Source of the DNA: Candidatus Bathyarchaeota archaeon
GTDB taxonomy: Archaea; Thermoproteota; Bathyarchaeia; 40CM-2-53-6
Assembly (NCBI GenBank): GCA_005888745.1
Contig: VBBS01000028.1
Coordinates: 50,375-114,374, forward strand
Reading direction: 5' to 3'
DNA length: 64,000 nucleotides
The position numbers and the translations under genes were made by a program. The stretch's first letter is position 1; the number at the start of each line of letters is the position of its first letter. Positions 1 through 64,000 of this stretch are shown here, in pieces. Below the pieces are notes generated by a model. That model made no database searches, was not told the origin of the DNA, and saw nothing but the letters and a program-made list of their open reading frames with translations.

Positions 1-1175
1 CGTTTGCATTCGAGAGCTTCGTCTATTGCGGCCCGGATCGCGTAGGCGGATTCTGGTGCAAGGAGGAAGCCTTCGACTTGGACGAAGGTCTTGGCCGCTT
101 CGAAGACTCCTTGTTCGTCTTGAGGATAAGCTGTTGATTCAATGTGTCAGAGATACTTGAGGTAGCTGATGAATGGTGCGGCAGCATGGTATCTTAACCC
201 GTCCGCTTTGATGGGGGGCATGTCCGACTGATGCCCAAGAGTATACATTTTCAACAGAGGGGTCTTCTCCGCGTGATCGCCATAATCATACCTGTATTCT
301 CCTTTGGAGAGGTTGGGGGCTGATTCGGATTGTGCTGCGAGAAATCTGCACTCTCTCTTTCCGCGCAAGACTTCCCCGGCGAAGGGAAGGATGAATCCTC
401 CAAAGTTGCTTCCTCCACCTAAGCAGCCGATCATCACATCAGGCTTCACACCGATCTGGTCGAACTGTTTCAGTCTCCAATCCGATGATGGACTGATGGA
501 TCAGAACGTGGTTTAGGACGCTGCCAAGACAATAGGCATAGCCCGGGTTCTTCTCTGCGTATTCCAGTCCCTCGGAAACTGCGATTCCTAACCTGCCAAC
601 GTGGTTAGGATTCTTCTCCAGTATTTCTCGCCCGACTAATGTCTCAGGGCTCGGAGAGGCGAAGACCGTGCCGCCGTACATTTGCATCAAGGCTCGGCGA
701 TCTGGCTTCCAGTCGTAGACCGAACGTACCCAGAATATGACGCTCTTCAATCCTTGGAGGCTTGCGGCATAGGCGAGCGCGATGCCCCACTGGCCGGCCT
801 GCCGCATAGTATGCTTGGGCGAGGGCTGTGTTGACCTTGTGGGATCCGGTAGGCGAAGGATCCTCTCGTTTGTAGTAGATCCTTGCGGGGGTCCCCAGGA
901 AACGTTCGAGGCGTCGCGCACGATAGAGAGGTCGCGGCCTGCCTGCTTGACGGTAGAGGTCTTGAACCGGACCCGGGATCGATATCCATCTCTCAGTTGA
1001 GATTTCTTGCTGTAGACAGTGCTTCAGGAGAACCTTCGAGAGGTACTCGAGCCTTGACGGACCCTGTTCCGGATCTATTGGTTTGGGAAAATCGCCGGGG
1101 AGATCAGCGATGACATTGTATCATGAGCCAGGAAGATCATCAGGGTCAAGAACGATCTGGTCTCGCGCTTTTAAG
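1..1175 (-). pseudogene. trpB2: TrpB2-type tryptophan synthase beta chain, decayed, runs off the window start
   Basis: Translated in pieces on the minus strand, this reads as the PLP-dependent TrpB2 family. The N-terminal DPDDLPG/YNVIADLP block lies near 1120-1150. A stretch with TERW, RPRPLYRARRLE, the YYKRED and GSHKVNTA motifs, and AQAYY follows to about 800. Then come AGQWGIALAY, SLGSVLNHVLIHQ, GCLGGGSNFGG and TPLLKMYTLGH, and a tail IESTAYPQDE...APESAYAIRAAIDEAL at 1-146. It is broken in at least four places: the conserved Trp codon before YN is TGA (1121-1123); there is a frameshift plus a loss of roughly 15-20 codons near 790; another frameshift lies near 440; and an in-frame TGA sits at 147-149. 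The family normally converts indole and serine to tryptophan. With this many lesions it is very unlikely to be functional. The C-terminus lies outside the window. Confidence 0.88.
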
Positions 1176-1328
1176 AGAGCTTCTTGCAACAGAAGACAAC
1201 CAGACGCCTGCTATGGCGTGGTCGAATTAAGGATTCTTAGTGTTTGAGCCGGGGTAGAGAATGGACAACATCGTCTAAGCGGGGATCGGGCTGATCAGCA
1301 GCCCGTGTCCGGGGCGATCGGTATGCTC

Positions 1329-1649
1329 TTACTTAGTGGGTTGATGCCTTATCTGCGCTAGCTCTTTCTCGACCGCGACGATTCTCTTTGGGCAGTTGGG
1401 ACAGAAGGAGGGCAGCATTGCGTAGATGTTGGCGTTCAGTTGGAGGAATGGTTGTATCATCTGGCTTACGGCCGCCGCTCCAGGGTCTGTTGGGAAGACT
1501 TTTGATCGTTGCTCCATGTCTTTCATCTTCTCTCCGACGACTGTCAGGACGGGGCAGTCGCCGAGGCCATAGACGCAAGAATTGTCAGGCTTAGGCTCCA
1601 AAACCGATCGCGATAATATCGAAATAGCTTGATTAATACTTGTGCCCAC
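1329..1649 (-). CDS. Hypothetical Cys-containing small protein
   Basis: A 106-residue frame with a GTG start, not recognised. Residues about 23-32 hold CVYGLGDC, and a CPNCPK motif near residue 83 gives a CxxC pair, so metal binding is possible. The middle is an ordinary soluble helical sequence. An internal ATG at 1526 is an alternative start that would keep only the C-terminal 65 residues. The 5' end lies back to back with larC, so a shared divergent promoter near 1610-1660 is possible. The stretch 1176-1328 between it and the trpB2 remnant holds nothing I can identify. It could be a fragment of a larger decayed gene, given the neighbouring pseudogene. Confidence 0.35.
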   Translation of the reverse strand: MGTSINQAISILSRSVLEPKPDNSCVYGLGDCPVLTVVGEKMKDMEQRSKVFPTDPGAAAVSQMIQPFLQLNANIYAMLPSFCPNCPKRIVAVEKELAQIRHQPTK

Positions 1650-1672
1650 CCCAAACGGTTAGACAGTTCAAC

Positions 1673-2920
1673 ATGAGAGCTTCTGGAAGAGCGGTGATAA
1701 TCGACGCAAGTTCTTCAGGAGCTTCCGGAGACAAATTCCTGGGTGCGCTCATTGATCTCGGTGGAAGCCCAAAGAGTCTGGCCAAAGTTGCAAAGGTTGT
1801 CGAAGAAAATCTTCCCGGCGTGAATCAAATCCAAGTCAAGACGACTGGTGTAGAAAGGGGAGAGATTAGCGCGCAACTGGTCGAAGTAAGGTCTGAAGAA
1901 AAGGTCTCGAAGAGAAGAGCGAGTGATCTCCAGTCATCTGCTGTGAAGTGCGCAAAGGCGTTGGGACTCTCCGAGTGGGGAACTGCTGTTGTCAAATCCA
2001 TCCTGGACACTCTTGCTTCGGCGGAATCTCGGGTTCACGGTCAATCCACGAAAGACGTCGAGCTTCATGAGCTCGGATCGGCAGACACTCTCGTGGACAT
2101 TCTGGGAGTCGCATACCTTGTGGATGAGCTCGAACTATCCGAAGCTGGATGGTGGTCCAGTCCGGTTGGAGTCGGAACCGGAGTTACGGAATTCTCCGGG
2201 CGAAAATATCCCAATCCAGCACCAGCTGTCGCCGAAATCCTCCGATCACACAGGTTTCCCACCAAAACCAACAATATCCAATTCGAATTGACAACGCCTA
2301 CAGGTGCGGCTATAGTCGTAAACCTAGCAACCGATCTTGCGAGTGAGGTACCGGTCATCTCGCCCAACAAGATCGGATATGGCGCGGGAGCTAAGGATCT
2401 GGACCAAGTGGCCAACATTCTCCGGCTGACAGTCGGAGAACTTACGGGGAATGGTCATGCTCATGATGAAGTCGTCGTATTGGAGACCAACTTGGACGAC
2501 GTTTCTGGAGAAGTAATTGGACGGGCGGTCGAGAAGTTGATGGAAGCGGGAGCTAGAGACGTAACAATCACTCCGGTCTTCATGAAGAAAAACAGGCCAG
2601 GCCAATTAATCTCGGTGATAGCTGACAAGACAAAGAGCGAGCATCTGGCGGAACTGCTAATGGAAGAGACCGGGACCCTTGGTGTCCGAGAAATACAGGT
2701 TTCGAGACACATCAGCAGAAGGACCACTGGCACGATCGCGCTCGATGTTGGAGGGAAGAAATTCCAGGTTAAAGTAAAGAGGGCGTTTACATCGAGCGGC
2801 CATTCCGTGAGCGGCAAGGTGGAGTACGAAGATCTGCGAAGAATATCGAACGAAACTGGACTGAGTATAAGGGAGCTTCAGCAAATCGTTAAGAACCGTG
2901 GGACTGGGCGCGACACATGA
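1673..2920 (+). CDS. larC: LarC: nickel-pincer cofactor nickel chelatase (pyridinium-3,5-bisthiocarboxylate mononucleotide nickel insertion)
   Basis: A 415-residue protein of the LarC/TIGR00299 (DUF111) family. Visible signatures are the N-terminal IDASSSGASGDKFLGALIDLGG block, a His-containing VELHELGSADTLVDILG segment, a PTPTGAAI-like segment (ELTTPTGAAIVVNLA), and the C-terminal ETNLDDVSGEVIGRAVEKLMEAGARDVTITPVFMKKNRPG domain. In characterised systems LarC inserts Ni into the pincer nucleotide made by LarB and LarE, for use by LarA. Translation probably starts at ATG 1673; an upstream TTG at 1640 would add eleven uninformative residues. The length is normal for an unsplit LarC. A LarA homologue lies at 55.2 kb of this window, but LarB and LarE are not here. 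An ECF-S-like membrane protein follows 6 bp downstream, probably in one operon. Confidence 0.9.
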   Translation: MRASGRAVIIDASSSGASGDKFLGALIDLGGSPKSLAKVAKVVEENLPGVNQIQVKTTGVERGEISAQLVEVRSEEKVSKRRASDLQSSAVKCAKALGLSEWGTAVVKSILDTLASAESRVHGQSTKDVELHELGSADTLVDILGVAYLVDELELSEAGWWSSPVGVGTGVTEFSGRKYPNPAPAVAEILRSHRFPTKTNNIQFELTTPTGAAIVVNLATDLASEVPVISPNKIGYGAGAKDLDQVANILRLTVGELTGNGHAHDEVVVLETNLDDVSGEVIGRAVEKLMEAGARDVTITPVFMKKNRPGQLISVIADKTKSEHLAELLMEETGTLGVREIQVSRHISRRTTGTIALDVGGKKFQVKVKRAFTSSGHSVSGKVEYEDLRRISNETGLSIRELQQIVKNRGTGRDT

Positions 2921-2926
2921 ATTCAT

Positions 2927-3721
2927 GTGACTGGAAGAATGCAAATTCGCCAGACCAGATTCGATACTAAACGGATAACTCTAACCGCATCTCTAGCAGC
3001 GCTCTACATTATTCCGCGGACAATACCGCTTGATAGGCTCATAGGGATATCCGGTTCCATCACCTTCAGCGGAATCATAACACCGGTCTTAGGTGTCTTC
3101 CTCGCTCCTTCCTACGGAATACTCGCGGTTTTCCTCGGAACAATGATCGCCGCCTTCATTCCTGGATCGGCCGGGACTCTGAAATTCGGCGGGCTCGATT
3201 TTCTCGGTGGAGCACTGAACGTTGCTCTGATCAGTCTTCTCATACGTGGTAGGAAGACTGAGGCGACCCTAATGTACGTCGCTACGTTGGGGCTCTTCGT
3301 CATCGATCCCAATACCCAGATTTTCGTTGGAACAAACCTTCCTGACTTGCCTCCTCCATTCCAATGGCTTCGTCCTCCCAGTCCGCCCGTTCCGTATCTC
3401 TGGCTTCACCTGGTCGCGCTCGCGGTGTTGTTGTCTCCACTGACTCGAAACCTTCGAGATAGCTTCGTGTTTGGAGCGCGTAAGGATTTGGCCAAGGCCG
3501 TGCTCGTGGTTGCTTTCATTGGAACGATGATCGAACACCTCACGGGAGGGATTCTTTTTGCCAGTGTCGCCGGAGCGGGCGCGCTTCGCTTTTGGCCAGC
3601 GATATTCCTGGTTTATCCATTCGAGCGAGCGATTATCGTACTCGGAGCAGTGCTGGTTTGCACTCCGCTGTTGCTCGGAAGTAGAGATCTCATCGCGAGA
3701 TATCGGTTGCAGGAAACCTAG
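2927..3721 (+). CDS. Membrane protein resembling an ECF transporter substrate-binding (S) component
   Basis: About 264 residues with roughly six to seven hydrophobic segments: an N-terminal one near residues 18-36, then about 44-75, 88-104, 112-128, 160-178, 188-212 and 225-250. The opening (LTASLAALYIIPRTIPL...GISGSITFSGIITPVLGVFLAP) has the look of small ECF S-components, which bind vitamins or metal ions in the membrane and dock on an energizing module. GTG 2927 or ATG 2939 could be the start. It lies 6 bp after larC, so a role in supplying nickel or a cofactor precursor is an inference from position only. No ATPase or T-component is adjacent. The substrate cannot be read from sequence. 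Confidence 0.55.
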   Translation: MTGRMQIRQTRFDTKRITLTASLAALYIIPRTIPLDRLIGISGSITFSGIITPVLGVFLAPSYGILAVFLGTMIAAFIPGSAGTLKFGGLDFLGGALNVALISLLIRGRKTEATLMYVATLGLFVIDPNTQIFVGTNLPDLPPPFQWLRPPSPPVPYLWLHLVALAVLLSPLTRNLRDSFVFGARKDLAKAVLVVAFIGTMIEHLTGGILFASVAGAGALRFWPAIFLVYPFERAIIVLGAVLVCTPLLLGSRDLIARYRLQET

Positions 3722-3741
3722 AGACTAACGTAGGCGAACGG

Positions 3742-4131
3742 TCAGGATGCCGGGATTTCCCTCTTCGGTTCTCGCCTGGCTCTCTTTCTCCTGCTCGCAG
3801 ACGTTACTAGATTGGTCTTTTGCGCATTAGCCTTCTGTGACTTCAGAGCTTCCTGCTTGACAAGCTCGGAGAATTTATCTGCGCCAGTTGCGATCGATGC
3901 GAGCGCCAGGCTAGTCGTTTTGGCCGCGACAGTTCCAAAGGCGGCGGCTAGTTTTAGTCCCGAAGCAAAAGCCGCTAAGGCAAGGTCCTCCGCTGCCTTA
4001 ATGGATTCCTTGGAGGCAGAGATTTCATGGTTGCCTCGAGAATCATTATCCGATTTAGGATGTGTCTTTGCCGCGACCTTGCGAGACTTTCTCCTGGCCA
4101 AAAGATGGTCGCAACGATCGTTGGTTTTCAT
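3742..4131 (-). CDS. Hypothetical Ala/Lys-rich small protein with an amphipathic core
   Basis: 129 residues, not recognised. Lys/Arg-rich ends (RRKSRKVAAK; SRRKRARREPKRE) flank a central Ala-rich helical stretch at about residues 45-90. The overall design, basic tails around an amphipathic helix, resembles phasin-like or nucleoid-associated small proteins, but this is only a composition argument. An overlapping frame on the plus strand (3812-4141) is less protein-like. It converges on the ECF-S-like gene, with 20 bp between the stops. Confidence 0.4.
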   Translation of the reverse strand: MKTNDRCDHLLARRKSRKVAAKTHPKSDNDSRGNHEISASKESIKAAEDLALAAFASGLKLAAAFGTVAAKTTSLALASIATGADKFSELVKQEALKSQKANAQKTNLVTSASRRKRARREPKREIPAS

Positions 4132-4232
4132 TCTTATTTAAGATGCCGAGGCGTTGGTGTCGTGTTCCCCCTTCGGTTCTCTTCAACAGATGTCATTATA
4201 TCGTGAGGTGCTCGGAATGAGATGGATCCAGA

Positions 4233-4782
4233 ATGATGCTTATACACGTCACGATTGTCGTTAAGGACCAGAACAAACACTTGAATTCTACACTCGAAAG
4301 ATGGGTTTCGAGAAGAAGGCCGATTACACGAATCCTGGCCAGCCCCGATGGCTCACGGTTGGCCCGAAGGGGAACCCATCGAGATGATATTATGGCAAGG
4401 GGGTATGGGATCCGATCCGAATTTGCGGGCAGTCATAAGCAGCTGGGTATCGGGACGCGTTGGGTGCTTGAGGTGGATGACGTCAGGACGATCTTTGCGG
4501 AGATGAAGGCGCGGGGGAGTGAAGTTCTTGGACCCACAGCTTCGCGACTAGGGCCGGGGTTTTTCAGCCGACCTCGTCGATCCTGACGGCAACCATTTCA
4601 CGATTCATGAGACAGGCAAGCCGCCCACGACCACGGAGTGGGCCGAGACGGGCAAGAAGGCATGGCGAGACCAACTCGCCAAGCCGGAGCGGCCAGGACG
4701 CGGCTGTTGTCGGTGCTCGAACAGAATTGCCAAGTGTCTTGATCCCTCAAGAAGCAATCAACGGGGCACCTCGACGGTTTGA
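4233..4782 (+). pseudogene. VOC/glyoxalase-superfamily protein, frameshifted
   Basis: Fragments in three frames give a typical VOC (vicinal oxygen chelate) protein in the right order: MLIHVTIVVKDQ, then LEFYTRKMGFEKKADYTNPGQPRWLTVGPKG (frame change near 4270), then a short MILWQGG-type segment near 4390, then WVLEVDDVRTIFAEMKARGSEVLGP (second change near 4450), then ADLVDPDGNHFTIHETGKPP (third change near 4560), ending at a TGA at 4780. The LVDPDGN block and the GTRWVLEVDDV strand are family hallmarks. No single open frame covers more than about a third of the domain, so the gene is dead unless the assembly carries several indels here. Confidence 0.85.
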
Positions 4783-4815
4783 GCTACACACGAAGCTCTG
4801 CGAGACAGGAGAATC

Positions 4816-5163
4816 ATGAGAAGTAAGTACTTGGCAATATTCGTGATTTGTATTGTCGGCGTTGTCGCGCTTGCATGGTACCAGAGTTCTACTTGGCAAC
4901 ACGGCGGCTGGACCACGTACTGGGCCGAATACAGCTTGACCAAGAACGGCAATCATACCCAGCTTCACGCCTCATACAGTAATGGGGTTGTTAATACTGA
5001 ACAGGTGTACTGGCTGGATTTTGACAACAGGACCGCGGTCTACAACTATTTTGCATGTACTCCTTCGATGGCTGGTTGCACTCTCGACGGCTGCCCTTTC
5101 ACAGTTCTCAACGATAGTGTCTCGGAGTATCGAGTCAGGGTTGAATGCAAGCCCGGCGCGTAA
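4816..5163 (+). CDS. Small secreted or membrane-anchored protein, unknown function
   Basis: 115 residues. The start ATG 4816 has a GGAG element 6 bp upstream. Residues 4-22 form one hydrophobic segment (signal peptide or membrane anchor). The remainder is a predicted extracytoplasmic domain rich in Trp, Tyr and Asn, with five Cys (CTPSMAGC, DGC, and a C near the end) that could form disulfides. It follows directly after the VOC remnant. No family recognised. Confidence 0.6.
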   Translation: MRSKYLAIFVICIVGVVALAWYQSSTWQHGGWTTYWAEYSLTKNGNHTQLHASYSNGVVNTEQVYWLDFDNRTAVYNYFACTPSMAGCTLDGCPFTVLNDSVSEYRVRVECKPGA

Positions 5164-5294
5164 CCCATTCCGGCGATTGTCGTGAAGGTAGTCGAGAAAA
5201 CTGAGCCCATGCAGTATCGACTTGGAGGAGGTTCGGCGCGATAGCTGTGGATAGGGCTGGGAGGTAGGTACAAGCCATTCGACGCGTGGGTTAC
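5160..5294 (+). other. Inverted-repeat-bounded intergenic stretch
   Basis: GTAACCCA at 5160-5167 is the exact reverse complement of TGGGTTAC at 5287-5294, enclosing about 120 bp of GC-rich sequence between the secreted protein and the next gene. It may be the closing helix of a transcript structure. No known RNA family was recognised, and an 8-bp match over this distance could be chance. Confidence 0.25.
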
Positions 5295-5339
5295 ACAGCA
5301 GAGATTAGTACTCTAAACGTAACTTAGGGGAGTTGAAAC

Positions 5340-5918
5340 ATGGCTTCGGATACCAAAAGTAAAGAGTCGTGGGGCGAGGTAGAGTCTTCGAGCAGGAGCG
5401 CTACTCGGATGAACCCGTTGAAACTCTCAAGGGTCTTCCGATTTCAAGATCCGCAAACGGCCGCTCCGCAGATCTCAGACTTTCCCGATTCTAATCCTGC
5501 GGGGGATACTCCTCTGGAAATTCGGATGAAGCACTTTACGGAGATCGAGAACTTTACCTTTCTTGGGTATGTTCTTGGGCATGAGCTTGGGGGAACGACT
5601 CCCAGGCCGATTCGGACCGCAGCGGATCTGCAGGTTTCTGATGAGGAGTTTCAGAGCTTCGTTAACACGGCTAAGACAGCCAATGTGACAGATGAAGAGC
5701 TCGCGGATACAATTCTCGATGTGGGCATAAACTGGGAGCATTTCGTTGCCTCGAACGATAATCTCCTTCTCCCGGATCATCCGCTGAGGATTAGCGATGT
5801 TCTGATGCAGGAGAAGATTGACGCTCTCGATATCATCACGGAGGCATTTGTCAGGGAGCTCAATCTCCGGAGCATCGAGAAGCAGACTGGAACTAAGGCT
5901 CGAAAGAGCCACGAGTAA
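5340..5918 (+). CDS. Hypothetical protein, 192 residues
   Basis: Not recognised. It starts at ATG 5340 with a GGGGAG element about 8 bp upstream. Residues 1-60 look disordered (Ser, Pro and charged). Residues 60-180 are acidic and mostly helical, with segments such as SDEEFQSFVNTAKTANVTDEELADTILDVGINWEHF. There are no membrane segments, Cys clusters or nucleotide-binding motifs. It stands alone between intergenic stretches and two decayed genes. Codon use is typical of the surrounding genes, so I take it as real. Confidence 0.6.
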   Translation: MASDTKSKESWGEVESSSRSATRMNPLKLSRVFRFQDPQTAAPQISDFPDSNPAGDTPLEIRMKHFTEIENFTFLGYVLGHELGGTTPRPIRTAADLQVSDEEFQSFVNTAKTANVTDEELADTILDVGINWEHFVASNDNLLLPDHPLRISDVLMQEKIDALDIITEAFVRELNLRSIEKQTGTKARKSHE

Positions 5919-6100
5919 AACCGGATTTCTTGCAGCATAGCCCGACCCCCTAAAGAGGGGTGCGACTTTTGTTGTCGGGCCAGATAATCGCCTGATTCGA
6001 CTTAACACTGGCAGTTCTGCATCTAGGTTCGCGTGGCTCGGATGGCTCCCGCTGGCTAATTCAGAGGACATCCAATCGCTTCATATTTCTTGATCACTTC

Positions 6101-6530
6101 TTGATTTCCCGAGCTCTTGCTTTCTCCTTAGTCTCGCCGGAGCTTCTTCAGGGAAAGCCGATCTCCCAAACCGATGGGATACTGATCTTTCCAGCAATGC
6201 TGATCGGGCCGTCTGTCACTGGGATTGTGCTGACGAGGGTTGTTGACGGAAAACCGGGCTCATCGAACTCTTCCGCCAGATCCGCAAGTGGAGAATAGGC
6301 AGGTATGCTCAGGCTCTACTCGTTTTCCAGCCTTGATCCTCATGACTCTCCACCTTCTCAGATCTTTCGCTTCTCCCGTCTTCACTCCAACTATCGTTTG
6401 TGGGTTTGGTGGTTAGGGTCCGCCTTCGCATGCGACTTACACGCGCGCTATGACGTAGGTCTAGGTCTACGATTTCGAGTGGATTCTCGCGTGGCCTCGC
6501 TTTGTTCGCCCATTTTGGATTACTATTAAG
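6101..6530 (+). pseudogene. CPBP-family intramembrane protease (CAAX-like), degraded N-terminal part
   Basis: The frame from 6101 gives an ILIFPAMLIGPSVTGIVLTRVVDGKPG segment, the usual start of the CPBP/Abi family with its GPS and 'VDG+pG' signature. It then continues only in other frames: LIELFRQIRKWRIGRYAQALLVF at about 6260-6340, then PALILMTLHLLRSF and FTPTIVCGFGG to about 6410. The EExxxR and HxxxN active-site blocks of the family were not found. Several frameshifts and stops make it a remnant. The rest of 5919-6581 holds nothing else I can identify. Confidence 0.6.
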
Positions 6531-6581
6531 TAGTCGAGCGCCTAATCGAGAAAGCTAAACACGAGGATTGATGGGAAAGAA

Positions 6582-8249
6582 TTGGCTATACCGAAACCTG
6601 CATCACCTGTTGAATCCGAGATCTTTGATCTTTTCAAGGAAACTGATCCTTCTGGAGCCTACATCAACGGGCTGAAGGATTATGCTGGGAAAATTTTCAT
6701 TCCTTCGAAGAGGAATCTCGAGAAGTTCTCTAGACGTGTAGACGAGTTGCGGATGAAGGCTGAGAACAAGTCTCAGCTGAAGGCCCTGGACTCGTTTGCT
6801 GCCTGGTTTGGTCTGGCGGAGCCTCACATGGTCCCTGAGTCCGTTTTGAACGCATACTTTGGCTATCTAATCAAGGAAGGTATCGTCGATAGTCACATGA
6901 AGGCTCTGACTAGAAACGGGATCCGAGCCGTACAAGCAGGAACTGTGGAAGCTGCAGGCCGAAGCTGGCCAACGGGGCTTCGTCTGCTAACGCTGATCCG
7001 CTGCGATGGTCTGCAGGAGATTATCAGGACGATCAAGAAGGAGACTCAGGATAAACAGCTCAAGGAGAGTCTGGATGATCTTGCTGAGGTAACGAGAAAG
7101 TTTGCATCGGTCTTCCGGATTAAGGGTTTCAAGAATCAGGGTTTTGATGAGGTCTACAAGATCATCAAGAAGCAGGGCGCGGATCTAGGGCGGAAAGAGA
7201 TCTATGCGCAGGCGCTGCAACGTCTCTGGGACTATTCGGAGACGCCTGGTGAGCTGGAGGCGAAGGGTCTCAAGTATCTTGATAGAGAATTGCCGAAGTT
7301 CCAGCGGATGACCGCGAAGCTGGCGAAGAAATACGGAGCTTCGGCGAGGGCCGAGGAGGTCTCGAAGATCATTAAGGCGAAGAGAGCGGTCAAGGTCAAC
7401 GAGATCATTCCGTACCTCGCGGATCTTCGGAAAAGAGTGGTGAAAGTTGTGAACAAGAGTATCGTCAAGGTAAATCCGAAATACAATGCGAGAGTGATGG
7501 AGACACCGTCGTATCTGACGGCGATATTTCCGAGCGGGGGCGCTTTCTTCTTCGATACGTTTACTGATAAGCCCCAGCAGGTGTTCATCTGTACAACGGA
7601 CCCGCGTCGGGATCCGAGCACGGCCCCGGGGGAGCTTCTGAATCTTCTTGTCCATGAGGAGTATGGGCACTGTGTTCACGCGTCCAACTCATCGTTCGGT
7701 TATGGTGCAAAGCCGACACTGGTGGACATGCTTTGGTCTCCTCTCGGAGGCGCAATCTCAGAGGGCATCTCCTTCCAACGAGAAGTCGAGTTCCAGGATG
7801 TGATGGAGAAGCTGCAGACGAGAAAGGGCTTGAACGCTGATGAGAAGAGTCTGGTGAACTTCTACGAGAAGCATGGTGGATTTGACAATATTGTGGAGGA
7901 GTACGAGTTCTATACGTGGATGTGGCGTATTGTACGATTCTTGCGTATCATCGGTGATGCAAGGATCAATTCTGGGAAGCAGGGTCTTGTCGAGTTTATC
8001 GAGTGGGCGAATAAGAAGACGGGCTTGTCAAAGAGCATGGTCTACCACCAGCTCTTCCCAGCACACCAAGGAAACGGGCCGGGATACGCATCCACATACG
8101 CCATAGTAGGCGAAGGCATACGAGAAATACAGAATAGAGCGGTAAAGAACGGGAAGAAGCTCTTGGACTTCAACACGTACGCGTGCAGCATGGGCTTCCC
8201 AGCAAGAACGATTTTCGAAGATCGCCTCCGAATCTTCGCCACAAAATAG
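6582..8249 (+). CDS. Zinc metallopeptidase-like protein (gluzincin type) with HEEYGH site
   Basis: 555 residues, largely helical. Residues about 355-366 read LLVHEEYGHCVHASN, and about 30 residues later ISEGISFQREVEF supplies a Glu in an EGxxFQ context. This is the arrangement of helical gluzincins (M3, M32, DUF885), in which a HE..H helix is followed by an EG helix. The exact spacing here is H-E-E-Y-G-H, one residue longer than HEXXH, so the zinc ligands could be H358 and H363 or H363 and H366. The long helical N-terminal region is also like those families. The start is TTG 6582; an ATG at 6571 is out of frame. It is monocistronic, and the substrate is unknown. I am confident it is a real gene and moderately confident it is a peptidase. 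Confidence 0.7.
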   Translation: MAIPKPASPVESEIFDLFKETDPSGAYINGLKDYAGKIFIPSKRNLEKFSRRVDELRMKAENKSQLKALDSFAAWFGLAEPHMVPESVLNAYFGYLIKEGIVDSHMKALTRNGIRAVQAGTVEAAGRSWPTGLRLLTLIRCDGLQEIIRTIKKETQDKQLKESLDDLAEVTRKFASVFRIKGFKNQGFDEVYKIIKKQGADLGRKEIYAQALQRLWDYSETPGELEAKGLKYLDRELPKFQRMTAKLAKKYGASARAEEVSKIIKAKRAVKVNEIIPYLADLRKRVVKVVNKSIVKVNPKYNARVMETPSYLTAIFPSGGAFFFDTFTDKPQQVFICTTDPRRDPSTAPGELLNLLVHEEYGHCVHASNSSFGYGAKPTLVDMLWSPLGGAISEGISFQREVEFQDVMEKLQTRKGLNADEKSLVNFYEKHGGFDNIVEEYEFYTWMWRIVRFLRIIGDARINSGKQGLVEFIEWANKKTGLSKSMVYHQLFPAHQGNGPGYASTYAIVGEGIREIQNRAVKNGKKLLDFNTYACSMGFPARTIFEDRLRIFATK

Positions 8250-8261
8250 GCTAGCCTATCT

Positions 8262-8579
8262 CTAAAGTCCCTGCCTTTCCAACGGTTCGGCCAGCAAAGC
8301 TCGGAATCGCTTGTGTCTCGCTTTCTCTCCAAAACTATTTCTGATCAAACGTAGGGTTTCCTTACCAAGCCTCAGCGCTGATCGATAGACCTTCGAAGTC
8401 TCCTTTGTCCCTCTTAATCCAAGGGCAATGGGATAATGTGTTCCGAGATTCGTTGGTCTCATCCTTGACTTCAAGACTTGATGCCAAACGTAATTCTCGC
8501 TGACGATCGATATATCGTTCAGTGTGACGATTGCTCTCTCTACATGTTGGGCGATGACTCGAGCCGTGTATCTCATCAT
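8262..8579 (-). CDS. Hypothetical basic protein, 105 residues (uncertain)
   Basis: An Arg/Lys-rich helical frame (GTKETSKVYRSALRLGKETLRLIRNSFGEKARHKRFRALLAEPLE), not recognised. It converges on the peptidase gene 12 bp away. A short plus-strand frame overlaps its 5' part (8478-8675) and ends just before a run of eight T at 8679-8686, so the coding strand here is not certain. The rest of 8580-8977 shows no supported gene. Confidence 0.3.
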   Translation of the reverse strand: MMRYTARVIAQHVERAIVTLNDISIVSENYVWHQVLKSRMRPTNLGTHYPIALGLRGTKETSKVYRSALRLGKETLRLIRNSFGEKARHKRFRALLAEPLERQGL

Positions 8580-8977
8580 ATACTCATCTCGGTAGTGCCA
8601 ACCGAACGGTCAATAGGCGAACCTCTCGGACAGTCTCCCAGATTCGAGATCAGGGCTGAACGGGCGTTTGGCTGACATTTTTTTTCACAGTTTGACTGAA
8701 AGTGTTCTTTGGTGGTGAGAGGTCCTTGATTGAGCGACCGATGAATGAGGATCCCTTGGAAATTTCCACGCGTGGAACCCCGTGGAATATGACCTGAGTG
8801 GGCGAAGACCCCCCTCCCACCCCCAACTTTCTAAAACATGAGAGAGACGTTGGGTTCCTGCCGGAGGCAGCTTTTCTTTCTCCGCTTCAGGAAGCGCGAA
8901 CAATAATCGCGAGGCATCAGGCGATATACTAGAAATCCTAAATAGCGGTCCCGGCGGCGGCAGCTTTCGATTGTTTC

Positions 8978-9739
8978 TTGTCGTCACAGAAGACCGAAGA
9001 CGTCAAAATAATGATCCGGGCTGCTAATACTCTGTATCAGGCTTCGGGTAGGATTCAGAATGGGACTTTTCGTGGTCGGTGGCATTTTTCTTTCGACACC
9101 TACAATAGTCCGTTGCACAATGGTTTCGGTAACCTTCGTGTGTTGAATGATGATACGTTGAGTCCGGGCGCTGTTTGGCCGTTGCATCCTCATACTCAGA
9201 ATGAGGTTGTGACGTATGTTGTTGAGGGAGAATTCCGTCATGAGGACGAGCGTGGTAAGGGCGGCGTTCTCCACAAGGGAGGAGTACAGCACACCACCGT
9301 AGGCCGTGGAATGTACCATTCAGAGATCAACAATCGAAGCGACATCCCCATGCGCTTCATTCAGATATGGTACATACCAGAACGGCTGAACATGACACCG
9401 TCTGTAGAGCAACAAGAGGTAGATCGGTCGGAAAGAACCAACCAATGGCTTCCACTGGTCTCCAAGAATTACCAGGACACTCTTCCACTCAGGGCCGACG
9501 GTGCAGTCCTCGCCTCATTCCTCCAACCAGGACATCGGATCGATTATGAATTGAGAGACGGTCATGGATTATACCTCTACGTCCTGGAAGGTGGACCCGT
9601 CCGCGTCGGCGACAAGCAACTGCCCGTTCTCAACGCAGCAGAAATACGAGGACAAGGAACCGTCACAACGACTGCAGGGGAAGAAGCCGAGCTTTTGCTA
9701 CTCGAAGTCAACCTGACAAAGGGCTGGCCGACACAATAA
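8978..9739 (+). CDS. Pirin-family bicupin protein
   Basis: 253 residues matching the pirin / quercetinase-like (YhaK/YhhW) family. The N-terminal cupin carries the metal-binding motif HPHTQNEVVTYVVEGEFRHEDERG (His, His, Glu) and the second-motif QHTTVGRGMYHSEINN. QIWYIPE follows the first domain, and residues about 150-253 form the degenerate second cupin. In characterised members the protein binds Fe(II)/Fe(III) or another divalent ion; some degrade quercetin and others regulate by binding partners. TTG 8978 is the first start, and ATG 9011 (MIRAANTLY) aligns better with the usual N-terminus. It has a single-gene setting. The physiological role cannot be inferred here. Confidence 0.88.
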   Translation: MSSQKTEDVKIMIRAANTLYQASGRIQNGTFRGRWHFSFDTYNSPLHNGFGNLRVLNDDTLSPGAVWPLHPHTQNEVVTYVVEGEFRHEDERGKGGVLHKGGVQHTTVGRGMYHSEINNRSDIPMRFIQIWYIPERLNMTPSVEQQEVDRSERTNQWLPLVSKNYQDTLPLRADGAVLASFLQPGHRIDYELRDGHGLYLYVLEGGPVRVGDKQLPVLNAAEIRGQGTVTTTAGEEAELLLLEVNLTKGWPTQ

Positions 9740-9878
9740 GCTCTTCCACCCAGGGCCACGAGGTCATCCTGAGGCTTGATTGGGTGAAGTGTCAAGACCG
9801 TCAGACAGTCGCGTATTAATCACTCTCCGTAATGCAGTTGGCGTAGGGCCTGATCGATGTTTAGATTCATTCCTGGTC

Positions 9879-11741
9879 TTATCGCCTGGCTTGGTGGCGA
9901 CGCTTACTCGGAGAATTCATCGCAATTATGTCGAACAGTATGCGTCTGTAGTTTATCGTCAAGGCTCTTGCATAGAACTGTCCTTCGATGCTCATTTCCT
10001 TGAATTCGTGGCCTTTTCTTTCGTGCGGGCCGAATCTTTCGAACGATAAGCAGTTTTCGAGGTATGGCTTGAGCTTGATTGCATCAGAGTCTACCACGAC
10101 CTCTTTGAGTATCGGTCTCTTCTTTGACGCGGTGAGCAGGTCATTCAGCGCTTCTCTAGCTGCTTCATGGTTCTTCCACGCTTCCTCCACGAATGCGAGG
10201 AAGAGTCCGTTCGCGACCAGCTTTGAGACGAATGATCCGTCGTTGTCCTCCGCGTAGCCTTTGAGAAGGTGCGCTTTGATGTTAAGCTCATTTGTTCTGT
10301 CGAACCCGTACAGGAACCGGCGAGCCTCGCGTTCCGCCTCTGATTTGTAAGCGTGGTTGAGCGAGTCGCCGAACGAGCCGCTGGCTAGGAGCCACCTCGC
10401 CATATCATAATCTCCGGAGATTAGAGCGCTGGAGATCATGTGTGCAAAGTCAGGCTCGTATGGGATTTCGCTCATCAAGAGCCCCTTCCAGGTAGTCTTA
10501 CGGTGCCGGTCGATTGCTCCAATCTCGACGAGCCAGTTCTCTGCAAAGGCGACTTCACGGTGGTCTAACCTTGACATGAACGCTAGCTCGGAGAGTTTGA
10601 GGCCATACTTTGACATGAGGAGCACCAGGTCAAACGGGGTCTCGGTTTCGAGAGCCTTGCGGACAGGTATCGGATTGATCTTCTTCGGAAGGGGCGCATC
10701 AGTAAGGATGACGGCTCGGCCTGGCTTGAAGCGTCCGATTCTGCCTATCATCTGTAATAGAGAGTTGTTGTCTATACTCGTGTAGTGTAGCGTCTTTTGA
10801 CCGAGCTTGTCCTTGCTGTCAATCACGTCATCAAAAATCAACACGTTGTCCACGTTGATGTTCACGGAAGAAGCGATCACGTTTGTTGCGAAGATTCTCA
10901 GATTCTTGTCGAGCTCGGCTTGGCGCTGGATCCTATTGACTTCCGAGCCTTCAAGGCCTCCGTGAACATAGACTCCCCGATAACTGCTGGCATATTTTTC
11001 GACTAGCCGCCTCGTGGGGAGAAAGACTAGCCAGGACTCGTCGCGGGGCTGGGAGTAAAGATAGCGGTCTAGAGTTTTGAACATTCCATTTAGGTCATCT
11101 GCAAGCTCCACCTCGAGCGAGACGTGGTATCTGCGACCGCTCATCCGGTAAAGATTCGAGATGCCTAGGAAGGATAGGAACTCTTTCGGGTCGATTGTGG
11201 CGCTCATGACCCGGAATAGGTCCCTTGCTCCGGCTTCCTGCTTTTTCGCGAGTGACATGCAGAGTTCTAGCTGGGATGTCATCTGGTGGCTTTCGTCAAA
11301 GTAAATTGAAGAATCATAGATCGCGTTCTCAGCCAGCATTCTTAGCAAGACGCCGTCTGTGACTATCCTGATCTTGCCACTGACATTGATTTGAGTGTCC
11401 TTCGTAATGACAGCCAGCTCATCTCCCAGTTCCGGATGAAGCGCCTGGAGCGAATAGAAGAGAGCGTTGCAGGCGGCCCTCGAGGGCTCACGTATGACAA
11501 TCTGCCTCTTTCCCTTCCACAATCCGTATTCGTGAATCGGGGTTACGGTGCTCTTCCCCGTTCCGACATCACCGATGACTATGAAGTGTTCCGAAAAGTC
11601 TACCGAGTCAAGGATTGAGAAGATTGGGAGTCTCGGCTCTGGCCGTTTGTCAGTCGTTTTCTGCGCTTGGCCCTCCAATCCATTCTCCGGGACGGCTGGA
11701 AAACGGGGACCATAATCAACACTGGGTACCCTGCCCGCCAA
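9879..11741 (-). CDS. Superfamily 2 DEAH-related (DESH-box) helicase
   Basis: 620 residues. Motif I is GDVGTGKST at residues 57-65, motif II is DESH at 149-152, motif III is SAT at 180-182, and motif VI is QMIGRIGRFKPGRAV near 335-350, matching the QxxGRxGR of NS3/HrpA-type SF2 enzymes. After the two RecA-like domains, an approximately 240-residue C-terminal region (FDLVLLMSKYGLKLSELAFMSRLDHREVAFAENWLVEIGAID...) is consistent with the winged-helix/ratchet region of DEAH helicases. It is shorter than HrpA/HrpB (about 800-1300 residues) and lacks an OB-fold signature I can see. It probably unwinds RNA or remodels RNP in the cytoplasm. It is a lone gene with nothing adjacent to hint at a substrate. 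Confidence 0.82.
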   Translation of the reverse strand: MAGRVPSVDYGPRFPAVPENGLEGQAQKTTDKRPEPRLPIFSILDSVDFSEHFIVIGDVGTGKSTVTPIHEYGLWKGKRQIVIREPSRAACNALFYSLQALHPELGDELAVITKDTQINVSGKIRIVTDGVLLRMLAENAIYDSSIYFDESHQMTSQLELCMSLAKKQEAGARDLFRVMSATIDPKEFLSFLGISNLYRMSGRRYHVSLEVELADDLNGMFKTLDRYLYSQPRDESWLVFLPTRRLVEKYASSYRGVYVHGGLEGSEVNRIQRQAELDKNLRIFATNVIASSVNINVDNVLIFDDVIDSKDKLGQKTLHYTSIDNNSLLQMIGRIGRFKPGRAVILTDAPLPKKINPIPVRKALETETPFDLVLLMSKYGLKLSELAFMSRLDHREVAFAENWLVEIGAIDRHRKTTWKGLLMSEIPYEPDFAHMISSALISGDYDMARWLLASGSFGDSLNHAYKSEAEREARRFLYGFDRTNELNIKAHLLKGYAEDNDGSFVSKLVANGLFLAFVEEAWKNHEAAREALNDLLTASKKRPILKEVVVDSDAIKLKPYLENCLSFERFGPHERKGHEFKEMSIEGQFYARALTINYRRILFDIIAMNSPSKRRHQARR

Positions 11742-11943
11742 ATGATATTCGCCCTCCAGAATATCGTTTCCCCAAGGGCCGAGATAAACCAGCGCCGACA
11801 GGAAATTTGTTAAGATTGCAGTGGCGAGTCAGAAGTGCGCTCGAGAACATGAATCACGCAGTCAGAGTTCAGAATATTCCCCTATTCTCCCAGCTCCACC
11901 ACTAGCTCTTCTATGAACGACTTAATAGGATGATACGGGCGCG

Positions 11944-12375
11944 TTGAGACACTTCTTCAATATCATTGGAGGTCTATTGACGTTAGCGTCTTTGGCACTC
12001 TCGTGGCGCGTCCTGAATGGAATCCCCGTTACAGTCTTTGAAGTATGGGGTTTCGGACCTGGCTTGGCATCGATAATCCCATTTGTCGTTCTGTTTGGTG
12101 CACTTCTTTCGATCCTTTCGCGTTTTGGAGGAGTCGCATCCATAGTAGGGGCACTCGCATACGCGGTGGATCTCCCGGCGGAGTTTGGCCTCGGATCGAA
12201 CACCGCACCCGTATACTCTTCATTCGGAGTGGGTTATTGGATAGTCTGGATTGGAGCCATAATCTCACTCACGGGTAGGTCATGGAATCTACCCTTTCTC
12301 CAGAAGCTCTATTCAGGTCTCAGGCATCAAGGAGATCGAGAAAGCAAATCAGATTCTCCAAGAGGCACCCAATGA
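11944..12375 (+). CDS. Small multi-pass membrane protein, unknown
   Basis: 143 residues starting at TTG 11944. Four hydrophobic segments lie at about residues 4-22, 28-54, 60-75 and 92-112, followed by a short charged C-terminal tail. No family recognised. The 200-bp space upstream (11742-11943), shared with the divergent helicase, holds nothing specific. Confidence 0.5.
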   Translation: MRHFFNIIGGLLTLASLALSWRVLNGIPVTVFEVWGFGPGLASIIPFVVLFGALLSILSRFGGVASIVGALAYAVDLPAEFGLGSNTAPVYSSFGVGYWIVWIGAIISLTGRSWNLPFLQKLYSGLRHQGDRESKSDSPRGTQ

Positions 12376-12443
12376 TCAGATCAATTCGCTTATGGAGAAG
12401 AGAAGTAGAGATAGCTACGCGTGGTTTGCGAGAGCAATCGTAA

Positions 12444-12844
12444 TTACTCCGGTCCGCGTTCCATTACCTGACTCTCTACGGGCACTCTTCCTACGCCATA
12501 TTGGATCGAGTGCTCTATTGCGGAGCCTATGACGAGGAATGTTATCCCGGTCGCTCCGTAGAGGAGCCAGAGGCGTGCTCCGACACCCTCGCTAAGAGTT
12601 TCAAGAATCACATCGGTCGTGATCACAGCCTTCGGGTTTCTAAAGCAGAGAAAATGGGCTGTTGCGTGATTACGTTCTCTGTGATCTCGCGGAGAATTTC
12701 TCCCAGAAGAGAGCCTGAAGCCATAAGCGATACTAGGATAGTCGGGCTCGGGGGAAGAGCCTGGAGCAAATTGCAATTCTTAAAAATCATATAAGCAATC
12801 CTCAAGAACATTAGGAAAAAATCTCGCCATGGGGAATCGTCCAT
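12444..12844 (-). pseudogene. Possible frameshifted small membrane protein
   Basis: Two overlapping minus-strand frames join into one plausible sequence: ILVSLMASGSLLGEILREITENVITQQPIFSALET (frame from 12844), then KAVITTDVILETLSEGVGARLWLLYGATGITFLVIGSAIEHSI (frame ending 12444), with a transmembrane segment in the second part. A single frameshift near 12635 would explain it. No homologue recognised, so this is an inference from composition. Confidence 0.3.
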
Positions 12845-12983
12845 GAAACCATTCCGTGGAATAGCTCTAGCTATGGCGGGCGTTTCTATAGCTGTCTTTG
12901 GCCTCTAGCGCTGGTTTTGGAAGAGTCCCGGCAGTAGCATCATACCGCTAAGCCCTATCGAAGTCTTCCATACTCGCTCGTAG
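12843..12983 (+). pseudogene. Single-pass membrane peptide interrupted by an in-frame TAG
   Basis: ATG 12843 opens MKPFRGIALAMAGVSIAVFGL, a basic start plus hydrophobic segment. TAG at 12906-12908 interrupts it, and the same frame then continues RWFWKSPGSSII... to a second TAG at 12981. It looks like a 45-residue peptide with a nonsense codon at the end of the membrane segment, or a 21-residue peptide. Nothing recognisable lies in 12984-13130. Confidence 0.22.
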
Positions 12984-13130
12984 AGACAAAATTTACGCTT
13001 CATTCTATTTCGAAGCAGGTATTACTTTCTGTGTTCTCACTAACTTTGAAGTAGTGGCCTCATATTCCAGACACCTGATAGAAATTCGACCCTCTTCGAG
13101 ACCCTAAACAACGAAAATGGTGTCGACGAT

Positions 13131-14411
13131 TTGACTGAACTAATCCAAGAGCCTCCAACCGTAGAAACGGCAACCAGGTCCCAAGCCAGCAGAGCTGCCT
13201 TGGTGTTCATCTTCGCCACGGTCCTCTTTGATACCCTCGGATTCGGCATCATAATACCCGTACTTCCCGGTCTGGTTGTCAGCTTCGTCGGAGGAGATCC
13301 AGCAAGAGGAGCTGAAATCTTCGGTCTCTTCGGCACAACCTGGGCGCTGATGCAGTTCCTATTCGCCCCGTTGCTAGGAGCACTATCCGACCGCTACGGT
13401 CGACGACCAGTCCTCATTCTATCCGCCTTCGGCCTCGGTATAGACTATATCATAATGGCTCTCGCACCCGACCTAACCTGGCTCTTCATAGGGCGAGTGG
13501 TCAGCGGCATCACAGGTGCCAGCTTCACTGTTAGCTTCGCGTACGTGGCAGATACTGTTCCAGGAGAACGGCGGGCAGGGGCATACGGAATGATAGGCTC
13601 CGTCTTTGGCGTAGGATTCATTATAGGACCCCTCGTCGGAGGACTATTGGCGGGAATTGGCCCACGCTTCCCGTTCTGGGGGGCAGCAGCGCTCTCGCTC
13701 GCAAGCGCCGCTTACGGACTGATTGTGCTGCCAGAATCGCTCTCTCTCGAGCACAGAAGCCCGGTCTCGCTTCGAAAGGCTAACCCCATCGGCTCTCTAT
13801 CTATGATACGAGGCCGACCGGGACTCGCGGGCTTCGTCACTGTCAATTTCCTCAACTTCCTCGCCTTCCAAGTCCTCCCCAGCGTCTACGTACTCTACGC
13901 CGCTTACCGGTACGGCTGGGGGTACGCGCTGGTCGGAACAGCACTCGCCATTGTAGGTGCCTGCAACATCATCGTCCAAGGTCTCCTCGTCCGGCGTGTC
14001 GTCGCTCGGTTTGGCGAGCGCATCGCCCTACTAATCGGAATAGTCTCCGGTACAGTAGGGTTCGTGATGTGGGGCCTAGCACCAAACAGCCTTCTATTCA
14101 TGATTGCGATAATCTTCTACGCGCCGATCGGATTCGTCCAACCCGCGTTGCAAGGCCTAATGACTCGGCGGGTAAGCCCATCCGAACAAGGACAACTGCA
14201 AGGGGTCAACGGGAGTCTTATGGGTCTTACCGGTGTCATCGGACCCACGCTCTTCACATTAATATTCGCGTTCTTCATCGGAAGCCAGGCACCCGTCAAT
14301 CTTCCAGGCGCGCCTTTCTTACTCTCAGCATTCTTGATGATCGGCTCGCTCATCTTAGCAGCAAAGGTCACTCGTGATAGGAATCTAGTCCCGGCGAGCA
14401 ATGACTTCTAG
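13131..14411 (+). CDS. Major facilitator superfamily drug/solute:H+ antiporter, TetA-like
   Basis: 426 residues with about twelve membrane helices. The loop 2-3 motif A is GALSDRYGRRPVL (residues about 83-95). The helix 5 antiporter motif C appears as GVGFIIGPLVGG (about 160-171). The N-terminal DTLGFGIIIPVLP in helix 1 is the signature of the TCR/Tet MFS group. A weaker second motif A (RRVVARFGERIALL) lies after helix 8. It probably exports a small molecule in exchange for protons; the substrate is unknown and tetracycline should not be assumed. It starts at TTG 13131. There is no regulator next to it. Confidence 0.85.
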   Translation: MTELIQEPPTVETATRSQASRAALVFIFATVLFDTLGFGIIIPVLPGLVVSFVGGDPARGAEIFGLFGTTWALMQFLFAPLLGALSDRYGRRPVLILSAFGLGIDYIIMALAPDLTWLFIGRVVSGITGASFTVSFAYVADTVPGERRAGAYGMIGSVFGVGFIIGPLVGGLLAGIGPRFPFWGAAALSLASAAYGLIVLPESLSLEHRSPVSLRKANPIGSLSMIRGRPGLAGFVTVNFLNFLAFQVLPSVYVLYAAYRYGWGYALVGTALAIVGACNIIVQGLLVRRVVARFGERIALLIGIVSGTVGFVMWGLAPNSLLFMIAIIFYAPIGFVQPALQGLMTRRVSPSEQGQLQGVNGSLMGLTGVIGPTLFTLIFAFFIGSQAPVNLPGAPFLLSAFLMIGSLILAAKVTRDRNLVPASNDF

Positions 14412-14595
14412 AACCCTAGTCCAACGGGGGAGCGGAGATTCGTCCGACTTCGCGGAGGGATGTTGCACGATATTCCTCCGACCGAGAAGAGGCCGGTCCC
14501 ATCAGAAGAATCTTGTGAGCGCCGATCTCCTTTTGTAATCCTTAGACTTCTAGGAAAAAACGTCTTGATGTCGTGTCGCGCCCGTGAATCCATTA

Positions 14596-14711
14596 TGCGA
14601 GTGCCCTGTGAAAACTGTGAAGACCCTCTCTGTCAGTGTCCCATCTGTCGCGAAGCAGCCCTTACCGCTGAAATATCCAAATCAACCCGGAAACCCTCCC
14701 GGTCAAAATGA
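14596..14711 (+). CDS. Tiny Cys-rich (CxxC...CxCxxC) protein, uncertain
   Basis: The frame open from 14460 ends in MRVPCENCEDPLCQCPICREAA and a basic tail. The five Cys (CENC, then CQCPIC) could hold one zinc ion. The internal ATG 14596 would give 38 residues; the upstream part of the frame is low in protein-like character. Not recognised. Confidence 0.3.
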
Positions 14712-14765
14712 GCAGCTGCCTTACCCAACAATTCCCTCAAGTAAACATCGGGTTCGATGATGGAG

Positions 14766-14785
14766 AACCCCGAAAAAAGGGGGTT
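14766..14785 (+). other. Short hairpin at the start of the toroid gene
   Basis: AACCCC (14766-14771) and GGGGTT (14780-14785) can pair across a GAAAAAA loop. The 3' arm reaches the TTG at 14785. This could hinder initiation at that TTG, favouring the internal ATG 14845, or end the upstream transcript. Confidence 0.3.
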
Positions 14786-15873
14786 TGAATAATTCAGTTA
14801 GTCATCGAAATCTTGATAGGATATCGGCGCCTGCTCGCAGCACGATGAAGCCGCTAGGCCTGGACTGGCTGCTGGAGCGAGAGGATCCTCCTATTCGACT
14901 TTTTGCTCTTCATGACATTCTTGGACGGTCTCCCAAAAGCAAGGAAGTGCTTGAGGCCAGAGAGCAGATCAGAAAATATTCTCCTGTACGAAAGGTTATG
15001 AGGGCTCGGACGAAGGATGGATACTGGCCACCTAAGGAGACTTTCTACTCTCCAAAGTGGAAATCCACGGTTTGGCCCTTGATGCTTCTGGGTGAGATGG
15101 GGTTCACACCGGACGAAGGCGTCAAGCGCGCCTGCGAGAAATTTCTAGACCTCCACCAGCTGGACAACGGCGCCTTCACATGTCCTAGCCCTCTCGAGGT
15201 GAAACGCTGGGAGAGGGGGCACCCGGGGAAAAAGGCCAAACGCTGGGAGGAGCCTTGCCTCACTGGCAACATGATCCGGACCCTGCTCGTGTTCGGGTAC
15301 GAAGAAGACAGTAGGGTGAAGAAGGCTATCGATTGGATGCCTGAGCATCAGCTCGACGATGGAGGCTGGAACTGCAACTATCCCGAGAAGAAAGTGAAGC
15401 ACAGCAGCTTCATGTCGACAATCGAACCACTCTGGGCCTACGCAGAGATTCCGCGTACAAAGTGGACGCGTAAGATGAAACGGTCCGTCGAGCAAGGAGC
15501 AGAATTCTTGCTAATGCACCGAGTCTACAAGAGTGACCATCATCACTGGAAACACAGCTTACCCTTCGCCACAGCGTTCCACTTTCCAATGTACTACTAC
15601 TACGATGCCCTGCACGGTCTCAGGGTTCTTACAAAATTGGGATACGGGAACGACGAGCGCGTTAGGGACGCGGTCCACCTGATCCTATCCAAGCGTTCTC
15701 CAGATGGGAAGTGGTTGTTAGAGGGAGACTGGTCTCGCGAGCCGGAGGCGCAAGAGAACAAGAGGAAGGCGCTAGTGGATGTTGAAGAGCTCTGGAAGCC
15801 AAGCAAATGGGTTACCCTGAACTGTTTCAGAGCCCTTACCGCAACCGGGGATCTGGTCATTTCGAGAAAGTAG
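14785..15873 (+). CDS. Alpha-toroid (prenyltransferase/squalene-cyclase-like) protein
   Basis: 362 residues from TTG 14785; ATG 14845 (MKPLGLDWLLE) is a likely alternative start. The sequence shows repeated helical hairpins with toroid-type motifs: DGYWPP, LDLHQLDNGAFTCP, PEHQLDDGGWNCNYP, LSKRSPDGKWLLEG. The recurring 'Q.DdGgW' pattern is the QW-like repeat of terpene cyclases and prenyltransferase beta subunits. It has no DxDD cyclase acid motif and is about half the length of squalene-hopene cyclase, so it is a single-toroid protein and the fold does not prove cyclase activity. Such proteins occur widely in archaea and soil bacteria as uncharacterised 'squalene cyclase-like' entries. Confidence 0.75.
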   Translation: MNNSVSHRNLDRISAPARSTMKPLGLDWLLEREDPPIRLFALHDILGRSPKSKEVLEAREQIRKYSPVRKVMRARTKDGYWPPKETFYSPKWKSTVWPLMLLGEMGFTPDEGVKRACEKFLDLHQLDNGAFTCPSPLEVKRWERGHPGKKAKRWEEPCLTGNMIRTLLVFGYEEDSRVKKAIDWMPEHQLDDGGWNCNYPEKKVKHSSFMSTIEPLWAYAEIPRTKWTRKMKRSVEQGAEFLLMHRVYKSDHHHWKHSLPFATAFHFPMYYYYDALHGLRVLTKLGYGNDERVRDAVHLILSKRSPDGKWLLEGDWSREPEAQENKRKALVDVEELWKPSKWVTLNCFRALTATGDLVISRK

Positions 15874-15907
15874 TCCGCTAAACCCAACCGCTGAGCGGAT
15901 ATTTCGC

Positions 15908-16064
15908 CACTAGTCAACTCCGTGACATATGACTAATTCGCGTTAGTCGGAGAGAAAGATAAGACTAGTTCTAGTCGGATCTTTGTGCGCTGAGACTACA
16001 AGTTAACGGTATTCGATGTCTGGTTCTCCGCAAAACCACGTGACTAGTTTCTATCTACTAGTCA
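15908..16064 (+). promoter_or_regulatory. Cluster of GACTAG palindromes upstream of the Ddn-like gene
   Basis: In 157 bp there are three inverted repeats built on the same half-site. GACTAATTCGCGTTAGTC is at 15931-15948, GACTAGTTCTAGTC is at 15963-15976, and arms TGACTAGT (16041-16048) and ACTAGTCA (16057-16064) are separated by 8 bp. A further half-site, ACTAGTCA, lies near 15909-15916. The first two are both followed by GGA. Multiple operators for one dimeric repressor or activator controlling the gene at 16105 is the simplest reading. Confidence 0.6.
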
Positions 16065-16104
16065 ATAAGTCCATTAAGTAGCCATACACCAGCCGACTAT
16101 AACG

Positions 16105-16530
16105 ATGAGCGGCAGTGCTAACGATTGGAACATGGGCATTATTGCAGAGTTCCGCAAGAACCATGGAAAGGTAGGCGGCCAGTTCGAGGGTGCACCAATA
16201 TTACTTATCAATCACACCGGCGCCCGCACCGGCAAACCCCGGACTAACCCAGTCATGTACCTCAAGGACGGCCACCGCTACCTGGTCTTCGCTTCGAAGG
16301 GAGGAGCCCCCACCAACCCCGACTGGTACCGCAACCTCAAGGCACACCCTAACGTCAAGATCGAGGTTGGGAACGAAACTATCGATGTAATCGCGGAGGA
16401 AATTACCGGACCTGAGCGCGAGAGACTCTTCGCGCGACAAGCTTCACTCTACCCGCAGTTCGCCCAGTACCAACGCGATACCAAGAGGATCATCCCTGTG
16501 ATAGCATTCACACCCAAGACGAGACGATAA
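16105..16530 (+). CDS. Deazaflavin (F420)-dependent nitroreductase family protein, Ddn-like
   Basis: 141 residues, a split-beta-barrel protein of the DUF385/Ddn family. Visible signatures are GGQFEGAPILLINHTGARTGKPRTNPVMYLKDG, FASKGGAPTNPDWYRNLKAHPNVKIEVG, and a C-terminal YPQFAQYQRDTKRIIPVIAF. Characterised members use reduced coenzyme F420 to reduce quinones or nitro compounds. The presence of the family suggests that the organism makes F420, though the cofactor is not proved for this protein. It starts at ATG 16105. The upstream palindrome cluster (15908-16064) implies regulated expression. Confidence 0.88.
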   Translation: MSGSANDWNMGIIAEFRKNHGKVGGQFEGAPILLINHTGARTGKPRTNPVMYLKDGHRYLVFASKGGAPTNPDWYRNLKAHPNVKIEVGNETIDVIAEEITGPERERLFARQASLYPQFAQYQRDTKRIIPVIAFTPKTRR

Positions 16531-16581
16531 TATCTAGAGCTCGCTGATCCTACTACGTTTTTCCGCGCTGTTCTATAGGCG

Positions 16582-16694
16582 TGGTATTGTTCGTCTCTGA
16601 GCTTTTCCATCCAGTCGGCCGTCTTACCGTCAAGCTGTTCCTGAATGGCCGCGTGGGTCATGACTAGGGTCGCCGGCGTGGCGCCTTGCCGGTA
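16582..16694 (-). pseudogene. C-terminal remnant of a cupin (mandelonitrile-lyase-like/CMD-associated) protein
   Basis: The minus strand reads GATPATLVMTHAAIQEQL and then DGKTADWMEKLRDEQY, which is the typical last 35 residues of cupin proteins annotated as (R)-mandelonitrile lyase-like or carboxymuconolactone-decarboxylase-associated. There is no cupin barrel upstream: the frame is closed by a TAA shortly before, and the next gene begins immediately. The usual stop after DEQY is also lost. It is a leftover of a mostly deleted gene. Confidence 0.6.
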
Positions 16695-16710
16695 CTTTTC
16701 ACCTTACCGG

Positions 16711-17388
16711 TTATCGTAGCTTGCTGTCTAGGAACTCTAATGTCCTCTTCCAGGCAAGATCCGCTGCGTCGCGATTGTATTCCACGGGCCTATTCTCTTC
16801 GACGAACCAATGTTTCGTTCCCGGGTAGAAATGAAACGCTACTTCCCTTCCAGCCCCGCGAATCTTCTCCTCTGTTGCACGCACGTCAGCAATAGGCTCC
16901 CACTCATCATCGGGAGCAAAATGTCCGAGATAGGATGCTTCAGCCTTGGAGAAATCAATGGGGTAACTTCCGTAGAAAACAACAACTGCTCCAACATTCT
17001 CTGGCTTCAGTGTGCTGAGTAACAGGGACCAGGCTGCACCCATGGAAAAACCTACAACGCCAATCCTTCGTCTTGATACCGATGGGAGTGACTGGAGATA
17101 GTCTATGGCGCCTAAGACGATCTTCTTTATTCTCTCGTCGTCTATTCTCGACTTGAGCTCCTTCGCCTCCGATACGGTCTTTGCCATAGCGCCATCGTGG
17201 AGGTCCGGCGCCAGAGCGAGAAATCCCTGGGATGCTAGCTTGTTCGAGAAGTGTTTGAAGAAATCGTTGAGTCCCCACCAGGCATGCAGGACGAGGACTG
17301 CTCCGCGAGGCTTTTCGGGCGACGCCAGGTATCCCTTCCCCTGTCCGTCTTCTGCTTTGAATTCGACCATACGACTCTTTGGAGTCAT
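16711..17388 (-). CDS. Dienelactone hydrolase family alpha/beta hydrolase
   Basis: 225 residues of the DLH family. The segment LVLHAWWGLNDFFKHFSNKLASQGFLALAPDLHDG is the family's N-terminal signature. The nucleophile elbow is GFSMGA (Ser rather than the Cys of classical dienelactone hydrolase), the acid is in APDDEWEP, and the His is in GTKHWFVE. A carboxyl-ester or lactone substrate is likely but not identifiable. The Ser nucleophile is common in archaeal and bacterial relatives. It is a single gene, with the cupin remnant immediately downstream on the same strand. Confidence 0.88.
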   Translation of the reverse strand: MTPKSRMVEFKAEDGQGKGYLASPEKPRGAVLVLHAWWGLNDFFKHFSNKLASQGFLALAPDLHDGAMAKTVSEAKELKSRIDDERIKKIVLGAIDYLQSLPSVSRRRIGVVGFSMGAAWSLLLSTLKPENVGAVVVFYGSYPIDFSKAEASYLGHFAPDDEWEPIADVRATEEKIRGAGREVAFHFYPGTKHWFVEENRPVEYNRDAADLAWKRTLEFLDSKLR

Positions 17389-17460
17389 CTAGATGTGAGC
17401 TCAAGAGAGCTTTCGAGGCGAGCGGTAATCAAATGTTTGGTTATCGAAAAGGACAGTGGT

Positions 17461-17790
17461 ATGTGGCGGAGGGCTCTGTTAACTTGTCGTCGGATGCCTC
17501 TCTGGCTTATACCCGGAGTTTGGGCGTTTGTCGTTTTGTCATGTTGGCTTTCAAGTCTGTCTGGCAATACTATGTTCCATCAAGCGATGTTCTCCGATTG
17601 TTGGACGTGTTCAGGAGGATGGTTAACGAGTCTTTACGGATTGGAACCCGACGCCTACGGTAATCCCTGGAGTCGATGCCCCGAAGCTAACTCAACCGAC
17701 GAAGAGTTAACAGAACCACAGAACCTCAAGTGGTCGCTTTACGCAACAGGATTTCACCTGGTACGACCAACATTTCCCTGTACATGTTGA
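17461..17790 (+). CDS. Possible small membrane protein, uncertain
   Basis: From ATG 17461 the frame gives 109 residues, with a basic N-terminus and a hydrophobic stretch (about residues 12-33, MPLWLIPGVWAFVVLSCWLSSL), then a Cys/Trp-containing tail. It overlaps the 3' end of the convergent GNAT gene by 65 bp, which counts against it. An alternative frame (17379-17663) overlaps fully. Not recognised. Confidence 0.25.
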   Translation: MWRRALLTCRRMPLWLIPGVWAFVVLSCWLSSLSGNTMFHQAMFSDCWTCSGGWLTSLYGLEPDAYGNPWSRCPEANSTDEELTEPQNLKWSLYATGFHLVRPTFPCTC

Positions 17791-18217
17791 GCGCGTGAAG
17801 ACCCCCGTATCTCTTGGAGACTTCGCCGAAGCTCGTCCGCGTGAACCGTTCTGACGCGAACAGTGCTTCAGAAGGTTTGTTGTCTTCTTCCACACTAGCA
17901 AATACTTCTACTACGCTTGAGGCTTTGAAGTGCCGCAGAGCGTCTTCTAGGAGTCGTTTCCCGATTCCCTTCTTTCTGCTCGCCTTTGCAACTGCGATGT
18001 AGTACACATAGCCGACGCCTTCCCCTAGTGTTTTCAGCATGACCAGGCCTGCCGCTTTGCCTGATGACATTGCGGCCCTGACCAGCTCGATATCCCGAAG
18101 GGTTCTTTTCGAGTGCATCAGGTACCATCCTTCGAAGCTCTCCCCAAGTATCCATTCGAGGCCCGCCCTCTTCCCCTTAGGGACATCTATGATGGCGAGA
18201 TTCTCCTGGGTTGTCAT
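17726..18217 (-). CDS. GNAT-family N-acetyltransferase
   Basis: 163 residues with the GNAT core: a strand VGYVYYIAVAKASRKKGIGKRLLEDALRHF containing the acetyl-CoA pyrophosphate-binding R-K-K-G-I-G (RxxGxG/A), then VFASVEEDNKPSEALFASERFTRTSF, the usual last helix-strand. The substrate is unknown. Its start overlaps the stop of the amidohydrolase gene by 4 bp, so the two are almost certainly translated from one message, amidohydrolase first. Confidence 0.85.
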   Translation of the reverse strand: MTTQENLAIIDVPKGKRAGLEWILGESFEGWYLMHSKRTLRDIELVRAAMSSGKAAGLVMLKTLGEGVGYVYYIAVAKASRKKGIGKRLLEDALRHFKASSVVEVFASVEEDNKPSEALFASERFTRTSFGEVSKRYGGLHALNMYREMLVVPGEILLRKATT

Positions 18218-19035
18218 AGCCGGAAAACCCGCTCCGCGTTGAGATGGAATATCTTCTCTTTGTCAGAATCGTCCACTTCCAGGCTTCTTACCAGAGCCAA
18301 TGTTTCTGAGTGCTTCGTGACCGGGTAGTCGGTTCCGAAGATCACCTTGTCCGCGCTGGCCGCAAAGTAGATGGCTTCGCTGATCTTCCTGGCAAGCCAC
18401 TCCGCATACTCCTCCGCGTACGCACCGCCAGTAATGAGTCCGGAGATGTCCGCGTAGACATTCGGGTGCTTATGGATCAGCTCGGCCACATCCTCAAACC
18501 ATGGATTACCAAAGTGGCAGAGGATTATCCTCAGCTCCTCTCTCCTGTTAGCCAATCCGTCCAGCGTAAGCGGGTGAGAGCGGGCCAGGTCCCCGGTGCT
18601 GAATGCGGTGTCCCCGGTGTGGAAGAGCACCGGAAGTCTCTCTGACTCGGCGTAGTCGTAGAGCGTGTTGAAGACGGGGCTTTCAGCTGATGCTTTCACG
18701 TAACCCAGCCTCACCTTGAACGCCTTCACCTCCTTCCTGTTTTCCTCGGCAAGTTTGACGGCGGTGTTCACCTCTTTCGCAGTGGGCTCTACCGTGACCA
18801 CTGGCGCGAGCATTCCATCGCTCCTCGTGCACAGTCTGATCACATCGTCGTTTGGAAGGGGACCGCCTCCTAGCAGGGGCGGGCTGAGGAGCAACCCTCG
18901 CACGATCTTGTGTCTTCGCATAATGCCCAGTAACTCGTCTAAGGTATAGCTCAGCCCGTTCTTCCGCGCGAAGTGATCGAGGGCGTCGTCTCGGCGTTCA
19001 GACAAGTGCGTGTGGGCGTCGATTATTCTTTGCAA
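18214..19035 (-). CDS. Amidohydrolase-2 family (TIM-barrel) metal-dependent hydrolase
   Basis: 273 residues. The N-terminal IIDAHTHLSE carries the HxH metal pair, LPVLFHTGD supplies a strand-5 His, ILCHFGNPW supplies the strand-6 His, and VIFGTDYPVT the strand-8 Asp. This is the PF04909 set (decarboxylases, lactonases and other amidohydrolases with a single metal ion). No Lys for carboxylation is evident. The substrate is unknown. It forms a two-gene unit with the downstream GNAT acetyltransferase (4-bp overlap). The 150 bp upstream hold a direct repeat AATATTCGAC, at about 19110 and 19131. Confidence 0.85.
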   Translation of the reverse strand: MQRIIDAHTHLSERRDDALDHFARKNGLSYTLDELLGIMRRHKIVRGLLLSPPLLGGGPLPNDDVIRLCTRSDGMLAPVVTVEPTAKEVNTAVKLAEENRKEVKAFKVRLGYVKASAESPVFNTLYDYAESERLPVLFHTGDTAFSTGDLARSHPLTLDGLANRREELRIILCHFGNPWFEDVAELIHKHPNVYADISGLITGGAYAEEYAEWLARKISEAIYFAASADKVIFGTDYPVTKHSETLALVRSLEVDDSDKEKIFHLNAERVFRL

Positions 19036-19184
19036 CCATCTTTCACTCTGAGCCTGAATCCGGATAAGGTTGTTCTTCCCTCATAGAGTAGCACACGTTG
19101 CGGTATGTCGCGTAATATTCGACGGTACCGTTTGTCAAATATTCGACTGCCATTCAGCCTTCACTCAGGACGGGGTCATCGGGT

Positions 19185-19523
19185 TTGAAGTCATCTGGAA
19201 CGTCTGATATTCGTATATCGAGGAAACCGAATACTCCTCCGTGTGATTTTTGCGGAGAGGATTTCCAGGATGGAGAGGAGGCATATCGTCTTGAAGGGCA
19301 AGTCCACTTCTCCGTTCCCAGCTTCGTCCCGGAGACCGCTTCGATAATCTTCCAGGAGGAATGCTGGAGAAAAGTCGCGCTAGAGAGGAATAGAGGCGGC
19401 CAAGCAACAACGCCCCGAGACGAAGCCATAGACTCGTCAACGAATTTCCGGTTCCATCTAGGAAACGGTATTATTTCTTCGGTTTCTCTTTCGCAGTTAG
19501 AAAGTCTAGTATCGCCCTGTTGA
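19185..19523 (+). CDS. Hypothetical protein with a CxxC zinc-finger-like start
   Basis: 112 residues from TTG 19185. Residues 20-40 (CDFCGEDFQDGEEAYRLEGQVHF) and a later ECW give a C..C...H...C set that could bind zinc, as in small LIM- or HNH-associated fingers. The C-terminus overlaps the convergent alpha/beta hydrolase by 53 bp and is low-complexity, so the true protein may be shorter or absent. Not recognised. Confidence 0.4.
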   Translation: MKSSGTSDIRISRKPNTPPCDFCGEDFQDGEEAYRLEGQVHFSVPSFVPETASIIFQEECWRKVALERNRGGQATTPRDEAIDSSTNFRFHLGNGIISSVSLSQLESLVSPC

Positions 19524-20229
19524 CCAGATCCGGCTTCTGGGACATCAGAAAGTGCGTAGTCCCGGGAATGAGGCACAATTGAGCGTCGGTAATCGATCTG
19601 AACAGTTCCAGTGTATGTTCCATAGGAATCGACTCTCTGTCTCCGGCCATTACCATCGTGGGAGCGCTGATCTTTGCCAGCTCTTTGGTTGTAATGTTGG
19701 GTTCGGTGAGCCACAGCTTTTTCGTTTTCTCCAGTACAACTGAGAAGTGACCGGGACCGTCAGGGGAGATTTCGTTGTAGCGTTTTACCAGAGGCGACGC
19801 AACCTTCCTGAAGGACTCAGAGGTTAGCGATCTGATCCAGTTCAGATCTTCTGAAGACTGAGCTTTAGCATTGAAGAGCCCGCCTACACAAACAAGACGC
19901 TTAACCAGATCTGGCCGGGAGATGGCAACTAGTAGAGCGATGATTGCGCCGTCGCTCCACCCCACGAAGTTCGTCACTCCCAGTTTCAGTGCTTCGATGA
20001 AGTCGGCTGTGTAAGCGGACATGGTGTCGAAACTGAAGGGTTCAGTGGTATCGGCGGTGTGTCCGTGCCCCGGCCGTTCGAAGGCGACTATCTTGAAATG
20101 CTTCGCGAGTTCTGGCGTCTGTGAAGCAAAATCTTCAACCGTCCCAAGTCCTCCATGCAATAATAGCAGAGGCTCGCCGGCCCCTGATGTCTCATAGTAG
20201 ATTCGCGAGTTCCTGATCTGGAGATACAC
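19471..20229 (-). CDS. Alpha/beta hydrolase fold protein
   Basis: 252 residues with all alpha/beta-hydrolase landmarks: the oxyanion-hole LLLHGGLG, ERPGHGHT, the nucleophile elbow GWSDGA (Ser about residue 94), an acid in MVMAGDRESIP, and a His in PGTTHFLM. The sequence is closest to small esterase/peroxidase-like hydrolases of the PF00561/PF12697 type. It starts at ATG 20229. The stretch upstream (20230-20587) is GC-rich with no supported gene. Confidence 0.88.
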   Translation of the reverse strand: MYLQIRNSRIYYETSGAGEPLLLLHGGLGTVEDFASQTPELAKHFKIVAFERPGHGHTADTTEPFSFDTMSAYTADFIEALKLGVTNFVGWSDGAIIALLVAISRPDLVKRLVCVGGLFNAKAQSSEDLNWIRSLTSESFRKVASPLVKRYNEISPDGPGHFSVVLEKTKKLWLTEPNITTKELAKISAPTMVMAGDRESIPMEHTLELFRSITDAQLCLIPGTTHFLMSQKPDLVNRAILDFLTAKEKPKK

Positions 20230-20587
20230 GGAGCTGCCAAAGTCAGCGAGCTAGTTAAGCTCGGGTAGCAGTCCTCCGTCGCGACTGCTCGCAAAACTTT
20301 CTTCACATCTAGCAATCTTAGACTATGTTGACTTCTTTGAGGATCGAGTCTTCTTTCTGCGTTTGCGGGGTTGCTTGGTTTCCCTGGGTTGCGGGGTTTG
20401 ATGGGGGATTGGCTGGCGGAGGTCATTCAGCCACATGTCCCAGAGTTTGCTCATGACCAGACGTATCTGACAAGGAGAGATGAAAAGAAGAGACCGAGCC
20501 GAAAGCCACGCTGAAACTAATCTGGGACTCTTCAGATCCCCGGTTACGGAAAGCTAAATCCTTCGACTTCTCCACCCGTTACCTGCC

Positions 20588-20836
20588 TTGAAGCATCCGC
20601 CACCATCGGAGCCCACGACCAAGTCACTGGAGCGAGATACCTGTAGATGCGGATGCGGGTGCAAACGCAAAGTCGTACTAGTCAAAGGAATGTACGGAGA
20701 GCGCTTCCAGCTCGCGTTCTGTCAACAGTGCTCTGAGACACACCAGAAGAGCGGCAAGTACCGAGCAGTGCCCCTCCAGGACCGCGATAGGTCCGCTAAG
20801 CGGTCACTGAGAATTCAGCAATCCTTTTTGTCTTGA
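20588..20836 (+). CDS. Small Cys-rich putative zinc protein
   Basis: 82 residues from TTG 20588. A compact CRCGCGCKRK motif (residues about 19-28) and a CQQCSETHQKSGKYR motif (about 45-59) form a plausible four-Cys zinc site in a basic protein. It may bind nucleic acid. No family recognised. It stands alone, with an AT-rich stretch downstream that serves as promoter for the next gene. Confidence 0.45.
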   Translation: MKHPPPSEPTTKSLERDTCRCGCGCKRKVVLVKGMYGERFQLAFCQQCSETHQKSGKYRAVPLQDRDRSAKRSLRIQQSFLS

Positions 20837-20963
20837 CGCCAAGCCAGATCGAAAAACAATTTACTCTTCACCCTCTCATTTCTCTCCCATCGTCTCTACA
20901 AATTTTCACTCGTATATACCTTTCAAATCCCATTCTAGATTACAATCTCGCATAATATTCCGG

Positions 20964-20982
20964 GCTTCGATAATATCGAAGC
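20964..20982 (+). promoter_or_regulatory. Perfect palindrome upstream of a secreted-protein gene
   Basis: GCTTCGATAATATCGAAGC is a 9+1+9 perfect inverted repeat in an AT-rich stretch with several ATATT boxes (20951, 20985, 21004), about 75 bp before the GTG at 21055. It is probably an operator or part of the promoter of the secreted-protein gene. Confidence 0.5.
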
Positions 20983-21054
20983 ACGATATTCTCGGTTCTC
21001 GAAAATATTGCCGTATGTAACATTCCATATATTTCAACGCCAGGACGGAACCGG

Positions 21055-21846
21055 GTGAAAACAAAAATGATGAATCTGCGAAAAATAACAGTTCTCGCAC
21101 TCACGGCATTGCTCGTCATGGGGGTAAGTGGTCTATCAATGGTCAAAGGAATGCCGACCGGCGAGACAACTAGCGCGCCCGCTCTGAATCCTCTAACATC
21201 CCTCATCAACACCCTCGGCGACGACTTGTTCTCGACCGTAGACCTAGCCACGCTCGTCGACCCCGCCTCACCGGCGACGCCAACAACGCACTACGGGCCA
21301 TATGCGAGCAGTTCGCCCGACTCTGGAACCTGTGGAAACTTCTGGGCTGACGACACGTTTGACCGGCACTTCACGGTGTTCACCCGAGCGACCGGTATTA
21401 CCATCGTCGAGCAGTTCAAAGACGGGAGCTTCATAACACCCTCTACTGGATCAGTCCTATTCTCAACCCCCCCTTCTCCCTCGCCTAACCCGAGCCCAGG
21501 CGCTTGTGAAACCTCTCTAGTTCCTCAGGGGACAGTCGACAACGGGGTAACCGGCAGCTTACATGGCTACTTTGTCATACCGCTTCAAGCTGGCTCAACC
21601 CAGGACTCGAATAGTCCATACTGCAACGCGCTTACATCGTCAAATACCGATTGTACAGGTACGACGTTCATCGAGACCCACTTCACCTCTTGCTACCCAG
21701 CACACTGCCCAGTTGACTTTTCAGTGACCACGTTCTTCGACCACTACGCCGCCGGCGGCCAGGGGCTGATCATAACTGAGTGGAAGAACGCATCAGCCGA
21801 CCGCGGCGGAAACCACGGCGACATTCGCAGCTCGAACACCGTTTGA
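21055..21846 (+). CDS. Secreted protein of unknown function, with signal peptide
   Basis: 263 residues. It has a Lys-rich start and a hydrophobic segment (about residues 8-26), then a SVKGMP-type junction typical of a Sec signal peptide. The mature part is rich in Thr, Ser, Pro and Asn, with paired Cys (CGNFW, GACET, YCNAL, DCTG, SCYPAHC) suggesting disulfides, and has a PSPSPNPSPG linker near residue 140. No catalytic motif or recognised family. It is preceded by an AT-rich promoter region with a 19-bp palindrome and followed by a T-run terminator. Confidence 0.7.
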   Translation: MKTKMMNLRKITVLALTALLVMGVSGLSMVKGMPTGETTSAPALNPLTSLINTLGDDLFSTVDLATLVDPASPATPTTHYGPYASSSPDSGTCGNFWADDTFDRHFTVFTRATGITIVEQFKDGSFITPSTGSVLFSTPPSPSPNPSPGACETSLVPQGTVDNGVTGSLHGYFVIPLQAGSTQDSNSPYCNALTSSNTDCTGTTFIETHFTSCYPAHCPVDFSVTTFFDHYAAGGQGLIITEWKNASADRGGNHGDIRSSNTV

Positions 21847-21875
21847 CAATGGCTCTGTCATCGCTAACATCCCCA

Positions 21876-21882
21876 TTTTTTT
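21876..21882 (+). terminator. T-run terminator after the secreted-protein gene
   Basis: Seven T in a row about 30 bp after the stop codon, in the usual archaeal position for intrinsic termination. Confidence 0.5.
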
Positions 21883-21917
21883 GATCCGAAAGATTCTCTC
21901 CCTCTCCACGAAAGAGA

Positions 21918-23060
21918 TTAGCTCAGCATGGCCATTTTAATTTTCACACCGCGCTCCCCAAGCCGGTCTAACACATACCGGAAGAGCCTCGGATCTTGCG
22001 CAATCTTCTCAGGCGTAACTATTCCGGTCTCTCTGATCTCCCCGCGCCCCATAAGAAGAGCGACAGAAGTGCACGGGTAGGCCGTCGTCCGGGCCATCGC
22101 TGAGACCCCTGATTTTCGATCGTAATGATCCAAGAGCTGGTATCGCAGGTGAATCCTCTTTCCACCTGACATGCCTTTCACGTCAACTCTCAAGGCCAGA
22201 AAATCGCCAGGCGCCCCTTTTGACATTGCCGCGCGAAGCAGCTCTATCGACAACTGCCGCGGCTTTACCTCAACGCCATCTATCTCAATTGGTTTACGTT
22301 CAAAGAAGCCTAGGACACGTAGCGTGCTCATCATGTCGGCATGCCCCGGATACCTCAGCGTAAACTCGTGCATCTCTCTAGCTTTCGGATAACTTCTCGG
22401 AAGAGACCCAAGACCATCAGTCAGAAAATACTCTAACTTCCCGACCTTGGGAAAACTCGTGAGCCCGCGTCCGGATAACGGCTCAACCTTCTTGCGCTCG
22501 CCCTCCTCGATAACCTGCACAGGTCGAGAGTACTCGTTTACTACATCCTCAAGGGAGAAAACAATCCGATAGTTTAGGGGAGGTTCAGGCTTCCTCGGAA
22601 GACCGCCCACAAAGATCTCCACCGAATTCATCTGATCTAGCCTCCTCGAAGCATCACCAACGCACATATTCGTAAAACCAGGAGCAACCCCACACTGAGG
22701 CACGACCCGACAACCAACTTTCTTCGCCTTACTTTGAAGCAGGAAGGCGTCTCGCGGAGTATAGGAAATATCTACAGTATCTGTCCCAGCTTTGACAGTC
22801 TCGGTCATCAAGTCAAATCCAAGCCGGCCGGGTAGAGCACCGCATACAAGGTCGACTTTTTCTAGGAGATCACGAAAACGTGTCTTTTGTGACATACTCA
22901 ACTTAACAGTCTGGAGCTTCCTTGGGACCCGTTTCCTCAGGAGTTTCAAATTCTGAGGATTGGCATCCATCGCAATGATAGCGTTAACTTCGTCGGATGC
23001 CGCTAGATCCCGAGCGATCTCTGAGCCTACTTTGCCGCATCCCACAACAAGGATTTTCAT
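21918..23060 (-). CDS. Saccharopine dehydrogenase-like NAD(P)-dependent oxidoreductase
   Basis: 380 residues from ATG 23060 (MKILVVGCGKVGSEIARDL), preceded by a GAG element; the frame is open 27 codons further upstream but without family character. The Rossmann loop GCGKVGSE is at residues 7-14, followed by MDANP at the end of strand 2. VPQCGVAPGFTNM and TLRYPGHADMMSTLRVLGFF are family signatures of saccharopine/lysine-6-dehydrogenase-like enzymes. Its role in lysine metabolism or another amino-acid pathway cannot be fixed from sequence. No metabolic neighbours. Confidence 0.82.
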   Translation of the reverse strand: MKILVVGCGKVGSEIARDLAASDEVNAIIAMDANPQNLKLLRKRVPRKLQTVKLSMSQKTRFRDLLEKVDLVCGALPGRLGFDLMTETVKAGTDTVDISYTPRDAFLLQSKAKKVGCRVVPQCGVAPGFTNMCVGDASRRLDQMNSVEIFVGGLPRKPEPPLNYRIVFSLEDVVNEYSRPVQVIEEGERKKVEPLSGRGLTSFPKVGKLEYFLTDGLGSLPRSYPKAREMHEFTLRYPGHADMMSTLRVLGFFERKPIEIDGVEVKPRQLSIELLRAAMSKGAPGDFLALRVDVKGMSGGKRIHLRYQLLDHYDRKSGVSAMARTTAYPCTSVALLMGRGEIRETGIVTPEKIAQDPRLFRYVLDRLGERGVKIKMAMLS

Positions 23061-23198
23061 ATCCAACTCCTCTGAGGCTTGTGCTGAGGGCTTCTTAAGC
23101 CGGACGGCAAAGGGGTACGCAGTTCTTTTTTCTCTACTCAAAGGTACCTAGAAAGACTCTGGGCGATATAGGAAAACTCTAGACGAGATATTGGGGTT

Positions 23199-23792
23199 TC
23201 AGAAGTGGAAGTTGTAGGTTGATGGGTTGCCGCTGTCTGAGAACTGTATGGTATAGCTATCACCTATCTTGAACGTCAAGCTGCCTGTGGCCGATAGTTG
23301 GTTTGCCGATGGTGAGCTCGTGACGGCGCATGTCTGTCCAGATGGACAACTTTCGGTCGTGGAAGCACCAGTAGTTGTGTCGGTGACTGTGATAGAGTTG
23401 CCGTTAAGCGAGCCGGAGCCTACTGCTTCAATAGTGTACGATAAGTTAGTTGAGCTGGTCGCGTTTACTTGATCTAATTTGACGTAAGGCGAAGACGGGT
23501 TGCTATTGCCAGTAATGGTTCCCTGTAGACAACCTGTTCCGCAAGAACCGCCTCCGCTGCCACCACCACAATTGCTAGTACAACTTCCGCCGTTGTTACT
23601 GCTGCCACTGCTACCCGCTTTGAGTTGAGGCATTATGATGTAGGCGAAGGTAGCGTAGGTTCCTGCTGCCGCTCCTGCGAAGGCTCCGAGAGAGACTAGA
23701 AGTATGAGAACTGCACCAATACCTTTTCGCGCGCCCTTTCCAACATTCGGCGTGAGCGGTGGATTGGGCGATGAACTCCCTGGCTGAGACAT
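23199..23792 (-). CDS. Membrane-anchored extracellular protein with Gly/Cys-rich linker
   Basis: 197 residues. A Pro/Ser-rich cytoplasmic tail (1-24) is followed by a membrane segment (about 25-53) and then a low-complexity linker packed with Gly, Ser and Cys (GSSNNGGSCTSNCGGGSGGGSCGTGC, about 60-88, pieces quoted). The remaining 110 residues form a predicted beta-rich domain (VTDTTTGASTTESCPSGQTCAVT...LTFKIGDSYTIQFSDSG). The regular SC..NC..SC..GC spacing could give disulfide-linked multimers on the cell surface. Not recognised. The gene stands alone upstream of the saccharopine-dehydrogenase-like gene. Confidence 0.6.
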   Translation of the reverse strand: MSQPGSSSPNPPLTPNVGKGARKGIGAVLILLVSLGAFAGAAAGTYATFAYIIMPQLKAGSSGSSNNGGSCTSNCGGGSGGGSCGTGCLQGTITGNSNPSSPYVKLDQVNATSSTNLSYTIEAVGSGSLNGNSITVTDTTTGASTTESCPSGQTCAVTSSPSANQLSATGSLTFKIGDSYTIQFSDSGNPSTYNFHF

Positions 23793-23933
23793 TACCGCGA
23801 AGTATCGCGACCCAGGAACATAAGTTGCCTGTAACCTACGGTCGAGCGTGAGTGTGACTTTACAAGGTCTGCAGTCCGTGACAGATGAGTCTTGAGAGTC
23901 TATGAGCTAGTCAGCGTAAGACGCAGCCCTATA

Positions 23934-25130
23934 CTAGGAAAATATTGCTTTGACGGCGTCTGCTGCGACGCGAGGGAGGAGCGCCGCTACCTTTCTCTTC
24001 TTCAGCATGCGGGTGATAATTCTTCCTTGAAAGTCCATATCTCCTTCAGCCTCTATCTCGGAAACATTGTCCCGCAAAACTGAGAATAATCGATCGAGAG
24101 TCTCGTCGGATAGACCTGCAAATAATTTTCGTGCTAGGCCCATTTTTCGCAGGTCTGACCCGAATTTCTCTCTCCACTGCATGTCATAGTTTCTCAGAAA
24201 CTGTTCAACCTCTATTCCATCGTGGGTTGCAGCCGATGCAGCGGCTATTCCTGCAAGCTTTCCACAATAGCCTCCGATAACAATCCCTCCACCAGTCGTC
24301 TGTTTTACCTGTCCCGCAGCATCGCCGACCACTATGAAACCGGGGGACCAGCATCTTGCTATGGGCCCGGCGACAAGCACTGATCCGGATTTTGTCGTGT
24401 CCACCGTTGCCTTCGGCCACTGTTCCTTTACCAGATCATCGAGGAATTTTTTGACATTACCTTTTTTCGAGGCGAGACCTACTCTTGCACTGTTCTTGCC
24501 GGTCGGGATGCTCCACGCGAAGAATCCAGGTGCTCTCTTGGACCCGAAGAAGAGCTCAACCAGATCACCCTGCTCCTTCATATCGACCAGTTCGAACTGA
24601 AGACCTGGTAGAATCTGCGCCCAATCAGGCGCCTGAAGCCCAGCCTGCTCCGGCAACCGGCTTCCAGCACCACTCGCATCAATGACCACTTTCGCTTCAA
24701 CCTTGGATCCAACTGCGAGCGTGAGAATATCTCCGTTGGCGGTCCGTTGGAACCTTGATACGCGAGTCTTGGTCTGAAGCTCCACGCCTGCCGCGACAGC
24801 TTGCTTAGCGAGGAATTGATCCAGTTTCATCCTGTTCAGAATAAGCGCTACCGGATCTTTTTTCCGAACCTCTATCGATTCCCCGTGAGGGGGAAAGAAC
24901 CTCGCCCCATGGATCAGTTTCTGGCTGAAACTCGAATGAGCTTCTAAGCCCAGAAGTTCTAGTCCTGATAGGCTCACTACACCTGAACAGTGGCTTGGCA
25001 AGCCAACCTGGGGATGTTCTTCTAGAAGTAGTACTCGGGTGTTTTTCTTTGCCGCTTCTAGTGCGGCTTCGCAGCCAGCAACTCCCGCTCCAATGGTAAC
25101 AATATCGTAACGATCGGAGGAGCTTCCCAA
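23934..25130 (-). CDS. Geranylgeranyl reductase family FAD-dependent oxidoreductase
   Basis: 398 residues. The FAD dinucleotide motif GAGVAGCEAALEAAKK is at residues 12-27, LLEEHPQVGLPSHCSG follows strand 2 with the family's conserved Cys, VVIDASGAGS is the middle motif, and GFIVVGDAAGQVKQTTGGGIVIGGYCGKLAG is the second FAD-contact block. Family members saturate isoprenoid chains of archaeal membrane lipids, and related flavoproteins act on other polyprenyl groups. The length is normal. It starts 8 bp after the NusA-like gene on the same strand, so they are co-transcribed, although no functional link is obvious. Confidence 0.9.
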   Translation of the reverse strand: MGSSSDRYDIVTIGAGVAGCEAALEAAKKNTRVLLLEEHPQVGLPSHCSGVVSLSGLELLGLEAHSSFSQKLIHGARFFPPHGESIEVRKKDPVALILNRMKLDQFLAKQAVAAGVELQTKTRVSRFQRTANGDILTLAVGSKVEAKVVIDASGAGSRLPEQAGLQAPDWAQILPGLQFELVDMKEQGDLVELFFGSKRAPGFFAWSIPTGKNSARVGLASKKGNVKKFLDDLVKEQWPKATVDTTKSGSVLVAGPIARCWSPGFIVVGDAAGQVKQTTGGGIVIGGYCGKLAGIAAASAATHDGIEVEQFLRNYDMQWREKFGSDLRKMGLARKLFAGLSDETLDRLFSVLRDNVSEIEAEGDMDFQGRIITRMLKKRKVAALLPRVAADAVKAIFS

Positions 25131-25138
25131 CGGGAAGA

Positions 25139-25651
25139 TCAGTCTTCGAACTCTATTCTAAGCGTCAGACTCTTCAGTTCACGCGCGAGCTTCTTGACAA
25201 CCTCAAAATCAACCGGGTTCCGCCTCGGCCTACGACCATTCAAGATAACCTTCGTCTCTCGGCTTCCATCCGGAAGCCAGATCGTGTTAATCGTCAAGAT
25301 CGAGTAAGGCGTGAAAAGCCCCTCGAGAAAATCTCTATCGTCCCCGCTCTGGCTGAGAATCCTTACCCGTCTACCGACGCGGTCGCCGAGAGTCTTGGCC
25401 AGCTTTGCACCACTGGCGAGAAACGCGTCCATCCCCCTCCGATCAACCATCAATGCCATAATATCTCCTGCCTCAACGGCCTTGTGGAAGGTAACGTTTT
25501 GGAGGGTAGGATTCTCCTTCTCCAACTCAGTAATACTACGAATAACCCGGATATCTATGTCAGTTATCTGACCTTTCTTCAGCTTCTCCTCGCACCGCGA
25601 ACAAAAGATCCCGCTCTTGACACAGAAACTGTCCAGGATTGTCTTTACCAT
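25139..25651 (-). CDS. NusA-like KH-domain RNA-binding protein (archaeal)
   Basis: 170 residues. The N-terminal CVKSGIFCSRCEEKLKKGQITDIDI holds a zinc-ribbon-like C...C..C set typical of archaeal NusA-like proteins. It is followed by a KH-type region (KAVEAGDIMALMVDRRGMDAFLASGAKLAKTLGDRVGRRVRIL) and a second module with NTIWLPDGSRETKVIL. Archaeal homologues are thought to bind RNA in transcription elongation or RNA surveillance. The gene is first in a two-gene unit with the geranylgeranyl-reductase-like gene. Confidence 0.75.
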   Translation of the reverse strand: MVKTILDSFCVKSGIFCSRCEEKLKKGQITDIDIRVIRSITELEKENPTLQNVTFHKAVEAGDIMALMVDRRGMDAFLASGAKLAKTLGDRVGRRVRILSQSGDDRDFLEGLFTPYSILTINTIWLPDGSRETKVILNGRRPRRNPVDFEVVKKLARELKSLTLRIEFED

Positions 25652-25904
25652 CGATACCCCAACCTGTCCCGATAGAATGGCAGGGTCTCATCTGCTCTGG
25701 TTTCTCCACCCTTGGGAATCTCGCGCCCGAACAAGCGTTGACCTATCTCAGTCGTCCTAAACCGACTTCTAAACCAAAGAAGCCCCTGCTTCATAAATGC
25801 ATTACGTTGGGCGGCACCGTCAATTCTTCGGTTGTTGTTTGGTGGCGGGAGCTTCGGTCCTCTCTAACCGTTATGTTCGAGTAATGATTCACTACAAGTT
25901 GGGC

Positions 25905-26234
25905 GGTTCGTCGTATGAGCTCGTCGCGATGACGTGAGGGGAGTGACCTCGACCAGGCGACGGGTCTGAACTGGGTTGCCGGTTGGTTGGCCCATCGTAA
26001 AATCCTTGCCTGGCAACGGGCCAAGCTACCACGCTATGGGCGTGAGGGGGCGGTTGAGGTTCGACCGTTCCCTGCCAAGAAGAGACTACGTGTCTCTAAG
26101 GGCGCAAGGGCTGTCAGGTGAAGCAGTGAAGGGGAACCCGCCGACGGTAATCGCCCGGGTCGATGAGAGCAATTCTAGTCCTCGAACAACCGAATACTTG
26201 GCAGAGCCCGCTGGGCACGTCTAGTCCCTCTGCC
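25905..26234 (+). ncRNA. Structured RNA candidate, element A (paralogue of element B)
   Basis: Not protein-like, GC-rich, between the NusA-like gene and the YdeI remnant. It shares with 48033-48312, in the same order: GTTGCC, CGTAAAAYCCTYGCCTGGCA (written with ambiguity codes), TGAGGTTCG, CAGGKGAAGCAGYGARGGGG, GGTAATC, GAGAGCAA and ACMAACCGAA. Helices I can draw are TTGGCCC (25987-25993) with GGGCCAA (26018-26024); GTTGCC (25975-25980) with GGCAAC (26012-26017), which crosses the previous one and so is either a pseudoknot or an alternative pairing; CGGT (26051-26054) with ACCG (26064-26067); and GGCAGAG (26200-26206) with CTCTGCC (26228-26234). The pairing is kept in element B with different bases. 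Boundaries are approximate. Class unknown. Confidence 0.55.
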
Positions 26235-26302
26235 GGTATTGGCGAGTGAAATTTGCTCGAGACCATCGGGAAGCTTGACAGTTCCCCTACTTTTTCGGTA
26301 CG

Positions 26303-26872
26303 ATGGACGAGATGTTCGAATTCCAGTAGGCGAGTCAATGGGATAGGTGGTTGGCTGAGAATTGTTCTACTTCAAGTGGGATATGGACTCGTTTTTTCAA
26401 GAAGGCTTCAGTCGTTTCTTCGATAAACGCCTCTGGCGCGCTTGACATTGTGTTGTGCTACGGATGGATCCACCGGCAAGCCAGACCGTACGATGAAAGG
26501 TCAAGGCTGGGCAGATTCGCACCTCGGAGACCAAAGAGCATCTGGTCAAAGATGAACATCAAACGCGCCGAGATACTGATAAGTCAAGGAAAAATGAAGC
26601 CGGCCGGCCGAAGGCAGGTAGCAGCGGCAAGGAGTGATGGCAGGTGGGACCGAGCCTACAGCCCGCCGTGCAGTGCGAAACTGCCCGAGGATTTGATTGA
26701 AGCACTCTAAAAGAGCAAGGAAGAGGAGGCATTCTTCCGGACGCTGAACCGCGCCAACATCTATTCCGTTGTGGTCAGGCTTGATAATGCAAAGAACGGA
26801 GAACCGAGGAGGATGAAGATCGATAAGATGATCAAGATGTTCGAGAATGGGAAGAAGTTCCACTGTTGAATT
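26303..26872 (+). pseudogene. YdeI/OmpD-associated family protein with two in-frame stops
   Basis: From ATG 26303 one frame encodes a complete YdeI-type protein: FEFQ*ASQWDRWLAEN, SSGIWTRFFKKAS, ALDIVLCYGWIHRQARPYDER, RFAPRRPKSIWSKMN, then GKMKPAGRRQVAAARSDGRWDRAY and, after the second stop, EEEAFFRTLNRANIYSVVVRLDNAKNGEPRRMKIDKMIKMFENGKKFH, in part. TAG at 26327-26329 and TAA at 26708-26710 interrupt it. Two different stop codons argue against recoding. The frame is otherwise intact, so inactivation seems recent. The family is bacterial-like and of unclear function ('bacteriocin-protection'). Confidence 0.85.
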
Positions 26873-26882
26873 TGCCATGATT

Positions 26883-26898
26883 TGTTACTCCCGTAACA
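26883..26898 (+). promoter_or_regulatory. Inverted repeat upstream of sucC
   Basis: TGTTAC (26883-26888) and GTAACA (26893-26898) pair across TCCC, about 50 bp before sucC. It may be an operator for sucCD or a small hairpin ending the upstream region. Confidence 0.35.
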
Positions 26899-26946
26899 GC
26901 CAAATACTAATGGCCGTTCTGGCCCGGCAACTTCGGATTTGATAAT

Positions 26947-28086
26947 TTGAAGCTCTTTGAGTACGAGGCGAAGTCTATCGCGCAAAACCTAGGCATCAAC
27001 ACTCCCCGAGGTGCAGTGGCTTCTACGCCGGAGGAAGCCAGGGATATTCACAAGCGTATTGGCGGGGAGGCGGTAATCAAGGCCCAAGTTCTTGTTGCGG
27101 GACGGGGTAAGGCTGGTGGGATAAAGTTCGCCAGCAAACCTGACGAGACTCGGGACAGGGCGACCGAAGTTCTAAACATGACAATCAAAGGCGAGAGGGT
27201 CAATAAGGTCCTCATCGAGCAGAAGGCCACCGCAAAGAAAGAGCTCTTCGCCAGCATCGTTCTGGATCGAGCAAACCGATGCCAGACCGTCCTCGCCAGC
27301 GACCAAGGTGGAATCGACATCGAAGAGGTCGCACGGCAAACCCCCGAGAAGGTTCTCAGACACCGTATCGACCCGGTCTTCGGGGTGCGAAGCTATGATG
27401 CTAGACTCATCGCATTGAAGCTTGGATACCAAGGGGCCCAACAAGGAACCTTCACCGACTTCCTCTCCAATCTCTATCGACTGTCCGTGATCTACGACGC
27501 TGAACTAGTAGAGAGTAATCCTGTTATTGAGATGCAAGACGGCCGCTTCGTCGCCGCGGACCTCAGAGTCATAGTAGACGACAACAGTCTGTTCCGACAC
27601 CCCGAGTTCCAGGATAGATCCAAGGAGATCAGCAGTGAGGTCACGGCTCTTGAGTCGAAAGCTCGCGAGAATGGTCTCGCCTTCGTCGAACTAGACGGGG
27701 ACATCGGCATCATCGGAAACGGCGCCGGGCTCGTCATGGCAACGCTCGACTTGGTCAAACAGTGCGGTGGAAAACCGGCCAACTTCTGCGATGTTGGCGG
27801 AGGTGCAAACGCTGAGCACGTCGCGACAGCGCTCCAGATCATCCAGGGCGCTGACAAGGTTAAGGCCGTATTCGTCAATATCCTAGCAGGAATTACCAGA
27901 TGCGACGAGGTCGCGAAGGGAATAGTTGATGTGAAGAAGGTCATGGGCCTCAAGAAACCACTCGTCATAAGGATGGTTGGAACCAATCAGGAAGAGGGGA
28001 GGAAGATCCTTCAATCGGCGGGGCTCACAGCTATGGACAAGATGGATGAGGCAGCCCGACTCGTCGTAGGCAAGGCGGTAGCGTAG
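26947..28086 (+). CDS. sucC: Succinyl-CoA synthetase (ADP/GDP-forming), beta subunit
   Basis: 379 residues from TTG 26947. The ATP-grasp N-terminal half (LFEYEAKSIAQNLGINTPRG...VIKAQVLVAGRGKAGGIKFA) binds the nucleotide. The C-terminal half has NGAGLVMATLDLVKQCGGKPANFCDVGGGANAEHVATALQII in sequence, the flavodoxin-like CoA-ligase region. With the alpha subunit it interconverts succinyl-CoA and succinate with ATP or GTP in the TCA cycle. The gene is followed by sucD with no intergenic gap, so they are co-transcribed and probably translationally coupled. An inverted repeat lies about 50 bp upstream. Confidence 0.93.
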   Translation: MKLFEYEAKSIAQNLGINTPRGAVASTPEEARDIHKRIGGEAVIKAQVLVAGRGKAGGIKFASKPDETRDRATEVLNMTIKGERVNKVLIEQKATAKKELFASIVLDRANRCQTVLASDQGGIDIEEVARQTPEKVLRHRIDPVFGVRSYDARLIALKLGYQGAQQGTFTDFLSNLYRLSVIYDAELVESNPVIEMQDGRFVAADLRVIVDDNSLFRHPEFQDRSKEISSEVTALESKARENGLAFVELDGDIGIIGNGAGLVMATLDLVKQCGGKPANFCDVGGGANAEHVATALQIIQGADKVKAVFVNILAGITRCDEVAKGIVDVKKVMGLKKPLVIRMVGTNQEEGRKILQSAGLTAMDKMDEAARLVVGKAVA

Positions 28087-28968
28087 ATGGCAGTACTAAT
28101 CGGGAAACAGACCCGGGCGATTGTCCAGGGGATAACCGGCAAACAGGGCTTGTTCCATACCAAACTCATGCTCGAGTACGGAACCAGGATTGTCGCTGGC
28201 GTCACTCCCGGAAAAGGTGGGACGACCGTGGTTGCCATGCCAGTTTTTGACACTGTAGCCTCAGCCCTTGAGAAAACAGACGCGAACGCCTCCATAATCT
28301 TTGTTCCAGCCCCGTATGCCAAGGAAGCGGGAATGGAGGCCATTGACGCCGGCCTTAGCCCTGTCGTGATAATTACAGAAATGATCCCGGCAAGAGACTC
28401 CATGATACTCATCGAATACGCAAGGAACCACCGAGCAACCATCATCGGTCCCAACACTCCCGGAATAATCACTGCGGGAGAATCGAAACTGGGCATTATG
28501 CCTGGTGATGTTTTCAAGCCCGGCAAGGTCGGTCTCGCGTCGAGAAGCGGGACCCTGACCTACGAGATAGCCGCGTCACTAACCCATAGTGGCATAGGCC
28601 AATCCACCTGCCTCGGCATAGGCGGCGACCCATTCACTGGACTGAACTTCGTTGACGTTCTCAAACTCTTCAGAGACGATTCCGGCACAGATACTGTTGT
28701 TCTGATCGGTGAGATCGGAGGTTCTGCCGAAGAAGACGCTGCAAACTACATTCGCGACACGAAATATCCTAAACGAGTCGCAGCGTACATTGCCGGCCGA
28801 GCAGCACCGCCAGGTAAACGAATGGGCCATGCAGGCGCAATCATAACCGGGACAGAGGGAACAGCCGATGCCAAGATGAAGAGCTTGAGAGACGCGGGTG
28901 TCCTTGTTGCTGAAGTTCCATCCGAGCTTCCCAGGCTACTGCTCCAACAGGTTTCCCCGTTGCAGTAA
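28087..28968 (+). CDS. sucD: Succinyl-CoA synthetase, alpha subunit
   Basis: 293 residues. The N-terminal Rossmann-type CoA-binding domain has [47 protein letters not shown] and [16 protein letters not shown] follow. The phosphohistidine lies in [18 protein letters not shown] near residue 245. This is the full-length family form. The start ATG 28087 directly follows the sucC stop, an arrangement expected for a stoichiometric complex. Confidence 0.94.
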
Positions 28969-28981
28969 ACCCGTTAATCCT

Positions 28982-29146
28982 CTATTTTGCTCCGAGCTCT
29001 CGTTTCTTCCAGCGAAGATTATCTCCCCGGCAACGGCGGCATCTGTAGGCGTTGGGCGAGTTCCGTGAGCCGCATGTCCTGCATATTTTGAAGAAGAGCC
29101 TGTGACGTTGTGCAAGCTGTTTCTTCATCACGTCAGTGATCGGCAT
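28982..29146 (-). CDS. rpl40e: 50S ribosomal protein L40e
   Basis: 54 residues read from the minus strand starting at ATG 29146: MPITDVMKKQLAQRHRLFFK, then ICRTCGSRNSPNAYRCRRCR and GDNLRWKKREL. The CxxC...CxxC zinc ribbon and basic tail are diagnostic of archaeal L40e. It is a zinc-binding protein of the large subunit. It overlaps nothing, and it ends 13 bp from the convergent sucD stop. It lies downstream of ksgA on the same strand and may be the last gene of the ribosomal/RNA cluster 31.3-29.0 kb. Confidence 0.9.
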   Translation of the reverse strand: MPITDVMKKQLAQRHRLFFKICRTCGSRNSPNAYRCRRCRGDNLRWKKRELGAK

Positions 29147-29182
29147 AGGAGATACCGCACCGAGCGTTCTGCCTACAATATA

Positions 29183-29983
29183 TTATTGCTGTTTAAGAAC
29201 AGCCTTGGAGAGCTGTTGACAGAGCTCCTCGAGATCACTGACAGTTAGCTGATAGACTCTCTTCTCCGGTAGAGTCATAGCCTCTAGACTCGCACGGGCG
29301 TTTTCGCGTCCGATTTTCTTCGAGAGATAATGTTGGAAAGAGCTTCTTACAACTCGACGACGCTGATTGAACAATCCTCGAACCAGCTCCTCAAACAGCT
29401 CCTCATTTACAGCGGTGCGGACCTTGTTGGGCGTCATTCGGAGGAGGATAGAGTCGACTTTAGGTTTCGGTCGAAACGCGGCGGCACTAATGTTCATTAT
29501 CGGTCGAATCGTGAGAGAACGTTGCGCGGTAATGGACAATCTTCCATAATCAGCGGTTCCCGCTCCAGCTAGGAGCCTCTCACCGAACTCTTTCTGAAAG
29601 ACCAGAGATGCAATCTCGAATTTCTTCGTTGTCAGGAAAAGTACTAGCTTTGATGATAGAACGTAAGGTGGAGTTCCCACGACCTTGTTGAACTCGGGTA
29701 GAGGGATCCTCAATACGTCTCCCTCAATTACAGAAACGGTTGGACTATTCCCGAACTCCTTTTGCAGGTGAGCAACGAGCCTGCGGTCTTTTTCAACCGC
29801 CAGCACTCGACCCGCCTGTCCGACTAGAAGCCGGGTTAGGGTCCCGTATCCGGCCCCAGGTTCGAGAACGACGTCGGTTCTAGTCAGCTCGGCCGCTGAT
29901 ACCACTCTTTCGGCGATGTGCTTGTTGGCTAGGAAATTCTGTCCGAATCTCTTCAGCGGTCTGTAGAGGACGTTTGTTGCCAC
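29183..29983 (-). CDS. ksgA: rRNA adenine dimethyltransferase KsgA/Dim1
   Basis: 266 residues. The opening RFGQNFLANKHIAERVVSAAEL, SAM-binding motif LEPGAGYGTLTRLL, and motif II/III residues (VEKDRRLVAHL; VIEGDVLRIPL) are all clear. Motif IV, usually NLPY, reads GTPPYVLSS, so the Asn is replaced by Thr. The enzyme dimethylates two adjacent adenosines at the 3' end of 16S rRNA during small-subunit maturation. It follows DUF655 after 4 bp, the usual archaeal gene pair, so function is well supported despite the altered motif. Confidence 0.9.
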   Translation of the reverse strand: MATNVLYRPLKRFGQNFLANKHIAERVVSAAELTRTDVVLEPGAGYGTLTRLLVGQAGRVLAVEKDRRLVAHLQKEFGNSPTVSVIEGDVLRIPLPEFNKVVGTPPYVLSSKLVLFLTTKKFEIASLVFQKEFGERLLAGAGTADYGRLSITAQRSLTIRPIMNISAAAFRPKPKVDSILLRMTPNKVRTAVNEELFEELVRGLFNQRRRVVRSSFQHYLSKKIGRENARASLEAMTLPEKRVYQLTVSDLEELCQQLSKAVLKQQ

Positions 29984-29987
29984 AAGC

Positions 29988-30572
29988 TCATACTGTCCTT
30001 GTGAACAATCGGTACTTTGACTCAGTACTCAGCTCTTCCATGATCCTTTTCGAGACGATCTTCGGAATGTCGCTGAGTCCGGTTCGTTCCTGAATATCCT
30101 TGTAGCTGGTAAACGGCTTCCTCTCTCTCATGTTCACGATCTGCCACATCGACTTCTTGCCAACACCCGGCAACCACTCAAGCGAATGCATTCGAGGCGT
30201 AACGGGCTGCGAATTGTTGAAGAATTCTACAAACCTCTTCTCCTGACTCTTGACCAATTCCGCGATCAAGGGCACGATCTCCGCCTTCGCATTCGCCGTG
30301 AGCTGGTCGTAGCTTATCCTGGTAAGAATTCTGTCAACCTTCTCCCTGCGCTCGCGCCCGATGTAGATTCGCTCGTGAACCAGCACCGTAGCGCCAATCT
30401 TGAGTTCTGCCTCTAGCAACGTGAAGAACTGTTCACCCATAATTTGAACGGTCGGAACCGCCAGGTGTCTCGATTTCTCCGAAGATCTACCATATGGAAG
30501 GAAGTCTAGGACATACGCGTGTTCCTCGTAGACGTGCCTTTTCTGTAAGTATTCGTCTTCGTGAATCGCCAA
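29988..30572 (-). CDS. DUF655 family RNA-binding protein (archaeal)
   Basis: 194 residues. The YVLDFLPYGRSS start, an OB-like region (EQFFTLLEAELKIGATVLVHERIYIG), and a C-terminal helix-hairpin-helix part (MHSLEWLPGVGKKSMWQIVNMRERKPFTSYKDIQERTGL) match DUF655. The HhH part suggests non-specific nucleic-acid binding. The gene is conserved between rpoF/L21e and ksgA in many archaea, as here, which links it to rRNA processing by context only. It overlaps no neighbour. Confidence 0.88.
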   Translation of the reverse strand: MAIHEDEYLQKRHVYEEHAYVLDFLPYGRSSEKSRHLAVPTVQIMGEQFFTLLEAELKIGATVLVHERIYIGRERREKVDRILTRISYDQLTANAKAEIVPLIAELVKSQEKRFVEFFNNSQPVTPRMHSLEWLPGVGKKSMWQIVNMRERKPFTSYKDIQERTGLSDIPKIVSKRIMEELSTESKYRLFTRTV

Positions 30573-30718
30573 GAATAGGCCTCCTCTCTCCCCTAGAAGT
30601 TCCCTTGCAATTGCGCAGTTAGTTTTAGTCGGTTGCTAGGGTGTTGGAGAACCAATGGTGGTCATTTAGGACCGCACGTTTTCTCCTTAATTGGGTATCG
30701 GTCAGAAGCTTCTATCGA

Positions 30719-31048
30719 CTAGACATACCGTTTCATAATTTCCAGAATACCGTTCAACTGGTCAGTACTCACGAACCGGCCCTTTACAGTCAACACCGCC
30801 CTAAGCTCCTCAATTGTTTTAGGTAGCGAGTTTACGATCTGGATGGCATCATTCCTATCGAGCTGAAGCTTCGAGGATAAGTCCTCAACAAGTTTCTCAG
30901 CCTTGTCCGGGGAGATCTTCGAGAACTTTCGCGCGTAGTCAAGGGTCCTGCGTTGGAACTCTCCAAGTTCTTCTTCCTTGATTTTTCCCAGGATCTCCTG
31001 GGCCTCCGCGTTCGTTACGATTTTTCCTTCGACAATCTTCCTAGCCAA
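30719..31048 (-). CDS. rpoF: DNA-directed RNA polymerase subunit F (Rpb4)
   Basis: 109 residues: IVEGKIVTNAEAQEILGKI, a helix-rich LEYARKFSKISPDKAEKLVEDL-type body (here RTLDYARKFSKISPDKAEKLVEDL in pieces), and IVNSLPKTIEELRAVL. It pairs with Rpb7 (subunit E) to form the polymerase stalk. Its start follows the L21e stop closely, as in many archaea. Confidence 0.9.
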   Translation of the reverse strand: MARKIVEGKIVTNAEAQEILGKIKEEELGEFQRRTLDYARKFSKISPDKAEKLVEDLSSKLQLDRNDAIQIVNSLPKTIEELRAVLTVKGRFVSTDQLNGILEIMKRYV

Positions 31049-31049
31049 A

Positions 31050-31349
31050 TCAGCTCGACTCTTCTACCGAGGTTATGTGCTCTGGCCTCGCGATAATGAT
31101 ACGAGGCGTTTTCGTCCCAGCCACCTCGACAACATAGCTTCGGCCACGCTTCTCCGCAATGGTCCCAACACGGCCGTGGTACCGCCGGTGCGGCATCCCC
31201 TTCTGGACCGCGGGATTAATCATGATTTTGACCATCTGGCCTGGAGCATAGGCGATAAGGAGTCTTCCCAGAGGCTGCTTGCCCCTATCCCTGGGCTTCC
31301 GGCTAATCAGGGTTCTAGTCTTTGTCCTGAAACCCTTGGAACGTCTCAA
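31050..31349 (-). CDS. rpl21e: 50S ribosomal protein L21e
   Basis: 99 residues if translation starts at TTG 31349, which is preceded by a GGAG element 8-9 bp upstream and gives the normal N-terminus RRSKGFRTKTRTLISRKPRDRGK. The frame stays open to 31502, but that extra part is antisense to the TrmG10 gene and not L21e-like. The core has GRLLIAYAPGQMVKIMINPAV and the GRVGTIAEKRGRSYVVEV strand. It is co-transcribed with rpoF. Confidence 0.9.
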   Translation of the reverse strand: MRRSKGFRTKTRTLISRKPRDRGKQPLGRLLIAYAPGQMVKIMINPAVQKGMPHRRYHGRVGTIAEKRGRSYVVEVAGTKTPRIIIARPEHITSVEESS

Positions 31350-31392
31350 CCTCAGTTCTCCGTATGGAGAAAGTTGCGGGCCCGGAGGTTCC

Positions 31393-31399
31393 GTATATA
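31393..31399 (+). promoter_or_regulatory. TATA box for a probably leaderless TrmG10-RNase Z transcript
   Basis: GTATATA lies 24-30 bp before ATG 31423. That distance would place the transcription start at or next to the ATG, the leaderless layout common in archaea. Confidence 0.45.
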
Positions 31400-31422
31400 T
31401 GTTCGCGACAATCTGCAAATAC

Positions 31423-32469
31423 ATGGCCGGCAACTCTGCTAGATTCTTTTTCATTCTATCTGGAGAACACCCCACCCTGCCGCTTGCAGAACTGAAGGCC
31501 ATACTCCAAGCCTACGTGATAGAATACAAGATAGTGGGTAATTTCTACAAGCTTGTAGAAGTGGAAGCGGATGGTACCCGGTTGGAATCGATCGCCAATC
31601 GCGGAGGATATCTTGACGAGATGGGAGAAGAAGTTCTTCACACAGAAGACAACCTAGACAGCATCAAGAAGGAGGTTGAGTTCACTGATCTCGAACCATT
31701 TCTCTCCTCGCAGGACAGTTTCAGCATACGAATGTTACGGTTCGGTGGAGTCTCGAAAGAGCTCTCAAGAGTCCACCTAGAGGGCTATCTAGGAAAACTA
31801 CTCGCAGAGAAGACCGGCGCTAAGGTCGATCTTCGATCCCCCAAAAAGCCCTTTCGGGGAATTCTCGCCGGATCTCTTTTCCATCTGGGACTAATCATGC
31901 ACCAGCGCCCGAAGGGGAGCATTCATCGCCGACGCCCCCGAAAACGAGCCGTCTTCCATCCCAGCACCATGCCTCCAAAACTGGCCCGGTGCCTAGTGAA
32001 CTTGTCGGAAGTGAGGGACGGAGAGACATTTCTAGACCCCTTCTGCGGAGTTGGTGGCATCGCCATAGAAGCTAGCTTGCTCGGTTGTGATGTCGTTGGC
32101 ATCGATGCACTTTCACGAATGGTCCGATCGGCTCGAAGAAACCTGGCTCATTTCGGACTCAAACCATACGGCCTACTCAGAGGCGACGCCCGGAACATTC
32201 CATTGCGCAGGGTCGATGCCATCGCTACGGACCCGCCTTACGGGACCGGGGCTTCAACCCTCAAGTCTACAACAAAGAATATTCTAGCGAGCTTCTTGCC
32301 CCAAGCGAAGAGTATCTTGTCTCCCGGCGGTAAGGTTGTGTTCGCCTCTCCCTTGGGAACCGGGGCACTTGATCTCGCCGAGTCTCAGGGGTTCAAAGTC
32401 TTCGATCGCCATGAGTTATACGTGCACAGAAGCTTGACAAGAGAGATTCTGGTGCTGGGAGCAAACTAG
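31423..32469 (+). CDS. trmG10: tRNA (guanine10-N2)-dimethyltransferase TrmG10, THUMP domain
   Basis: 348 residues from ATG 31423 (ATG 31399 is possible). The N-terminal THUMP-like RNA-binding half runs to about residue 165. The C-terminal Rossmann methyltransferase has FLDPFCGVGGIAIEASLLGCDVVGID and the catalytic ATDPPYGTGAS motif (the N/D-PP-Y set used for N2 methylation of guanine). It acts on G10 of tRNA in the cytoplasm. It reads into rnz with no gap, so the two tRNA-processing enzymes are one operon, diverging from the L21e cluster. Confidence 0.88.
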   Translation: MAGNSARFFFILSGEHPTLPLAELKAILQAYVIEYKIVGNFYKLVEVEADGTRLESIANRGGYLDEMGEEVLHTEDNLDSIKKEVEFTDLEPFLSSQDSFSIRMLRFGGVSKELSRVHLEGYLGKLLAEKTGAKVDLRSPKKPFRGILAGSLFHLGLIMHQRPKGSIHRRRPRKRAVFHPSTMPPKLARCLVNLSEVRDGETFLDPFCGVGGIAIEASLLGCDVVGIDALSRMVRSARRNLAHFGLKPYGLLRGDARNIPLRRVDAIATDPPYGTGASTLKSTTKNILASFLPQAKSILSPGGKVVFASPLGTGALDLAESQGFKVFDRHELYVHRSLTREILVLGAN

Positions 32470-33390
32470 ATGCCTGCGGGAATCGATGTCATTTTTCTGG
32501 GCACTGGAGGCAGTCTGCCCACCAAGGAGCGCGGTCTTCCCGCAGTAGCTCTGCGCCGAGATGGCGAACTCTTCCTGTTTGATTGTGGCGAAGGGACACA
32601 GCGACAGATGATGTACGCTGGACTCGGCTTCAACCGTTCTATGTCGATTATGATCTCCCACTTGCACGGAGATCACATTCTCGGACTACCCGGACTCCTC
32701 CAAACAATGTCATCGTTGATCAGAGACAAGCCCCTCGACGTGTACGGTCCCGAAGGCATCTCCAGCTATCTAGCCTCCCTCCGTCGAACCCTGGGTTTCG
32801 CCGCAAACTTTCCTGTGCGAGTCACAGAGCTCAAACCCGGACAAGAAATATCAAAAAACGGCTACAACATCAAAACAATCAAAGCAATGCACGACATAAA
32901 CTGTCTCGCCTACGCTGTTGTCGAGAAAGATCGCCCTGGCCGGTTTCACCCTGAAAAGGCAAAACGGCTAGGCGTCCCTGAGGGACCGTTGTGGAAGGAG
33001 CTTCAGATGGGCAAGGAAGTCAAGGTTGACGGGAAGACTGTGTTGCCTCGCCAGGTTATCGAAGAACCTCGCCCAGGCCTCAAGATCGTCTACGCTATTG
33101 ACACTCGTCCTTCTGAAGAGGTGAGAACTCTAGCAAAGGGAGCCGATCTTCTCATGCACGACGGAGGATTCGCTGAAGACAGGCGCGAAAAAGCAAAAGA
33201 GTACTTTCACTCGACAGCCCGAGAAGCCGCCAGGATTGCAAAAGCTGCTCGAGTCCGCAAACTTGCGTTGGTCCATATAAGCGCGGTTACCAGAGACGAC
33301 TCTATTCTCCTCAAACAAGCGAGAAGCATGTTCAAAGCGACGCTCGTTCCAAAGGATCTACAGGTCTTATCGCTGAAGCGCTCGAGATAG
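32470..33390 (+). CDS. rnz: Ribonuclease Z (tRNA 3' endonuclease)
   Basis: 306 residues of the ElaC metallo-beta-lactamase family: FLGTGGSLPTKERGLPAVAL, the zinc motif SHLHGDHILGLPGLL (HxHxDH), the VYAIDTRPSE segment with its metal Asp, the MHDGGF block and KLALVHIS near the C-terminus. It removes the 3' trailer from tRNA precursors. It starts directly after the trmG10 stop. Confidence 0.93.
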   Translation: MPAGIDVIFLGTGGSLPTKERGLPAVALRRDGELFLFDCGEGTQRQMMYAGLGFNRSMSIMISHLHGDHILGLPGLLQTMSSLIRDKPLDVYGPEGISSYLASLRRTLGFAANFPVRVTELKPGQEISKNGYNIKTIKAMHDINCLAYAVVEKDRPGRFHPEKAKRLGVPEGPLWKELQMGKEVKVDGKTVLPRQVIEEPRPGLKIVYAIDTRPSEEVRTLAKGADLLMHDGGFAEDRREKAKEYFHSTAREAARIAKAARVRKLALVHISAVTRDDSILLKQARSMFKATLVPKDLQVLSLKRSR

Positions 33391-33414
33391 AGTATTGCGG
33401 CGAATCTTCTGGTT

Positions 33415-33819
33415 CTACTCTTTTCTTCGTTCTTCGCGCTGTCCCGCTAGCCAATCAATCAGTTCGTCGGGGTTTTCCGTTTCGACGACTACCTGTATTG
33501 GACCCAGAGGCGATTCACCCTCTGGGGCAGAGAACGACACGTGGCTCGCGTACGCCGCTTGCTTGTTCAGGTAGAAGACTATTCTAGTGCCCTCCACCGA
33601 TCGTCTCAAAACGGATCTAGCCGCGGCTCGGATTCTATCCCGCTGGATAATCATTCGAAACCTTTCCAACGCTGGCTGATTCTTTCCCTTGATAATCACC
33701 TTTCCACTCCACTCGTCTAGTTGTCGAACCTCTACTTCGCCTCGAAGAATGTTGGTTACAGCCTTCTTGACCTTCTCAGGGTCCTCTGTCGGCCGGACTT
33801 CCGTTTCGCTGTGGACCAA
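33415..33819 (-). CDS. UPF0201 family RNA-binding protein
   Basis: 134 residues. VRPTEDPEKVKKAVTNIL, RFRMIIQRDRIRAAARSVL and the IVFYLNKQAAY...APEGESPLGPIQVVVET region are characteristic of the archaeal UPF0201 (COG1931) fold, which resembles ribosomal L5-like RNA-binding domains. In some archaea it is fused to UPF0200, and here it follows the UPF0200 gene by 5 bp, supporting a joint role. The exact function is unknown. Confidence 0.85.
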   Translation of the reverse strand: MVHSETEVRPTEDPEKVKKAVTNILRGEVEVRQLDEWSGKVIIKGKNQPALERFRMIIQRDRIRAAARSVLRRSVEGTRIVFYLNKQAAYASHVSFSAPEGESPLGPIQVVVETENPDELIDWLAGQREERRKE

Positions 33820-33824
33820 GAAGC

Positions 33825-34382
33825 TCAGTTCGGGAGTGTCTTCAGCAGACGTGCTGTCCGCCTCTTGAGGTCGTTCTTCGTATCCTCGTTCTCAACAACT
33901 CGATCTGCAATCGCGATCAGTTTTCCAACCCCGACTTTCAGTTCTCTCTCGTCGCGCTCTAGAAAGTCGGCCCAGTTTCTTGGACGGTCAGACCTTCCCC
34001 TCTTTAGCAGTCGTTGGAACCGGCTCTTCGGAGAGGCGTGAATAGCGATGGTGAAGACCTTGTATTTCTTGTTCAGCTCTTCGATCTCCTCGATGTTCCT
34101 AGCACCCTCATAAACGAAAATACTTCCATCGATCTTGTCGATAAGCGGAGCCAACCGTTTGGCAACAGCGCCCATCCCTTCCTCCTCCCTGATCTTCAAC
34201 ATTATCCTCCCGATGTTCTTCCTACTAGGTGCCAAGTTCTGTCGCTTCGCCTCGGCCCTGATAATATCCCCGGATACGAATACGGGGACTCTATGTTTCG
34301 CCGCAACACTAGACGCTAGGCTCTTGCCGGCCCCCGGCATTCCCACGATTACAATAACTGTCTTCGACTTCGTTTTGTCCAT
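33825..34382 (-). CDS. UPF0200 family P-loop kinase-like protein
   Basis: 185 residues. The Walker A motif is GMPGAGKSLAS at residues 13-23, and the rest resembles dephospho-CoA kinase/adenylate kinase-like enzymes (VSGDIIRAEA; a FVYEGARNIEEIEEL strand with an acidic residue; SRFQRLLKRGRSDRPRNWADFLERDERE lid region). Substrate unknown. It is first in a two-gene unit with UPF0201. It diverges from thpR, with 47 bp between the start codons. Confidence 0.85.
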   Translation of the reverse strand: MDKTKSKTVIVIVGMPGAGKSLASSVAAKHRVPVFVSGDIIRAEAKRQNLAPSRKNIGRIMLKIREEEGMGAVAKRLAPLIDKIDGSIFVYEGARNIEEIEELNKKYKVFTIAIHASPKSRFQRLLKRGRSDRPRNWADFLERDERELKVGVGKLIAIADRVVENEDTKNDLKRRTARLLKTLPN

Positions 34383-34429
34383 GCAGGTCTATGCGCATCT
34401 TTGCGAAGAGAGTGTTATAGCTCTTAAAA

Positions 34430-35032
34430 ATGGACCAGAGTATCCGTAACAAGGATTTGTCAGAGGACCAGGCCCGAAGCTTCATCTCGATAGACCTCGA
34501 AGATCGGCAAGTTCTATCCCGCATAGCTTCGATCTTGTCCTCGTTACAGGCGCTAGGCGGAGATTTGAAACCCGTCGAGGAAGAGAATGTTCATCTCACC
34601 TTGAAATTTCTAGGAAACGTTTCCACGGCTCGACTTGCCGAGGTCAAGTCCTCCCTCAAGCAGCTCACGTTTCCATCGTTCACCGCTGAGATCAGGGGAG
34701 CAGGCGCCTTCCCGAATCTCAAACACATGAACGTAATCTGGGTTGGAGTGAACGAGGGCTGGACTCAAGTTGAACAAATCTACGAGCAGGTCGAGAAGCT
34801 ATTGTCCGGCATTGGTTTCAGGCGGGAAAACCGCCCCTTCAGTCCCCATATCACGATAGCCCGGGTCCGGTCAGGCCGAAAGAGGGACGAGATCGCTAAT
34901 TTCCTTCAGCATCTAAGCGACGAGAGTTTCGGCACCATCACCGTAGACAAAGTTCGCCTCAAAAAGAGCATCCTCTCGAGTTCCGGCCCGAAATACTCGA
35001 CCTTACTGGAAGTTCCCCCGCAGCCACTATAA
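34430..35032 (+). CDS. thpR: RNA 2',3'-cyclic phosphodiesterase (2'-5' RNA ligase family)
   Basis: 200 residues. The two catalytic HxTx motifs are HLTL (in EENVHLTLKFLG) and HITI (in FSPHITIARVRSGRK). RSFISIDLEDRQVLSRI begins the family part, so the first 15 residues may be an extension. The family hydrolyses 2',3'-cyclic phosphates of RNA and can ligate tRNA halves in vitro. The gene is followed 52 bp later by the CCA-adding enzyme, its usual archaeal neighbour. Confidence 0.9.
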   Translation: MDQSIRNKDLSEDQARSFISIDLEDRQVLSRIASILSSLQALGGDLKPVEEENVHLTLKFLGNVSTARLAEVKSSLKQLTFPSFTAEIRGAGAFPNLKHMNVIWVGVNEGWTQVEQIYEQVEKLLSGIGFRRENRPFSPHITIARVRSGRKRDEIANFLQHLSDESFGTITVDKVRLKKSILSSSGPKYSTLLEVPPQPL

Positions 35033-35084
35033 GCAATCAATCGATCCACTTTCAAATACTAACTCGTTATGTGGAGCCAGTGTG

Positions 35085-36503
35085 ATGCCGAATTCCATTC
35101 AAACCGTCTTGGGCCAGGTTGCAAGGAAGGTCGTTCCCAGCGTGGCTGAAAGGGAACGAATGTCTCAGTTAGCTGAGAGACTGAAGGGCCAAGTTCAGAC
35201 TATACTTGACAAAGCTGGATTCGGTGGCATGGTCTCGATCCAAGGGTCCTTCGCCCGGGACACCTGGTTGAGTGGCGAGGCCGACTTGGATATCTTTGCC
35301 GGCTTTCCTCCCACAATGGATAGGAAGGAATGGACCGAGAAGGTCCTCCCCGCGATTCGAAAGGGGATCGATGCTAAGACAATCGATCGATATGCGGAGC
35401 ATCCGTTTCTGGAATTCCACATTGACAACATCCGTGTCAATGTCGTTCCCTGCTATTCGGTGGAAAAGGGCGATTGGAAAAGCGCAACCGACAGGACACC
35501 ATACCATACCGAGTACATGAAAGCGCATCTGACGAAAGAAATGCGTCTCGAGGCTCGGCTCCTAAAACGGTTCATGAAAGGAATCCGATCCTACGGCGCC
35601 GAGATCAGAGTTGGAGGGTTCAGCGGAATGCTTGTCGAAACCCTGATCCTACACTACCGATCGTTTCTAGAGACAATAGTGCAAGCTTCGAAATGGAAGC
35701 CCATCATCATTCTGGACATCGAAAAGGCCATTGGTGGTCAAGATTCTAGAGCTGGAGGGTTCGGCTCCCCATTGGTCGTAATAGACCCGATAGACCCGAA
35801 TCGAAACTTGGCGGCCGCAGTCAGAGATGACAAGCTATGGGGATTCGTGGCTGCTTCAAGACAACTACAGAAGCATCCCGGCACATGGTACTTCTTCCCC
35901 CCGAAGTTCAGGCCAAAAACCAGAGCCCAGTTTTCCAAACTCTTGCAGCATCAAAATAGAGATGTTGTAGCCATTTCTTTCGAGCATGCGCCGATCGTGC
36001 CTGACGTTCTTTGGGGACAGCTATTGAAAATCGAGAAATCGATAACAGAGCTTATGACACGACAAGATTTCCATTCCACCCGGTCGACCGTCTGGAGTGA
36101 CGAAGCCCGATCAAGTGCAATCCTTATCGAGCTAGACACTTCGATCCTACCCGAAGTTCAGTTGCGCGAGGGTCCTCCCGTTTCGAAGATGGACGACAGC
36201 CAGGGATTCTTAGATCGCCACCTAGATGCGAGAGATACAGTTCGCGGTCCTTGGATTGAGGCGGATCGGTGGGTCGTTGACAAAGAACGAAGAATCCTCA
36301 GCGTCGAACAACTCGTCACGGCCGCTCTCAAAGATCCGAAGCTTGGGTTGACGGTCCCTGACCAATTGAACACCTCTTTTCGTCAGAACGTGAGGTTTCT
36401 CGAGAACAGGAGGATTCGGGCGTTGCTTGGGCGAGAAGGTTTTGGCCAGGTGTTGTCAGAGTTTTTGGCGGCGAAGCCGGGTTGGCTCAAAACCCATCAC
36501 TAG
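35085..36503 (+). CDS. cca: CCA tRNA nucleotidyltransferase, archaeal class I
   Basis: About 472 residues (ATG 35085; GTG 35082 immediately before). The nucleotidyltransferase signature GSFARDTWLSGEADLDIF carries the DxD metal pair, and FHIDNIRVNVVPCY adds the third carboxylate strand. The mid region YMKAHLTKEMRLEARLLKRFMKGIRSYGAEIRVGGFSGMLVE, in pieces, and an ALLGREGFGQVLSEF C-terminus are as in archaeal enzymes. It adds CCA to tRNA 3' ends without a template. It overlaps the kinase gene by 22 bp. Confidence 0.93.
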   Translation: MPNSIQTVLGQVARKVVPSVAERERMSQLAERLKGQVQTILDKAGFGGMVSIQGSFARDTWLSGEADLDIFAGFPPTMDRKEWTEKVLPAIRKGIDAKTIDRYAEHPFLEFHIDNIRVNVVPCYSVEKGDWKSATDRTPYHTEYMKAHLTKEMRLEARLLKRFMKGIRSYGAEIRVGGFSGMLVETLILHYRSFLETIVQASKWKPIIILDIEKAIGGQDSRAGGFGSPLVVIDPIDPNRNLAAAVRDDKLWGFVAASRQLQKHPGTWYFFPPKFRPKTRAQFSKLLQHQNRDVVAISFEHAPIVPDVLWGQLLKIEKSITELMTRQDFHSTRSTVWSDEARSSAILIELDTSILPEVQLREGPPVSKMDDSQGFLDRHLDARDTVRGPWIEADRWVVDKERRILSVEQLVTAALKDPKLGLTVPDQLNTSFRQNVRFLENRRIRALLGREGFGQVLSEFLAAKPGWLKTHH

Positions 36504-37255
36504 CACCGTTATCATCTCTAGCAAATCCGCCCTACAATCGCCTGGTAGCATATCCTAATGGTGACCCTGATGAGGTCGAGGTCAGAATTCGCCAACTGCA
36601 TCAACTGGAGATAACCGCGCTAGACTTCCAGGGCCGGCTGAAAACTGATCGTCTATCCGTCCTTGGTAAGGGAGTCGTTGGAATTGTGGTCTTGGGCGTC
36701 AGAGGCAACCGACGAATCGCTGTCAAGATTCGACGGGTTGACGCCCGTCGTGCAAGCTTGATTCACGAGGCCGAGCACCTCAAGTCCGCAAATTCGATTG
36801 GTGTGGGACCCAAGTGCCTCGGAGGAACCGCCGATGTACTGGCGATGGAGTTCGTCGAAGGCTTGTCCCTCCCACTATGGCTGGAGAGCCTTAAGGGCAA
36901 GGGGCGAAAAGCCCGGGTCCGGGGTGTGCTGAAACCCCTGCTCCAACAGTGCGTCAGAATGGATGCTTATGGGCTCGATCATGGAGAACTCAGCCGGGCC
37001 CACAAGAATGTGATCGTGTCGAATAATGATAGTGCTCGGATTCTGGATTTTGAAAGTGCCAGCGTCATGAGACGACCCAGCAATTTCACCTCTCTAACCC
37101 AGTACTTGTTTCTGGGCGGAAGCATCGCCAAGAAAATGGTCAAGGTGTTGGGACCAGTGAATAGAGACGAGCTTTTGAAGTGTCTGAGAGACTATAAAGC
37201 CGGCGGATGGAAAGACGCCTTCGAGGAAGCAACCAGAGTACTAGGGTTGAAATAA
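36482..37255 (+). CDS. Predicted Ser/Thr kinase-like protein, COG2112 type
   Basis: 257 residues from TTG 36482. A Gly-rich-loop-like LGKGVVGIVVLGV is followed by RIAVKIRRVDA (the VAIK-like Lys). Later AYGLDHGELSRAHKNVIVSNN stands at the HRD loop position and ARILDFESAS at the DFG position. This matches the archaeal COG2112 kinase group related to RIO/Bud32. It overlaps the end of cca by 22 bp, so translation is coupled and a role in tRNA or ribosome biology is possible. Confidence 0.75.
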   Translation: MAQNPSLAPLSSLANPPYNRLVAYPNGDPDEVEVRIRQLHQLEITALDFQGRLKTDRLSVLGKGVVGIVVLGVRGNRRIAVKIRRVDARRASLIHEAEHLKSANSIGVGPKCLGGTADVLAMEFVEGLSLPLWLESLKGKGRKARVRGVLKPLLQQCVRMDAYGLDHGELSRAHKNVIVSNNDSARILDFESASVMRRPSNFTSLTQYLFLGGSIAKKMVKVLGPVNRDELLKCLRDYKAGGWKDAFEEATRVLGLK

Positions 37256-37264
37256 CATTCGGAA

Positions 37265-38110
37265 TTAGGCTGTCTTTTTGTCAATGACGCCGAGCCGTCT
37301 AGCCCGATTCTCAGCGTACCTGAACGCAAGAAGGCCCAATGCCAGGACGATGATGCCTCCGAGGATTGCCAGTCCGAGATAGGAGAAGTAGGAGTACATG
37401 TCTCCGTAGATCATCGCCTGTCGAGACGCTCTCATGAATTCGGTAAATGGCAGCACGTTTGCCACGTCTGATACTGGGTGTGGAAGGGAGGACACAGGGA
37501 AGAGGGCTTCTGAGAAAACCATCAAGAGTCCTGCGACGTATGTCGGGAGAGCCCATTCGAACTTTGTCGCGAACAACGCGTAGGCGCTGAGCAGGAGTCC
37601 AAGTCCAAGGGCGGCGAATATGTTCACCACCATTGCCAGAAAAAGCAGGCTGATAGAAACGGGGGTCACGATGAAGGGTATGTTAGTGTGGAATACTGAC
37701 GAAAGAATGTAGAAGGATAAGATGAGAGATACGATAACCGTCAGTGTCGATGTGACGAAAGACGCAAGGGTCCTCCCTGTCAAGTAAGGTAGTGATGAGT
37801 GTGGAGAGATGTAGACTTGCGGGAACACATAGGTCCACTTTCCCTCTGCTATTGCTAGTGTAGGGACCCAGGAGTAGGCTGCGACGTGTGCGTAGAGAGC
37901 GGCACCGATTAGGATGAAGGCGAGCAGACTCGGGTTGAAACTTGGCGGGACATTGTTGATGGAGCCAACGTAGTAGACTGTCGATGCGGCGATCACGCTG
38001 GCGAGAGGTCCCACAGTCCTGAGGGTAAATCCCACGAGTGGGTTCGTCCAATTGAATTCTCTGTACCATCCAACTCGTACTGAAGCGACCATGGCTCTGA
38101 GGCTGCTCAT
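37265..38110 (-). CDS. ABC-2 type transporter permease (second)
   Basis: 281 residues with six membrane segments, ending in a basic tail RYAENRARRLGVIDKKTA. The pattern is that of ABC-2 exporters (LIGAALYAHVAAYSWVPTLAIAEGKWTYVFPQVYISP; SYFSYLGLAILGGIIVLALGLLAFRYAE). It overlaps the preceding permease gene by 4 bp. Together with the ATPase it would form an efflux system; the substrate is unknown. Confidence 0.82.
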   Translation of the reverse strand: MSSLRAMVASVRVGWYREFNWTNPLVGFTLRTVGPLASVIAASTVYYVGSINNVPPSFNPSLLAFILIGAALYAHVAAYSWVPTLAIAEGKWTYVFPQVYISPHSSLPYLTGRTLASFVTSTLTVIVSLILSFYILSSVFHTNIPFIVTPVSISLLFLAMVVNIFAALGLGLLLSAYALFATKFEWALPTYVAGLLMVFSEALFPVSSLPHPVSDVANVLPFTEFMRASRQAMIYGDMYSYFSYLGLAILGGIIVLALGLLAFRYAENRARRLGVIDKKTA

Positions 38111-38928
38111 CTTTGTCTCACCGCAATTGTGCCTGTTCTTCTGCCCTTGTTTTCAAGGAACTTTAGTGCCTTAGATGACGCGAAGAGGAGAGCCACTCCC
38201 ATGACGGCGAGAGCCAACAGCTCGAGGTCAAGGTAAAACTCTCCGAATCCCTGGCCGAAAAACAGCGTTCTTCTTAGCGCATCCATACCCAGTGTGAGAG
38301 GAATGAGTGATGCTCCCGCCTGAACTGCAAGGGGAAACGGAGATAACCCTCCTGTCGAGGGGAAGTAGACCCCGGAAATCAGGGATACTGGCTCGTGGAG
38401 GGCTTCGTTTACGGAATCTGCCTCTCTACCGTATGCGAGGTAGAGTGAGGACAGTGCCATTCCCATGGCATAGAGTGACGCGAGAGTCAGAGCGAAGACT
38501 GAGATTACTGCGGGCCAGACTGCGTTGATTGGCGGATGGAAGATCGCCCAGCCGAGAAGCGCGACCATAGCTGCTGAGGGCGCGGTTCCCAGAATCCCGC
38601 CGAGTGACATGCCGACCAGTATCGCTGAGATTGGCGCGGGGGAGCTGATGTAGATTTCGAAGAGTCCTACTTGTTTGTCCCAGTTGAATTGGCTAGCCAT
38701 CGACCATAGGACGTTCCCCCAAAATGAGATCATTACTCCGCCAAGGATTGCGAATCCCGTGAATGAGTTTAGCCCGTAAGCTCTGTAAACCATCGTGAGG
38801 GAGAACGAAGTGAAGAATGGGAATCCAATGTTGACCGCTACCCAGAGTGGTTCCCCGTAGATGCTCTTCGCTCGGACCCATAATCGGGCGTATGCGGTTC
38901 TGAGCCATGGGTTACTGGGAAGCCTCAT
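38107..38928 (-). CDS. ABC-2 type transporter permease (first)
   Basis: 273 residues, six membrane segments, related to but different from the next permease. Typical parts are FAILGGVMISFWGNVLWSMASQFNWDKQVGLFEIYISSPAPISAILVG and EPVSLISGVYFPSTGGLSPFPLAVQAGASLIPLTLGMDALR, quoted in pieces, the latter being the ABC-2 signature before the last helices. It overlaps the ATPase gene by 17 bp and the second permease by 4 bp, so all three are one operon. Confidence 0.82.
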   Translation of the reverse strand: MRLPSNPWLRTAYARLWVRAKSIYGEPLWVAVNIGFPFFTSFSLTMVYRAYGLNSFTGFAILGGVMISFWGNVLWSMASQFNWDKQVGLFEIYISSPAPISAILVGMSLGGILGTAPSAAMVALLGWAIFHPPINAVWPAVISVFALTLASLYAMGMALSSLYLAYGREADSVNEALHEPVSLISGVYFPSTGGLSPFPLAVQAGASLIPLTLGMDALRRTLFFGQGFGEFYLDLELLALAVMGVALLFASSKALKFLENKGRRTGTIAVRQR

Positions 38929-39919
38929 GTTCTCTCTCCCTGAACCCGCGACCTACTAGCGCGACGAAGACTTCCTCTAGTGTTGCCTGCTGTCTCCAGT
39001 TCGATACGACTGTCATTCCTGATTTTCGAACTGAGTCGAGCACGGATTGGGCGGATCCGTCGCCATCCACGACAACTTGAATTCTTGATAACCCTCTCTC
39101 TTCATCTACTGCTGACGTGTAGCCCTTGACTCCGTCAAGTTTCCCAAGTGGTTCAAGGGTTCCCGGAGCCGGAGGCGGTGAGACCTCTAAGACCAGTGAG
39201 GGGGCCCCTAGGGACCTCTTCAAGGCGGCAGGCGTATCGCAAGCCAAAATCTTGCCCTTATCGATAATGGCCACTCGATTGCAGATTGCGTCGACTTCAG
39301 CCATGTTGTGAGTAGCGATCAGGATCGTCCTGCCGTACTCTTTTGCCTGTTTCAGAATGTACTCACGTATGCTCAACGCGGTCATCACGTCGAGACCTAT
39401 CGTTGGCTCATCAAGGAACACGACCTTCGGATCGTTGATGAATGCTCTTACGAGGGTGACTCTCTGCTTGTAGCCGGTGGAGAGTGCGTAGAACTTCCGG
39501 TCGAGATAGTTCTGAAGCCCTAGCATGTCTGATAATTCGTTTATTCGCTTATGCGCCTGCTCGGATGGTATTCCGTAGAGCTGGGAGAAGAACCAGAGGT
39601 TTCCACGGGCGCTGATAAAATCGTAGCCCGCTCTCTCCGCGCCACTGGCCATGTTGATCACGGCCCGAATTTTCTCCGGCTCTTTCTCGACGTCGAAGCC
39701 CATTACTCCTGCTTTTCCGGAGGTCGGTAGGAGGAGTGTGGAAAGTATCCTGATCATAGTCGTTTTTCCCGCTCCGTTTGGGCCGAGAACGCCGAATATC
39801 TCGCCCTTTCGAACTTGCAGATTTACGCCATCGAGCGCTGTGACCTTGCCCTCTTTGCTGTCGAACTCGCGTCTAAGTCCATCTACTTGGACTGTGATCT
39901 CTGTATCGACGCGATTCAT
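38912..39919 (-). CDS. ABC transporter ATP-binding protein (drug/daunorubicin-exporter type)
   Basis: 335 residues from ATG 39919 (the frame is open to 40033). Walker A is GPNGAGKTT, the signature is LSTGYKQRVTLVRAF (STGYK variant of LSGGQ), Walker B is KVVFLDEPTIGLDV, and the H-loop is ATHNMAE. The C-terminal about 100 residues (LEVSPPPAPGTLEPLGKLDGVKGY...ATLEEVFVALVGRG) are the accessory domain usual for this subgroup. It is first of three genes with two ABC-2 permeases; it powers export of an unknown compound. Confidence 0.88.
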   Translation of the reverse strand: MNRVDTEITVQVDGLRREFDSKEGKVTALDGVNLQVRKGEIFGVLGPNGAGKTTMIRILSTLLLPTSGKAGVMGFDVEKEPEKIRAVINMASGAERAGYDFISARGNLWFFSQLYGIPSEQAHKRINELSDMLGLQNYLDRKFYALSTGYKQRVTLVRAFINDPKVVFLDEPTIGLDVMTALSIREYILKQAKEYGRTILIATHNMAEVDAICNRVAIIDKGKILACDTPAALKRSLGAPSLVLEVSPPPAPGTLEPLGKLDGVKGYTSAVDEERGLSRIQVVVDGDGSAQSVLDSVRKSGMTVVSNWRQQATLEEVFVALVGRGFREREHEASQ

Positions 39920-40072
39920 AACGTTCCGTAACCCGGACTGGTCTTCCCGGATTTTCGGGGGGGCATTTAACCGTTCGTCAAGTACGTTCAAATTCTCATC
40001 GAATCGTTGAGTCGCTCGGGTGCGCTTCAGCAAGATAACCGGTCCCGTTCAGATAAAGATTGTTTGAAAGAC

Positions 40073-42937
40073 TCACCAGAAACGTTCTTTCAATGCCTCT
40101 CTTTCGGCCTCCATTATTGCCTCAAAGAAGCTGTTCGTGGGCTTTCGGTGTTTTCGGAGAATGCCCGCCGCCGCTTCGGGGGTCACTCTTCTCCCGGCAA
40201 GCGTGTAGACTGCGAGTCTACCGTACTTGTTGACAAGTTTCGCGGTCTCGTCTGCCCTCGATAAAACGTTCTTTTCCCTCTCAGAGAGATGCGTCCCATT
40301 CTTTGATAAAATCTTCTTCATATCTTCGTCGGATACTGCGAGCGCGGCAAGAGTTCTCGATCCGCACTCTGGACATTCCGGAGAGGCGGGGATGTCCTTT
40401 ACTCGTTTCATCTCAACATACTTCCAGCAGCTTGTACAGACGATCGTCTTTACCTCGTTGAGGATTCTCGCCTTCGCGGACCCGACTAGGATCTGGCCGA
40501 GTTTTTCGGTCGGAATCAAGTCCGTCTTTCGACTGATCCTCTCGAGGCCGATTCTCGCGATCGGCGTCGCTTCTCCTGCTACAGTCTTGACGACCTTAAG
40601 CTGAATCTCATGTCTGGCGATGGATTGCAGAACTTCTTTCGTGTGGGGAATGTCCATGTCCCTTTCCAACGTTTCACGCACAGCCTCGTCCATGATGACT
40701 GTTCCCTCGAAGCTTTTCGCGAGCTGGCGGAGGGTTATGCTGCTGAAATCTGTCCACTTCGAAATCGCACCAAATCTTCTCGCTACATGGACAAGCCTTC
40801 GCTTGAACAATCCTGTTCTCTTCGACGCAGTTATAGCCACCTCGTCCATGTCAATCTCGGAGAGTCGGCGAACCATTTTCACGACGTCGTTTGCATCTAC
40901 TCCGCCAACGGCTTGGAAAACAATTCGGTAGGGATCTTGTTGGATTCCGACGCTCACGCCTGCCTCATCAGATAACAGGTGTCCGATGAGCCGGGCGAGT
41001 GTCCTGTTGACCAGTGTTCCCATATGGGAGTTGACGATGATGAAGTCATCCCACTCCTCAACAGTAAGAAGGTGGTCGTTTGGGACGGGAAGTCCCTTTT
41101 CGTACTGCTCATATGTCTCGGATATTGCTCTTTCTAGCGTCTTAGGGTCTGCAGGATACTCTTGACTGAGTGTCTGGGCTATCTCCGTGATTTTCTGGCC
41201 TGTTTGGTGAAGGTCTCCTACCTTCCGTCTGATCTCTCCGACTTCGCTAGCGACTTTGTGGGGTACAGGTATCTCCTCGCCCACCCAGCTGGGTATGGCT
41301 CCTGTCGGGTCGGAGATCGGTTTGACGAATATCTTGTCCCCTCTGATACTTTGCATCATCCACGGTGTTCCCCGGACTATGAACTTCGTACCGGGTTGGC
41401 CGTATTCGGCTACGAAAGCTTCGTCAAGCACGCCGACGGCCGTGTCTGTCTCCTGTTCGATGACTAGGTATTGTTTCTCGTCAGGTATCATTGAGAGCTT
41501 GTTGAAGTAGTACGTGTAGAGGTCTTTGACTCTCGATGGCCTCATCACCATCTTGTCTTGTTGCGAGACCCAGGCGAGACGTGGAAAACGTGAGTGCATA
41601 TAGTTCGCGACAGATGCCACGTCTTCTTCAGTCAGGTTCCGGTATGGATACGCTTTCGATATCAATTCAACAAGCTCGTTGTAGTACCATTTTCTGTTCT
41701 GTATCAAAAGTCCTGCAAGCTGGTGGCAGAGCGCGTCGAGCGGTTTCTCGGGAACCGACACTTCCTCCAGGTCCTCGCTGAGAGCCCCGCGAGAGATCAC
41801 GAGTGCTTCGAGAGCATCATCCGAGTCGCTCGCAATGATTACCCCATCCGCCATCTTGCCAACGCTATGTCCCGATCGTCCCACTCGCTGGATGAGCCGC
41901 GTCACCTGGTGCGGGCTCATGTACTGGATAACATAGTCTATCCTTCCAACATCAATTCCCAGTTCCAGGCTCGAGGTGGCTACGAGGCCTCTAAGTTCTC
42001 CCCCCTTCAAGCCCCGCTCAGCCGTTATCCTAGATGGCTTAGCCAAGCTTCCATGATGGATCGAGATTGGAAAGTCGATGTCCCAGACCTTGAATCTGCT
42101 TGCTAATATTTCAGCGATCGATCTCGTGTTCGTGAAGAGGATGACTGACTTGTGGTTCTTGATCATCTCCTTCATTATTCGAAGCCTGGCGGCAACCTCT
42201 GGGTGGGTGAATATCCTTGCGGCGAGCTGATGATCTTGTCCGGACGGTTCGGGAAAAAGCATCTCCAGCCGCATTTTTCTAGCCACCGGGATCCGGACGA
42301 TCTCTACCGGACGTTTGCTTCCAACAAGAAATGCTCCGACCTTATCGGGAGATCCTATGGTTGCTGAGAGTCCGATGACTTGGAAGTCTCTCTGTGTGAT
42401 CCACCTGAGCCGCTCAATGGCAATCGCGAGCTGGCTGCCCCTCTTGTCCTCCGCCAGCTCGTGCACCTCATCGATGACTAGGAACCTGACTTCTCGAAGG
42501 TGCCTCCGCATGATACGGCCGGGCAGAAGGGCCTGAAGGGTCTCAGGGGTCGTGATTAGCATGTCAGGCGGACTGCGGGCGTGGGCGACCCTCTCACGGA
42601 CTTCTGTGTCCCCATGTCTCACGGCCACCCTTAGGTCGATCTTTTTTCCCCACCACTCCAGTCGATCCAGAAGGTCCCTGTTCAGAGCACGTAGCGGGGT
42701 CATGTAGAGAATTTTGACTCCTGGGCCTCTATCCATACTCATCAAGAACCGGGTGAATACTGGAAGGATTGCGGATTCGGTCTTTCCGCTTGCCGTTGGC
42801 GATATTAGAAGGACATTTTTTCCTTCGAGGATCGGGGGAATGGCCCTTTCTTGGGCTTCAGTTGGTTTCTCGAATCCTCTTTCCTTCACAGCTTCCGCTA
42901 GGGGTTTCGGGAGAAGGTCAAAGACCGTTGAAGACAA
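40073..42937 (-). CDS. lhr: Lhr-family DEVH superfamily 2 helicase
   Basis: 954 residues. RecA domains carry LISPTASGKTESAILP (motif I), LVIDEVHELAEDKRG (motif II with the Lhr-type extension), SATIGSP, and QRVGRSGHSVGKMADGVII (motif VI). The C-terminal part holds the Lhr winged-helix/beta-barrel region (TKFIVRGTPWMMQSIRGDKIFV) and ends with a Zn-ribbon-like CTSCWKYVE...CPECGSRTLA near residues 830-865. The length is normal for archaeal Lhr-type proteins. They are implicated in DNA repair and RNA metabolism. Its start overlaps a small acidic gene by 40 bp. Confidence 0.9.
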   Translation of the reverse strand: MSSTVFDLLPKPLAEAVKERGFEKPTEAQERAIPPILEGKNVLLISPTASGKTESAILPVFTRFLMSMDRGPGVKILYMTPLRALNRDLLDRLEWWGKKIDLRVAVRHGDTEVRERVAHARSPPDMLITTPETLQALLPGRIMRRHLREVRFLVIDEVHELAEDKRGSQLAIAIERLRWITQRDFQVIGLSATIGSPDKVGAFLVGSKRPVEIVRIPVARKMRLEMLFPEPSGQDHQLAARIFTHPEVAARLRIMKEMIKNHKSVILFTNTRSIAEILASRFKVWDIDFPISIHHGSLAKPSRITAERGLKGGELRGLVATSSLELGIDVGRIDYVIQYMSPHQVTRLIQRVGRSGHSVGKMADGVIIASDSDDALEALVISRGALSEDLEEVSVPEKPLDALCHQLAGLLIQNRKWYYNELVELISKAYPYRNLTEEDVASVANYMHSRFPRLAWVSQQDKMVMRPSRVKDLYTYYFNKLSMIPDEKQYLVIEQETDTAVGVLDEAFVAEYGQPGTKFIVRGTPWMMQSIRGDKIFVKPISDPTGAIPSWVGEEIPVPHKVASEVGEIRRKVGDLHQTGQKITEIAQTLSQEYPADPKTLERAISETYEQYEKGLPVPNDHLLTVEEWDDFIIVNSHMGTLVNRTLARLIGHLLSDEAGVSVGIQQDPYRIVFQAVGGVDANDVVKMVRRLSEIDMDEVAITASKRTGLFKRRLVHVARRFGAISKWTDFSSITLRQLAKSFEGTVIMDEAVRETLERDMDIPHTKEVLQSIARHEIQLKVVKTVAGEATPIARIGLERISRKTDLIPTEKLGQILVGSAKARILNEVKTIVCTSCWKYVEMKRVKDIPASPECPECGSRTLAALAVSDEDMKKILSKNGTHLSEREKNVLSRADETAKLVNKYGRLAVYTLAGRRVTPEAAAGILRKHRKPTNSFFEAIMEAEREALKERFW

Positions 42938-43107
42938 CTGGACAAGCAGGTCCTTGCCTGTTCGATAAAAACCTGAACACAGATGTTGATTGTCTCTTCT
43001 GAAACATGCTCCTCCGACTCGTCCTCAGTCTCCTCCTCCAGCTCTCTATCCTCATCGTCCTCCTCATCATCCTGTCTTCCGTTCGTCTCGTTATCCTCCG
43101 AACTCAT
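42898..43107 (-). CDS. Small very acidic protein
   Basis: 69 residues from ATG 43107. Residues 3-40 are almost entirely Glu, Asp and a few Lys (DDEEDDEDRELEEETEDE in part), followed by VSEETINICVQVFIEQARTCLSSC. It overlaps the Lhr start by 40 bp in another frame, so expression may be coupled. The opposite strand shows only Ser/Leu-rich shadow frames. It has no recognised family; it is possibly a disordered acidic peptide. Confidence 0.4.
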   Translation of the reverse strand: MSSEDNETNGRQDDEEDDEDRELEEETEDESEEHVSEETINICVQVFIEQARTCLSSCLQRSLTFSRNP

Positions 43108-43158
43108 TTTTTTGGGTTCCCAGCTCTCCATTATCATCGGGACATTGTGTCTGCGGGT

Positions 43159-43341
43159 TCAGTGTCCTCTGAGCTTTTCGTTCCTCTCTGCCATTCGTTC
43201 GCCTTCGACCAGTCTAGCGAGGAGCGCCTCTTCCTGCCTCGACAAAGGCAGGTCCCTTTCCACCTTACCCTTAATCGAGTGGAGCTTAGGCTATTCCTCT
43301 CCGAGAGGAATCTTCGAATCATCTATGATCTTGATCGACAT
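43159..43341 (-). pseudogene. Small gene interrupted by in-frame TAG
   Basis: ATG 43341 starts MSIKIIDDSKIPLGEE. A TAG at 43291-43293 interrupts it, then the same frame continues IKGKVERDLPLSRQEEALLARLVEGERMAERNEKLRGH to TGA 43159. The second part looks like genuine helical protein. It is either a single decayed gene or a short protein lacking a normal start. Not recognised. Confidence 0.35.
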
Positions 43342-43377
43342 GTGAGGTCCCCGATATCACCTTGTTCCTCTGCATCC

Positions 43378-43830
43378 TCAACTTTTCCTCCAGATTCCAA
43401 TCAAAATTATCAACCGAGATTCCTCGTCAACGATTGAGTCAGTCGTTAGGAGGACGACCGCTATGTTTGTTTCTTTCGAATCGTCTCCCTCGGCGGGCCC
43501 GTCTGCTCTTAGCATTACGCGCCGGTTGCCTACGCTTCTCAGAATCCTCCTTTCCCAACTCCTACGACCCTCTAACCGTTGACGTTCTCCCTGGCATCTT
43601 TTGCGATAGAAACCTCTTGGGACCATAACCGAAATTCTTCAACCACAACTTCACAATCCTCGTATACCTTGGGCAGCTAATTCTCTTAGCCTGGATCAGC
43701 TTCCTCACCAATCCTTCTCTAGTAGAATGTCCAGCTCTTCATATCTGCTTTTTCAGCTTGCTGCTCTTTGTGTAGTCGCTAGCGCAGTAGCCGAGCCAGT
43801 TCGAATCCGAAAGATTCAGCCTATGAGGCC
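43378..43830 (-). other. Gene-poor stretch with coding remnants
   Basis: Short minus-strand pieces look once-coding but do not join into one frame: KEQQAEKAD and EELDILLEKDW (near 43770-43705, one-base shift between them), a basic 48-codon frame 43562-43708 with RYTRIVKLWLKNFGYGPKRF, and a frame 43378-43626 ending NIAVVLLTTDSIVDEESRLIILIG. None is recognised. I see a decaying region rather than a confident gene. Confidence 0.3.
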
Positions 43831-43841
43831 AAGCAAGGCCT

Positions 43842-44363
43842 TTACAGCGTTATTCTTCGGGTCTTCCTTTCGGACCTGCGCTCAAGCTTGGGAAGTCTTA
43901 CTTCGAGAATGCCCTCAGCCATCTTTGCTGACACTTTTTCTGTATCTACGCTTTCGGCGAAGCCTATGTTTCGGCGGAATGTTGAGAAAGCTCTTTCCCT
44001 ATGCAAGTAGGTTTTTCCCTCTTCCTCAGTATCCACGTTGGATTCAGCAGCTAACGACAGCTCGTTCGTGCCGACTTGGATGTTCAGGGTTTCCTTCTTC
44101 AACCCTGGAAGCTCTGCTTTCACGACGTATTCGTTGTCTGAGTCGATAACGTCGACGTACGGTATTCGCGTCGGCAGTTCATATTCAATAGGCCATTCGA
44201 ATCCCCGGAACGGGTCCCAAGGGATAAGGGTCATTGCTTCCAACAACTTGTCGACTGGATGAGTAAGACTCGATGGAGCTGCTTTTACAGCAAGCGCCGG
44301 CTTATTCGCTTTCGCAACCGCTCTTGGAACAGCTTTCTTTCTCGAAGTTAGAGCTAAGGTCAT
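43842..44363 (-). CDS. hsp20: Hsp20/alpha-crystallin small heat-shock protein
   Basis: 173 residues. A 50-residue N-terminal arm (Ala/Lys-rich) is followed by the alpha-crystallin domain: PYVDVIDSDNEYVVKAELPGLKKETLNIQV, LSLAAESNVDTEEEGKTYLHRERAFSTFRRNIGFAESVDTEKVSAKMAEGILEVRLPK, in pieces. The domain's ERAFSTFRR..I and A-x-x-x-x-G-x-L motifs are conserved. No clear C-terminal IxI is present. It prevents aggregation of unfolding proteins. A short upstream frame overlaps its ATG by 4 bp. Confidence 0.9.
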   Translation of the reverse strand: MTLALTSRKKAVPRAVAKANKPALAVKAAPSSLTHPVDKLLEAMTLIPWDPFRGFEWPIEYELPTRIPYVDVIDSDNEYVVKAELPGLKKETLNIQVGTNELSLAAESNVDTEEEGKTYLHRERAFSTFRRNIGFAESVDTEKVSAKMAEGILEVRLPKLERRSERKTRRITL

Positions 44364-44542
44364 TGGGAAGTCACCCTAATTGACTGATTCCGGATGGGAT
44401 CAGGGGTTCGAAGAACCGGTTTCATAGTGATCTTGAGCTGATGGGCTTCTCTCCGAAAACCGGGGATTCGATCGTGGAGGAGTCCGGGGCTGACCGTCAA
44501 CCAGACGTCGGTCGGGAAATTCATATTGGTTAGCATTGTCAA
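44360..44542 (-). CDS. Short ORF translationally coupled to hsp20
   Basis: 60 codons from TTG 44542; its TGA shares ATGA with the hsp20 start codon. The sequence (MNFPTDVWLTVSPGLLHDRIPGFRREAHQLKI) is not recognised. It sits directly behind a TATA-like box, so it would be the first translated frame of the hsp20 message. It could be a real small protein or a regulatory leader. Confidence 0.4.
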   Translation of the reverse strand: MTMLTNMNFPTDVWLTVSPGLLHDRIPGFRREAHQLKITMKPVLRTPDPIRNQSIRVTSQ

Positions 44543-44550
44543 TCCTTTTT

Positions 44551-44588
44551 ATTACTACCATGTAATAGCTGTTACTCGCTTATAAAAC
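44551..44588 (-). promoter_or_regulatory. hsp20: hsp20 promoter region with TATA box and palindromic sites
   Basis: On the minus strand TTTATAAG (about 44579-44586) is a good TATA box. Just downstream, ATTAC (44551-44555) and GTAAT (44562-44566) pair, and GTAATAGCTGTTAC (44562-44575) is a near-palindrome. Operators at this place would fit a repressor covering the transcription start, as known for archaeal heat-shock control. Confidence 0.45.
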
Positions 44589-44897
44589 TTCTATCTAGAC
44601 CAGATCACGAGTCGAGCCGCAGGCACTCTGCGCAGTCTTAGCAGTGCTGGCTTACTTTGACTTCTTCTTACTTTTCTTCGTCGGCATCCACTTCTTCACC
44701 CAATCCAAATCTCTCAACTCTCCTTAAGATGCCTCCGCACTGAAGAGGGCCAATATCGATTCTCTATGTAGTTGCAATTGCGCCGGTATGGTTCCGCTAA
44801 ACAACAAGGCGCTTCCGAAACCGTAACAAGGACAGCCCTTCGGGTAGGATCTCTCCCCGTGACCGCGGCGTTGAACAAGATATGGAGTCCACGGCCG

Positions 44898-45101
44898 ATG
44901 TCCCTATCCATAGTGGAAGTTCTGGAAAAGAACGGTCCAATGACAGACATCGATCTGCTAAAGGAACTCAAGTCAAACCTCGGAGAGGTCAGCTTCAGAG
45001 AGCTCAACCGGGAACTGATGAAACTGGAGCTGGCGGGGATTCTACGAGTCTCAAGACTTACGAAGGGTAAGAGACACGTCGAGCTGATAGGAATTCGATA
45101 A
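44898..45101 (+). CDS. Small winged-helix-like DNA-binding protein
   Basis: 67 residues from ATG 44898, with GGAG upstream. Sequence: VEVLEKNGPMTDIDLLKELKSNL and FRELNRELMKLELAGILRVSRLTKGKRHVELI. This is the helix-turn-helix plus wing layout of MarR/ArsR-like minimal winged helices (IV.VLekngPmtd..L..el). The frame is open upstream to 44772 but that part lacks protein character. It is probably a transcription regulator; the target is unknown. Confidence 0.55.
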   Translation: MSLSIVEVLEKNGPMTDIDLLKELKSNLGEVSFRELNRELMKLELAGILRVSRLTKGKRHVELIGIR

Positions 45102-45277
45102 CCGACGAGACTAATCTGAACAGCAACCGAGTAACCATCTTTCAAGTTGTAAGGGGTTAGGCCTACGATCAGGAAGGGACTGCGCTCGCTACCACGGTGG
45201 CCAGCTCTAGGCAAGCTCTATCCAATACGCACATTGTGCAGTCTGCTCATGAAGTGATAAAGTGCCACAAGTTGGTC

Positions 45278-45886
45278 TTAGGAGAAGAATCGGGGGGATT
45301 CTTCTTTGATTCCTTGTTCTGTGATGACCATCAAGTCTATACCGTCCCCGCTGGATATGTCTCTGGCTAGCGCGGATCTCACAGCCTTAAGCAGTACAAC
45401 CTCCCCTTGTTCAACCGACAGCCCTTCATTGTATTCTAATTCGAGAACACCTATCGCGATTTGAGCTCCTGTCCCCACTGCTGCGAACTTGTCAGGGAGA
45501 AGAGATCCTATGGGGTCTAACACGTAGAGCTCGGGTTTTCCCTCGGTGACGCCAGCGACAATCGTCTCGGCAAGAAAGGGAAACATGCGACGGGTAGAGG
45601 GAAGATTGGCGATGAGCTTGGCCGTGTTCTTCACAGTCCCCCCCCTCTCCCTCTCGTACTGGTAGTTGCTCATGTAGGCCTGAGCTTCCCTGGTCAGGAC
45701 CTGCATATCACCTACAATGCCCGCGCAGGCGACGCCAATATTGTCCCTGATCTTGAAGACCTTCTTCGCACCTTTACTCATGACGAAGCTTCCATACGCA
45801 TACCGACGTTCAGATGCGAGTAGAACTCCATCTTTGCAGACCATACCGACCGTGGTCGCACCTGGCACGTAGGGCTCTCTACTCAT
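45278..45886 (-). CDS. psmB: Proteasome beta subunit
   Basis: 202 residues from ATG 45886. A ten-residue propeptide MSREPYVPGA precedes TTVGMVCKDGVLLASERRY, so autocleavage would expose Thr as the catalytic N-terminus. GSFVMSKGAKKVFKI holds the conserved Lys region, and DPIGSLLPDKFAAVGTGAQIAIGVLE and SSGDGIDLMVIT are family blocks. The frame is open up to 46072, but a 70-residue propeptide would be unusual. A 50-bp repeat lies about 225 bp upstream of this start. The alpha subunit is not in the window. Confidence 0.9.
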   Translation of the reverse strand: MSREPYVPGATTVGMVCKDGVLLASERRYAYGSFVMSKGAKKVFKIRDNIGVACAGIVGDMQVLTREAQAYMSNYQYERERGGTVKNTAKLIANLPSTRRMFPFLAETIVAGVTEGKPELYVLDPIGSLLPDKFAAVGTGAQIAIGVLELEYNEGLSVEQGEVVLLKAVRSALARDISSGDGIDLMVITEQGIKEESPRFFS

Positions 45887-46111
45887 AAGAAAGGACAGCG
45901 GCCACTTACCCTCCTCCTGGTTTAAGGCTAGCGAAGCGACCATCGACGCGTCCCGAGTCCGCTCCCCGTATCTCCACACGTAGGGTTGACTCAGAGAATC
46001 TTTCTGAGATTGCTCTTCGCCTGGATGACTGTGATAGCCTACAAAACGGCCAGACTGAGGCCGACCCATCACGAGCTATTCTTATCAATCCGACAGCCGA
46101 TAGTTGTTCAG

Positions 46112-46161
46112 AGGAATGATTGGTTGAATCAAGAAAACATTGTTAGTGGCTTTGACCAATC
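46112..46161 (+). repeat. 50-bp repeat, copy 1
   Basis: Identical over all 50 bp to the reverse complement of 48485-48534. Its ends are themselves complementary (ATGATTGGT at 46117-46125 and ACCAATCAT at 46155-46163), so each copy could fold into a stem. It lies between psmB and the gamma-carbonic-anhydrase gene. Confidence 0.85.
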
Positions 46162-46233
46162 ATCGCCGTCGTGCGATTACTAGCCGCTGAGGATCAGACA
46201 TAACCGATTTCACCCCGCGAGGAGAGAGGATTA

Positions 46234-46779
46234 CTAGCTAATCGCATGGCTGAAAGCGCCCGTTGAGGAATACTTTTGGGCCATTTTCACGTAGGCACGG
46301 AAGGATCCTCTTATCATCCCAACGTCCCTATCGGTTGCCTTCCTCATCACTTTTGCAGGTGCGCCCACTGCGACTGAACGCGGAGGGATCGTTCTGCCTT
46401 CTAGAACCACGGATCCGACCCCGATGATAGAGTGAGTGCCAATTTTCGCCCCATCGAAAATGATGGCTCCGGCTCCGATGAGGCATTCGTCGCCGATTCT
46501 GCAAGCATGGACTATCGCGCTATGGGCGACCGTAACTCCATTGCCAATAACTCCAGGATTTTCGGACGAGCAGTGAACGACAACATTATCCTGTAAACTG
46601 CAGTTTGCTCCTATGCGAATTTTGCCATAGTCACCGCGAAGCACAGCCCCTGGCCAGACGCTCGTTCGAGGGCCGATCACAACATCGCCGATGATGCTCG
46701 CGTTGGGAGCGATCATAGCTGCCGGATGGACTCTTGGTCTCTTCAGGCCGAGTTGGTAGAGAGGCATTCCACTCATCAA
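46234..46779 (-). CDS. Gamma-carbonic-anhydrase-like hexapeptide-repeat protein
   Basis: 181 residues of left-handed beta-helix repeats (IGPRTSVWPGAVLRGDYGKIRIGANCSLQDNVVVHC, then VAHSAIVHACRIGDECLIGAGAIIFDGAKIG, in pieces). The metal-binding His residues appear as VVVHC (H about 74), VAHSA and IVHAC, as in gamma-class enzymes. The C-terminal YVKMAQKYSSTGAF helix is typical. It may hydrate CO2 or act as a related acyltransferase-like protein. It starts at ATG 46779 or 46776. Confidence 0.85.
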   Translation of the reverse strand: MMSGMPLYQLGLKRPRVHPAAMIAPNASIIGDVVIGPRTSVWPGAVLRGDYGKIRIGANCSLQDNVVVHCSSENPGVIGNGVTVAHSAIVHACRIGDECLIGAGAIIFDGAKIGTHSIIGVGSVVLEGRTIPPRSVAVGAPAKVMRKATDRDVGMIRGSFRAYVKMAQKYSSTGAFSHAIS

Positions 46780-46858
46780 GCTACTGCTAATTCTTCTATC
46801 TTAGCTTTAGATGGTAGAGGTGGAAACCGGCCAAGCTGGGTTCGCTCACCTACGGTAT

Positions 46859-47581
46859 CTAGGCTCCGCCTGGGTTAGGAAATTCTTCTACACTAGAGAT
46901 GTGTCCTTGTATCGGAATGGGTTGCACGTTGGAACTGGAGGTTGACGCTTCAGGTTTCGGTTTCTTCGACGGCTCAATAACTTCGAATGCGAATAGAGCT
47001 ACGATGAGTATTACAATAACCAGTATTCCCTCGGGCCTCGGTTGTCCCGTTGTATCATCGTACATGAAGCTTCGAATTCCCAGAATCGCCGAACCGAGAT
47101 ATGGGACAGGGACCATGCCTTGGTATACGCCGACAACCTGTGAACTCGAGATCATTGTCAGTGCAGTGCCGCATCGAGCGTCCCAAGAGTCTGAGCCTCC
47201 GTTATTATCTCCCTTCGTCACGAAAGAGTAGCCATTGCTATCCTTGACTTCATTGATGACCCTATGCACTACGAGGTAGTCGGGTTCGCAGACATAGGGT
47301 CGGAAAACGATGATCGATCCGGATGGAGGTGGAGCTGCAACGATCGTGGAGGGGTCCTGACCACGGATGACAATCAGAGAGCCAATTGGGAGCACGCAGT
47401 TGGTCGGGGGACACATGCTTCCTGACGACACAACGAGAACTGGATACTCTGTGCTAAGGGCTAACCGGACTCCACCCCACACGGCTAGAGCCCCGAGTAT
47501 CACAATACCGACTAGAAGCAGTCCCCTTGCGGTTTCATTTCTCTTGATAAATTTCCAGAATTTGCGAATATAAGTGCTCAA
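46859..47581 (-). CDS. Archaeal/ER-type signal peptidase I
   Basis: 240 residues. An N-terminal membrane segment (about 18-40) is followed by VLVVSSGSMCPP (Ser nucleophile), a GSIIVFRPYVCEPDYLVVHRVINE strand (the His replacing the bacterial Lys), and FVTKGDNNGGSD (acidic residue). A second membrane segment near residues 190-210 and a Pro/Ser-rich tail follow. It removes signal peptides from exported proteins such as those at 4816, 21055 and 56478. Confidence 0.85.
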   Translation of the reverse strand: MSTYIRKFWKFIKRNETARGLLLVGIVILGALAVWGGVRLALSTEYPVLVVSSGSMCPPTNCVLPIGSLIVIRGQDPSTIVAAPPPSGSIIVFRPYVCEPDYLVVHRVINEVKDSNGYSFVTKGDNNGGSDSWDARCGTALTMISSSQVVGVYQGMVPVPYLGSAILGIRSFMYDDTTGQPRPEGILVIVILIVALFAFEVIEPSKKPKPEASTSSSNVQPIPIQGHISSVEEFPNPGGA

Positions 47582-47596
47582 AGTCTCAAGTCTATT

Positions 47597-47956
47597 CTAG
47601 GCGTGCTTTTGCTGGAATGGTCCTATCTCGGCCTCGTACTGAATCCGCCTCAAAAACTCTTCTGCAGCCCGGGCACCTGCTGTCAGAAATTCTTCGCCTC
47701 TAGGGGTGATCCGGTAGACTTTTCGGCCCCGGCCTCCTTCAGCCTCCCACACAGCTTGCAAGTAGCCCTTCTCTTCCATTGAATGGAGCAGAGGATAGAG
47801 TGTTCCAGCGCTCAAGTAGACTTTGAATCGGTCACGTATCTCTAAGTTAACCTCGTAGCCCCAGCGCGGCTTGCTCTTGAGGAGCCGGAGGATGATAAGG
47901 TCAAGGTGGTTCTTCACCAATCTCTCTCTCCAGGCCTTATCCAGATCCTTATTCAA
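47597..47956 (-). CDS. PadR-family transcriptional regulator
   Basis: 119 residues. LDLIILRLLKSKPRWGYEVNLEIRDRF and LSAGTLYPLLHSMEEKGYLQAVWEAEGGRGRKVYRITPRGEEFL (in pieces) are the PadR winged-helix signature, followed by a short C-terminal helix for dimerisation. It is upstream of the signal-peptidase gene on the same strand and could control it or the divergent RNA element B. The effector is unknown. Confidence 0.9.
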   Translation of the reverse strand: MNKDLDKAWRERLVKNHLDLIILRLLKSKPRWGYEVNLEIRDRFKVYLSAGTLYPLLHSMEEKGYLQAVWEAEGGRGRKVYRITPRGEEFLTAGARAAEEFLRRIQYEAEIGPFQQKHA

Positions 47957-48032
47957 GCAGGCACTGTCAGCTCCTAGGTTTGCACTTTCAGTTCTCTCTG
48001 GTTTAATATTTCGTATCCACTATCCACTTCGC

Positions 48033-48312
48033 AGGCATTCGTCGAATGCACGCTGCTTACGTGGGTGATATGTGGGCATTTGGCCTGAAGGCCGAGCATC
48101 GAGTAAGCAGGATAACTGGTTGCCTCACAAAGCGTAAAACCCTCGCCTGGCAGAGGTGTGAAGCTCGCACGGTGTATTGCCGGCACTGGAGGGCTGAGGT
48201 TCGGCCCCAACGGGCTCTCAGGGGAAGCAGCGAGGGGGAACCCGACGACGACGGCGGTAATCCTCAGAGTTGACGAGAGCAAGTCAAGTCTAACCAACCG
48301 AAGACTTGACGG
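48033..48312 (+). ncRNA. Structured RNA candidate, element B (paralogue of element A)
   Basis: About 280 bp divergent from padR, with a TATA-like TTTAATATT at 48002-48010 placed to start transcription near 48033. Helices: TGCTTAC with GTAAGCA around GGCCTGAAGGCC (5' domain); TCACA (48125-48129) with TGTGA (48157-48161); CCTC (48141-48144) with GAGG (48153-48156); loop GGCA (48149-48152) with TGCC (48121-48124); GGGC (48191-48194) with GCCC (48204-48207); GCTCTC (48214-48219) with GAGAGC (48275-48280); and GTCAAGTC (48283-48290) with GACTTGAC (48303-48310). Conserved blocks are shared with element A. No known RNA class was recognised, and translated frames are not protein-like. Confidence 0.6.
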
Positions 48313-48484
48313 AATCTTCAAGCAACACCAGAGCTCTCTTTGAAACCTACAACCCCAAACAATTGCCCCTTAACGCTTTCTAGGTTTTTGCAGACGTTTG
48401 AACTCATCGATACATTGGGGTTTTCACAAACGAGTGTCAGACCGGAAAAACTCTGGGGAACGATAATCTCCGTCCCATGCTAGG

Positions 48485-48534
48485 GATTGGTCAAAGCCAC
48501 TAACAATGTTTTCTTGATTCAACCAATCATTCCT
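48485..48534 (-). repeat. 50-bp repeat, copy 2 (inverted relative to copy 1)
   Basis: Exact reverse complement of 46112-46161 with no mismatch. Sequence outside the 50 bp does not match, so the unit is sharply bounded. It lies 70 bp upstream of the small membrane protein gene. The rest of 48313-48605 shows no gene. Confidence 0.85.
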
Positions 48535-48605
48535 CGCTAAGGACTTAGGCACTCGACAGGAATAAACCTACCTCTTTCTGGTGTGGGCTGAATTGAGTAC
48601 ATAAA

Positions 48606-48803
48606 TTGGGAGTCGCCAACAAAGCTATTGCTGGCATTACTTTCGCAGCGGGGTTTCTGATAATTTGGGGTCTGTTTCTCTTTGTGACTTTCTTTTACAG
48701 TGGTGGTAGTCAATACTGGAACTGGGCTTGGACGCTTCTAATTCCTGGTTCAGCATTGTGGGTTCTTGCCGCCGTTCTCCATAGGTCCTATTGTGATGAT
48801 TGA
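48606..48803 (+). CDS. Small two-pass membrane protein
   Basis: 65 residues from TTG 48606, with hydrophobic segments at about 6-31 and 39-57 and a short polar link. Not recognised. A 50-bp repeat copy lies just upstream and could carry its promoter. Confidence 0.45.
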   Translation: MGVANKAIAGITFAAGFLIIWGLFLFVTFFYSGGSQYWNWAWTLLIPGSALWVLAAVLHRSYCDD

Positions 48804-48909
48804 GGGTTTGTCAGCCAGGTGGGACAGTTCTGGTTACGAGTTTAGACCTTAGGTCCGTCGGGGAGGAAACCTTTATTGGTGGGTAATATGATAAAAACGT
48901 GGGAAAGTA

Positions 48910-49131
48910 TTGGCCGTCCTCAAAGTTGACGACAGGTACAGGGTTCTTCTCGACAAAGAAGTGCGGGAACTTCTGAAGGTCGCTCCTGGCGACAAGGTCC
49001 TGGCTATTCCCTACTCAGAAGGAGTGCTCATCACTTCTCTTAAAGGAAAACGATTCAAGACTTCCCTGGCGGGCTTCCGGTACCGGGAAGAGAGCCACGA
49101 AGCCTCCAAGTACCTCTTCAAGAAGAACTAA
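48910..49131 (+). CDS. AbrB/SpoVT-type antitoxin
   Basis: 73 residues from TTG 48910: VLKVDDRYRVLLDKEVRELLKVAPGDKVLAIPYSEGVLI, the swapped-hairpin AbrB fold used by VapB-like antitoxins, then a basic, flexible tail that would cap the toxin. It is three bases upstream of a PIN-domain gene, a classical type II toxin-antitoxin order. A TATA-like TAATATGATAAAA lies about 20 bp upstream. Confidence 0.8.
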   Translation: MAVLKVDDRYRVLLDKEVRELLKVAPGDKVLAIPYSEGVLITSLKGKRFKTSLAGFRYREESHEASKYLFKKN

Positions 49132-49134
49132 CCA

Positions 49135-49533
49135 GTGCCGGTTCTCGACACGGTCGTACTCTTCGGTGCAGCCGATCCCAAAGACCCTCATCACGAGAAG
49201 GCAACCTTTCACCTCGCACATTTGATCCAACCTGGCTTCTACCTCGCATCCTTCGCACTCCTCGAGTTTGATATAGTGATGAAGAGTCGCTCAATGAGCT
49301 ACCTTGAGAGAATGGTGAGGCACGCGCTGCTAGCCCGGGACCACCCAGCAACAACCTCCAAGGTGAAGGCACTCTCCCCTCAGGTCTTGTATCTGACCTC
49401 CAGAATAGAAGGCGAGGAAAAGGTCGACTATTTTGACGCCGGAGTGGCCGCTGAAGCCCAAGCCTTGGATGGAAACGTCGTTTCCACAGACTCGGTCTTT
49501 GACCGAATATCCGGGGTCAGAAGGGTCTGGTGA
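49135..49533 (+). CDS. VapC-like PIN-domain toxin (ribonuclease)
   Basis: 132 residues from GTG 49135. PIN acidic residues are in VLDTVVLFGAADP (D4), the ALLEFDIVM helix (E near 43), VDYFDAGVAAEAQAL (D near 101) and VSTDSVFDRI (D near 118). In VapC proteins these bind Mg and cleave specific RNAs. The start region lacks the usual 'D.N' after the first Asp (DTVV). It is cotranscribed with the AbrB-type antitoxin. Confidence 0.8.
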   Translation: MPVLDTVVLFGAADPKDPHHEKATFHLAHLIQPGFYLASFALLEFDIVMKSRSMSYLERMVRHALLARDHPATTSKVKALSPQVLYLTSRIEGEEKVDYFDAGVAAEAQALDGNVVSTDSVFDRISGVRRVW

Positions 49534-49589
49534 ATGTTTGAGACTTCGACCCCACAAGCTTATCTCGTACACAATTAGCTGTGTAGTTA

Positions 49590-49617
49590 GACGGCGATGA
49601 TTGGTCAAAGTTACTCG
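49590..49617 (-). repeat. Partial copy 3 of the 50-bp repeat family
   Basis: The segment beginning GACGGCGATGATTGGTCAAAG, 21 bp less its final base, equals the end of copy 1 plus its flank on the opposite strand. A second ACCAAT follows shortly, so ATTGGTC...GACCAAT form short inverted ends. It lies between the PIN toxin and the convergent RNase HII gene. Confidence 0.6.
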
Positions 49618-49673
49618 GACCAATAGATGAGCGAGAAGGCATTTGCCTGAGCCGTCGAAGATCAATCCACTGG

Positions 49674-50330
49674 TCAGCAAAGTTTTGTCTGGGAGATTTC
49701 TCGGACAATGTTCCTGAGGGTCTTCCATGATCTCCTGACGATCGGTGGAAAATCTCGATTCGCCAGATAGTATTCGCTCAGAAACCGGACGGTTTTTGGA
49801 TCGGTTGCATACCCTGACCCGATGTCACCATAGTCTTTTCTTATCTCCTCGATTCTTGAATCCCTGCGAACCTTCGCGAGGATACTCGCAGCGGAGACTG
49901 AAGGATATTTTTCATCTGCGTGATGCTCGGAGACCAGTTTGGGTCTAAAGCTGAGGTGCTCTAGAATATTGTTCTTGAATCGTTCCGGGCGGGTATCTGA
50001 GGCGTCGACATATACTAGATGAGGTTTCAGTTTCTCGATCACTTCAGCCATTGCTTTCGCTTCCAATAGGTTGAGCCTTTGGAATCTTGGAGACCGATTT
50101 ACGACCAAGTCTAGTTGAGCCGCTTCCAATTCGACAACGTGATATTCATCTACGACGTTGGGGATCTCGGTTGAAAGTTGCGTCCTGGCTTCCGGCGTCA
50201 GTTTCTTCGAATCTTTTACTCCTAGTAATTTCAGCTGGTCGAGTTTTTCCTCTTCGATCCTGATCCCCGCAATGACCAACGGTCCGATTACGGGGCCACG
50301 GCCCGCATCGTCCACACCGCAAACTCGCAA
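49674..50330 (-). CDS. rnhB: Ribonuclease HII
   Basis: 218 residues. The N-terminal VCGVDDAGRGPVIGPLVIAG is the RNase HII motif, but the second catalytic acid is Asp (DDAGRG) instead of the usual Glu (DEAGRG). The other carboxylates are in VYVDASD and SEHHADEKYPSVSAASILAKVRRD. The rest (GSGYATDPKTVRFLSEY) is typical. It cuts RNA in RNA-DNA hybrids. It is followed upstream by two small genes and rlmE on the same strand. Confidence 0.9.
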   Translation of the reverse strand: MRVCGVDDAGRGPVIGPLVIAGIRIEEEKLDQLKLLGVKDSKKLTPEARTQLSTEIPNVVDEYHVVELEAAQLDLVVNRSPRFQRLNLLEAKAMAEVIEKLKPHLVYVDASDTRPERFKNNILEHLSFRPKLVSEHHADEKYPSVSAASILAKVRRDSRIEEIRKDYGDIGSGYATDPKTVRFLSEYYLANRDFPPIVRRSWKTLRNIVREISQTKLC

Positions 50331-50335
50331 GAGGG

Positions 50336-50674
50336 CTATCTCCTTTCCATCCAGCTGTTGACGATCGATGTTGTCTTCTTCATGACTTCGCGATTGTTTC
50401 TCGAAACTTCCAGGCTCACTGTCCCGGCAATCTCGGAAGGTCTTTCTGGTTCGGGGTAGTGTGAACCATATTTGACTGTCGCAATCACGATTCCTTTATG
50501 CGAAGGTAGCTTGGTTATGGCGTTTCTGAAGGCTCTGCTCGTCATTTCCATAGGGCCGATCTCATATACGAGAACCAGTTTGGCGGGCCCTTCTGTGGCT
50601 TCCTTCAGTGCGCCAACATCGATCCCCTCAAGGTCTTCTGTAACGACTGTGTACTTGCCTATTCTTGGGACCAT
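50336..50674 (-). CDS. Conserved-looking hypothetical protein, 112 residues
   Basis: Mixed alpha/beta sequence: KLVLVYEIGPMEMTSRAFRNAITKLP, KGIVIATVKYGSHYPEPERPSEIAGTVSLEVSRNNREVMKKTTSIVNSWMERR (in pieces). No motif or family recognised. It ends 5 bp before rnhB starts and belongs to that operon. Confidence 0.65.
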   Translation of the reverse strand: MVPRIGKYTVVTEDLEGIDVGALKEATEGPAKLVLVYEIGPMEMTSRAFRNAITKLPSHKGIVIATVKYGSHYPEPERPSEIAGTVSLEVSRNNREVMKKTTSIVNSWMERR

Positions 50675-50703
50675 ACCGTCTCCCGCTCGCTAGCCACCTT
50701 TCA

Positions 50704-50805
50704 TCACCTGAAGAGAGGTTGGTTATTGAACCCGATGAATTGGTCGCCTTCTCTTACCTCCCGTGTTAGGCCGTCAACGCTTAGCCCTTTGTTCCTGTAG
50801 TGCAT
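50704..50805 (-). CDS. Very small ORF between rlmE and the next gene, uncertain
   Basis: 33 codons from ATG 50805 (MHYRNKGLSVDGLTREVREG, then DQFIGFNNQPLFR). The protein-like sequence extends upstream in the same frame without a start codon (CIETRKDPLKRRIH) right up to the rlmE stop codon. It may be a small protein with a non-standard start, or an rlmE extension cut off by a TGA. Confidence 0.35.
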   Translation of the reverse strand: MHYRNKGLSVDGLTREVREGDQFIGFNNQPLFR

Positions 50806-50874
50806 GTGGATTCGCCGTTTGAGGGGGTCTTTCCGAGTCTCGATGCACCTGTCAAGAGTGTTATTCGAGGATGG

Positions 50875-51510
50875 TCACGCTTTTGGCTCAGGAGGCATCC
50901 ATTTCATCTTGAAATCTAGGCCGAGGTAGTATACTTCCGAGCTCTCTGGGCGACTCGCTTTGGGTTTTAGCAGTCTGCTCTTCTCGAAAAACTCGTCAGC
51001 CTCGTCCTGAAACCGTCTAAGTTCCGGTCCGTGGAACAGTTTGATGAACGCGTTTCCACCTCTCTTGAGAACCTCCTGCAATATTCTAAGAGCAGCTCTT
51101 GCGAGATCGACTTGTCTAGCATGGTCCACATCCCATGCTCCAATGATGGTTGGTGCCAAGTCTGAAAGAACCACGTCAGCGGGTCCCTTCAACTCGGAAA
51201 TGATTCGCTCCGGTAAGTCCTCCGAGTAAATATCTGCCTCTATCAGCCTCACGTTGGGATAGGGTAGGGGCTCGATCTTCTTGATGTCGACTCCGAGGAC
51301 CAAGCCCTCCGGTCCAACTGCTTCCCTCGCAATCTGCAACCAGCCTCCCGGTTGGGACCCGAGATCGACAACTTTCTGCCCAGGAAGCATGAGCTTGTAT
51401 GTTCTCGTTGTCTGAAGAAGCTTGTACGCCGCTCTGCTCCGATAGCCTTTGAGCTTGGCAAGCTTGTAGTACTGGTCTTTTTTTCTACGCTCAATCCACT
51501 GGTTTGTCAT
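50875..51510 (-). CDS. rlmE: 23S rRNA 2'-O-methyltransferase RlmE/FtsJ
   Basis: 211 residues. KDQYYKLAKLKGYRSRAAYKLLQ is the FtsJ N-terminal signature, VVDLGSQPGGWLQIA the SAM-binding loop (GxxPGG), and LSDLAPTIIGAWDVDH the motif with catalytic Asp; KLFHG carries the Lys and SRPESSEVYYLGLDFK the Glu. The K-D-K-E set is complete. It methylates 2'-OH of a uridine in the large-subunit A loop. Confidence 0.92.
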   Translation of the reverse strand: MTNQWIERRKKDQYYKLAKLKGYRSRAAYKLLQTTRTYKLMLPGQKVVDLGSQPGGWLQIAREAVGPEGLVLGVDIKKIEPLPYPNVRLIEADIYSEDLPERIISELKGPADVVLSDLAPTIIGAWDVDHARQVDLARAALRILQEVLKRGGNAFIKLFHGPELRRFQDEADEFFEKSRLLKPKASRPESSEVYYLGLDFKMKWMPPEPKA

Positions 51511-51528
51511 AATGATAATAATGGAGTC

Positions 51529-51831
51529 CTAGCTGACACGGGCCCCGTTTGGAACTTCCCTGTCGAGAAGCATCCCCTCCGATTTCTCCCCAGCAAACCT
51601 GGCAGGCTTAAGGTTCAGAAGGAAGGCCACTCTCTTGTTCATCAATTCCTCCGCATTGTAGTGTCCGACGAGGCCTGTTACGGTCTGCCGCTTTCCCTGA
51701 GGGCCAAAATCAACAAGCACCTTGTACAGCTTTTCAGTTCGGGGAACGCGCGAGACCTCGACAACTACTCCGACTCGGATTTCTAGCTTCTTGAATTCGT
51801 CTATCGATACCTCTTCGGCCGGATCGTCCAT
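51529..51831 (-). CDS. tRNA-binding (MetRS C-terminal/Trbp111-like) OB-fold protein
   Basis: 100 residues from ATG 51831: KLEIRVGVVVEVSRVPRTEKLYKVLVDFG, RQTVTGLVGHYNAEELMNKRVAFLLNLKPARFAGEKSEGMLL, in pieces. This is the tRNA-binding OB fold found alone or at the end of methionyl-tRNA synthetase. It sits between rlmE and an M16 peptidase gene on the same strand. It may be a free MetRS beta subunit. Confidence 0.88.
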   Translation of the reverse strand: MDDPAEEVSIDEFKKLEIRVGVVVEVSRVPRTEKLYKVLVDFGPQGKRQTVTGLVGHYNAEELMNKRVAFLLNLKPARFAGEKSEGMLLDREVPNGARVS

Positions 51832-51874
51832 GATTGTCCGTGAGACAAGGCGGCTTTTAGGGTTTGGAGCTTCG

Positions 51875-53140
51875 CTACGCCTTAGCCTTTGGCCCGACAA
51901 TCACGGTCGAGGTTCGCGATGGCTGCAGATATTTGCCAGCCATCTCTTGAAGTTGGCCTATGCTGATCTTGCGGAAGAGCTGTCGCCTCCTCGCGAAATA
52001 ATCCAGTCCGAGTCCATGGTGAACGAGATTATGGCTTGTCCGGGCGATTCCCTCCGTAGACTCCAGCTCCATCAATGCCGAACCTGTCTGGTTTTCCTTA
52101 GCATCCTCAAGCTCCTGCTCGAGAACTGGCTCGTCGATCACCCTCTTGATCTCCTCTTCCATCAGCTTTCTGGCGCGGTCCACGCTCTTCGGATTCACCC
52201 CGGCGAGGGCTGTCCAATTGCCGCCTTGAAGACCGGCGTTGAGAAACGAAGTGCATGAATATGCCAGCCCTTCTTTGTCCCGGACCCTTTGACCAAGTCT
52301 TCCCATGAAGCCCAGTTCACCCAATATCGTGTTCAGTAAGTTAAGTGGCTCATAGTCCGGGTCCAGCCGCGCGACAGCTAGTGCTCCCGTCAAGATTTCC
52401 GTCTGAGTCTTGTAAGGCATGACAATCTCCTTCCTAGAGGGATTTCGTGGAGCTCCTGAAACGGTCTTCATTCTTGAGGAGTCTTCTCTTTCACCGAAAG
52501 TGCGGCCACTCCATTTCAGTGCCTGGTCGGATTTGAATTGTCCCGCGAAGGCTATGATGACGGGAGCCTTGGCTAGGTGATCATGAAAGTAATCAACCAA
52601 GCTGGCCCTCTCAATCTTCTTGACACTCTCGGCGGTCCCGAACTTGTCTTGACTGTAAGGGTGGTTTCTCGGATAAACCATTGCAAGCAGCTCACGGATT
52701 CCTCTCCTTGTAGGGTCGTCATCTCTAAGACGGATGTCTGTTAACAATTCTTCCTTCTCCTTCTCCACATCCCTCCTTTCAAACGAGGGCTTGGTGAGGC
52801 ATTCCGATAGAATATCCAGGACTCTCTTCATCCAGGGAGTCGTCATCCGTGCTTGGAACAATATCGCGTCAGGTGTGTTACGGAAGCTGATTGCCGCTCC
52901 AACGGACTCTAAGGAATCGGCGATCTTCTCTGAACGTAGATTCCGTGATCCTCGAATCAAGAGCCTGGTTGCAAGCTCTGCTATTCCATGGTGGTTCCTA
53001 GGCTCTAGCGGGGTCCCGGTTCTGATGCTTCCATGGACTGCAACCGTGGGATTGTCAGTGGTCGGGTAAAGTAGGCATCTTACCCCCCTGGCGATCGAGT
53101 CTTCCTCGACGAGTTTGGGAAGGTCGGAATCAATGCCCAT
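51875..53140 (-). CDS. M16-family peptidase homologue lacking the zinc motif
   Basis: 421 residues of pitrilysin-like fold (VEEDSIARGVRCLLYPTTDNPTVAVHGSIRTGTPLEP; NLRSEKIADSLESVGAAISF; ELGFMGRLGQRVRDKEGLAYSCTSFLNAGLQGG; ESTEGIARTSHNLVHHG). The place of HxxEH reads HHGIAELATRLL, so one zinc ligand His is missing, whereas the R/Y pair of inactive partners is present near the C-terminal domain. Typically such a subunit pairs with an active one; the upstream gene (overlap 11 bp) is that partner. Confidence 0.88.
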   Translation of the reverse strand: MGIDSDLPKLVEEDSIARGVRCLLYPTTDNPTVAVHGSIRTGTPLEPRNHHGIAELATRLLIRGSRNLRSEKIADSLESVGAAISFRNTPDAILFQARMTTPWMKRVLDILSECLTKPSFERRDVEKEKEELLTDIRLRDDDPTRRGIRELLAMVYPRNHPYSQDKFGTAESVKKIERASLVDYFHDHLAKAPVIIAFAGQFKSDQALKWSGRTFGEREDSSRMKTVSGAPRNPSRKEIVMPYKTQTEILTGALAVARLDPDYEPLNLLNTILGELGFMGRLGQRVRDKEGLAYSCTSFLNAGLQGGNWTALAGVNPKSVDRARKLMEEEIKRVIDEPVLEQELEDAKENQTGSALMELESTEGIARTSHNLVHHGLGLDYFARRRQLFRKISIGQLQEMAGKYLQPSRTSTVIVGPKAKA

Positions 53141-54443
53141 GAGCGTTCCTCTCGCCTATTGTCCTACAAACAGTCCTGTTCTCGGGGGTCAGATACTTCT
53201 TTGCGACCTCCGAGATCTTCTGTGCGGTTATCTTTGACAGTTTGTCAACCAGTTTCGTCATCGTCTCGAATGATATGACGAGTTCGAAGATTCCTATAAC
53301 AAATCCCTGACGAGCAACTCCATCAAAGGTGTATGAGTACTGTGACCGGATCTGAGCCAGCGATCTGTCTAGCTCGTGTCTGCTCGGCGGTGCAGTCTTT
53401 ATTCCTTCGATTTCGTCGAATAAAAGTTTCTCGGCCTTGTCAATGTTGACTCCGTCCCAGACTGTGAGGTCGAGAGCGAAGACTGAGGGGTCGATGGTTG
53501 GAAAGAATTCTGAGGAAGCTTGAGTAGCAATCTTCTTCTCAACGAGTGCCCTGTAGAGCCTGGCACTTCGTCCAGATGTCTGACCGGGGCCGAATGCGAA
53601 GAGTCGTACTCCGCTGAGAACCGCGTCCAGCATCATCAGTCCGTAAACGTCTTCGTTTCCAAAGCCTGGGGTGTGGTAGGCGACCTTGATGTAGTCAGCC
53701 TCGGACGGCATTCGCAACTCTACCCGTCTTTCCCCGGTCTGAGTAGGCTCTACAATGTTGGGCTCAGGCGGCTTCTCAGCTTTGGAGAGGGGCGAGAAGC
53801 TTTCTTCGATCTTGGGCAGAATCTTCTTCGGAGAAAAAGGCCCCGCTACAACCAGCATTGCGTTGCCCGGTGCGTAATATCGCCGGTAGTGTTCGAAGAG
53901 GTCATCTCGAGTGATGCGTTGGAGATCGGGCTTTGTCCCGCCTTCCGACCACCTGTAAGGATGGTATCGGAACGTTGTGAGGAATAGTTCTTCTGTCGCT
54001 ATGAATTCGGGATCGTTCTCGTTTCCCTCTCTTTCCGAGACAACGACCGATCGTTCCGATTCAACTTCGCGAGGATCGAAAGCGGCGTTCATCATCCTCT
54101 CCGATTCGATCAATAACCCTGTCTCGATATGGTCCGCAGGCAGGATTTCGTAGTAGGCAGTGAAATCTTTTGATGTGAACCCGTTGTATTCTCCTCCCAC
54201 TCTACTGACGAGGCGTCCGATGTCCCCCTTAGCGAGCTTGCCCCCGCCTTTGAAGAGCATATGTTCGACCCAGTGAGATATCCCCGTGAGGCCAGGCCTC
54301 TCGTTTCTTGAGCCCACTCGGTAGATGGTCCAGCAACCAGCGACTGGGGCGTTCGGGATCTCTCGAATGAGGACCTTCAGTCCGTTATCTAGCGTTGACC
54401 TTGTTACCTGAAGCTCGCGCGGAAGAAATGCGGTGGTTTCCAT
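53130..54443 (-). CDS. M16-family zinc peptidase (catalytic subunit)
   Basis: 437 residues. The inverted zinc motif is GISHWVEHMLFKGG (HxxEH), with the downstream Glu in the ESERSVVVSEREGNENDPE region about 75 residues later. RYYAPGNAMLVVAGPFSPKKIL, and DVYGLMMLDAVLSGVRLFAFGPGQTSGRSARLYRALVEKKIAT (pieces) match bacterial M16B proteins. With the non-catalytic neighbour it would form a clam-shell peptidase acting on small proteins or peptides. The two genes overlap by 11 bp. Confidence 0.9.
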   Translation of the reverse strand: METTAFLPRELQVTRSTLDNGLKVLIREIPNAPVAGCWTIYRVGSRNERPGLTGISHWVEHMLFKGGGKLAKGDIGRLVSRVGGEYNGFTSKDFTAYYEILPADHIETGLLIESERMMNAAFDPREVESERSVVVSEREGNENDPEFIATEELFLTTFRYHPYRWSEGGTKPDLQRITRDDLFEHYRRYYAPGNAMLVVAGPFSPKKILPKIEESFSPLSKAEKPPEPNIVEPTQTGERRVELRMPSEADYIKVAYHTPGFGNEDVYGLMMLDAVLSGVRLFAFGPGQTSGRSARLYRALVEKKIATQASSEFFPTIDPSVFALDLTVWDGVNIDKAEKLLFDEIEGIKTAPPSRHELDRSLAQIRSQYSYTFDGVARQGFVIGIFELVISFETMTKLVDKLSKITAQKISEVAKKYLTPENRTVCRTIGERNAHGH

Positions 54444-54475
54444 TTTCGGATGCTACTTTTTCCTTGTTGTGATAC

Positions 54476-55084
54476 CTATTCCGCCATTTCACTCAAGCCA
54501 GCGAGTTCCTCGAACTGTTTCCTTGTAATTGCGTCCATGTCGAGAAGTCTCTGTGCCACGGTCGAGATTTTTGCGACTGTGTGCAGTTTGACTCCTTCCT
54601 TCATGAGATGCTGTTCTCCTCCTTCCTGCCTGTCGAGAACAACGAGTGCATTTTCGACAACGCCTCCTTCTCCGCGAATGCTCTGTAGGGCCGTGAGAAT
54701 ATTCTTGCCAGTCGTAATCACGTCGTCGATAAGTAGAACCCTGTCGCCTGGAGTTAGTATTCCCTCGACCGTTTTTTCTCTCCCGTGTAGTTTGATATCC
54801 TTCCTCGTGTAGACGAGAGGCTTGGACAGGGCGTAGGCAAGTACGGCGGCCCAGGGTAGCCCACCTGTTGGGATGCCTCCTATCTTGTCGATCCCCTCGA
54901 TGGACTTGGCACTTTTTGCCAAGAGATCCATGCATGTGCGAAACGCATCAGGAAAGCTCGGAATCACGCGGAGGTCCAAGTAGTATGGACTGATCCTGCC
55001 TCCTGACAATGTGAACATTCCAAACTGCAATGCTCCAGTTCTCACGAGCATCTTGGAGAAATCATCTTCAAGAGAACGCGGCAT
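54476..55084 (-). CDS. pyrE: Orotate phosphoribosyltransferase
   Basis: 202 residues. GALQFGMFTLSGGRISPYYLDLR is the N-terminal signature, GIPTGGLPWAAVLAYALSKPLVYTRKDIKLHGREKTVEGIL contains the Lys and loop residues that hold PRPP, and RVLLIDDVITTGKNILTAL is the PRPP-binding motif. It makes OMP from orotate in pyrimidine synthesis. The pyrD 3' end is at 63.7 kb, so the pathway is split in this genome. Confidence 0.93.
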   Translation of the reverse strand: MPRSLEDDFSKMLVRTGALQFGMFTLSGGRISPYYLDLRVIPSFPDAFRTCMDLLAKSAKSIEGIDKIGGIPTGGLPWAAVLAYALSKPLVYTRKDIKLHGREKTVEGILTPGDRVLLIDDVITTGKNILTALQSIRGEGGVVENALVVLDRQEGGEQHLMKEGVKLHTVAKISTVAQRLLDMDAITRKQFEELAGLSEMAE

Positions 55085-55163
55085 CTATAGACTCATCAAT
55101 CCATCTTTTGACTTTAAAAGACGCGTGAAGCCTTTGCGCATGAGCTGTCGGGTTCAGGTATAG

Positions 55164-56435
55164 CGATTTAAAGCCAAGCTCAAGATACAACGACAGCGGG
55201 GAGCAAATTCGGAACTCTGGATTCCTTACGGCGAAACTGATATTCCGATCAGAGTTCCCGATGACAATTTCTATAGGATTCTGGAACCCAAGAAACCAGC
55301 TGCGACCACAAACCTCTCCGTTCAGATCGACGAGTCTCTCTCTCGTCCCGTCAATGACTTTTCGATTTCCAGCATTCTAAAACCGGGGTCAACCGTTGGT
55401 GTTCTGATAGACCCCATCGTTCCTTTGCACGTTCAGCAGCAGGCGATTGAGATAATCAGGACGAAGCTAGTGAGCCTTGGGGTTACAGAGGTCAAGTTAT
55501 TCTCTCGCAGTCGAACATCAAACGTGGAGGCTCGAGCGTCCTCAGTCGACCGTGGCGTTAAGAGCATTGACCCCAAAGGGGGAGCTTTTACCGATGTTGG
55601 CAAAACTAGTCAAGGGACTAGTGTCCTTCTCGAAAGCGAACTTCTCGCTTGCGATGTAAAAATTAGCCTGAGTATGGTTACCCCTCACTTTGCGAGCGGT
55701 TTCACAGGCGGACCCGATATTCTGCTTCCAGGTGCATCGTCCCTAGAGACGATTGCGAAGAACAGAGCACTGATGGTCAAGGGTGTCCCAAACCCGGGTC
55801 AAACTGTAGAGAACCTGGTGCTCTCAGACGCGTTTGAGGCCTACAAGATGGCGGGCGTCTTCTACAGCCTCACCTTCGTGCCTGATGGCTGGGGGGGAAT
55901 CGACTCGGTTTTCTCAGGAGAGCTGGAAGCTGTGTTTCGGGAGGCGGTCCCGCGGTATCTGCAGGTTCACAGTCCAAGAGTAGACCGGAGGTCCGACGTT
56001 GTCGTCGTTGCCGCCGGAAGGTTGTTGGGCATGGACCTCTACCATGGTGTCCGTGTCCTCTCCAACGCCTTCGGAGCGGTAAGGAAAGAAGGAACGATCA
56101 TCCTTGTTGCGGAGTGCTCGAAGGGCATCGGAGACCAAGGCTTCCTAGAATTCTCCAGACGATTCCCGGAAAAGACGGAGCTAGTCTCAGAGCTTCGGCA
56201 CAAGTTCAAGCTTGGAAGCCATGTCTCACTCTTCCTACAAGACGCTTTGGAGAGGCACAGAATACAACTCGTATCTGTACTCCCAGATCTTTACGCCAGA
56301 GACTCGTTTAGGTTGAAGCCCTCGCGAACGGCGTCGGGCGCCGTCCAACAATCCATTCGAGTAGAGGGAAAGGAAGCAAGAATCCTGATCATAACCAGAG
56401 GAGACCTGACTCTGCCAACGGTCACACCAGCCTAG
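55164..56435 (+). CDS. larA: LarA-family nickel-pincer lactate racemase-like protein (DUF2088), no standard start codon
   Basis: The canonical-start frame begins at TTG 55425, but an uninterrupted frame runs 87 codons upstream. It reads ELWIPYGETDIPIRVPDDNFYRILEP, the invariable start of LarA proteins, with no ATG, GTG or TTG; an in-frame TAG at 55161 ends it. TTTAAAG at 55168-55174 is a possible TATA box, and GGGGAG lies at 55198-55203. The rest has TPHFASGFTGGPDILLPGASSLETI with the cofactor-binding His and KNRALMVKGVPNPGQT. It probably interconverts 2-hydroxyacid stereoisomers using the nickel-pincer cofactor made with LarC (1.7 kb). The protein may start at a non-standard codon or be a damaged gene. 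Confidence 0.8.
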   Translation, partial: RFKAKLKIQRQRGANSELWIPYGETDIPIRVPDDNFYRILEPKKPAATTNLSVQIDESLSRPVNDFSISSILKPGSTVGVLIDPIVPLHVQQQAIEIIRTKLVSLGVTEVKLFSRSRTSNVEARASSVDRGVKSIDPKGGAFTDVGKTSQGTSVLLESELLACDVKISLSMVTPHFASGFTGGPDILLPGASSLETIAKNRALMVKGVPNPGQTVENLVLSDAFEAYKMAGVFYSLTFVPDGWGGIDSVFSGELEAVFREAVPRYLQVHSPRVDRRSDVVVVAAGRLLGMDLYHGVRVLSNAFGAVRKEGTIILVAECSKGIGDQGFLEFSRRFPEKTELVSELRHKFKLGSHVSLFLQDALERHRIQLVSVLPDLYARDSFRLKPSRTASGAVQQSIRVEGKEARILIITRGDLTLPTVTPA

Positions 56436-56477
56436 GAAACACCTGGTAGAGAACCGATTTGAGGAGTCCATAGGCCG

Positions 56478-58484
56478 ATGAGAATTGGAAAAACCCGCTT
56501 GCTTGCAATCTCCCTGCTGATGCTACTCTCAATCTCTCAAGCAAGTGGCCAGTATTCTCAGTCCAGCTCGCCGGAAGCTGTTGCCGCGTCCCGACTAGTT
56601 CCCCTAACCATCAAGGTTGTTCTTCTCGGCTTTTCCAGCACAGACCTGAACTCTTCCTACTTGACGAGTGGCATAAACTCAATTCCTGTCAAGTACCAGC
56701 AGGTTCTGCAGGGACCCATCAACACCGGAGTCATGTACAATTTCACATATCAATACGTGTATGAAGCGGCAAGCTCGGCTCTCGTCCAAAGTTTTGCCAG
56801 ATATGTAAATTCCACCGGAAAGCCGCAAGATACAGTTCCGGGCACGCCTCCTCCTTTTTTCGGTAATCCAGCTCTTAACAAGACTGGCAGAAAGGTGAGC
56901 CTGGTTCACAACTACTTCTACGATGCGAGCAAAGTGGAGAACTGGCTTATCTCAAACCAGACCCTTTTTGGAGCGATTCCAAACCCTGGATACACTCTTT
57001 TCATTGCAAATCTCAATAGGACAATAATACCGTCGTTGTCATACCAGCAATACCAAGCCTACACTGTAAACTGTCCATGTAGCAGTACCCTTGCAGCTCA
57101 AGCCCATTACTACAATCGAACAGCAACCGATCCGGACCTCCGTATGAATTTGACCCGGCACTATATGACGGGATGGGGCGGGACCGGGAGAATCTACTAC
57201 ATGGATCTGTCCGCAGGCACAAGTTATTGGACGAACGAGCTTCCGATCCAGGTTGCGGCGGGTGCCAGAGGAGTAAATCTCTCGACGCCCTACGGTCGGA
57301 TTTGGGCCGCCGAGTTCGTCAACGACTACATAGCCGGTGCAGTCGACAATCTATTCGCCGCGGACCAGCTCTATCCTGTTACATATGCCCAAAAATACAA
57401 CTTCCAACTATTCGTGTTTGATAACCGAACAGCTCCAGAAAGGGCAAAGGGACCTAAGATCTCCACAACACTCGACACTACAATGGTTCAGAGCGAACTC
57501 GCAGGGCTTCTCCCATTTGCCACGGTCACGGTCGCCGCAAAGTTCTCAAACATCACAGCGTATCCCCAACTTGCGGCCGTTGTTGCGAACGCAACAACCA
57601 AAGTCAAGGACCCCGTTCTATCCGTTCCGATAGTTGACACTAGGCTTGTCTGGAACTGGCTATCAACCTATGGCCTGGGACACATAACCCAATTCATCAA
57701 TGCAACCCATACAACGTCTCAGTATGATATCCCCGGCTTTCTCTTCGCATTCCAGGGAAACTACACCTTCGCCTTCACCTTCAAGGAAAATATCGCGCTA
57801 TCTGAACCGCCGGGGTCCATCGGCGGGATTGCGTTGGGCGACATGATTCTGGCGAACCAATCAAATTCCTCCCTAACCGCTGGAGACAATGCCTTTCCCA
57901 AACAACCAGGAACAGGCGTCGGCTTCACGCGCGCAGCAATCCACGAACTCGGGCACATGCTGGGGCTAAATCACCCATTCATCTACGATCAAACCGAGGA
58001 TTTCACAAACAGTGTAATGGCTTACTACCCAGATTCCAATACGTACAGTCAATTTGACAAAGACACCATCCTCAGAGGAATCAATGACGAGCTCCTGATT
58101 ATTGCGCAAGACGCCCTCGCTGTTACAGGAAACAGCTTGGTCAATAGCGGAACAATCGCCGCCGCAAACCAGGAAATGGCCCTTGCAAATCAACACTATT
58201 CCATAATGGATTATGCCGGCGCGGTACAACACTCGTTGGCGGCGGCTATGAACGCTCTCCAGGCTGAGCGAAGCGGTTCACTCTTCTCTGCCGGACTCGT
58301 CTTTGGATTGATCGGACTCGCAGTGGGCGGGGTGATTGGACTCCTCGCGGGATTCCTTTTCTTTAGGAAGCGAAAGGTCACACCTGCGATTGGGTACAAT
58401 CTCTGTTCGACCTGCCAGCAGCCTGTTCGTTGGGACCCTGTGCAAATGAAATGGTATTGCGATAGATGCCAGAAACCCGTCTAG
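56478..58484 (+). CDS. Membrane-bound metzincin metallopeptidase with cytoplasmic zinc ribbon
   Basis: 668 residues. A signal peptide spans 1-24. The exported part is rich in Asn-X-Ser/Thr and holds HELGHMLGLNH (residues 489-499), the full zinc motif HExxHxxGxxH of metzincins, followed by the Met-turn SVMAYYP near residue 514. A membrane segment lies at about 596-625, then a basic stop (FFRKRK) and a C-terminal LCSTCQQPVRWDPVQMKWYCDRC zinc ribbon that would be inside the cell. It probably processes surface or extracellular proteins. The combination with an inside zinc ribbon is unusual. Confidence 0.82.
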   Translation: MRIGKTRLLAISLLMLLSISQASGQYSQSSSPEAVAASRLVPLTIKVVLLGFSSTDLNSSYLTSGINSIPVKYQQVLQGPINTGVMYNFTYQYVYEAASSALVQSFARYVNSTGKPQDTVPGTPPPFFGNPALNKTGRKVSLVHNYFYDASKVENWLISNQTLFGAIPNPGYTLFIANLNRTIIPSLSYQQYQAYTVNCPCSSTLAAQAHYYNRTATDPDLRMNLTRHYMTGWGGTGRIYYMDLSAGTSYWTNELPIQVAAGARGVNLSTPYGRIWAAEFVNDYIAGAVDNLFAADQLYPVTYAQKYNFQLFVFDNRTAPERAKGPKISTTLDTTMVQSELAGLLPFATVTVAAKFSNITAYPQLAAVVANATTKVKDPVLSVPIVDTRLVWNWLSTYGLGHITQFINATHTTSQYDIPGFLFAFQGNYTFAFTFKENIALSEPPGSIGGIALGDMILANQSNSSLTAGDNAFPKQPGTGVGFTRAAIHELGHMLGLNHPFIYDQTEDFTNSVMAYYPDSNTYSQFDKDTILRGINDELLIIAQDALAVTGNSLVNSGTIAAANQEMALANQHYSIMDYAGAVQHSLAAAMNALQAERSGSLFSAGLVFGLIGLAVGGVIGLLAGFLFFRKRKVTPAIGYNLCSTCQQPVRWDPVQMKWYCDRCQKPV

Positions 58485-58636
58485 AAAAGACGCTTCGATC
58501 GATCGGGCAAAACCTAGAAGAGATAGTCGTAGCTATCTTTGAACCTTTCTCGGAAAAGAAATTCTCCGTCTGTGGCGGTACGTATAATAAGGGAAATCGG
58601 CGGTTTCCCTGAAACTCAGGGAGATTTGGAAACTAG

Positions 58637-60097
58637 GTGTCGGAGCCGGGGTTCAGGTCCAAATTCAAGGATACTGACGTGGCAGTTACCTTCAGGGATC
58701 TCATTCTTCTTCCCGGATGGACTGAGGTTGAACCCAACCAAGTTGATCTATCGACTCAGGTCACGCTAAACCACTCGCTCAACATGCCATTTGTCGCGAG
58801 TCCTATGGACACAGTGACAGAGAGCGAGATGGCCATCGCCGTTGCTAGGCTCGGAGCCCTCGGAGTGCTCCACCGTAACTGCACCTCCGAAGAAGAGGTG
58901 GAGATGGCGAGGAAGGTGAAACGCGCAGAATCCCTCGTGATAAAGGACGTAATCACAATCAGGCCGACCGAAACGGTCGAGTATGCTACCGAGCTGATGC
59001 AGAAGCACAACATCTCTGGCCTGCCGGTGGTCGAAGCAGAGAAGTTGGTAGGTATCGTTACCGGGAGAGATGTTCGCTTTGCAGACTCTAGTCTGCTGAC
59101 CAAGGACGTTATGACAAAGAAGGTCATAACCGCGCCCGATGACACGAACATCGAAAGTGCAAAAGAAATTCTTCACAAGCATCGTGTTGAGAAACTTCCC
59201 CTGATCGATAAGGAAGGCCGCCTGAAGGGACTGATGACCATTAAGGACATCCTTCTTCGAGGTAGGTTCCCCAACGCCGCCCGAGACGAGAACGGACAGT
59301 TGCTCTGTGGAGCGGCAGTATCGCCATTCGATCTCAAAAGAGCGAAAAAGCTCAGCGAGATCGCTGACATTCTCGTAATAGACGTATCCCACTTCCACAA
59401 TGCTAACGTGTTCAGCGCGACAAAGAAGATCTTGGAAGAAGTCGACGCAGACGTTATCGTCGGAAGCATTGGGACTTACAAGGCTGCCGAGGATGCGATA
59501 ACAAAACTAGAAGGTATCGCGGGATTCAGGGTTGGAATAGGCTCAGGGTCCATTTGTACTACGATGGAGGCAACTAAAGCAGGATCGCCCACGGTCTATG
59601 CTACTGCGCAAGTTGCTGATGCAGTTCGGACGTATGGGTCGAAGATCCCGATAATCGCTGACGGTGGGATAAGAGGTCCAGGGGACGCTGCAGTCGCAAT
59701 GTCACTTGGAGCCTCGGCCGTAATGATGGGCAACCTGTTCGCGCGTTGCAAAGAAGCGCCTGGCACACTGATAACGATTGGAGGTCGATACTACAAACAA
59801 TACCGAGGAATGGGAAGCCCGTCCGCGATGGCCAAGAGATTCTCCATGGACCGCTATGCCCAACCCTCCAAGGGGCTTCCGGAAGGGGTTGAAGGCTGGG
59901 TTCCCTACAAGGGAGAAGTGGGCGTTGTTATCCAAGAAATGTCGGCAGGGCTGCAAGCGTCAATGGGATACGCTGGGGCCAAGACGATTCCGGAACTCTG
60001 GGAAAAGGCGCACTTGGCAGCCATAACCCACTCGGGTGCGGAAGAAGCTCGTCCACACGATGTACTTCTGCCCTCTGATTCCCCAGAAAGAGTCTAA
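58637..60097 (+). CDS. guaB: Inosine-5'-monophosphate dehydrogenase
   Basis: 486 residues from GTG 58637. The barrel has FRDLILLPGWTEVEPNQVDLSTQVT, FVASPMDTVTESEMAIAVARLGALGVLHRNC, and the catalytic loop GIGSGSICTT with Cys307. The CBS pair at about 95-210 holds RPTETVEYATELMQKHNISGLPVVE and TAPDDTNIESAKEILHKHRVEKLPLID-type repeats. YRGMGSPSAMAKR and the flap region follow. It oxidises IMP to XMP, the committed step to GMP. Confidence 0.94.
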   Translation: MSEPGFRSKFKDTDVAVTFRDLILLPGWTEVEPNQVDLSTQVTLNHSLNMPFVASPMDTVTESEMAIAVARLGALGVLHRNCTSEEEVEMARKVKRAESLVIKDVITIRPTETVEYATELMQKHNISGLPVVEAEKLVGIVTGRDVRFADSSLLTKDVMTKKVITAPDDTNIESAKEILHKHRVEKLPLIDKEGRLKGLMTIKDILLRGRFPNAARDENGQLLCGAAVSPFDLKRAKKLSEIADILVIDVSHFHNANVFSATKKILEEVDADVIVGSIGTYKAAEDAITKLEGIAGFRVGIGSGSICTTMEATKAGSPTVYATAQVADAVRTYGSKIPIIADGGIRGPGDAAVAMSLGASAVMMGNLFARCKEAPGTLITIGGRYYKQYRGMGSPSAMAKRFSMDRYAQPSKGLPEGVEGWVPYKGEVGVVIQEMSAGLQASMGYAGAKTIPELWEKAHLAAITHSGAEEARPHDVLLPSDSPERV

Positions 60098-60107
60098 AAT
60101 TCCAGTA

Positions 60108-61643
60108 TTAGTTCCAACGGAACACCTTTCCACGTACGATTGTCTGTACTACCCGAAGTTTCCTAAGCGCTTCTGGTGGGGATTCAAAAGGGTCACGATC
60201 CAAGATCGCCAGATTCGCCCATTTGCCGGGCTCTAGAGTTCCCTCATCGTTTTCCGAGAATGAGGCGTAAGCTGCGCCCCTCGTGTAGCCGGAGATCGCC
60301 TCGATAGGTGTTAGTCGTTCCGTGGGTGAGAGGCCGGGGCGAGATACTGCTGACCACAACCCCTCGGCAGGGCTCGGATCATCGCTAGGGGTATCCGACC
60401 CGGCCGCCAAATGAATCCCAGCTCGAAGCATGGATTTGAACGGGTACAAGTATTGAACCCGGTTTTTCCCGAGGCGCTGTTCGGCCCAACTGTCCGAGTA
60501 GATGAACCGCGGTTGAACGGAGGCAACTAAACCTAAGTTCGCCATGTTTTTGATCAGATCCGGGGACAATAGAGATGCGTGTTCTATTCGATGTCTCGAC
60601 TTCTGACAATCGTGCGGCCCCAGAGCCTCATTGAGCGTCTCGACTCCCAATTGAACGGCCTTGTCGCCTATGGCATGCAAGCATAATTGAAGGCCAGTTT
60701 CTCGGGTTTTTCCTATTAGGTTCAAGAGTTGTTCCTTAGATGTTGTGAGAATGCCATATGACCCGAGGTCATCGTCGTAGGGATGCTCGAGGGCTGCCGT
60801 TCTTGCGCCAAGAGAGCCGTCCAGGAATATTTTGATCCCTCCAACTCTGAATCCGTTGGTCCACGTTCCAATCTCGTCTTTCATTGACCTAACTTTTTCG
60901 AGCATGTTCAATGGTAGAATCGCGTAGATTGTCTGCTCTATCTTTCCCTCCTTCTTCAGACTCTTGAGGGCTTTGAATTCTTGCTCATCCTCTACTATGC
61001 AATGCAGAGCAGTAACTCCTAGAGCCAATAATTTCTGAGAGGCAACAAGCAGGGCCTCTCTCGTCTCTCTTTTATCCCTGGGGATCGACCTTCCAACCAT
61101 CTCAAGGGCTCGCTCCTTCAATATGCCATTGGGTTTGCCAGTCGAGTCTCTATCTATTTCTCCACCAAAGGGTTCGGGCGTCTTTTCATTTACGCCTGCC
61201 GCGGTCAGTGCCGCCGAGTTTGCAACAGCGACGTGGCCGCAAATTCTTCTGAGGAAGACCGGGTTTGCCACGATGTCGATGTCGGATCGATCTGGATATC
61301 GGTGTTCTCGAAGCTTCTCTTGATCCCATCCTCTTCCAAGTATCCATTGGTCTTTCAGTTTTGTCGAAGCGGCCTTTTCAAGCATACTCTGGATTTCATG
61401 GATGGTTCTTGCACCAGACAAATTGAGGGTCCGCGTTAGCATACCGTATCCCAGAAGGTGAATGTGGGAATCGGCGAGACCGGGGATGGCGACCAGTCCA
61501 TGGATGTCGAGAGAATCGGCTTCTCGGTTCGCACGGGTGCGGGTGACCCTTCCGTTTCTGATCGAGATTGCTTCAACTCGACTCTCTCCGTCGGGCTGAA
61601 GGTAGATTCTCCCGTTGTGAATTGTGAGATCGGAATTGGCCAA
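60108..61643 (-). CDS. YtcJ-like amidohydrolase
   Basis: 511 residues. VAIPGLADSHIHLLGYGMLTRTLNLSGA has the HxH pair, then VLRRICGHVAVANSAAL-type (LRRICGHVAVANS), GGIKIFLDGSLGARTAAL, LCLHAIGDKAVQLGVETL, RHRIEHASLL and AGSDTPSDDPSPAEGLW supply the remaining His and Asp ligands of the COG1574 group. The substrate is unknown. It starts at ATG 61643, 6 bp after the next gene's stop on the same strand, so the two are one operon. Confidence 0.88.
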   Translation of the reverse strand: MANSDLTIHNGRIYLQPDGESRVEAISIRNGRVTRTRANREADSLDIHGLVAIPGLADSHIHLLGYGMLTRTLNLSGARTIHEIQSMLEKAASTKLKDQWILGRGWDQEKLREHRYPDRSDIDIVANPVFLRRICGHVAVANSAALTAAGVNEKTPEPFGGEIDRDSTGKPNGILKERALEMVGRSIPRDKRETREALLVASQKLLALGVTALHCIVEDEQEFKALKSLKKEGKIEQTIYAILPLNMLEKVRSMKDEIGTWTNGFRVGGIKIFLDGSLGARTAALEHPYDDDLGSYGILTTSKEQLLNLIGKTRETGLQLCLHAIGDKAVQLGVETLNEALGPHDCQKSRHRIEHASLLSPDLIKNMANLGLVASVQPRFIYSDSWAEQRLGKNRVQYLYPFKSMLRAGIHLAAGSDTPSDDPSPAEGLWSAVSRPGLSPTERLTPIEAISGYTRGAAYASFSENDEGTLEPGKWANLAILDRDPFESPPEALRKLRVVQTIVRGKVFRWN

Positions 61644-61649
61644 GGTCTC

Positions 61650-63389
61650 TTACTGAGGCGCAGTTGCTACCGGTACGGGTTTTAGGAGGGAGGAGACGGT
61701 CGGTTCAATCATAGATGGCTCTTTCAAGGGCGGTCCACAGACTTTGCCCACGCAGACATACGCAGCTGGGGCCGCTGCTGGGTCATAGCCGAGTTGCCTT
61801 ATTCTCTCAGAATCTCTTACCGGGTCAAGATGGAGCAGGTATCGTCTAACGGGGTAGATCTTCCTGGCTTGTAGTCTGAACTTTTCAGTTTCCTTAGACT
61901 TGGATCCGAGAATGGTGATTCCGACTGGCCCGTTTAGTAAGTATTCGAGTGCAAGAGCATATGGGGCAGCCATTATCCCGTATCGCTCATACTCGCTTGT
62001 GAAGAGCCTCAGCGTTTTCTCCGCAAGCTTCTCGTATCGCTCGTTCCCTGTAATCCAAAACAAGCGCAGCGTGGCAGTTGCCATTGCACTGTTCTCGTCC
62101 ATGGGTTTGTCCCGAGCCCGAAGTTCTCCAATATCTGCTGATTGTTCAGGAATATCGTAAAATCCTCCACCTTTTTCATCACCAAGTGTCCTAATCGAGT
62201 CATCCAACAGTTTCTTCGCTGTTTCAACGTGTTTCGGGTTTCCTGTGTGTTCATATGCATCTGCGAGAGCGTGCAAGGTTAGAGCATGGTCAATCAACAA
62301 TCCCTTCAAGGCGGAGACATCCGTGCCGAAATAGTGTGGCAACGCCCCCTTACTGTCAATAGTGCCTAAAACCCGCTCTATGGTTTTCAAACCGAACTTC
62401 GTGTACTCGGGGTTGTTCAGAACAGCGCCGGCGAGAAAGTACGACGAGACGAAGAGAACATTGTAGTTTGTGTAGAAAGTCTTGTCGATACTGGGTGCCG
62501 TGTGCTTCTTTCGCTCATCCAACCCTAGCTTGTAGTATTCCTCATTGGCATCCTGGCTACCGTAGAAACCTCCGTTTTGCAAGTCTGCAAGTTTCGATTG
62601 AACGTATCGTAAAATACCTTCAGCCTTTTCTTTGAAGAACGGGTTTCCAGTAACCTGATACGCTTTGAGGTAGGTTGCAAGAAGCCGGGCGTTGTCCTCC
62701 GCCATCTTCTCGAAATGGGGTATCGTCCAATCTCTCGTCGTGGAGTATCTGAAGAACCCGTCCTCGATATGATCGTAGAGTCCGCCTTTTCCCATCTTCT
62801 CAAGAGTCTTGCTGACGACCGTAAACATTTCTTTCTCTCCGTGGTAGCGGTATCTTGCGAGAGCGTATTCGAGGGAGTCCGCCTGGGGAAATTTGGGTTC
62901 GAAACCAAAGCCACCGTAATCGATGTCAAAATTGACCGCGACAGCTGTAGCAATATCCCTGGCAATACCCTCCGTCAGAGGGTCTGAGGTGGCCTTTGGA
63001 ATTCGAGGGGGTTCAAGTTTGCTTCGAACTTTTCCCTTGTTCTTTGCAAACATGTCGAGTACTGATCGTATGACTTCGCGTAGCTGTTCAGGTGGAATGT
63101 ACGTGCCGCCTGTGATGATCTTTCCGTCGCTGTCGAGGAACGCCGTGGTTGGCCATCCTCCCATGTTGTATCGCCGGTTGACATCAGGTCTCTTGTCCGT
63201 GTCGACTCTTATCGGGACGAACTTCTTGTTGAGGGCGTCAACTATTGCCGGATCCGAGTAAGATGTTTCGTCCATGACGTGGCACCAGTGGCACCAGGAT
63301 CCTTTGATATCGAGGAGAATGGGCTTGCCCTCAACTCGTGCCTTCTCGAAGCTCTCCTTGCTCCAATCAAGCCACTGGATTCTTCCCAA
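61650..63389 (-). CDS. YyaL/SPATA20-family protein: thioredoxin-like DUF255 domain plus alpha-toroid
   Basis: 579 residues. WLDWSKESFEKARVEGKPILLDIKGSWCHWCHVMDETSY is the DUF255 thioredoxin fold with CxxC (SWCHWCHVM, residues about 31-39). FEPKFPQADSLEYAL, FFRYSTTRDWTIPHFEKMAEDNARLLATYLKAYQVTGN (pieces) form the glycosidase-like six-hairpin domain. Length is below the usual 650-700, mostly from the C-terminus. The function is unknown. It is co-transcribed with the YtcJ-like amidohydrolase. Confidence 0.9.
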   Translation of the reverse strand: MGRIQWLDWSKESFEKARVEGKPILLDIKGSWCHWCHVMDETSYSDPAIVDALNKKFVPIRVDTDKRPDVNRRYNMGGWPTTAFLDSDGKIITGGTYIPPEQLREVIRSVLDMFAKNKGKVRSKLEPPRIPKATSDPLTEGIARDIATAVAVNFDIDYGGFGFEPKFPQADSLEYALARYRYHGEKEMFTVVSKTLEKMGKGGLYDHIEDGFFRYSTTRDWTIPHFEKMAEDNARLLATYLKAYQVTGNPFFKEKAEGILRYVQSKLADLQNGGFYGSQDANEEYYKLGLDERKKHTAPSIDKTFYTNYNVLFVSSYFLAGAVLNNPEYTKFGLKTIERVLGTIDSKGALPHYFGTDVSALKGLLIDHALTLHALADAYEHTGNPKHVETAKKLLDDSIRTLGDEKGGGFYDIPEQSADIGELRARDKPMDENSAMATATLRLFWITGNERYEKLAEKTLRLFTSEYERYGIMAAPYALALEYLLNGPVGITILGSKSKETEKFRLQARKIYPVRRYLLHLDPVRDSERIRQLGYDPAAAPAAYVCVGKVCGPPLKEPSMIEPTVSSLLKPVPVATAPQ

Positions 63390-63483
63390 CTTCGGTCCAA
63401 CTATTCAGGTGGCTGAGAATGATATAAGAGTCCCATTCTGGATCGGTATGCGTTGTCGCAGTCTAGAATTCGGATGGAGATAG

Positions 63484-63699
63484 TTGTCTAAGTACCGACG
63501 CGAAGAGCCCGTAACAGTTCCAAAGCATCGACATTGTCCAGTATGCGGTACCCCCACGGATCTGAAGCAGGAATATTGCAGCGACAAATGCAGAGTAGCT
63601 GGAAAGAAGATTCAGAGGACCAAGATGAGAAATATCTTCGTAATAACCGGACTGGTCTTCGTATTCTACATCGCGTTTCTGCTCTTCGTCCCCAAGTAG
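63484..63699 (+). CDS. DUF2116-like zinc-ribbon membrane protein
   Basis: 71 residues from TTG 63484. PKHRHCPVCGTPTDLKQEYCSDKC gives a four-Cys zinc ribbon (CxxC and CxxxC), followed by a basic patch and a single C-terminal membrane helix (about 49-68). This is the layout of small archaeal tail-anchored DUF2116 proteins. Function unknown. Confidence 0.75.
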   Translation: MSKYRREEPVTVPKHRHCPVCGTPTDLKQEYCSDKCRVAGKKIQRTKMRNIFVITGLVFVFYIAFLLFVPK

Positions 63700-63708
63700 A
63701 GCCTAACT

Positions 63709-64000
63709 CTAGATATGATCGGATTTATTCGCTCGTCCCACTATCTCGCGGACCGAGCGGTACCGGTTCTCTTGAAGGAATTTTGACATTCCTGCAGTGA
63801 TCTCTCTGAACACATCAACCCCTCTATACATCACCGCTGTTCCAACTTGGACTGCTGACGCTCCCGCCATCATCATCTCAACCGCCCCTCTCCAATCGGT
63901 TATTCCTCCGACACCAATGATCGGTATTCTAACAGCTGCCTTTGCTTGGTAGACTGTTCTTACAGCGAGGGAGTGGAGAGCGGGGCCAGAGAGGCCTCCG
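63709..64000 (-). CDS. pyrD: Dihydroorotate dehydrogenase, C-terminal part (runs off the window)
   Basis: The readable 96 residues are GGLSGPALHSLAVRTVYQAK, AAVRIPIIGVGGITDWRGAVEMMMAGASAVQVGTAVMYRG and ...REIVGRANKSDH, the last FMN-phosphate-binding strands (IGVGGI...GASAVQVGT) of class 1B dihydroorotate dehydrogenase. It oxidises dihydroorotate to orotate; the gene for the next enzyme (pyrE) is at 54.5 kb. The N-terminal two-thirds lie beyond position 64000. Confidence 0.88.
   Translation of the reverse strand, partial: GGLSGPALHSLAVRTVYQAKAAVRIPIIGVGGITDWRGAVEMMMAGASAVQVGTAVMYRGVDVFREITAGMSKFLQENRYRSVREIVGRANKSDHI

Follow-up and report, generated by a model that had tools for sequence, protein, structure and literature searches.

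Element B, a 357-bp stretch of an archaeal genome (47960-48316, forward strand), is a transposable element without a protein gene, and by sequence and structure, namely scaffold homology and a shared covarying fold, it belongs to the omegaRNAs of OMEGA systems. With a probability of roughly three in four, we read it as a MITE-like, non-autonomous omegaRNA transposon for which mobility would come from a putative DDE-type transposase and retention from TnpB in trans. The window, i.e., the whole 64,000-nucleotide stretch that was analyzed, comes from a 2.2-Mb, 93% complete MAG of a Candidatus Bathyarchaeota archaeon, whose genus was judged from the named relatives of its TnpB to be one of soil Bathyarchaeia.

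Boundaries and insertion site of element B

A sequence-only reading had placed an RNA at 48033-48312 and proposed a regulatory or catalytic RNA, or the RNA component of a mobile element whose protein gene has been lost or lies elsewhere. The true element starts about 73 bp further left (Table 1), and the mobile-element proposal agrees with what was found, since B carries what reads as a TnpB omegaRNA between terminal inverted repeats (TIR) and target-site duplications (TSD), and intact tnpB genes are present at other loci of the genome. The right-end consensus of the family, read inward (GGTTCTGTCAAGTCTTCGGTTG), is an inverted match to the left consensus; in B, both repeats are degenerate. The landing point of B was the start codon of padR (PF03551): the left duplication overlaps this codon (TTG, complement of 47954-47956), and the element now lies between padR, which is on its left and divergent to it as previously described, and the former upstream region of that gene.

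Table 1. Features of elements A, B, and C in the window
Feature	Coordinates	Strand	Remarks
Element B, putative TAM, TTA, directly 5′ of left duplication	47949-47951	+	TTA also in the empty site of congeners
Element B, left TSD, TTCAAGCA, 8 bp	47952-47959	+	8/8 identical to 48317-48324
Element B, left TIR, GGCACTGTCAGCTCCTAGGTTT, degenerate	47960-47981	+	Family consensus GGCACTGTCAACTCTTCGGTTG
Element B, TATA-like TTTAATATT, possible RNA promoter	48002-48010	+	Sequence only
Element B, RNA 5′ domain, opening with near-invariant TCGTC	48034-48187	+	Alignment of copies
Element B, RNA 3′ domain, omegaRNA scaffold	48188-48316	+	83% identity to the tnpB end in L004/L031
Element B, GCTCTC, 5′ strand of omegaRNA core helix	48214-48219	+	Partner 48275-48280, covarying
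Element B, GAGAGC, 3′ strand of omegaRNA core helix	48275-48280	+	Partner 48214-48219
Element B, terminal hairpin, 8 bp, overlapping right TIR	48283-48310	+	Arms GTCAAGTC 48283-48290 / GACTTGAC 48303-48310
Element B, right TIR, ending GACGGAATC	48295-48316	+	Family consensus GACAGAACC
Element B, right TSD, TTCAAGCA, predicted first 8 nt of guide	48317-48324	+	
Element B, predicted guide segment, TTCAAGCAACACCAGAGCTC	48317-48336	+	From TAM position; length assumed from known TnpB guides
Element A, full-length RNA-only copy, 396 bp	25813-26208	+	TSD 7/8
Element A, left flank, TTA and left TSD CGTTGGGC	25802-25804, 25805-25812	+	
Element A, right TSD, CGCTGGGC	26209-26216		
Element C, internally deleted tnpB element	17472-17717	+	Left end with tnpB N-terminus joined directly to omegaRNA 3′ end/right end

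A search of the family with the joined flanks of B recovered the uninserted site in five congeners (G016, G004, G005, G010, and G013). These sites contain one copy of TTCAAGCA or of a closely similar sequence (for instance, the aligned GATCCTTATTCAAGCAACACC), directly preceded by TTA in G016, G004, and others. Since the site is empty in congeners, element B is a lineage-specific insertion, and a recent one. The empty site in G004 (L276) matches the predicted B guide over at least its first 17 nt; the predicted target of this guide is TTA-TTCAAGCAACACC...

The repeats already seen to bracket this segment form a perfect 51-bp inverted repeat (46111-46161 / 48485-48535) around ~2.3 kb that holds genes for a gamma-carbonic-anhydrase-like hexapeptide protein and a signal-peptidase-like protein, padR, and element B. 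The two arms are near palindromes themselves (GATTGGTCAAA...TTCAACCAATC), with a 26-nt partial copy at 49590-49615, and the repeat is possibly another small mobile repeat. Just right of B (48910-49533), a small AbrB-like ORF precedes the gene of a PIN-domain protein (PF01850), and the two are likely a VapBC-type toxin-antitoxin pair.

Copies in the genome and its relatives

The genome-wide homologue search that the sequence-only reading had suggested yielded 42 related stretches in the same genome, of which ~35 are without tnpB, the others being located at tnpB genes; in three of them (L004, L005, and L021) the TnpB C-terminus is immediately upstream of the RNA sequence. Full-length RNA-only copies usually measure 385 to 400 bp. 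At their projected ends, an 8-bp duplication is free of mismatches in 18 of 52 full-length copies and matches at 7/8 positions or better in 27 of 52. Element A, which had been noticed as a second copy of the same RNA, is indeed a full-length one and is typical of the family; B, previously considered the better-formed copy, is among the more divergent ones and has no hairpin arm between GACCG and GGCGC, where most copies carry one. The TATA-like box described in B is present, and at its position most other copies read GTTATGTT, without an obvious TATA box, a good TATA-like sequence being perhaps found in L022 as well.

The pattern of the 5′ domain occurs in 21 copies in this genome, in 12, 8, 5, 4, 4, 1, and 1 copies in seven congeners, and once in a sister genus, with zero copies in 12 of the 21 family genomes. 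Some insertions are common to species, with the same flanks in L003/L120, L006/L127, and L028/L131. Element C, with its internal deletion, is intermediate between tnpB elements and the RNA-only ones. A second RNA-only subfamily of ~360 bp, with ends GGCTCTGTTGACTTGTCGAT, perfect 8-bp duplications, and TTR (TTA or TTG), was observed in a sister genus (L112, L122, L136, and L137 in G018), so elements of the RNA-only kind may have had more than one origin. Several congeners contain other GGTTCTG-like ends exactly where element A is inserted (L293-L297 and L308-L315), and G010 has a 1.3-kb insert there with a near-same duplication (CGTTAAGC/TGTTGAGC). An in situ replacement of a tnpB element by element A was rejected, as this insert has similar ends without TnpB similarity.

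The 3′ half of the element is an RNA shared with tnpB 3′ ends

The sequence of the 3′ half of B also occurs at the end of tnpB genes of the genome. RNA-only and tnpB elements share the core GAGGTTC...TGAAGC...GGGAACC...AATCC..GAGTCGATG..., with a final ACAGAACC, or, when written with its variable helix, GAGGTTC...(X6)AGNTGAAGC...GGGAACC...AATCC..GAGTCGAT(Y6)AAG...ACAGAACC. In RNA-only copies, X6 and Y6 are GCTCTC and GAGAGC, which pair with each other, both strands having been pointed out before in B; in tnpB elements, they read GCCTCC/GGAGGC, CGGGGC/GCCCCG, CGGAGC/GCTCCG, CCCGCC/GGCGGG, or CGATGC/GCATCG. Across 14 diverse RNA-only and tnpB elements, 78 of 84 pairs of this helix are kept, with up to 5 pair types per position. 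The consensus structure of 46 aligned RNA-only copies contains 27 pairs with compensatory changes, compared to 14.2 ± 2.5 in shuffled alignments (0/500). The helix of the terminal hairpin, present in B as a perfect 8-bp stem with AACCAACCGAA in its loop just as reported earlier, corresponds to helix 16 of the consensus and includes 6 pairs with two-sided changes. The RNA structure of the family is under selection. Single-sequence folding energies are barely beyond chance (z of -1.5 for B, with 18/200 shuffles as good, and -1.7 for A). Given that the near-invariant TCGTC/GAYGA pairing and the GCTCTC/GAGAGC helix share two bases, the 5′ fold is given as two alternatives.

The possibility had been raised that the similarity comes from a protein-coding remnant. 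This holds insofar as the 3′ ~130 to 155 nt corresponds to the tnpB 3′ end, but the tnpB frame is interrupted by stops in 47 of 51 copies, which rules out a remnant under coding selection. Together with the covarying helices, these broken frames indicate that the 3′ half is kept as RNA. The ~150-nt 5′ domain is common to the RNA-only copies and gave no BLAST match to tnpB loci. Rfam covariance models, including that of the HEARO/IscB-type omegaRNA, gave no match at gathering or relaxed thresholds.

TnpB nucleases and the elements that carry them

TnpB is the presumed ancestor of Cas12, and in prokaryotes it is familiar from IS200/605 and IS607 elements. The zinc-finger/RuvC domain of TnpB (PF07282) has 19 matches in the genome, and several of the genes are intact, including the catalytic triad; the RuvC acidic residues D161/E245/D335 are invariant in the TnpB family. 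The identity of these proteins is given by PF07282 in 7 of 7, by guided_TnpB/Cas12f models, and by matches to solved TnpB and Cas12f structures. The elements that encode them have IS6-like ends (GGYTCTGT...) and 8-bp duplications, with tnpB as the sole gene. Such tnpB-only TIR/TSD elements were found in Bathyarchaeia, in Thaumarchaeota, and in an Asgard MAG.

A one-sided TTR motif adjoins the duplication

To define insertion sites for a motif analysis, the duplication alone was used and shared insertions were removed, leaving 49 independent sites. TTR is found directly 5′ of the left duplication at 38 of these sites (23 of 29 RNA-only and 15 of 20 tnpB elements) compared to a background of 2.7% in these flanks (binomial p ≈ 7e-50), and its mirror image on the right side at only 1 of 49. 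If the guide starts at the duplication, TnpB needs its target-adjacent motif (TAM) exactly 5′ of the duplication on the empty allele. The motif is one-sided and tied to the direction of the RNA, which is unexpected for a transposase with symmetric ends. We regard TTR as the probable TAM of TnpB and its position as evidence of guide function that is strong without being conclusive; TTR may instead be the target preference of the transposase itself, combined with an asymmetry of its ends.

Search for the transposase

Neither a Y1 transposase (PF01797), nor an IS6-type DDE_Tnp_IS240 domain (PF13610), nor unpaired TIRs bracketing a transposase were found in this 93% complete MAG. Ends of the form GG...cTGTt and 8-bp repeats are known from IS6 elements (PMC7986276, PMC6807381). 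A search for the IS6 DDE domain in 60 relatives gave a single match in the same genus, a SWIM-DDE gene without matching ends (G005). Among the 12 genomes with the best tnpB elements, some IS6-like genes were detected, one with GGCGCTGTAAACTT ends (L328) and with no proven partner; an IS6-like element with GGCTCTGTTACTTTAAG ends occurs in the same class (L157). Proteins of ~380 aa combining a SWIM zinc finger and DDE_Tnp_IS240 are encoded, apparently as solitary genes, in G005 (L146) and G015 (L315:1-1900), where, at the element A site, a broken relative is located ~1 kb inward from a GGTTCTGTTAAGTCTTC end. The SWIM-DDE proteins are candidates for the missing transposase.

Comparison with known systems

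The OMEGA systems of IS200/IS605 and IS607 elements (e.g., ISDra2) share with the elements described here a nuclease of the TnpB family, an omegaRNA that overlaps the 3′ end of tnpB and stops at the right end of the element, a guide (here a predicted one) taken from the right flank, and a TAM-like motif left of the target. They differ in that the present elements have TIRs and 8-bp duplications and neither a Y1 nor a serine transposase, and in that most copies encode the RNA only, with an extra 5′ domain. IS200/IS605 elements carry a Y1 transposase and have neither target duplications nor terminal inverted repeats; membership of B in that family was discarded, with TIR and 8-bp TSD present and no PF01797 in the genome. 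IS1341-type elements likewise consist of tnpB without a transposase, but most of their ends are IS605-like hairpins, with no TIR/TSD described (PMC9956272). GG(Y)(W)CTGT ends and 8-bp target duplications are instead shared with the IS6/IS26 family, including archaeal IS6-like elements, and its MITEs, although no transposase gene is present inside the elements studied here or in their genome; no TnpB cargo or omegaRNA is described in a review of the IS6 family (PMC7986276).

The nearest parallel is Fanzor on the TIR/TSD transposons of eukaryotes and their viruses, an RNA-guided TnpB homologue sometimes found on non-autonomous elements without a transposase (PMC10711439). Fanzor elements are nevertheless eukaryotic and retain the protein, RNA-only copies not being reported there, and their duplication is part of the RNA scaffold (PMC10711439), whereas the position of TTR implies that here it opens the guide. 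In the open-licence papers searched, neither archaeal tnpB on TIR/TSD elements nor omegaRNA-only MITEs were found to be described; subscription papers could hold such a report.

Proposed mechanism and alternative explanations

In the favored reading, a DDE-type transposase with an IS6-like end preference would move tnpB elements and RNA-only elements alike. An RNA-only copy would be transcribed from its left part through its right end, giving an RNA whose guide would consist of the duplication and the right flank, and the additional 5′ domain of ~150 nt probably stands in for the mRNA context of a normal omegaRNA by providing a promoter and a 5′ folding of its own. TnpB produced from another locus would bind this RNA, then find and cut an allele that lacks the element (TTR plus protospacer), and repair from the element-bearing copy would restore or spread the element. 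RNA-only copies would in this way be hyperparasites of tnpB elements. Such a drive of TnpB against empty alleles has been demonstrated for IS200/605 (PMC11870625). A variant in which the RNA-only elements form a class of selfish elements with a guide RNA as their one gene product, and in which TnpB in trans steers the insertion itself to TTR targets, as an RNA-guided or TnpB-coupled transposition for which the DDE-type transposase provides mobility, seems to us improbable.

That B is a plain MITE is unlikely. It would then be a dead deletion derivative of tnpB elements that a transposase has amplified, the omegaRNA would be kept solely for its overlap with the right end required by that enzyme, and TTR would be the target preference of the transposase. 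In IS200/605 elements, the TAM is the same as the TnpA target, and the present family has TIRs, TSDs, and internal deletion derivatives such as element C. MITEs of the IS6 family are also known (PMC7986276). However, conservation with compensatory changes extends ~300 nt inward and includes a helix far from the TIR, the 5′ domain is no leftover of tnpB, and a TTR on one side only at 38 of 49 sites would not be expected of a symmetric TIR transposase without a known target sequence.

It is far less probable that the RNA-only copies are domesticated guides, retained by the host to direct TnpB in regulation or defense as TldR proteins do. The insertions common to species and the position of B at the padR start fit such a role, but the copies are patchy (21 in this genome, whereas 12 of the 21 family genomes have none), B was inserted recently, the guides correspond to the flanking insertion site, as they do in selfish elements, and the catalytic triad is intact in several tnpB genes. 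As for an independent regulatory or catalytic RNA (riboswitch, ribozyme, or sRNA) acting on padR or its neighbors, as the sequence-only reading had also considered, a strong structure and a position divergent to padR would be in keeping with it, but there is no Rfam family, the TIR/TSD and the empty site show mobility, other copies lie on many different contigs, and the sequence is homologous to tnpB omegaRNA ends. Such a role has no support and is not needed to explain B, and we give it almost no credence.

TnpB on archaeal TIR/TSD elements is an arrangement so far reported for eukaryotic Fanzors. In the favored reading, an omegaRNA would have turned into an element of its own, which has to use TnpB in trans. 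The duplication sites also give a TAM prediction, TTR, for an uncharacterized family of compact nucleases. Splitting the guide RNA from the nuclease gene is a needed step toward type V CRISPR systems, and these genomes would offer a natural test case for it.

Follow-up and report, generated by a model that had tools for sequence, protein, structure and literature searches.

Translation starts are given as AUG, GUG and UUG in one review, which does not mention ACG or CUG (PMC7531240), and a 2021 review describes elongation and termination as the only stages at which non-canonical translation had been demonstrated in archaea (PMC8211752). Among 61,358 AUG starts in prokaryotes, Belinky et al. 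(2017) counted 2 that had switched to CUG and 1 to AUU; as in the genomes described here, starts drifted to non-NTG codons between close relatives, although those counts rest on annotated starts and the term ACG is absent from the text (PMC5622118). A non-standard start under a start-selecting initiation factor is found in Streptomyces, where the GTC start of sigR is repressed by IF3; sigR is a single bacterial gene, whereas the starts described here affect many genes across one genus of archaea and would involve another factor (PMC5472188). Chloroplast starts that are created by C-to-U editing provide a further parallel in that the DNA has ACG at the protein start, but the ATA and ATC cases reported below do not fit such editing (PMC9845219). 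Among the matches listed in a search of the open literature, none described starts of this kind in Bathyarchaeia, and none described initiation at ACG or UCG in any archaeon.

The window, a 64,000-nt stretch from the draft genome of a Candidatus Bathyarchaeota archaeon (G000; 2.2 Mb in 75 contigs), carries a larA-like frame on its forward strand at 55164-56435, open after a TAG at 55161-55163 and up to a stop at 56433-56435. A frame scan bore out the initial annotation, which had found no ATG, GTG or TTG between that TAG and TTG 55425. Given an NTG share of 4.9% of codons in long ORFs of G000, 87 codons without NTG would be expected by chance with a probability of about 0.013, and the gap by itself is not decisive. 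It becomes decisive because NTG is likewise missing from the start in three other species and because the first in-frame NTG falls at differing positions in these four genomes (73, 66, 56 and 40 codons past AAT), which leaves them without a common internal start.

The comparison covered 12 orthologues whose N-terminus could be read: 11 from the genus (G000 included) and one, G018, from a sister genus. It shows that the start column (55209-55211) is TCG in one group of the genus (G000, G016, G005 and G010; 4/12) and TTG in the genus's other orthologues (G007, G014, G009, G017, G011, G008 and G012; 7/12), with ATG in G018 alone (1/12). The three other TCG orthologues are 79-88% identical to that of G000. 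Relatives present in a named collection are metagenome-assembled genomes (Crenarchaeota archaeon 13_1_40CM_3_52_17, Bathyarchaeota BA_25 and BA_3), of soil origin according to our reading of the scaffold names. The conserved protein begins with the codon right after the TCG column, and the adjoining Glu-Leu-Trp-(Ile/Leu)-Pro-Tyr-Gly is kept in 11/11 genus members, the Glu-Leu-Trp codons showing no more than two silent differences within the TCG group. Over codons 2-72, pS was 0.30-0.54 and pN 0.06-0.13 in all 6 pairs of TCG genomes; by this measure the larA N-terminus is under purifying selection. We infer initiation at the TCG (55209-55211, plus strand) from the start column of the 12 readable orthologues. 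The larA-like CDS would then occupy 55209-56435 on the plus strand (408 codons and a stop). The main alternative start, judged from the same orthologues, is an ATT at 55221-55223 on the same strand; that column holds ATT in the whole TCG group, G007 and G014, ATA in 3, TTG in 2 and GTT in G018. Carriage of larA is not universal in the genus, as 6 of the 18 genomes have no match at 1e-40 and the orthologue of G003 (C45) was matched only in pieces, the N-terminal one being interrupted by a TAG and a TAA; the G003 copy is perhaps decaying.

Upstream of the start column little is conserved apart from the block ATAGCGATTTAAAG, kept in 11/11 genus orthologues and present as ATAGCAATTTAAAG in G018, and a stretch just before that block in six genomes. 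The TATA-like box and the GGGGAG mentioned in the initial annotation are both there. TTTAAA (55167-55172) lies within a conserved, promoter-like block, GTATAGCGATTTAAAG, at 55158-55173 on the plus strand, and the GGGGAG (55198-55203, plus strand) matches the Shine-Dalgarno (SD) consensus. Scored against that consensus, the best SD-like match ends 5 (G000), 5 (G016), 8 (G005) and 8 (G010) nt before the TCG. The same annotation had let LarA coding begin at 55164; the comparison places its onset at about 55206-55211 instead, the frame of 55164-55205 not being conserved, and on this evidence 55164-55205 would be promoter and leader. The stretch common to six genus genomes (55139-55163) is ATG-AGC-(AGT/TGT)-CGG-like, precedes the TATA-like box and may be a regulatory site between pyrE and larA. 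The divergent neighbour pyrE (54476-55084, minus strand; family match above cut-off) starts with ATG in G000 and G016; in G005 and G007, the other genomes in which its N-terminus was read, the first codon after a stop is ACG.

Unusual starts extend to other genes of the genus, and the phenomenon is, on comparative evidence, wider than the initial annotation had it. About 634 kb of G000 was set against 628 kb of G005, with smaller segments taken from G016, G017 and G018, and a case was accepted where a relative had NTG in the same column or an in-frame stop lay a few codons upstream. Cases were picked by eye and non-blind, since automatic start-column scans were noisy and gave many wrong onsets. 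Where NTG would be expected, genes of the genus carry ACG, CTG, ATA or ATC, or TCG in this comparison. In addition to pyrE, ACG is found genus-wide in eL24 and SecY, in the NADPH-dependent F420 reductase of G000 and G005, in a DUF4331 gene of G000 (TTG in G005), at G000:C33:247401 (GTG in G005), in G005 and G016 in a gene near G000:C33:127523 (ATG in G000), and in eL40 of G018. CTG occurs in uS9 (10/18 in the genus), in aIF2-gamma of G000, at G005:C12:121929 (ATG in G000 and G016) and at G018:C34:102799 (TTG in G000, ATG in G005 and G016). ATA stands at G000:C20:48694 (ATG in G005) and ATC in aIF2-gamma of G005; an ATC in a RibD-like gene is a weak case, with an in-frame GTG 5 codons on in G005. 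The ATA and ATC cases led us to drop a rule by which the third start base is always G. Candidates for TCG, besides larA, are gatE in G000 and G005, where it is the first codon after a stop and lies 8 nt past GGAGG (first NTG 105 and 97 codons in, respectively), and a DUF655 gene, which has TCG in G016 and TTG in G000, G005 and G018. Every TCG candidate has a rival start a few codons downstream: an ATT 4 codons on in larA and 2 on in the DUF655 gene, and an ATA 2 on in gatE of G005.

Four genes (eL24, SecY, eL40 and uS9) were followed across genomes; for each gene, matches occurred in 53 to 59 genomes and the 30 best loci were read. The resulting figures are contrasts and not rates, as the genes were picked for looking unusual in this family. 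For eL24, ACG was present in 15/15 readable genus loci, ATG in G018 and G020, and a standard start in 13/13 loci outside the family. SecY had ACG in 17/17 genus loci and in G018, ATG in G019, and standard starts in 10/11 loci outside the family, the exception being G026 with TTG one codon on; no secY match was found in G016. The secY of G000 (C18, about 87454-88927) was matched as two overlapping pieces in separate open frames, which suggests a frameshift in the assembly. eL40 had ATG in 17/17 genus loci and G020 and ACG in G018 (standard in 11/11 outside). For uS9, the 18 genus loci comprised 10 with CTG, 7 with NTG and one unreadable (G014); G018 had TTA with a GTG two codons upstream, G019 had no NTG in the column and G020 had TTG, while 8/9 loci outside the family counted as standard (in two of these the start is displaced from the column by one or two codons) and G039 had CTG. 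Taken together, 42/44 loci of the four genes were standard outside the family.

In an uncurated scan, homology across the family border began at least 10 codons before the first NTG in 21/220 ORFs from the set of G000, G005 and G016, against 12/243 ORFs from four distant genomes, a difference that is not significant (Fisher p = 0.07); an initial asymmetry test, likewise uncurated, gave 40/221 versus 21/198. Some of the distant cases look real by sequence. G029 (C2), which belongs to another family, has frames offering CTG, ACG and ATT starts; the CTG frame is presumably pheT-like, and the ACG, in an ABC-transporter-like frame, lies 8 nt past GGAGG. Given these likely unusual starts, the habit probably extends beyond this family and may merely be more pronounced within it.

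The initiator tRNA looks ordinary. A match to GGGCTCATAACCC was present in each of 7 genomes searched (for G005, among the matches listed), and ARAGORN called a tRNA-Met (CAU) in the G014 locus but made no such call in the G016 locus. We considered and rejected an initiator-like tRNA whose anticodon would be CGA: its pattern gave a single isolated match in G016, and the 20 matches listed for G000 did not include it. SUI1 (aIF1) had 2-3 matches in 18/21 family genomes (those of G002 being partly fragments), versus one match in 33 and none in 7 of 40 genomes outside the family, and never more than one. Two copies in G000 (C43; L108:496-705 and L108:18496-18705) have SUI1 as their only Pfam match and show no N-terminal CxxC stretch like that in the aIF1 proteins of G018, G020 and the outgroup with which they were compared. 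eIF1A is not expanded, with one copy in 19/21 family genomes and none found in 2. In Pyrococcus and Sulfolobus, aIF1 reportedly helps to reject starts that are non-canonical (PMC6237735). Haloferax, like this family, has a second aIF1-like gene, and its deletion had little effect (PMC3828320); here there are up to three SUI1 matches per genome, known from sequence only. Extra aIF1 genes are thus a possible cause of relaxed starts and a lead only, given the Haloferax result and the unusual starts of G029, which has one SUI1 match.

In our best explanation, larA is an intact gene whose translation begins at a non-standard codon. That initiation at larA is non-standard in some form seems very probable, and for the more specific reading, in which UCG 55209 is the start and the lineage has relaxed its start-codon selection, we put the probability at roughly 0.6. 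The ribosome would be placed by the SD-like motif and, in operons, also by the upstream gene that has just ended; relaxed start selection would let the ordinary Met initiator tRNA (anticodon CAU) be accepted at mismatched codons, and the product of larA would be a 408-residue protein beginning Met-Glu-Leu-Trp. Reinitiation may contribute as well, since several of the cases closely follow the stop of an upstream frame. A tie between the extra aIF1 (SUI1) genes and the relaxation is speculative. More tentatively still, and with the odds somewhat against it, UCG may be a true, evolutionarily kept initiation codon in larA, gatE and the DUF655 gene, in a family whose start checkpoint has been rebuilt by extra aIF1 paralogues and in which ACG, CUG, AUA or AUC and even UCG are ordinary.

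UCG has two base mismatches to AUG, and we know of no proven UCG start. The nearest competitor keeps non-standard initiation and moves it to the near-cognate AUU at 55221, giving Met-Pro-Tyr-Gly and losing Glu-Leu-Trp. This codon has one mismatch to AUG and is ATT in all 4 TCG genomes, and the ATA and ATC cases in the genus and the ATT-offering frame of G029 are in keeping with its use. It lies, however, 17-20 nt from the SD-like motif, Glu-Leu-Trp is retained in every genus orthologue compared, members of the TCG group differing there only silently, and distant homologues with ATG begin ahead of the Glu-Leu-Trp stretch; we consider initiation at AUU unlikely. C-to-U editing of the mRNA, known from plant organelles (PMC9845219), would present the ribosome with a standard start, since a single change turns ACG, CTG and TCG into NTG. 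It would not do so for every non-standard start found, because the ATA at G000:C20:48694 and the ATC of the G005 aIF2-gamma gene are not convertible to NTG, and editing is accordingly a quite improbable account.

Initiation at UCG has also to be weighed against readings in which the start is standard or the gene is damaged. As the initial annotation stated, an in-frame ATG at 55140 stands ahead of TAG 55161; it is ATG in five other genomes as well, and expression from it by readthrough of the TAG, or by frameshifting, is conceivable. The ATG nevertheless precedes the TATA-like box, its frame and stop are not shared by G016, G007 and G014, and inspection by eye from TTTAAA to TGG in G000, G016 and G010 revealed no ATG, GTG or TTG in any frame. 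The same position and lack of conservation speak against taking the ATG-TAG pair for the trace of a 5′ lesion, as had been suggested. Readthrough was rejected for larA, where we regard it as very improbable; at gatE, where the upstream frame ends in a TAG directly before the TCG, it stays a rival. Equally improbable is a pseudogene that has lost its start, or a miscalled base in the assembly. Replacement of most LarA active-site residues, the six genus genomes without a match and the broken G003 copy would suit a dead gene, but the replacements recur in TTG and ATG orthologues, the frame is intact over 409 codons in each TCG genome, and pN is well below pS. The recurrence of TCG in 4 genomes that were assembled separately argues against a miscall, as does that of ACG at SecY in 17 genus genomes. 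Of the two possibilities left by the initial annotation, a non-standard initiator or a recent nonsense or frameshift lesion, the comparison therefore supports the former; a sequencing error or fresh lesion was rejected, as the four species share the TCG and the N-terminus is purified in all pairs.

If initiation at UCG and the related codons is confirmed, this genus, with ACG fixed at SecY and eL24, would offer a natural setting in which to examine the strictness of the archaeal ribosomal start check and whether aIF1 copies tune it. Gene finders limited to ATG, GTG and TTG would shorten or miss such genes.

The predicted product aligned over its full length with the malate racemase Mar2 of the LarA family (PDB 6d6z; E 4.8e-33). 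In Pfam searches it scored 76.3 bits for Lar_N (cut-off 23.3) and 35.5 bits for LarA_C (cut-off 25), which places it in the LarA-like fold family; against the NCBIfam racemase equivalogs the best score was 209.5 bits, below the cut-off of 500. In LarA we take K184 to be the pincer-cofactor Lys and H200 the Ni-binding His. Unlike in Mar2 and LarA, these positions are replaced, by Asp, Glu or Ala and by Arg, respectively, in 11/11 family orthologues that include the region (that of G014 is cut), and H174 (Pro-His) is kept in the same 11. The larA-like gene perhaps does not encode a nickel-pincer racemase, and we refrain from naming it as one. A gene for LarC, which acts in nickel pincer cofactor synthesis, is present at 1640-2920 in the same window and scores above both NCBIfam cut-offs.
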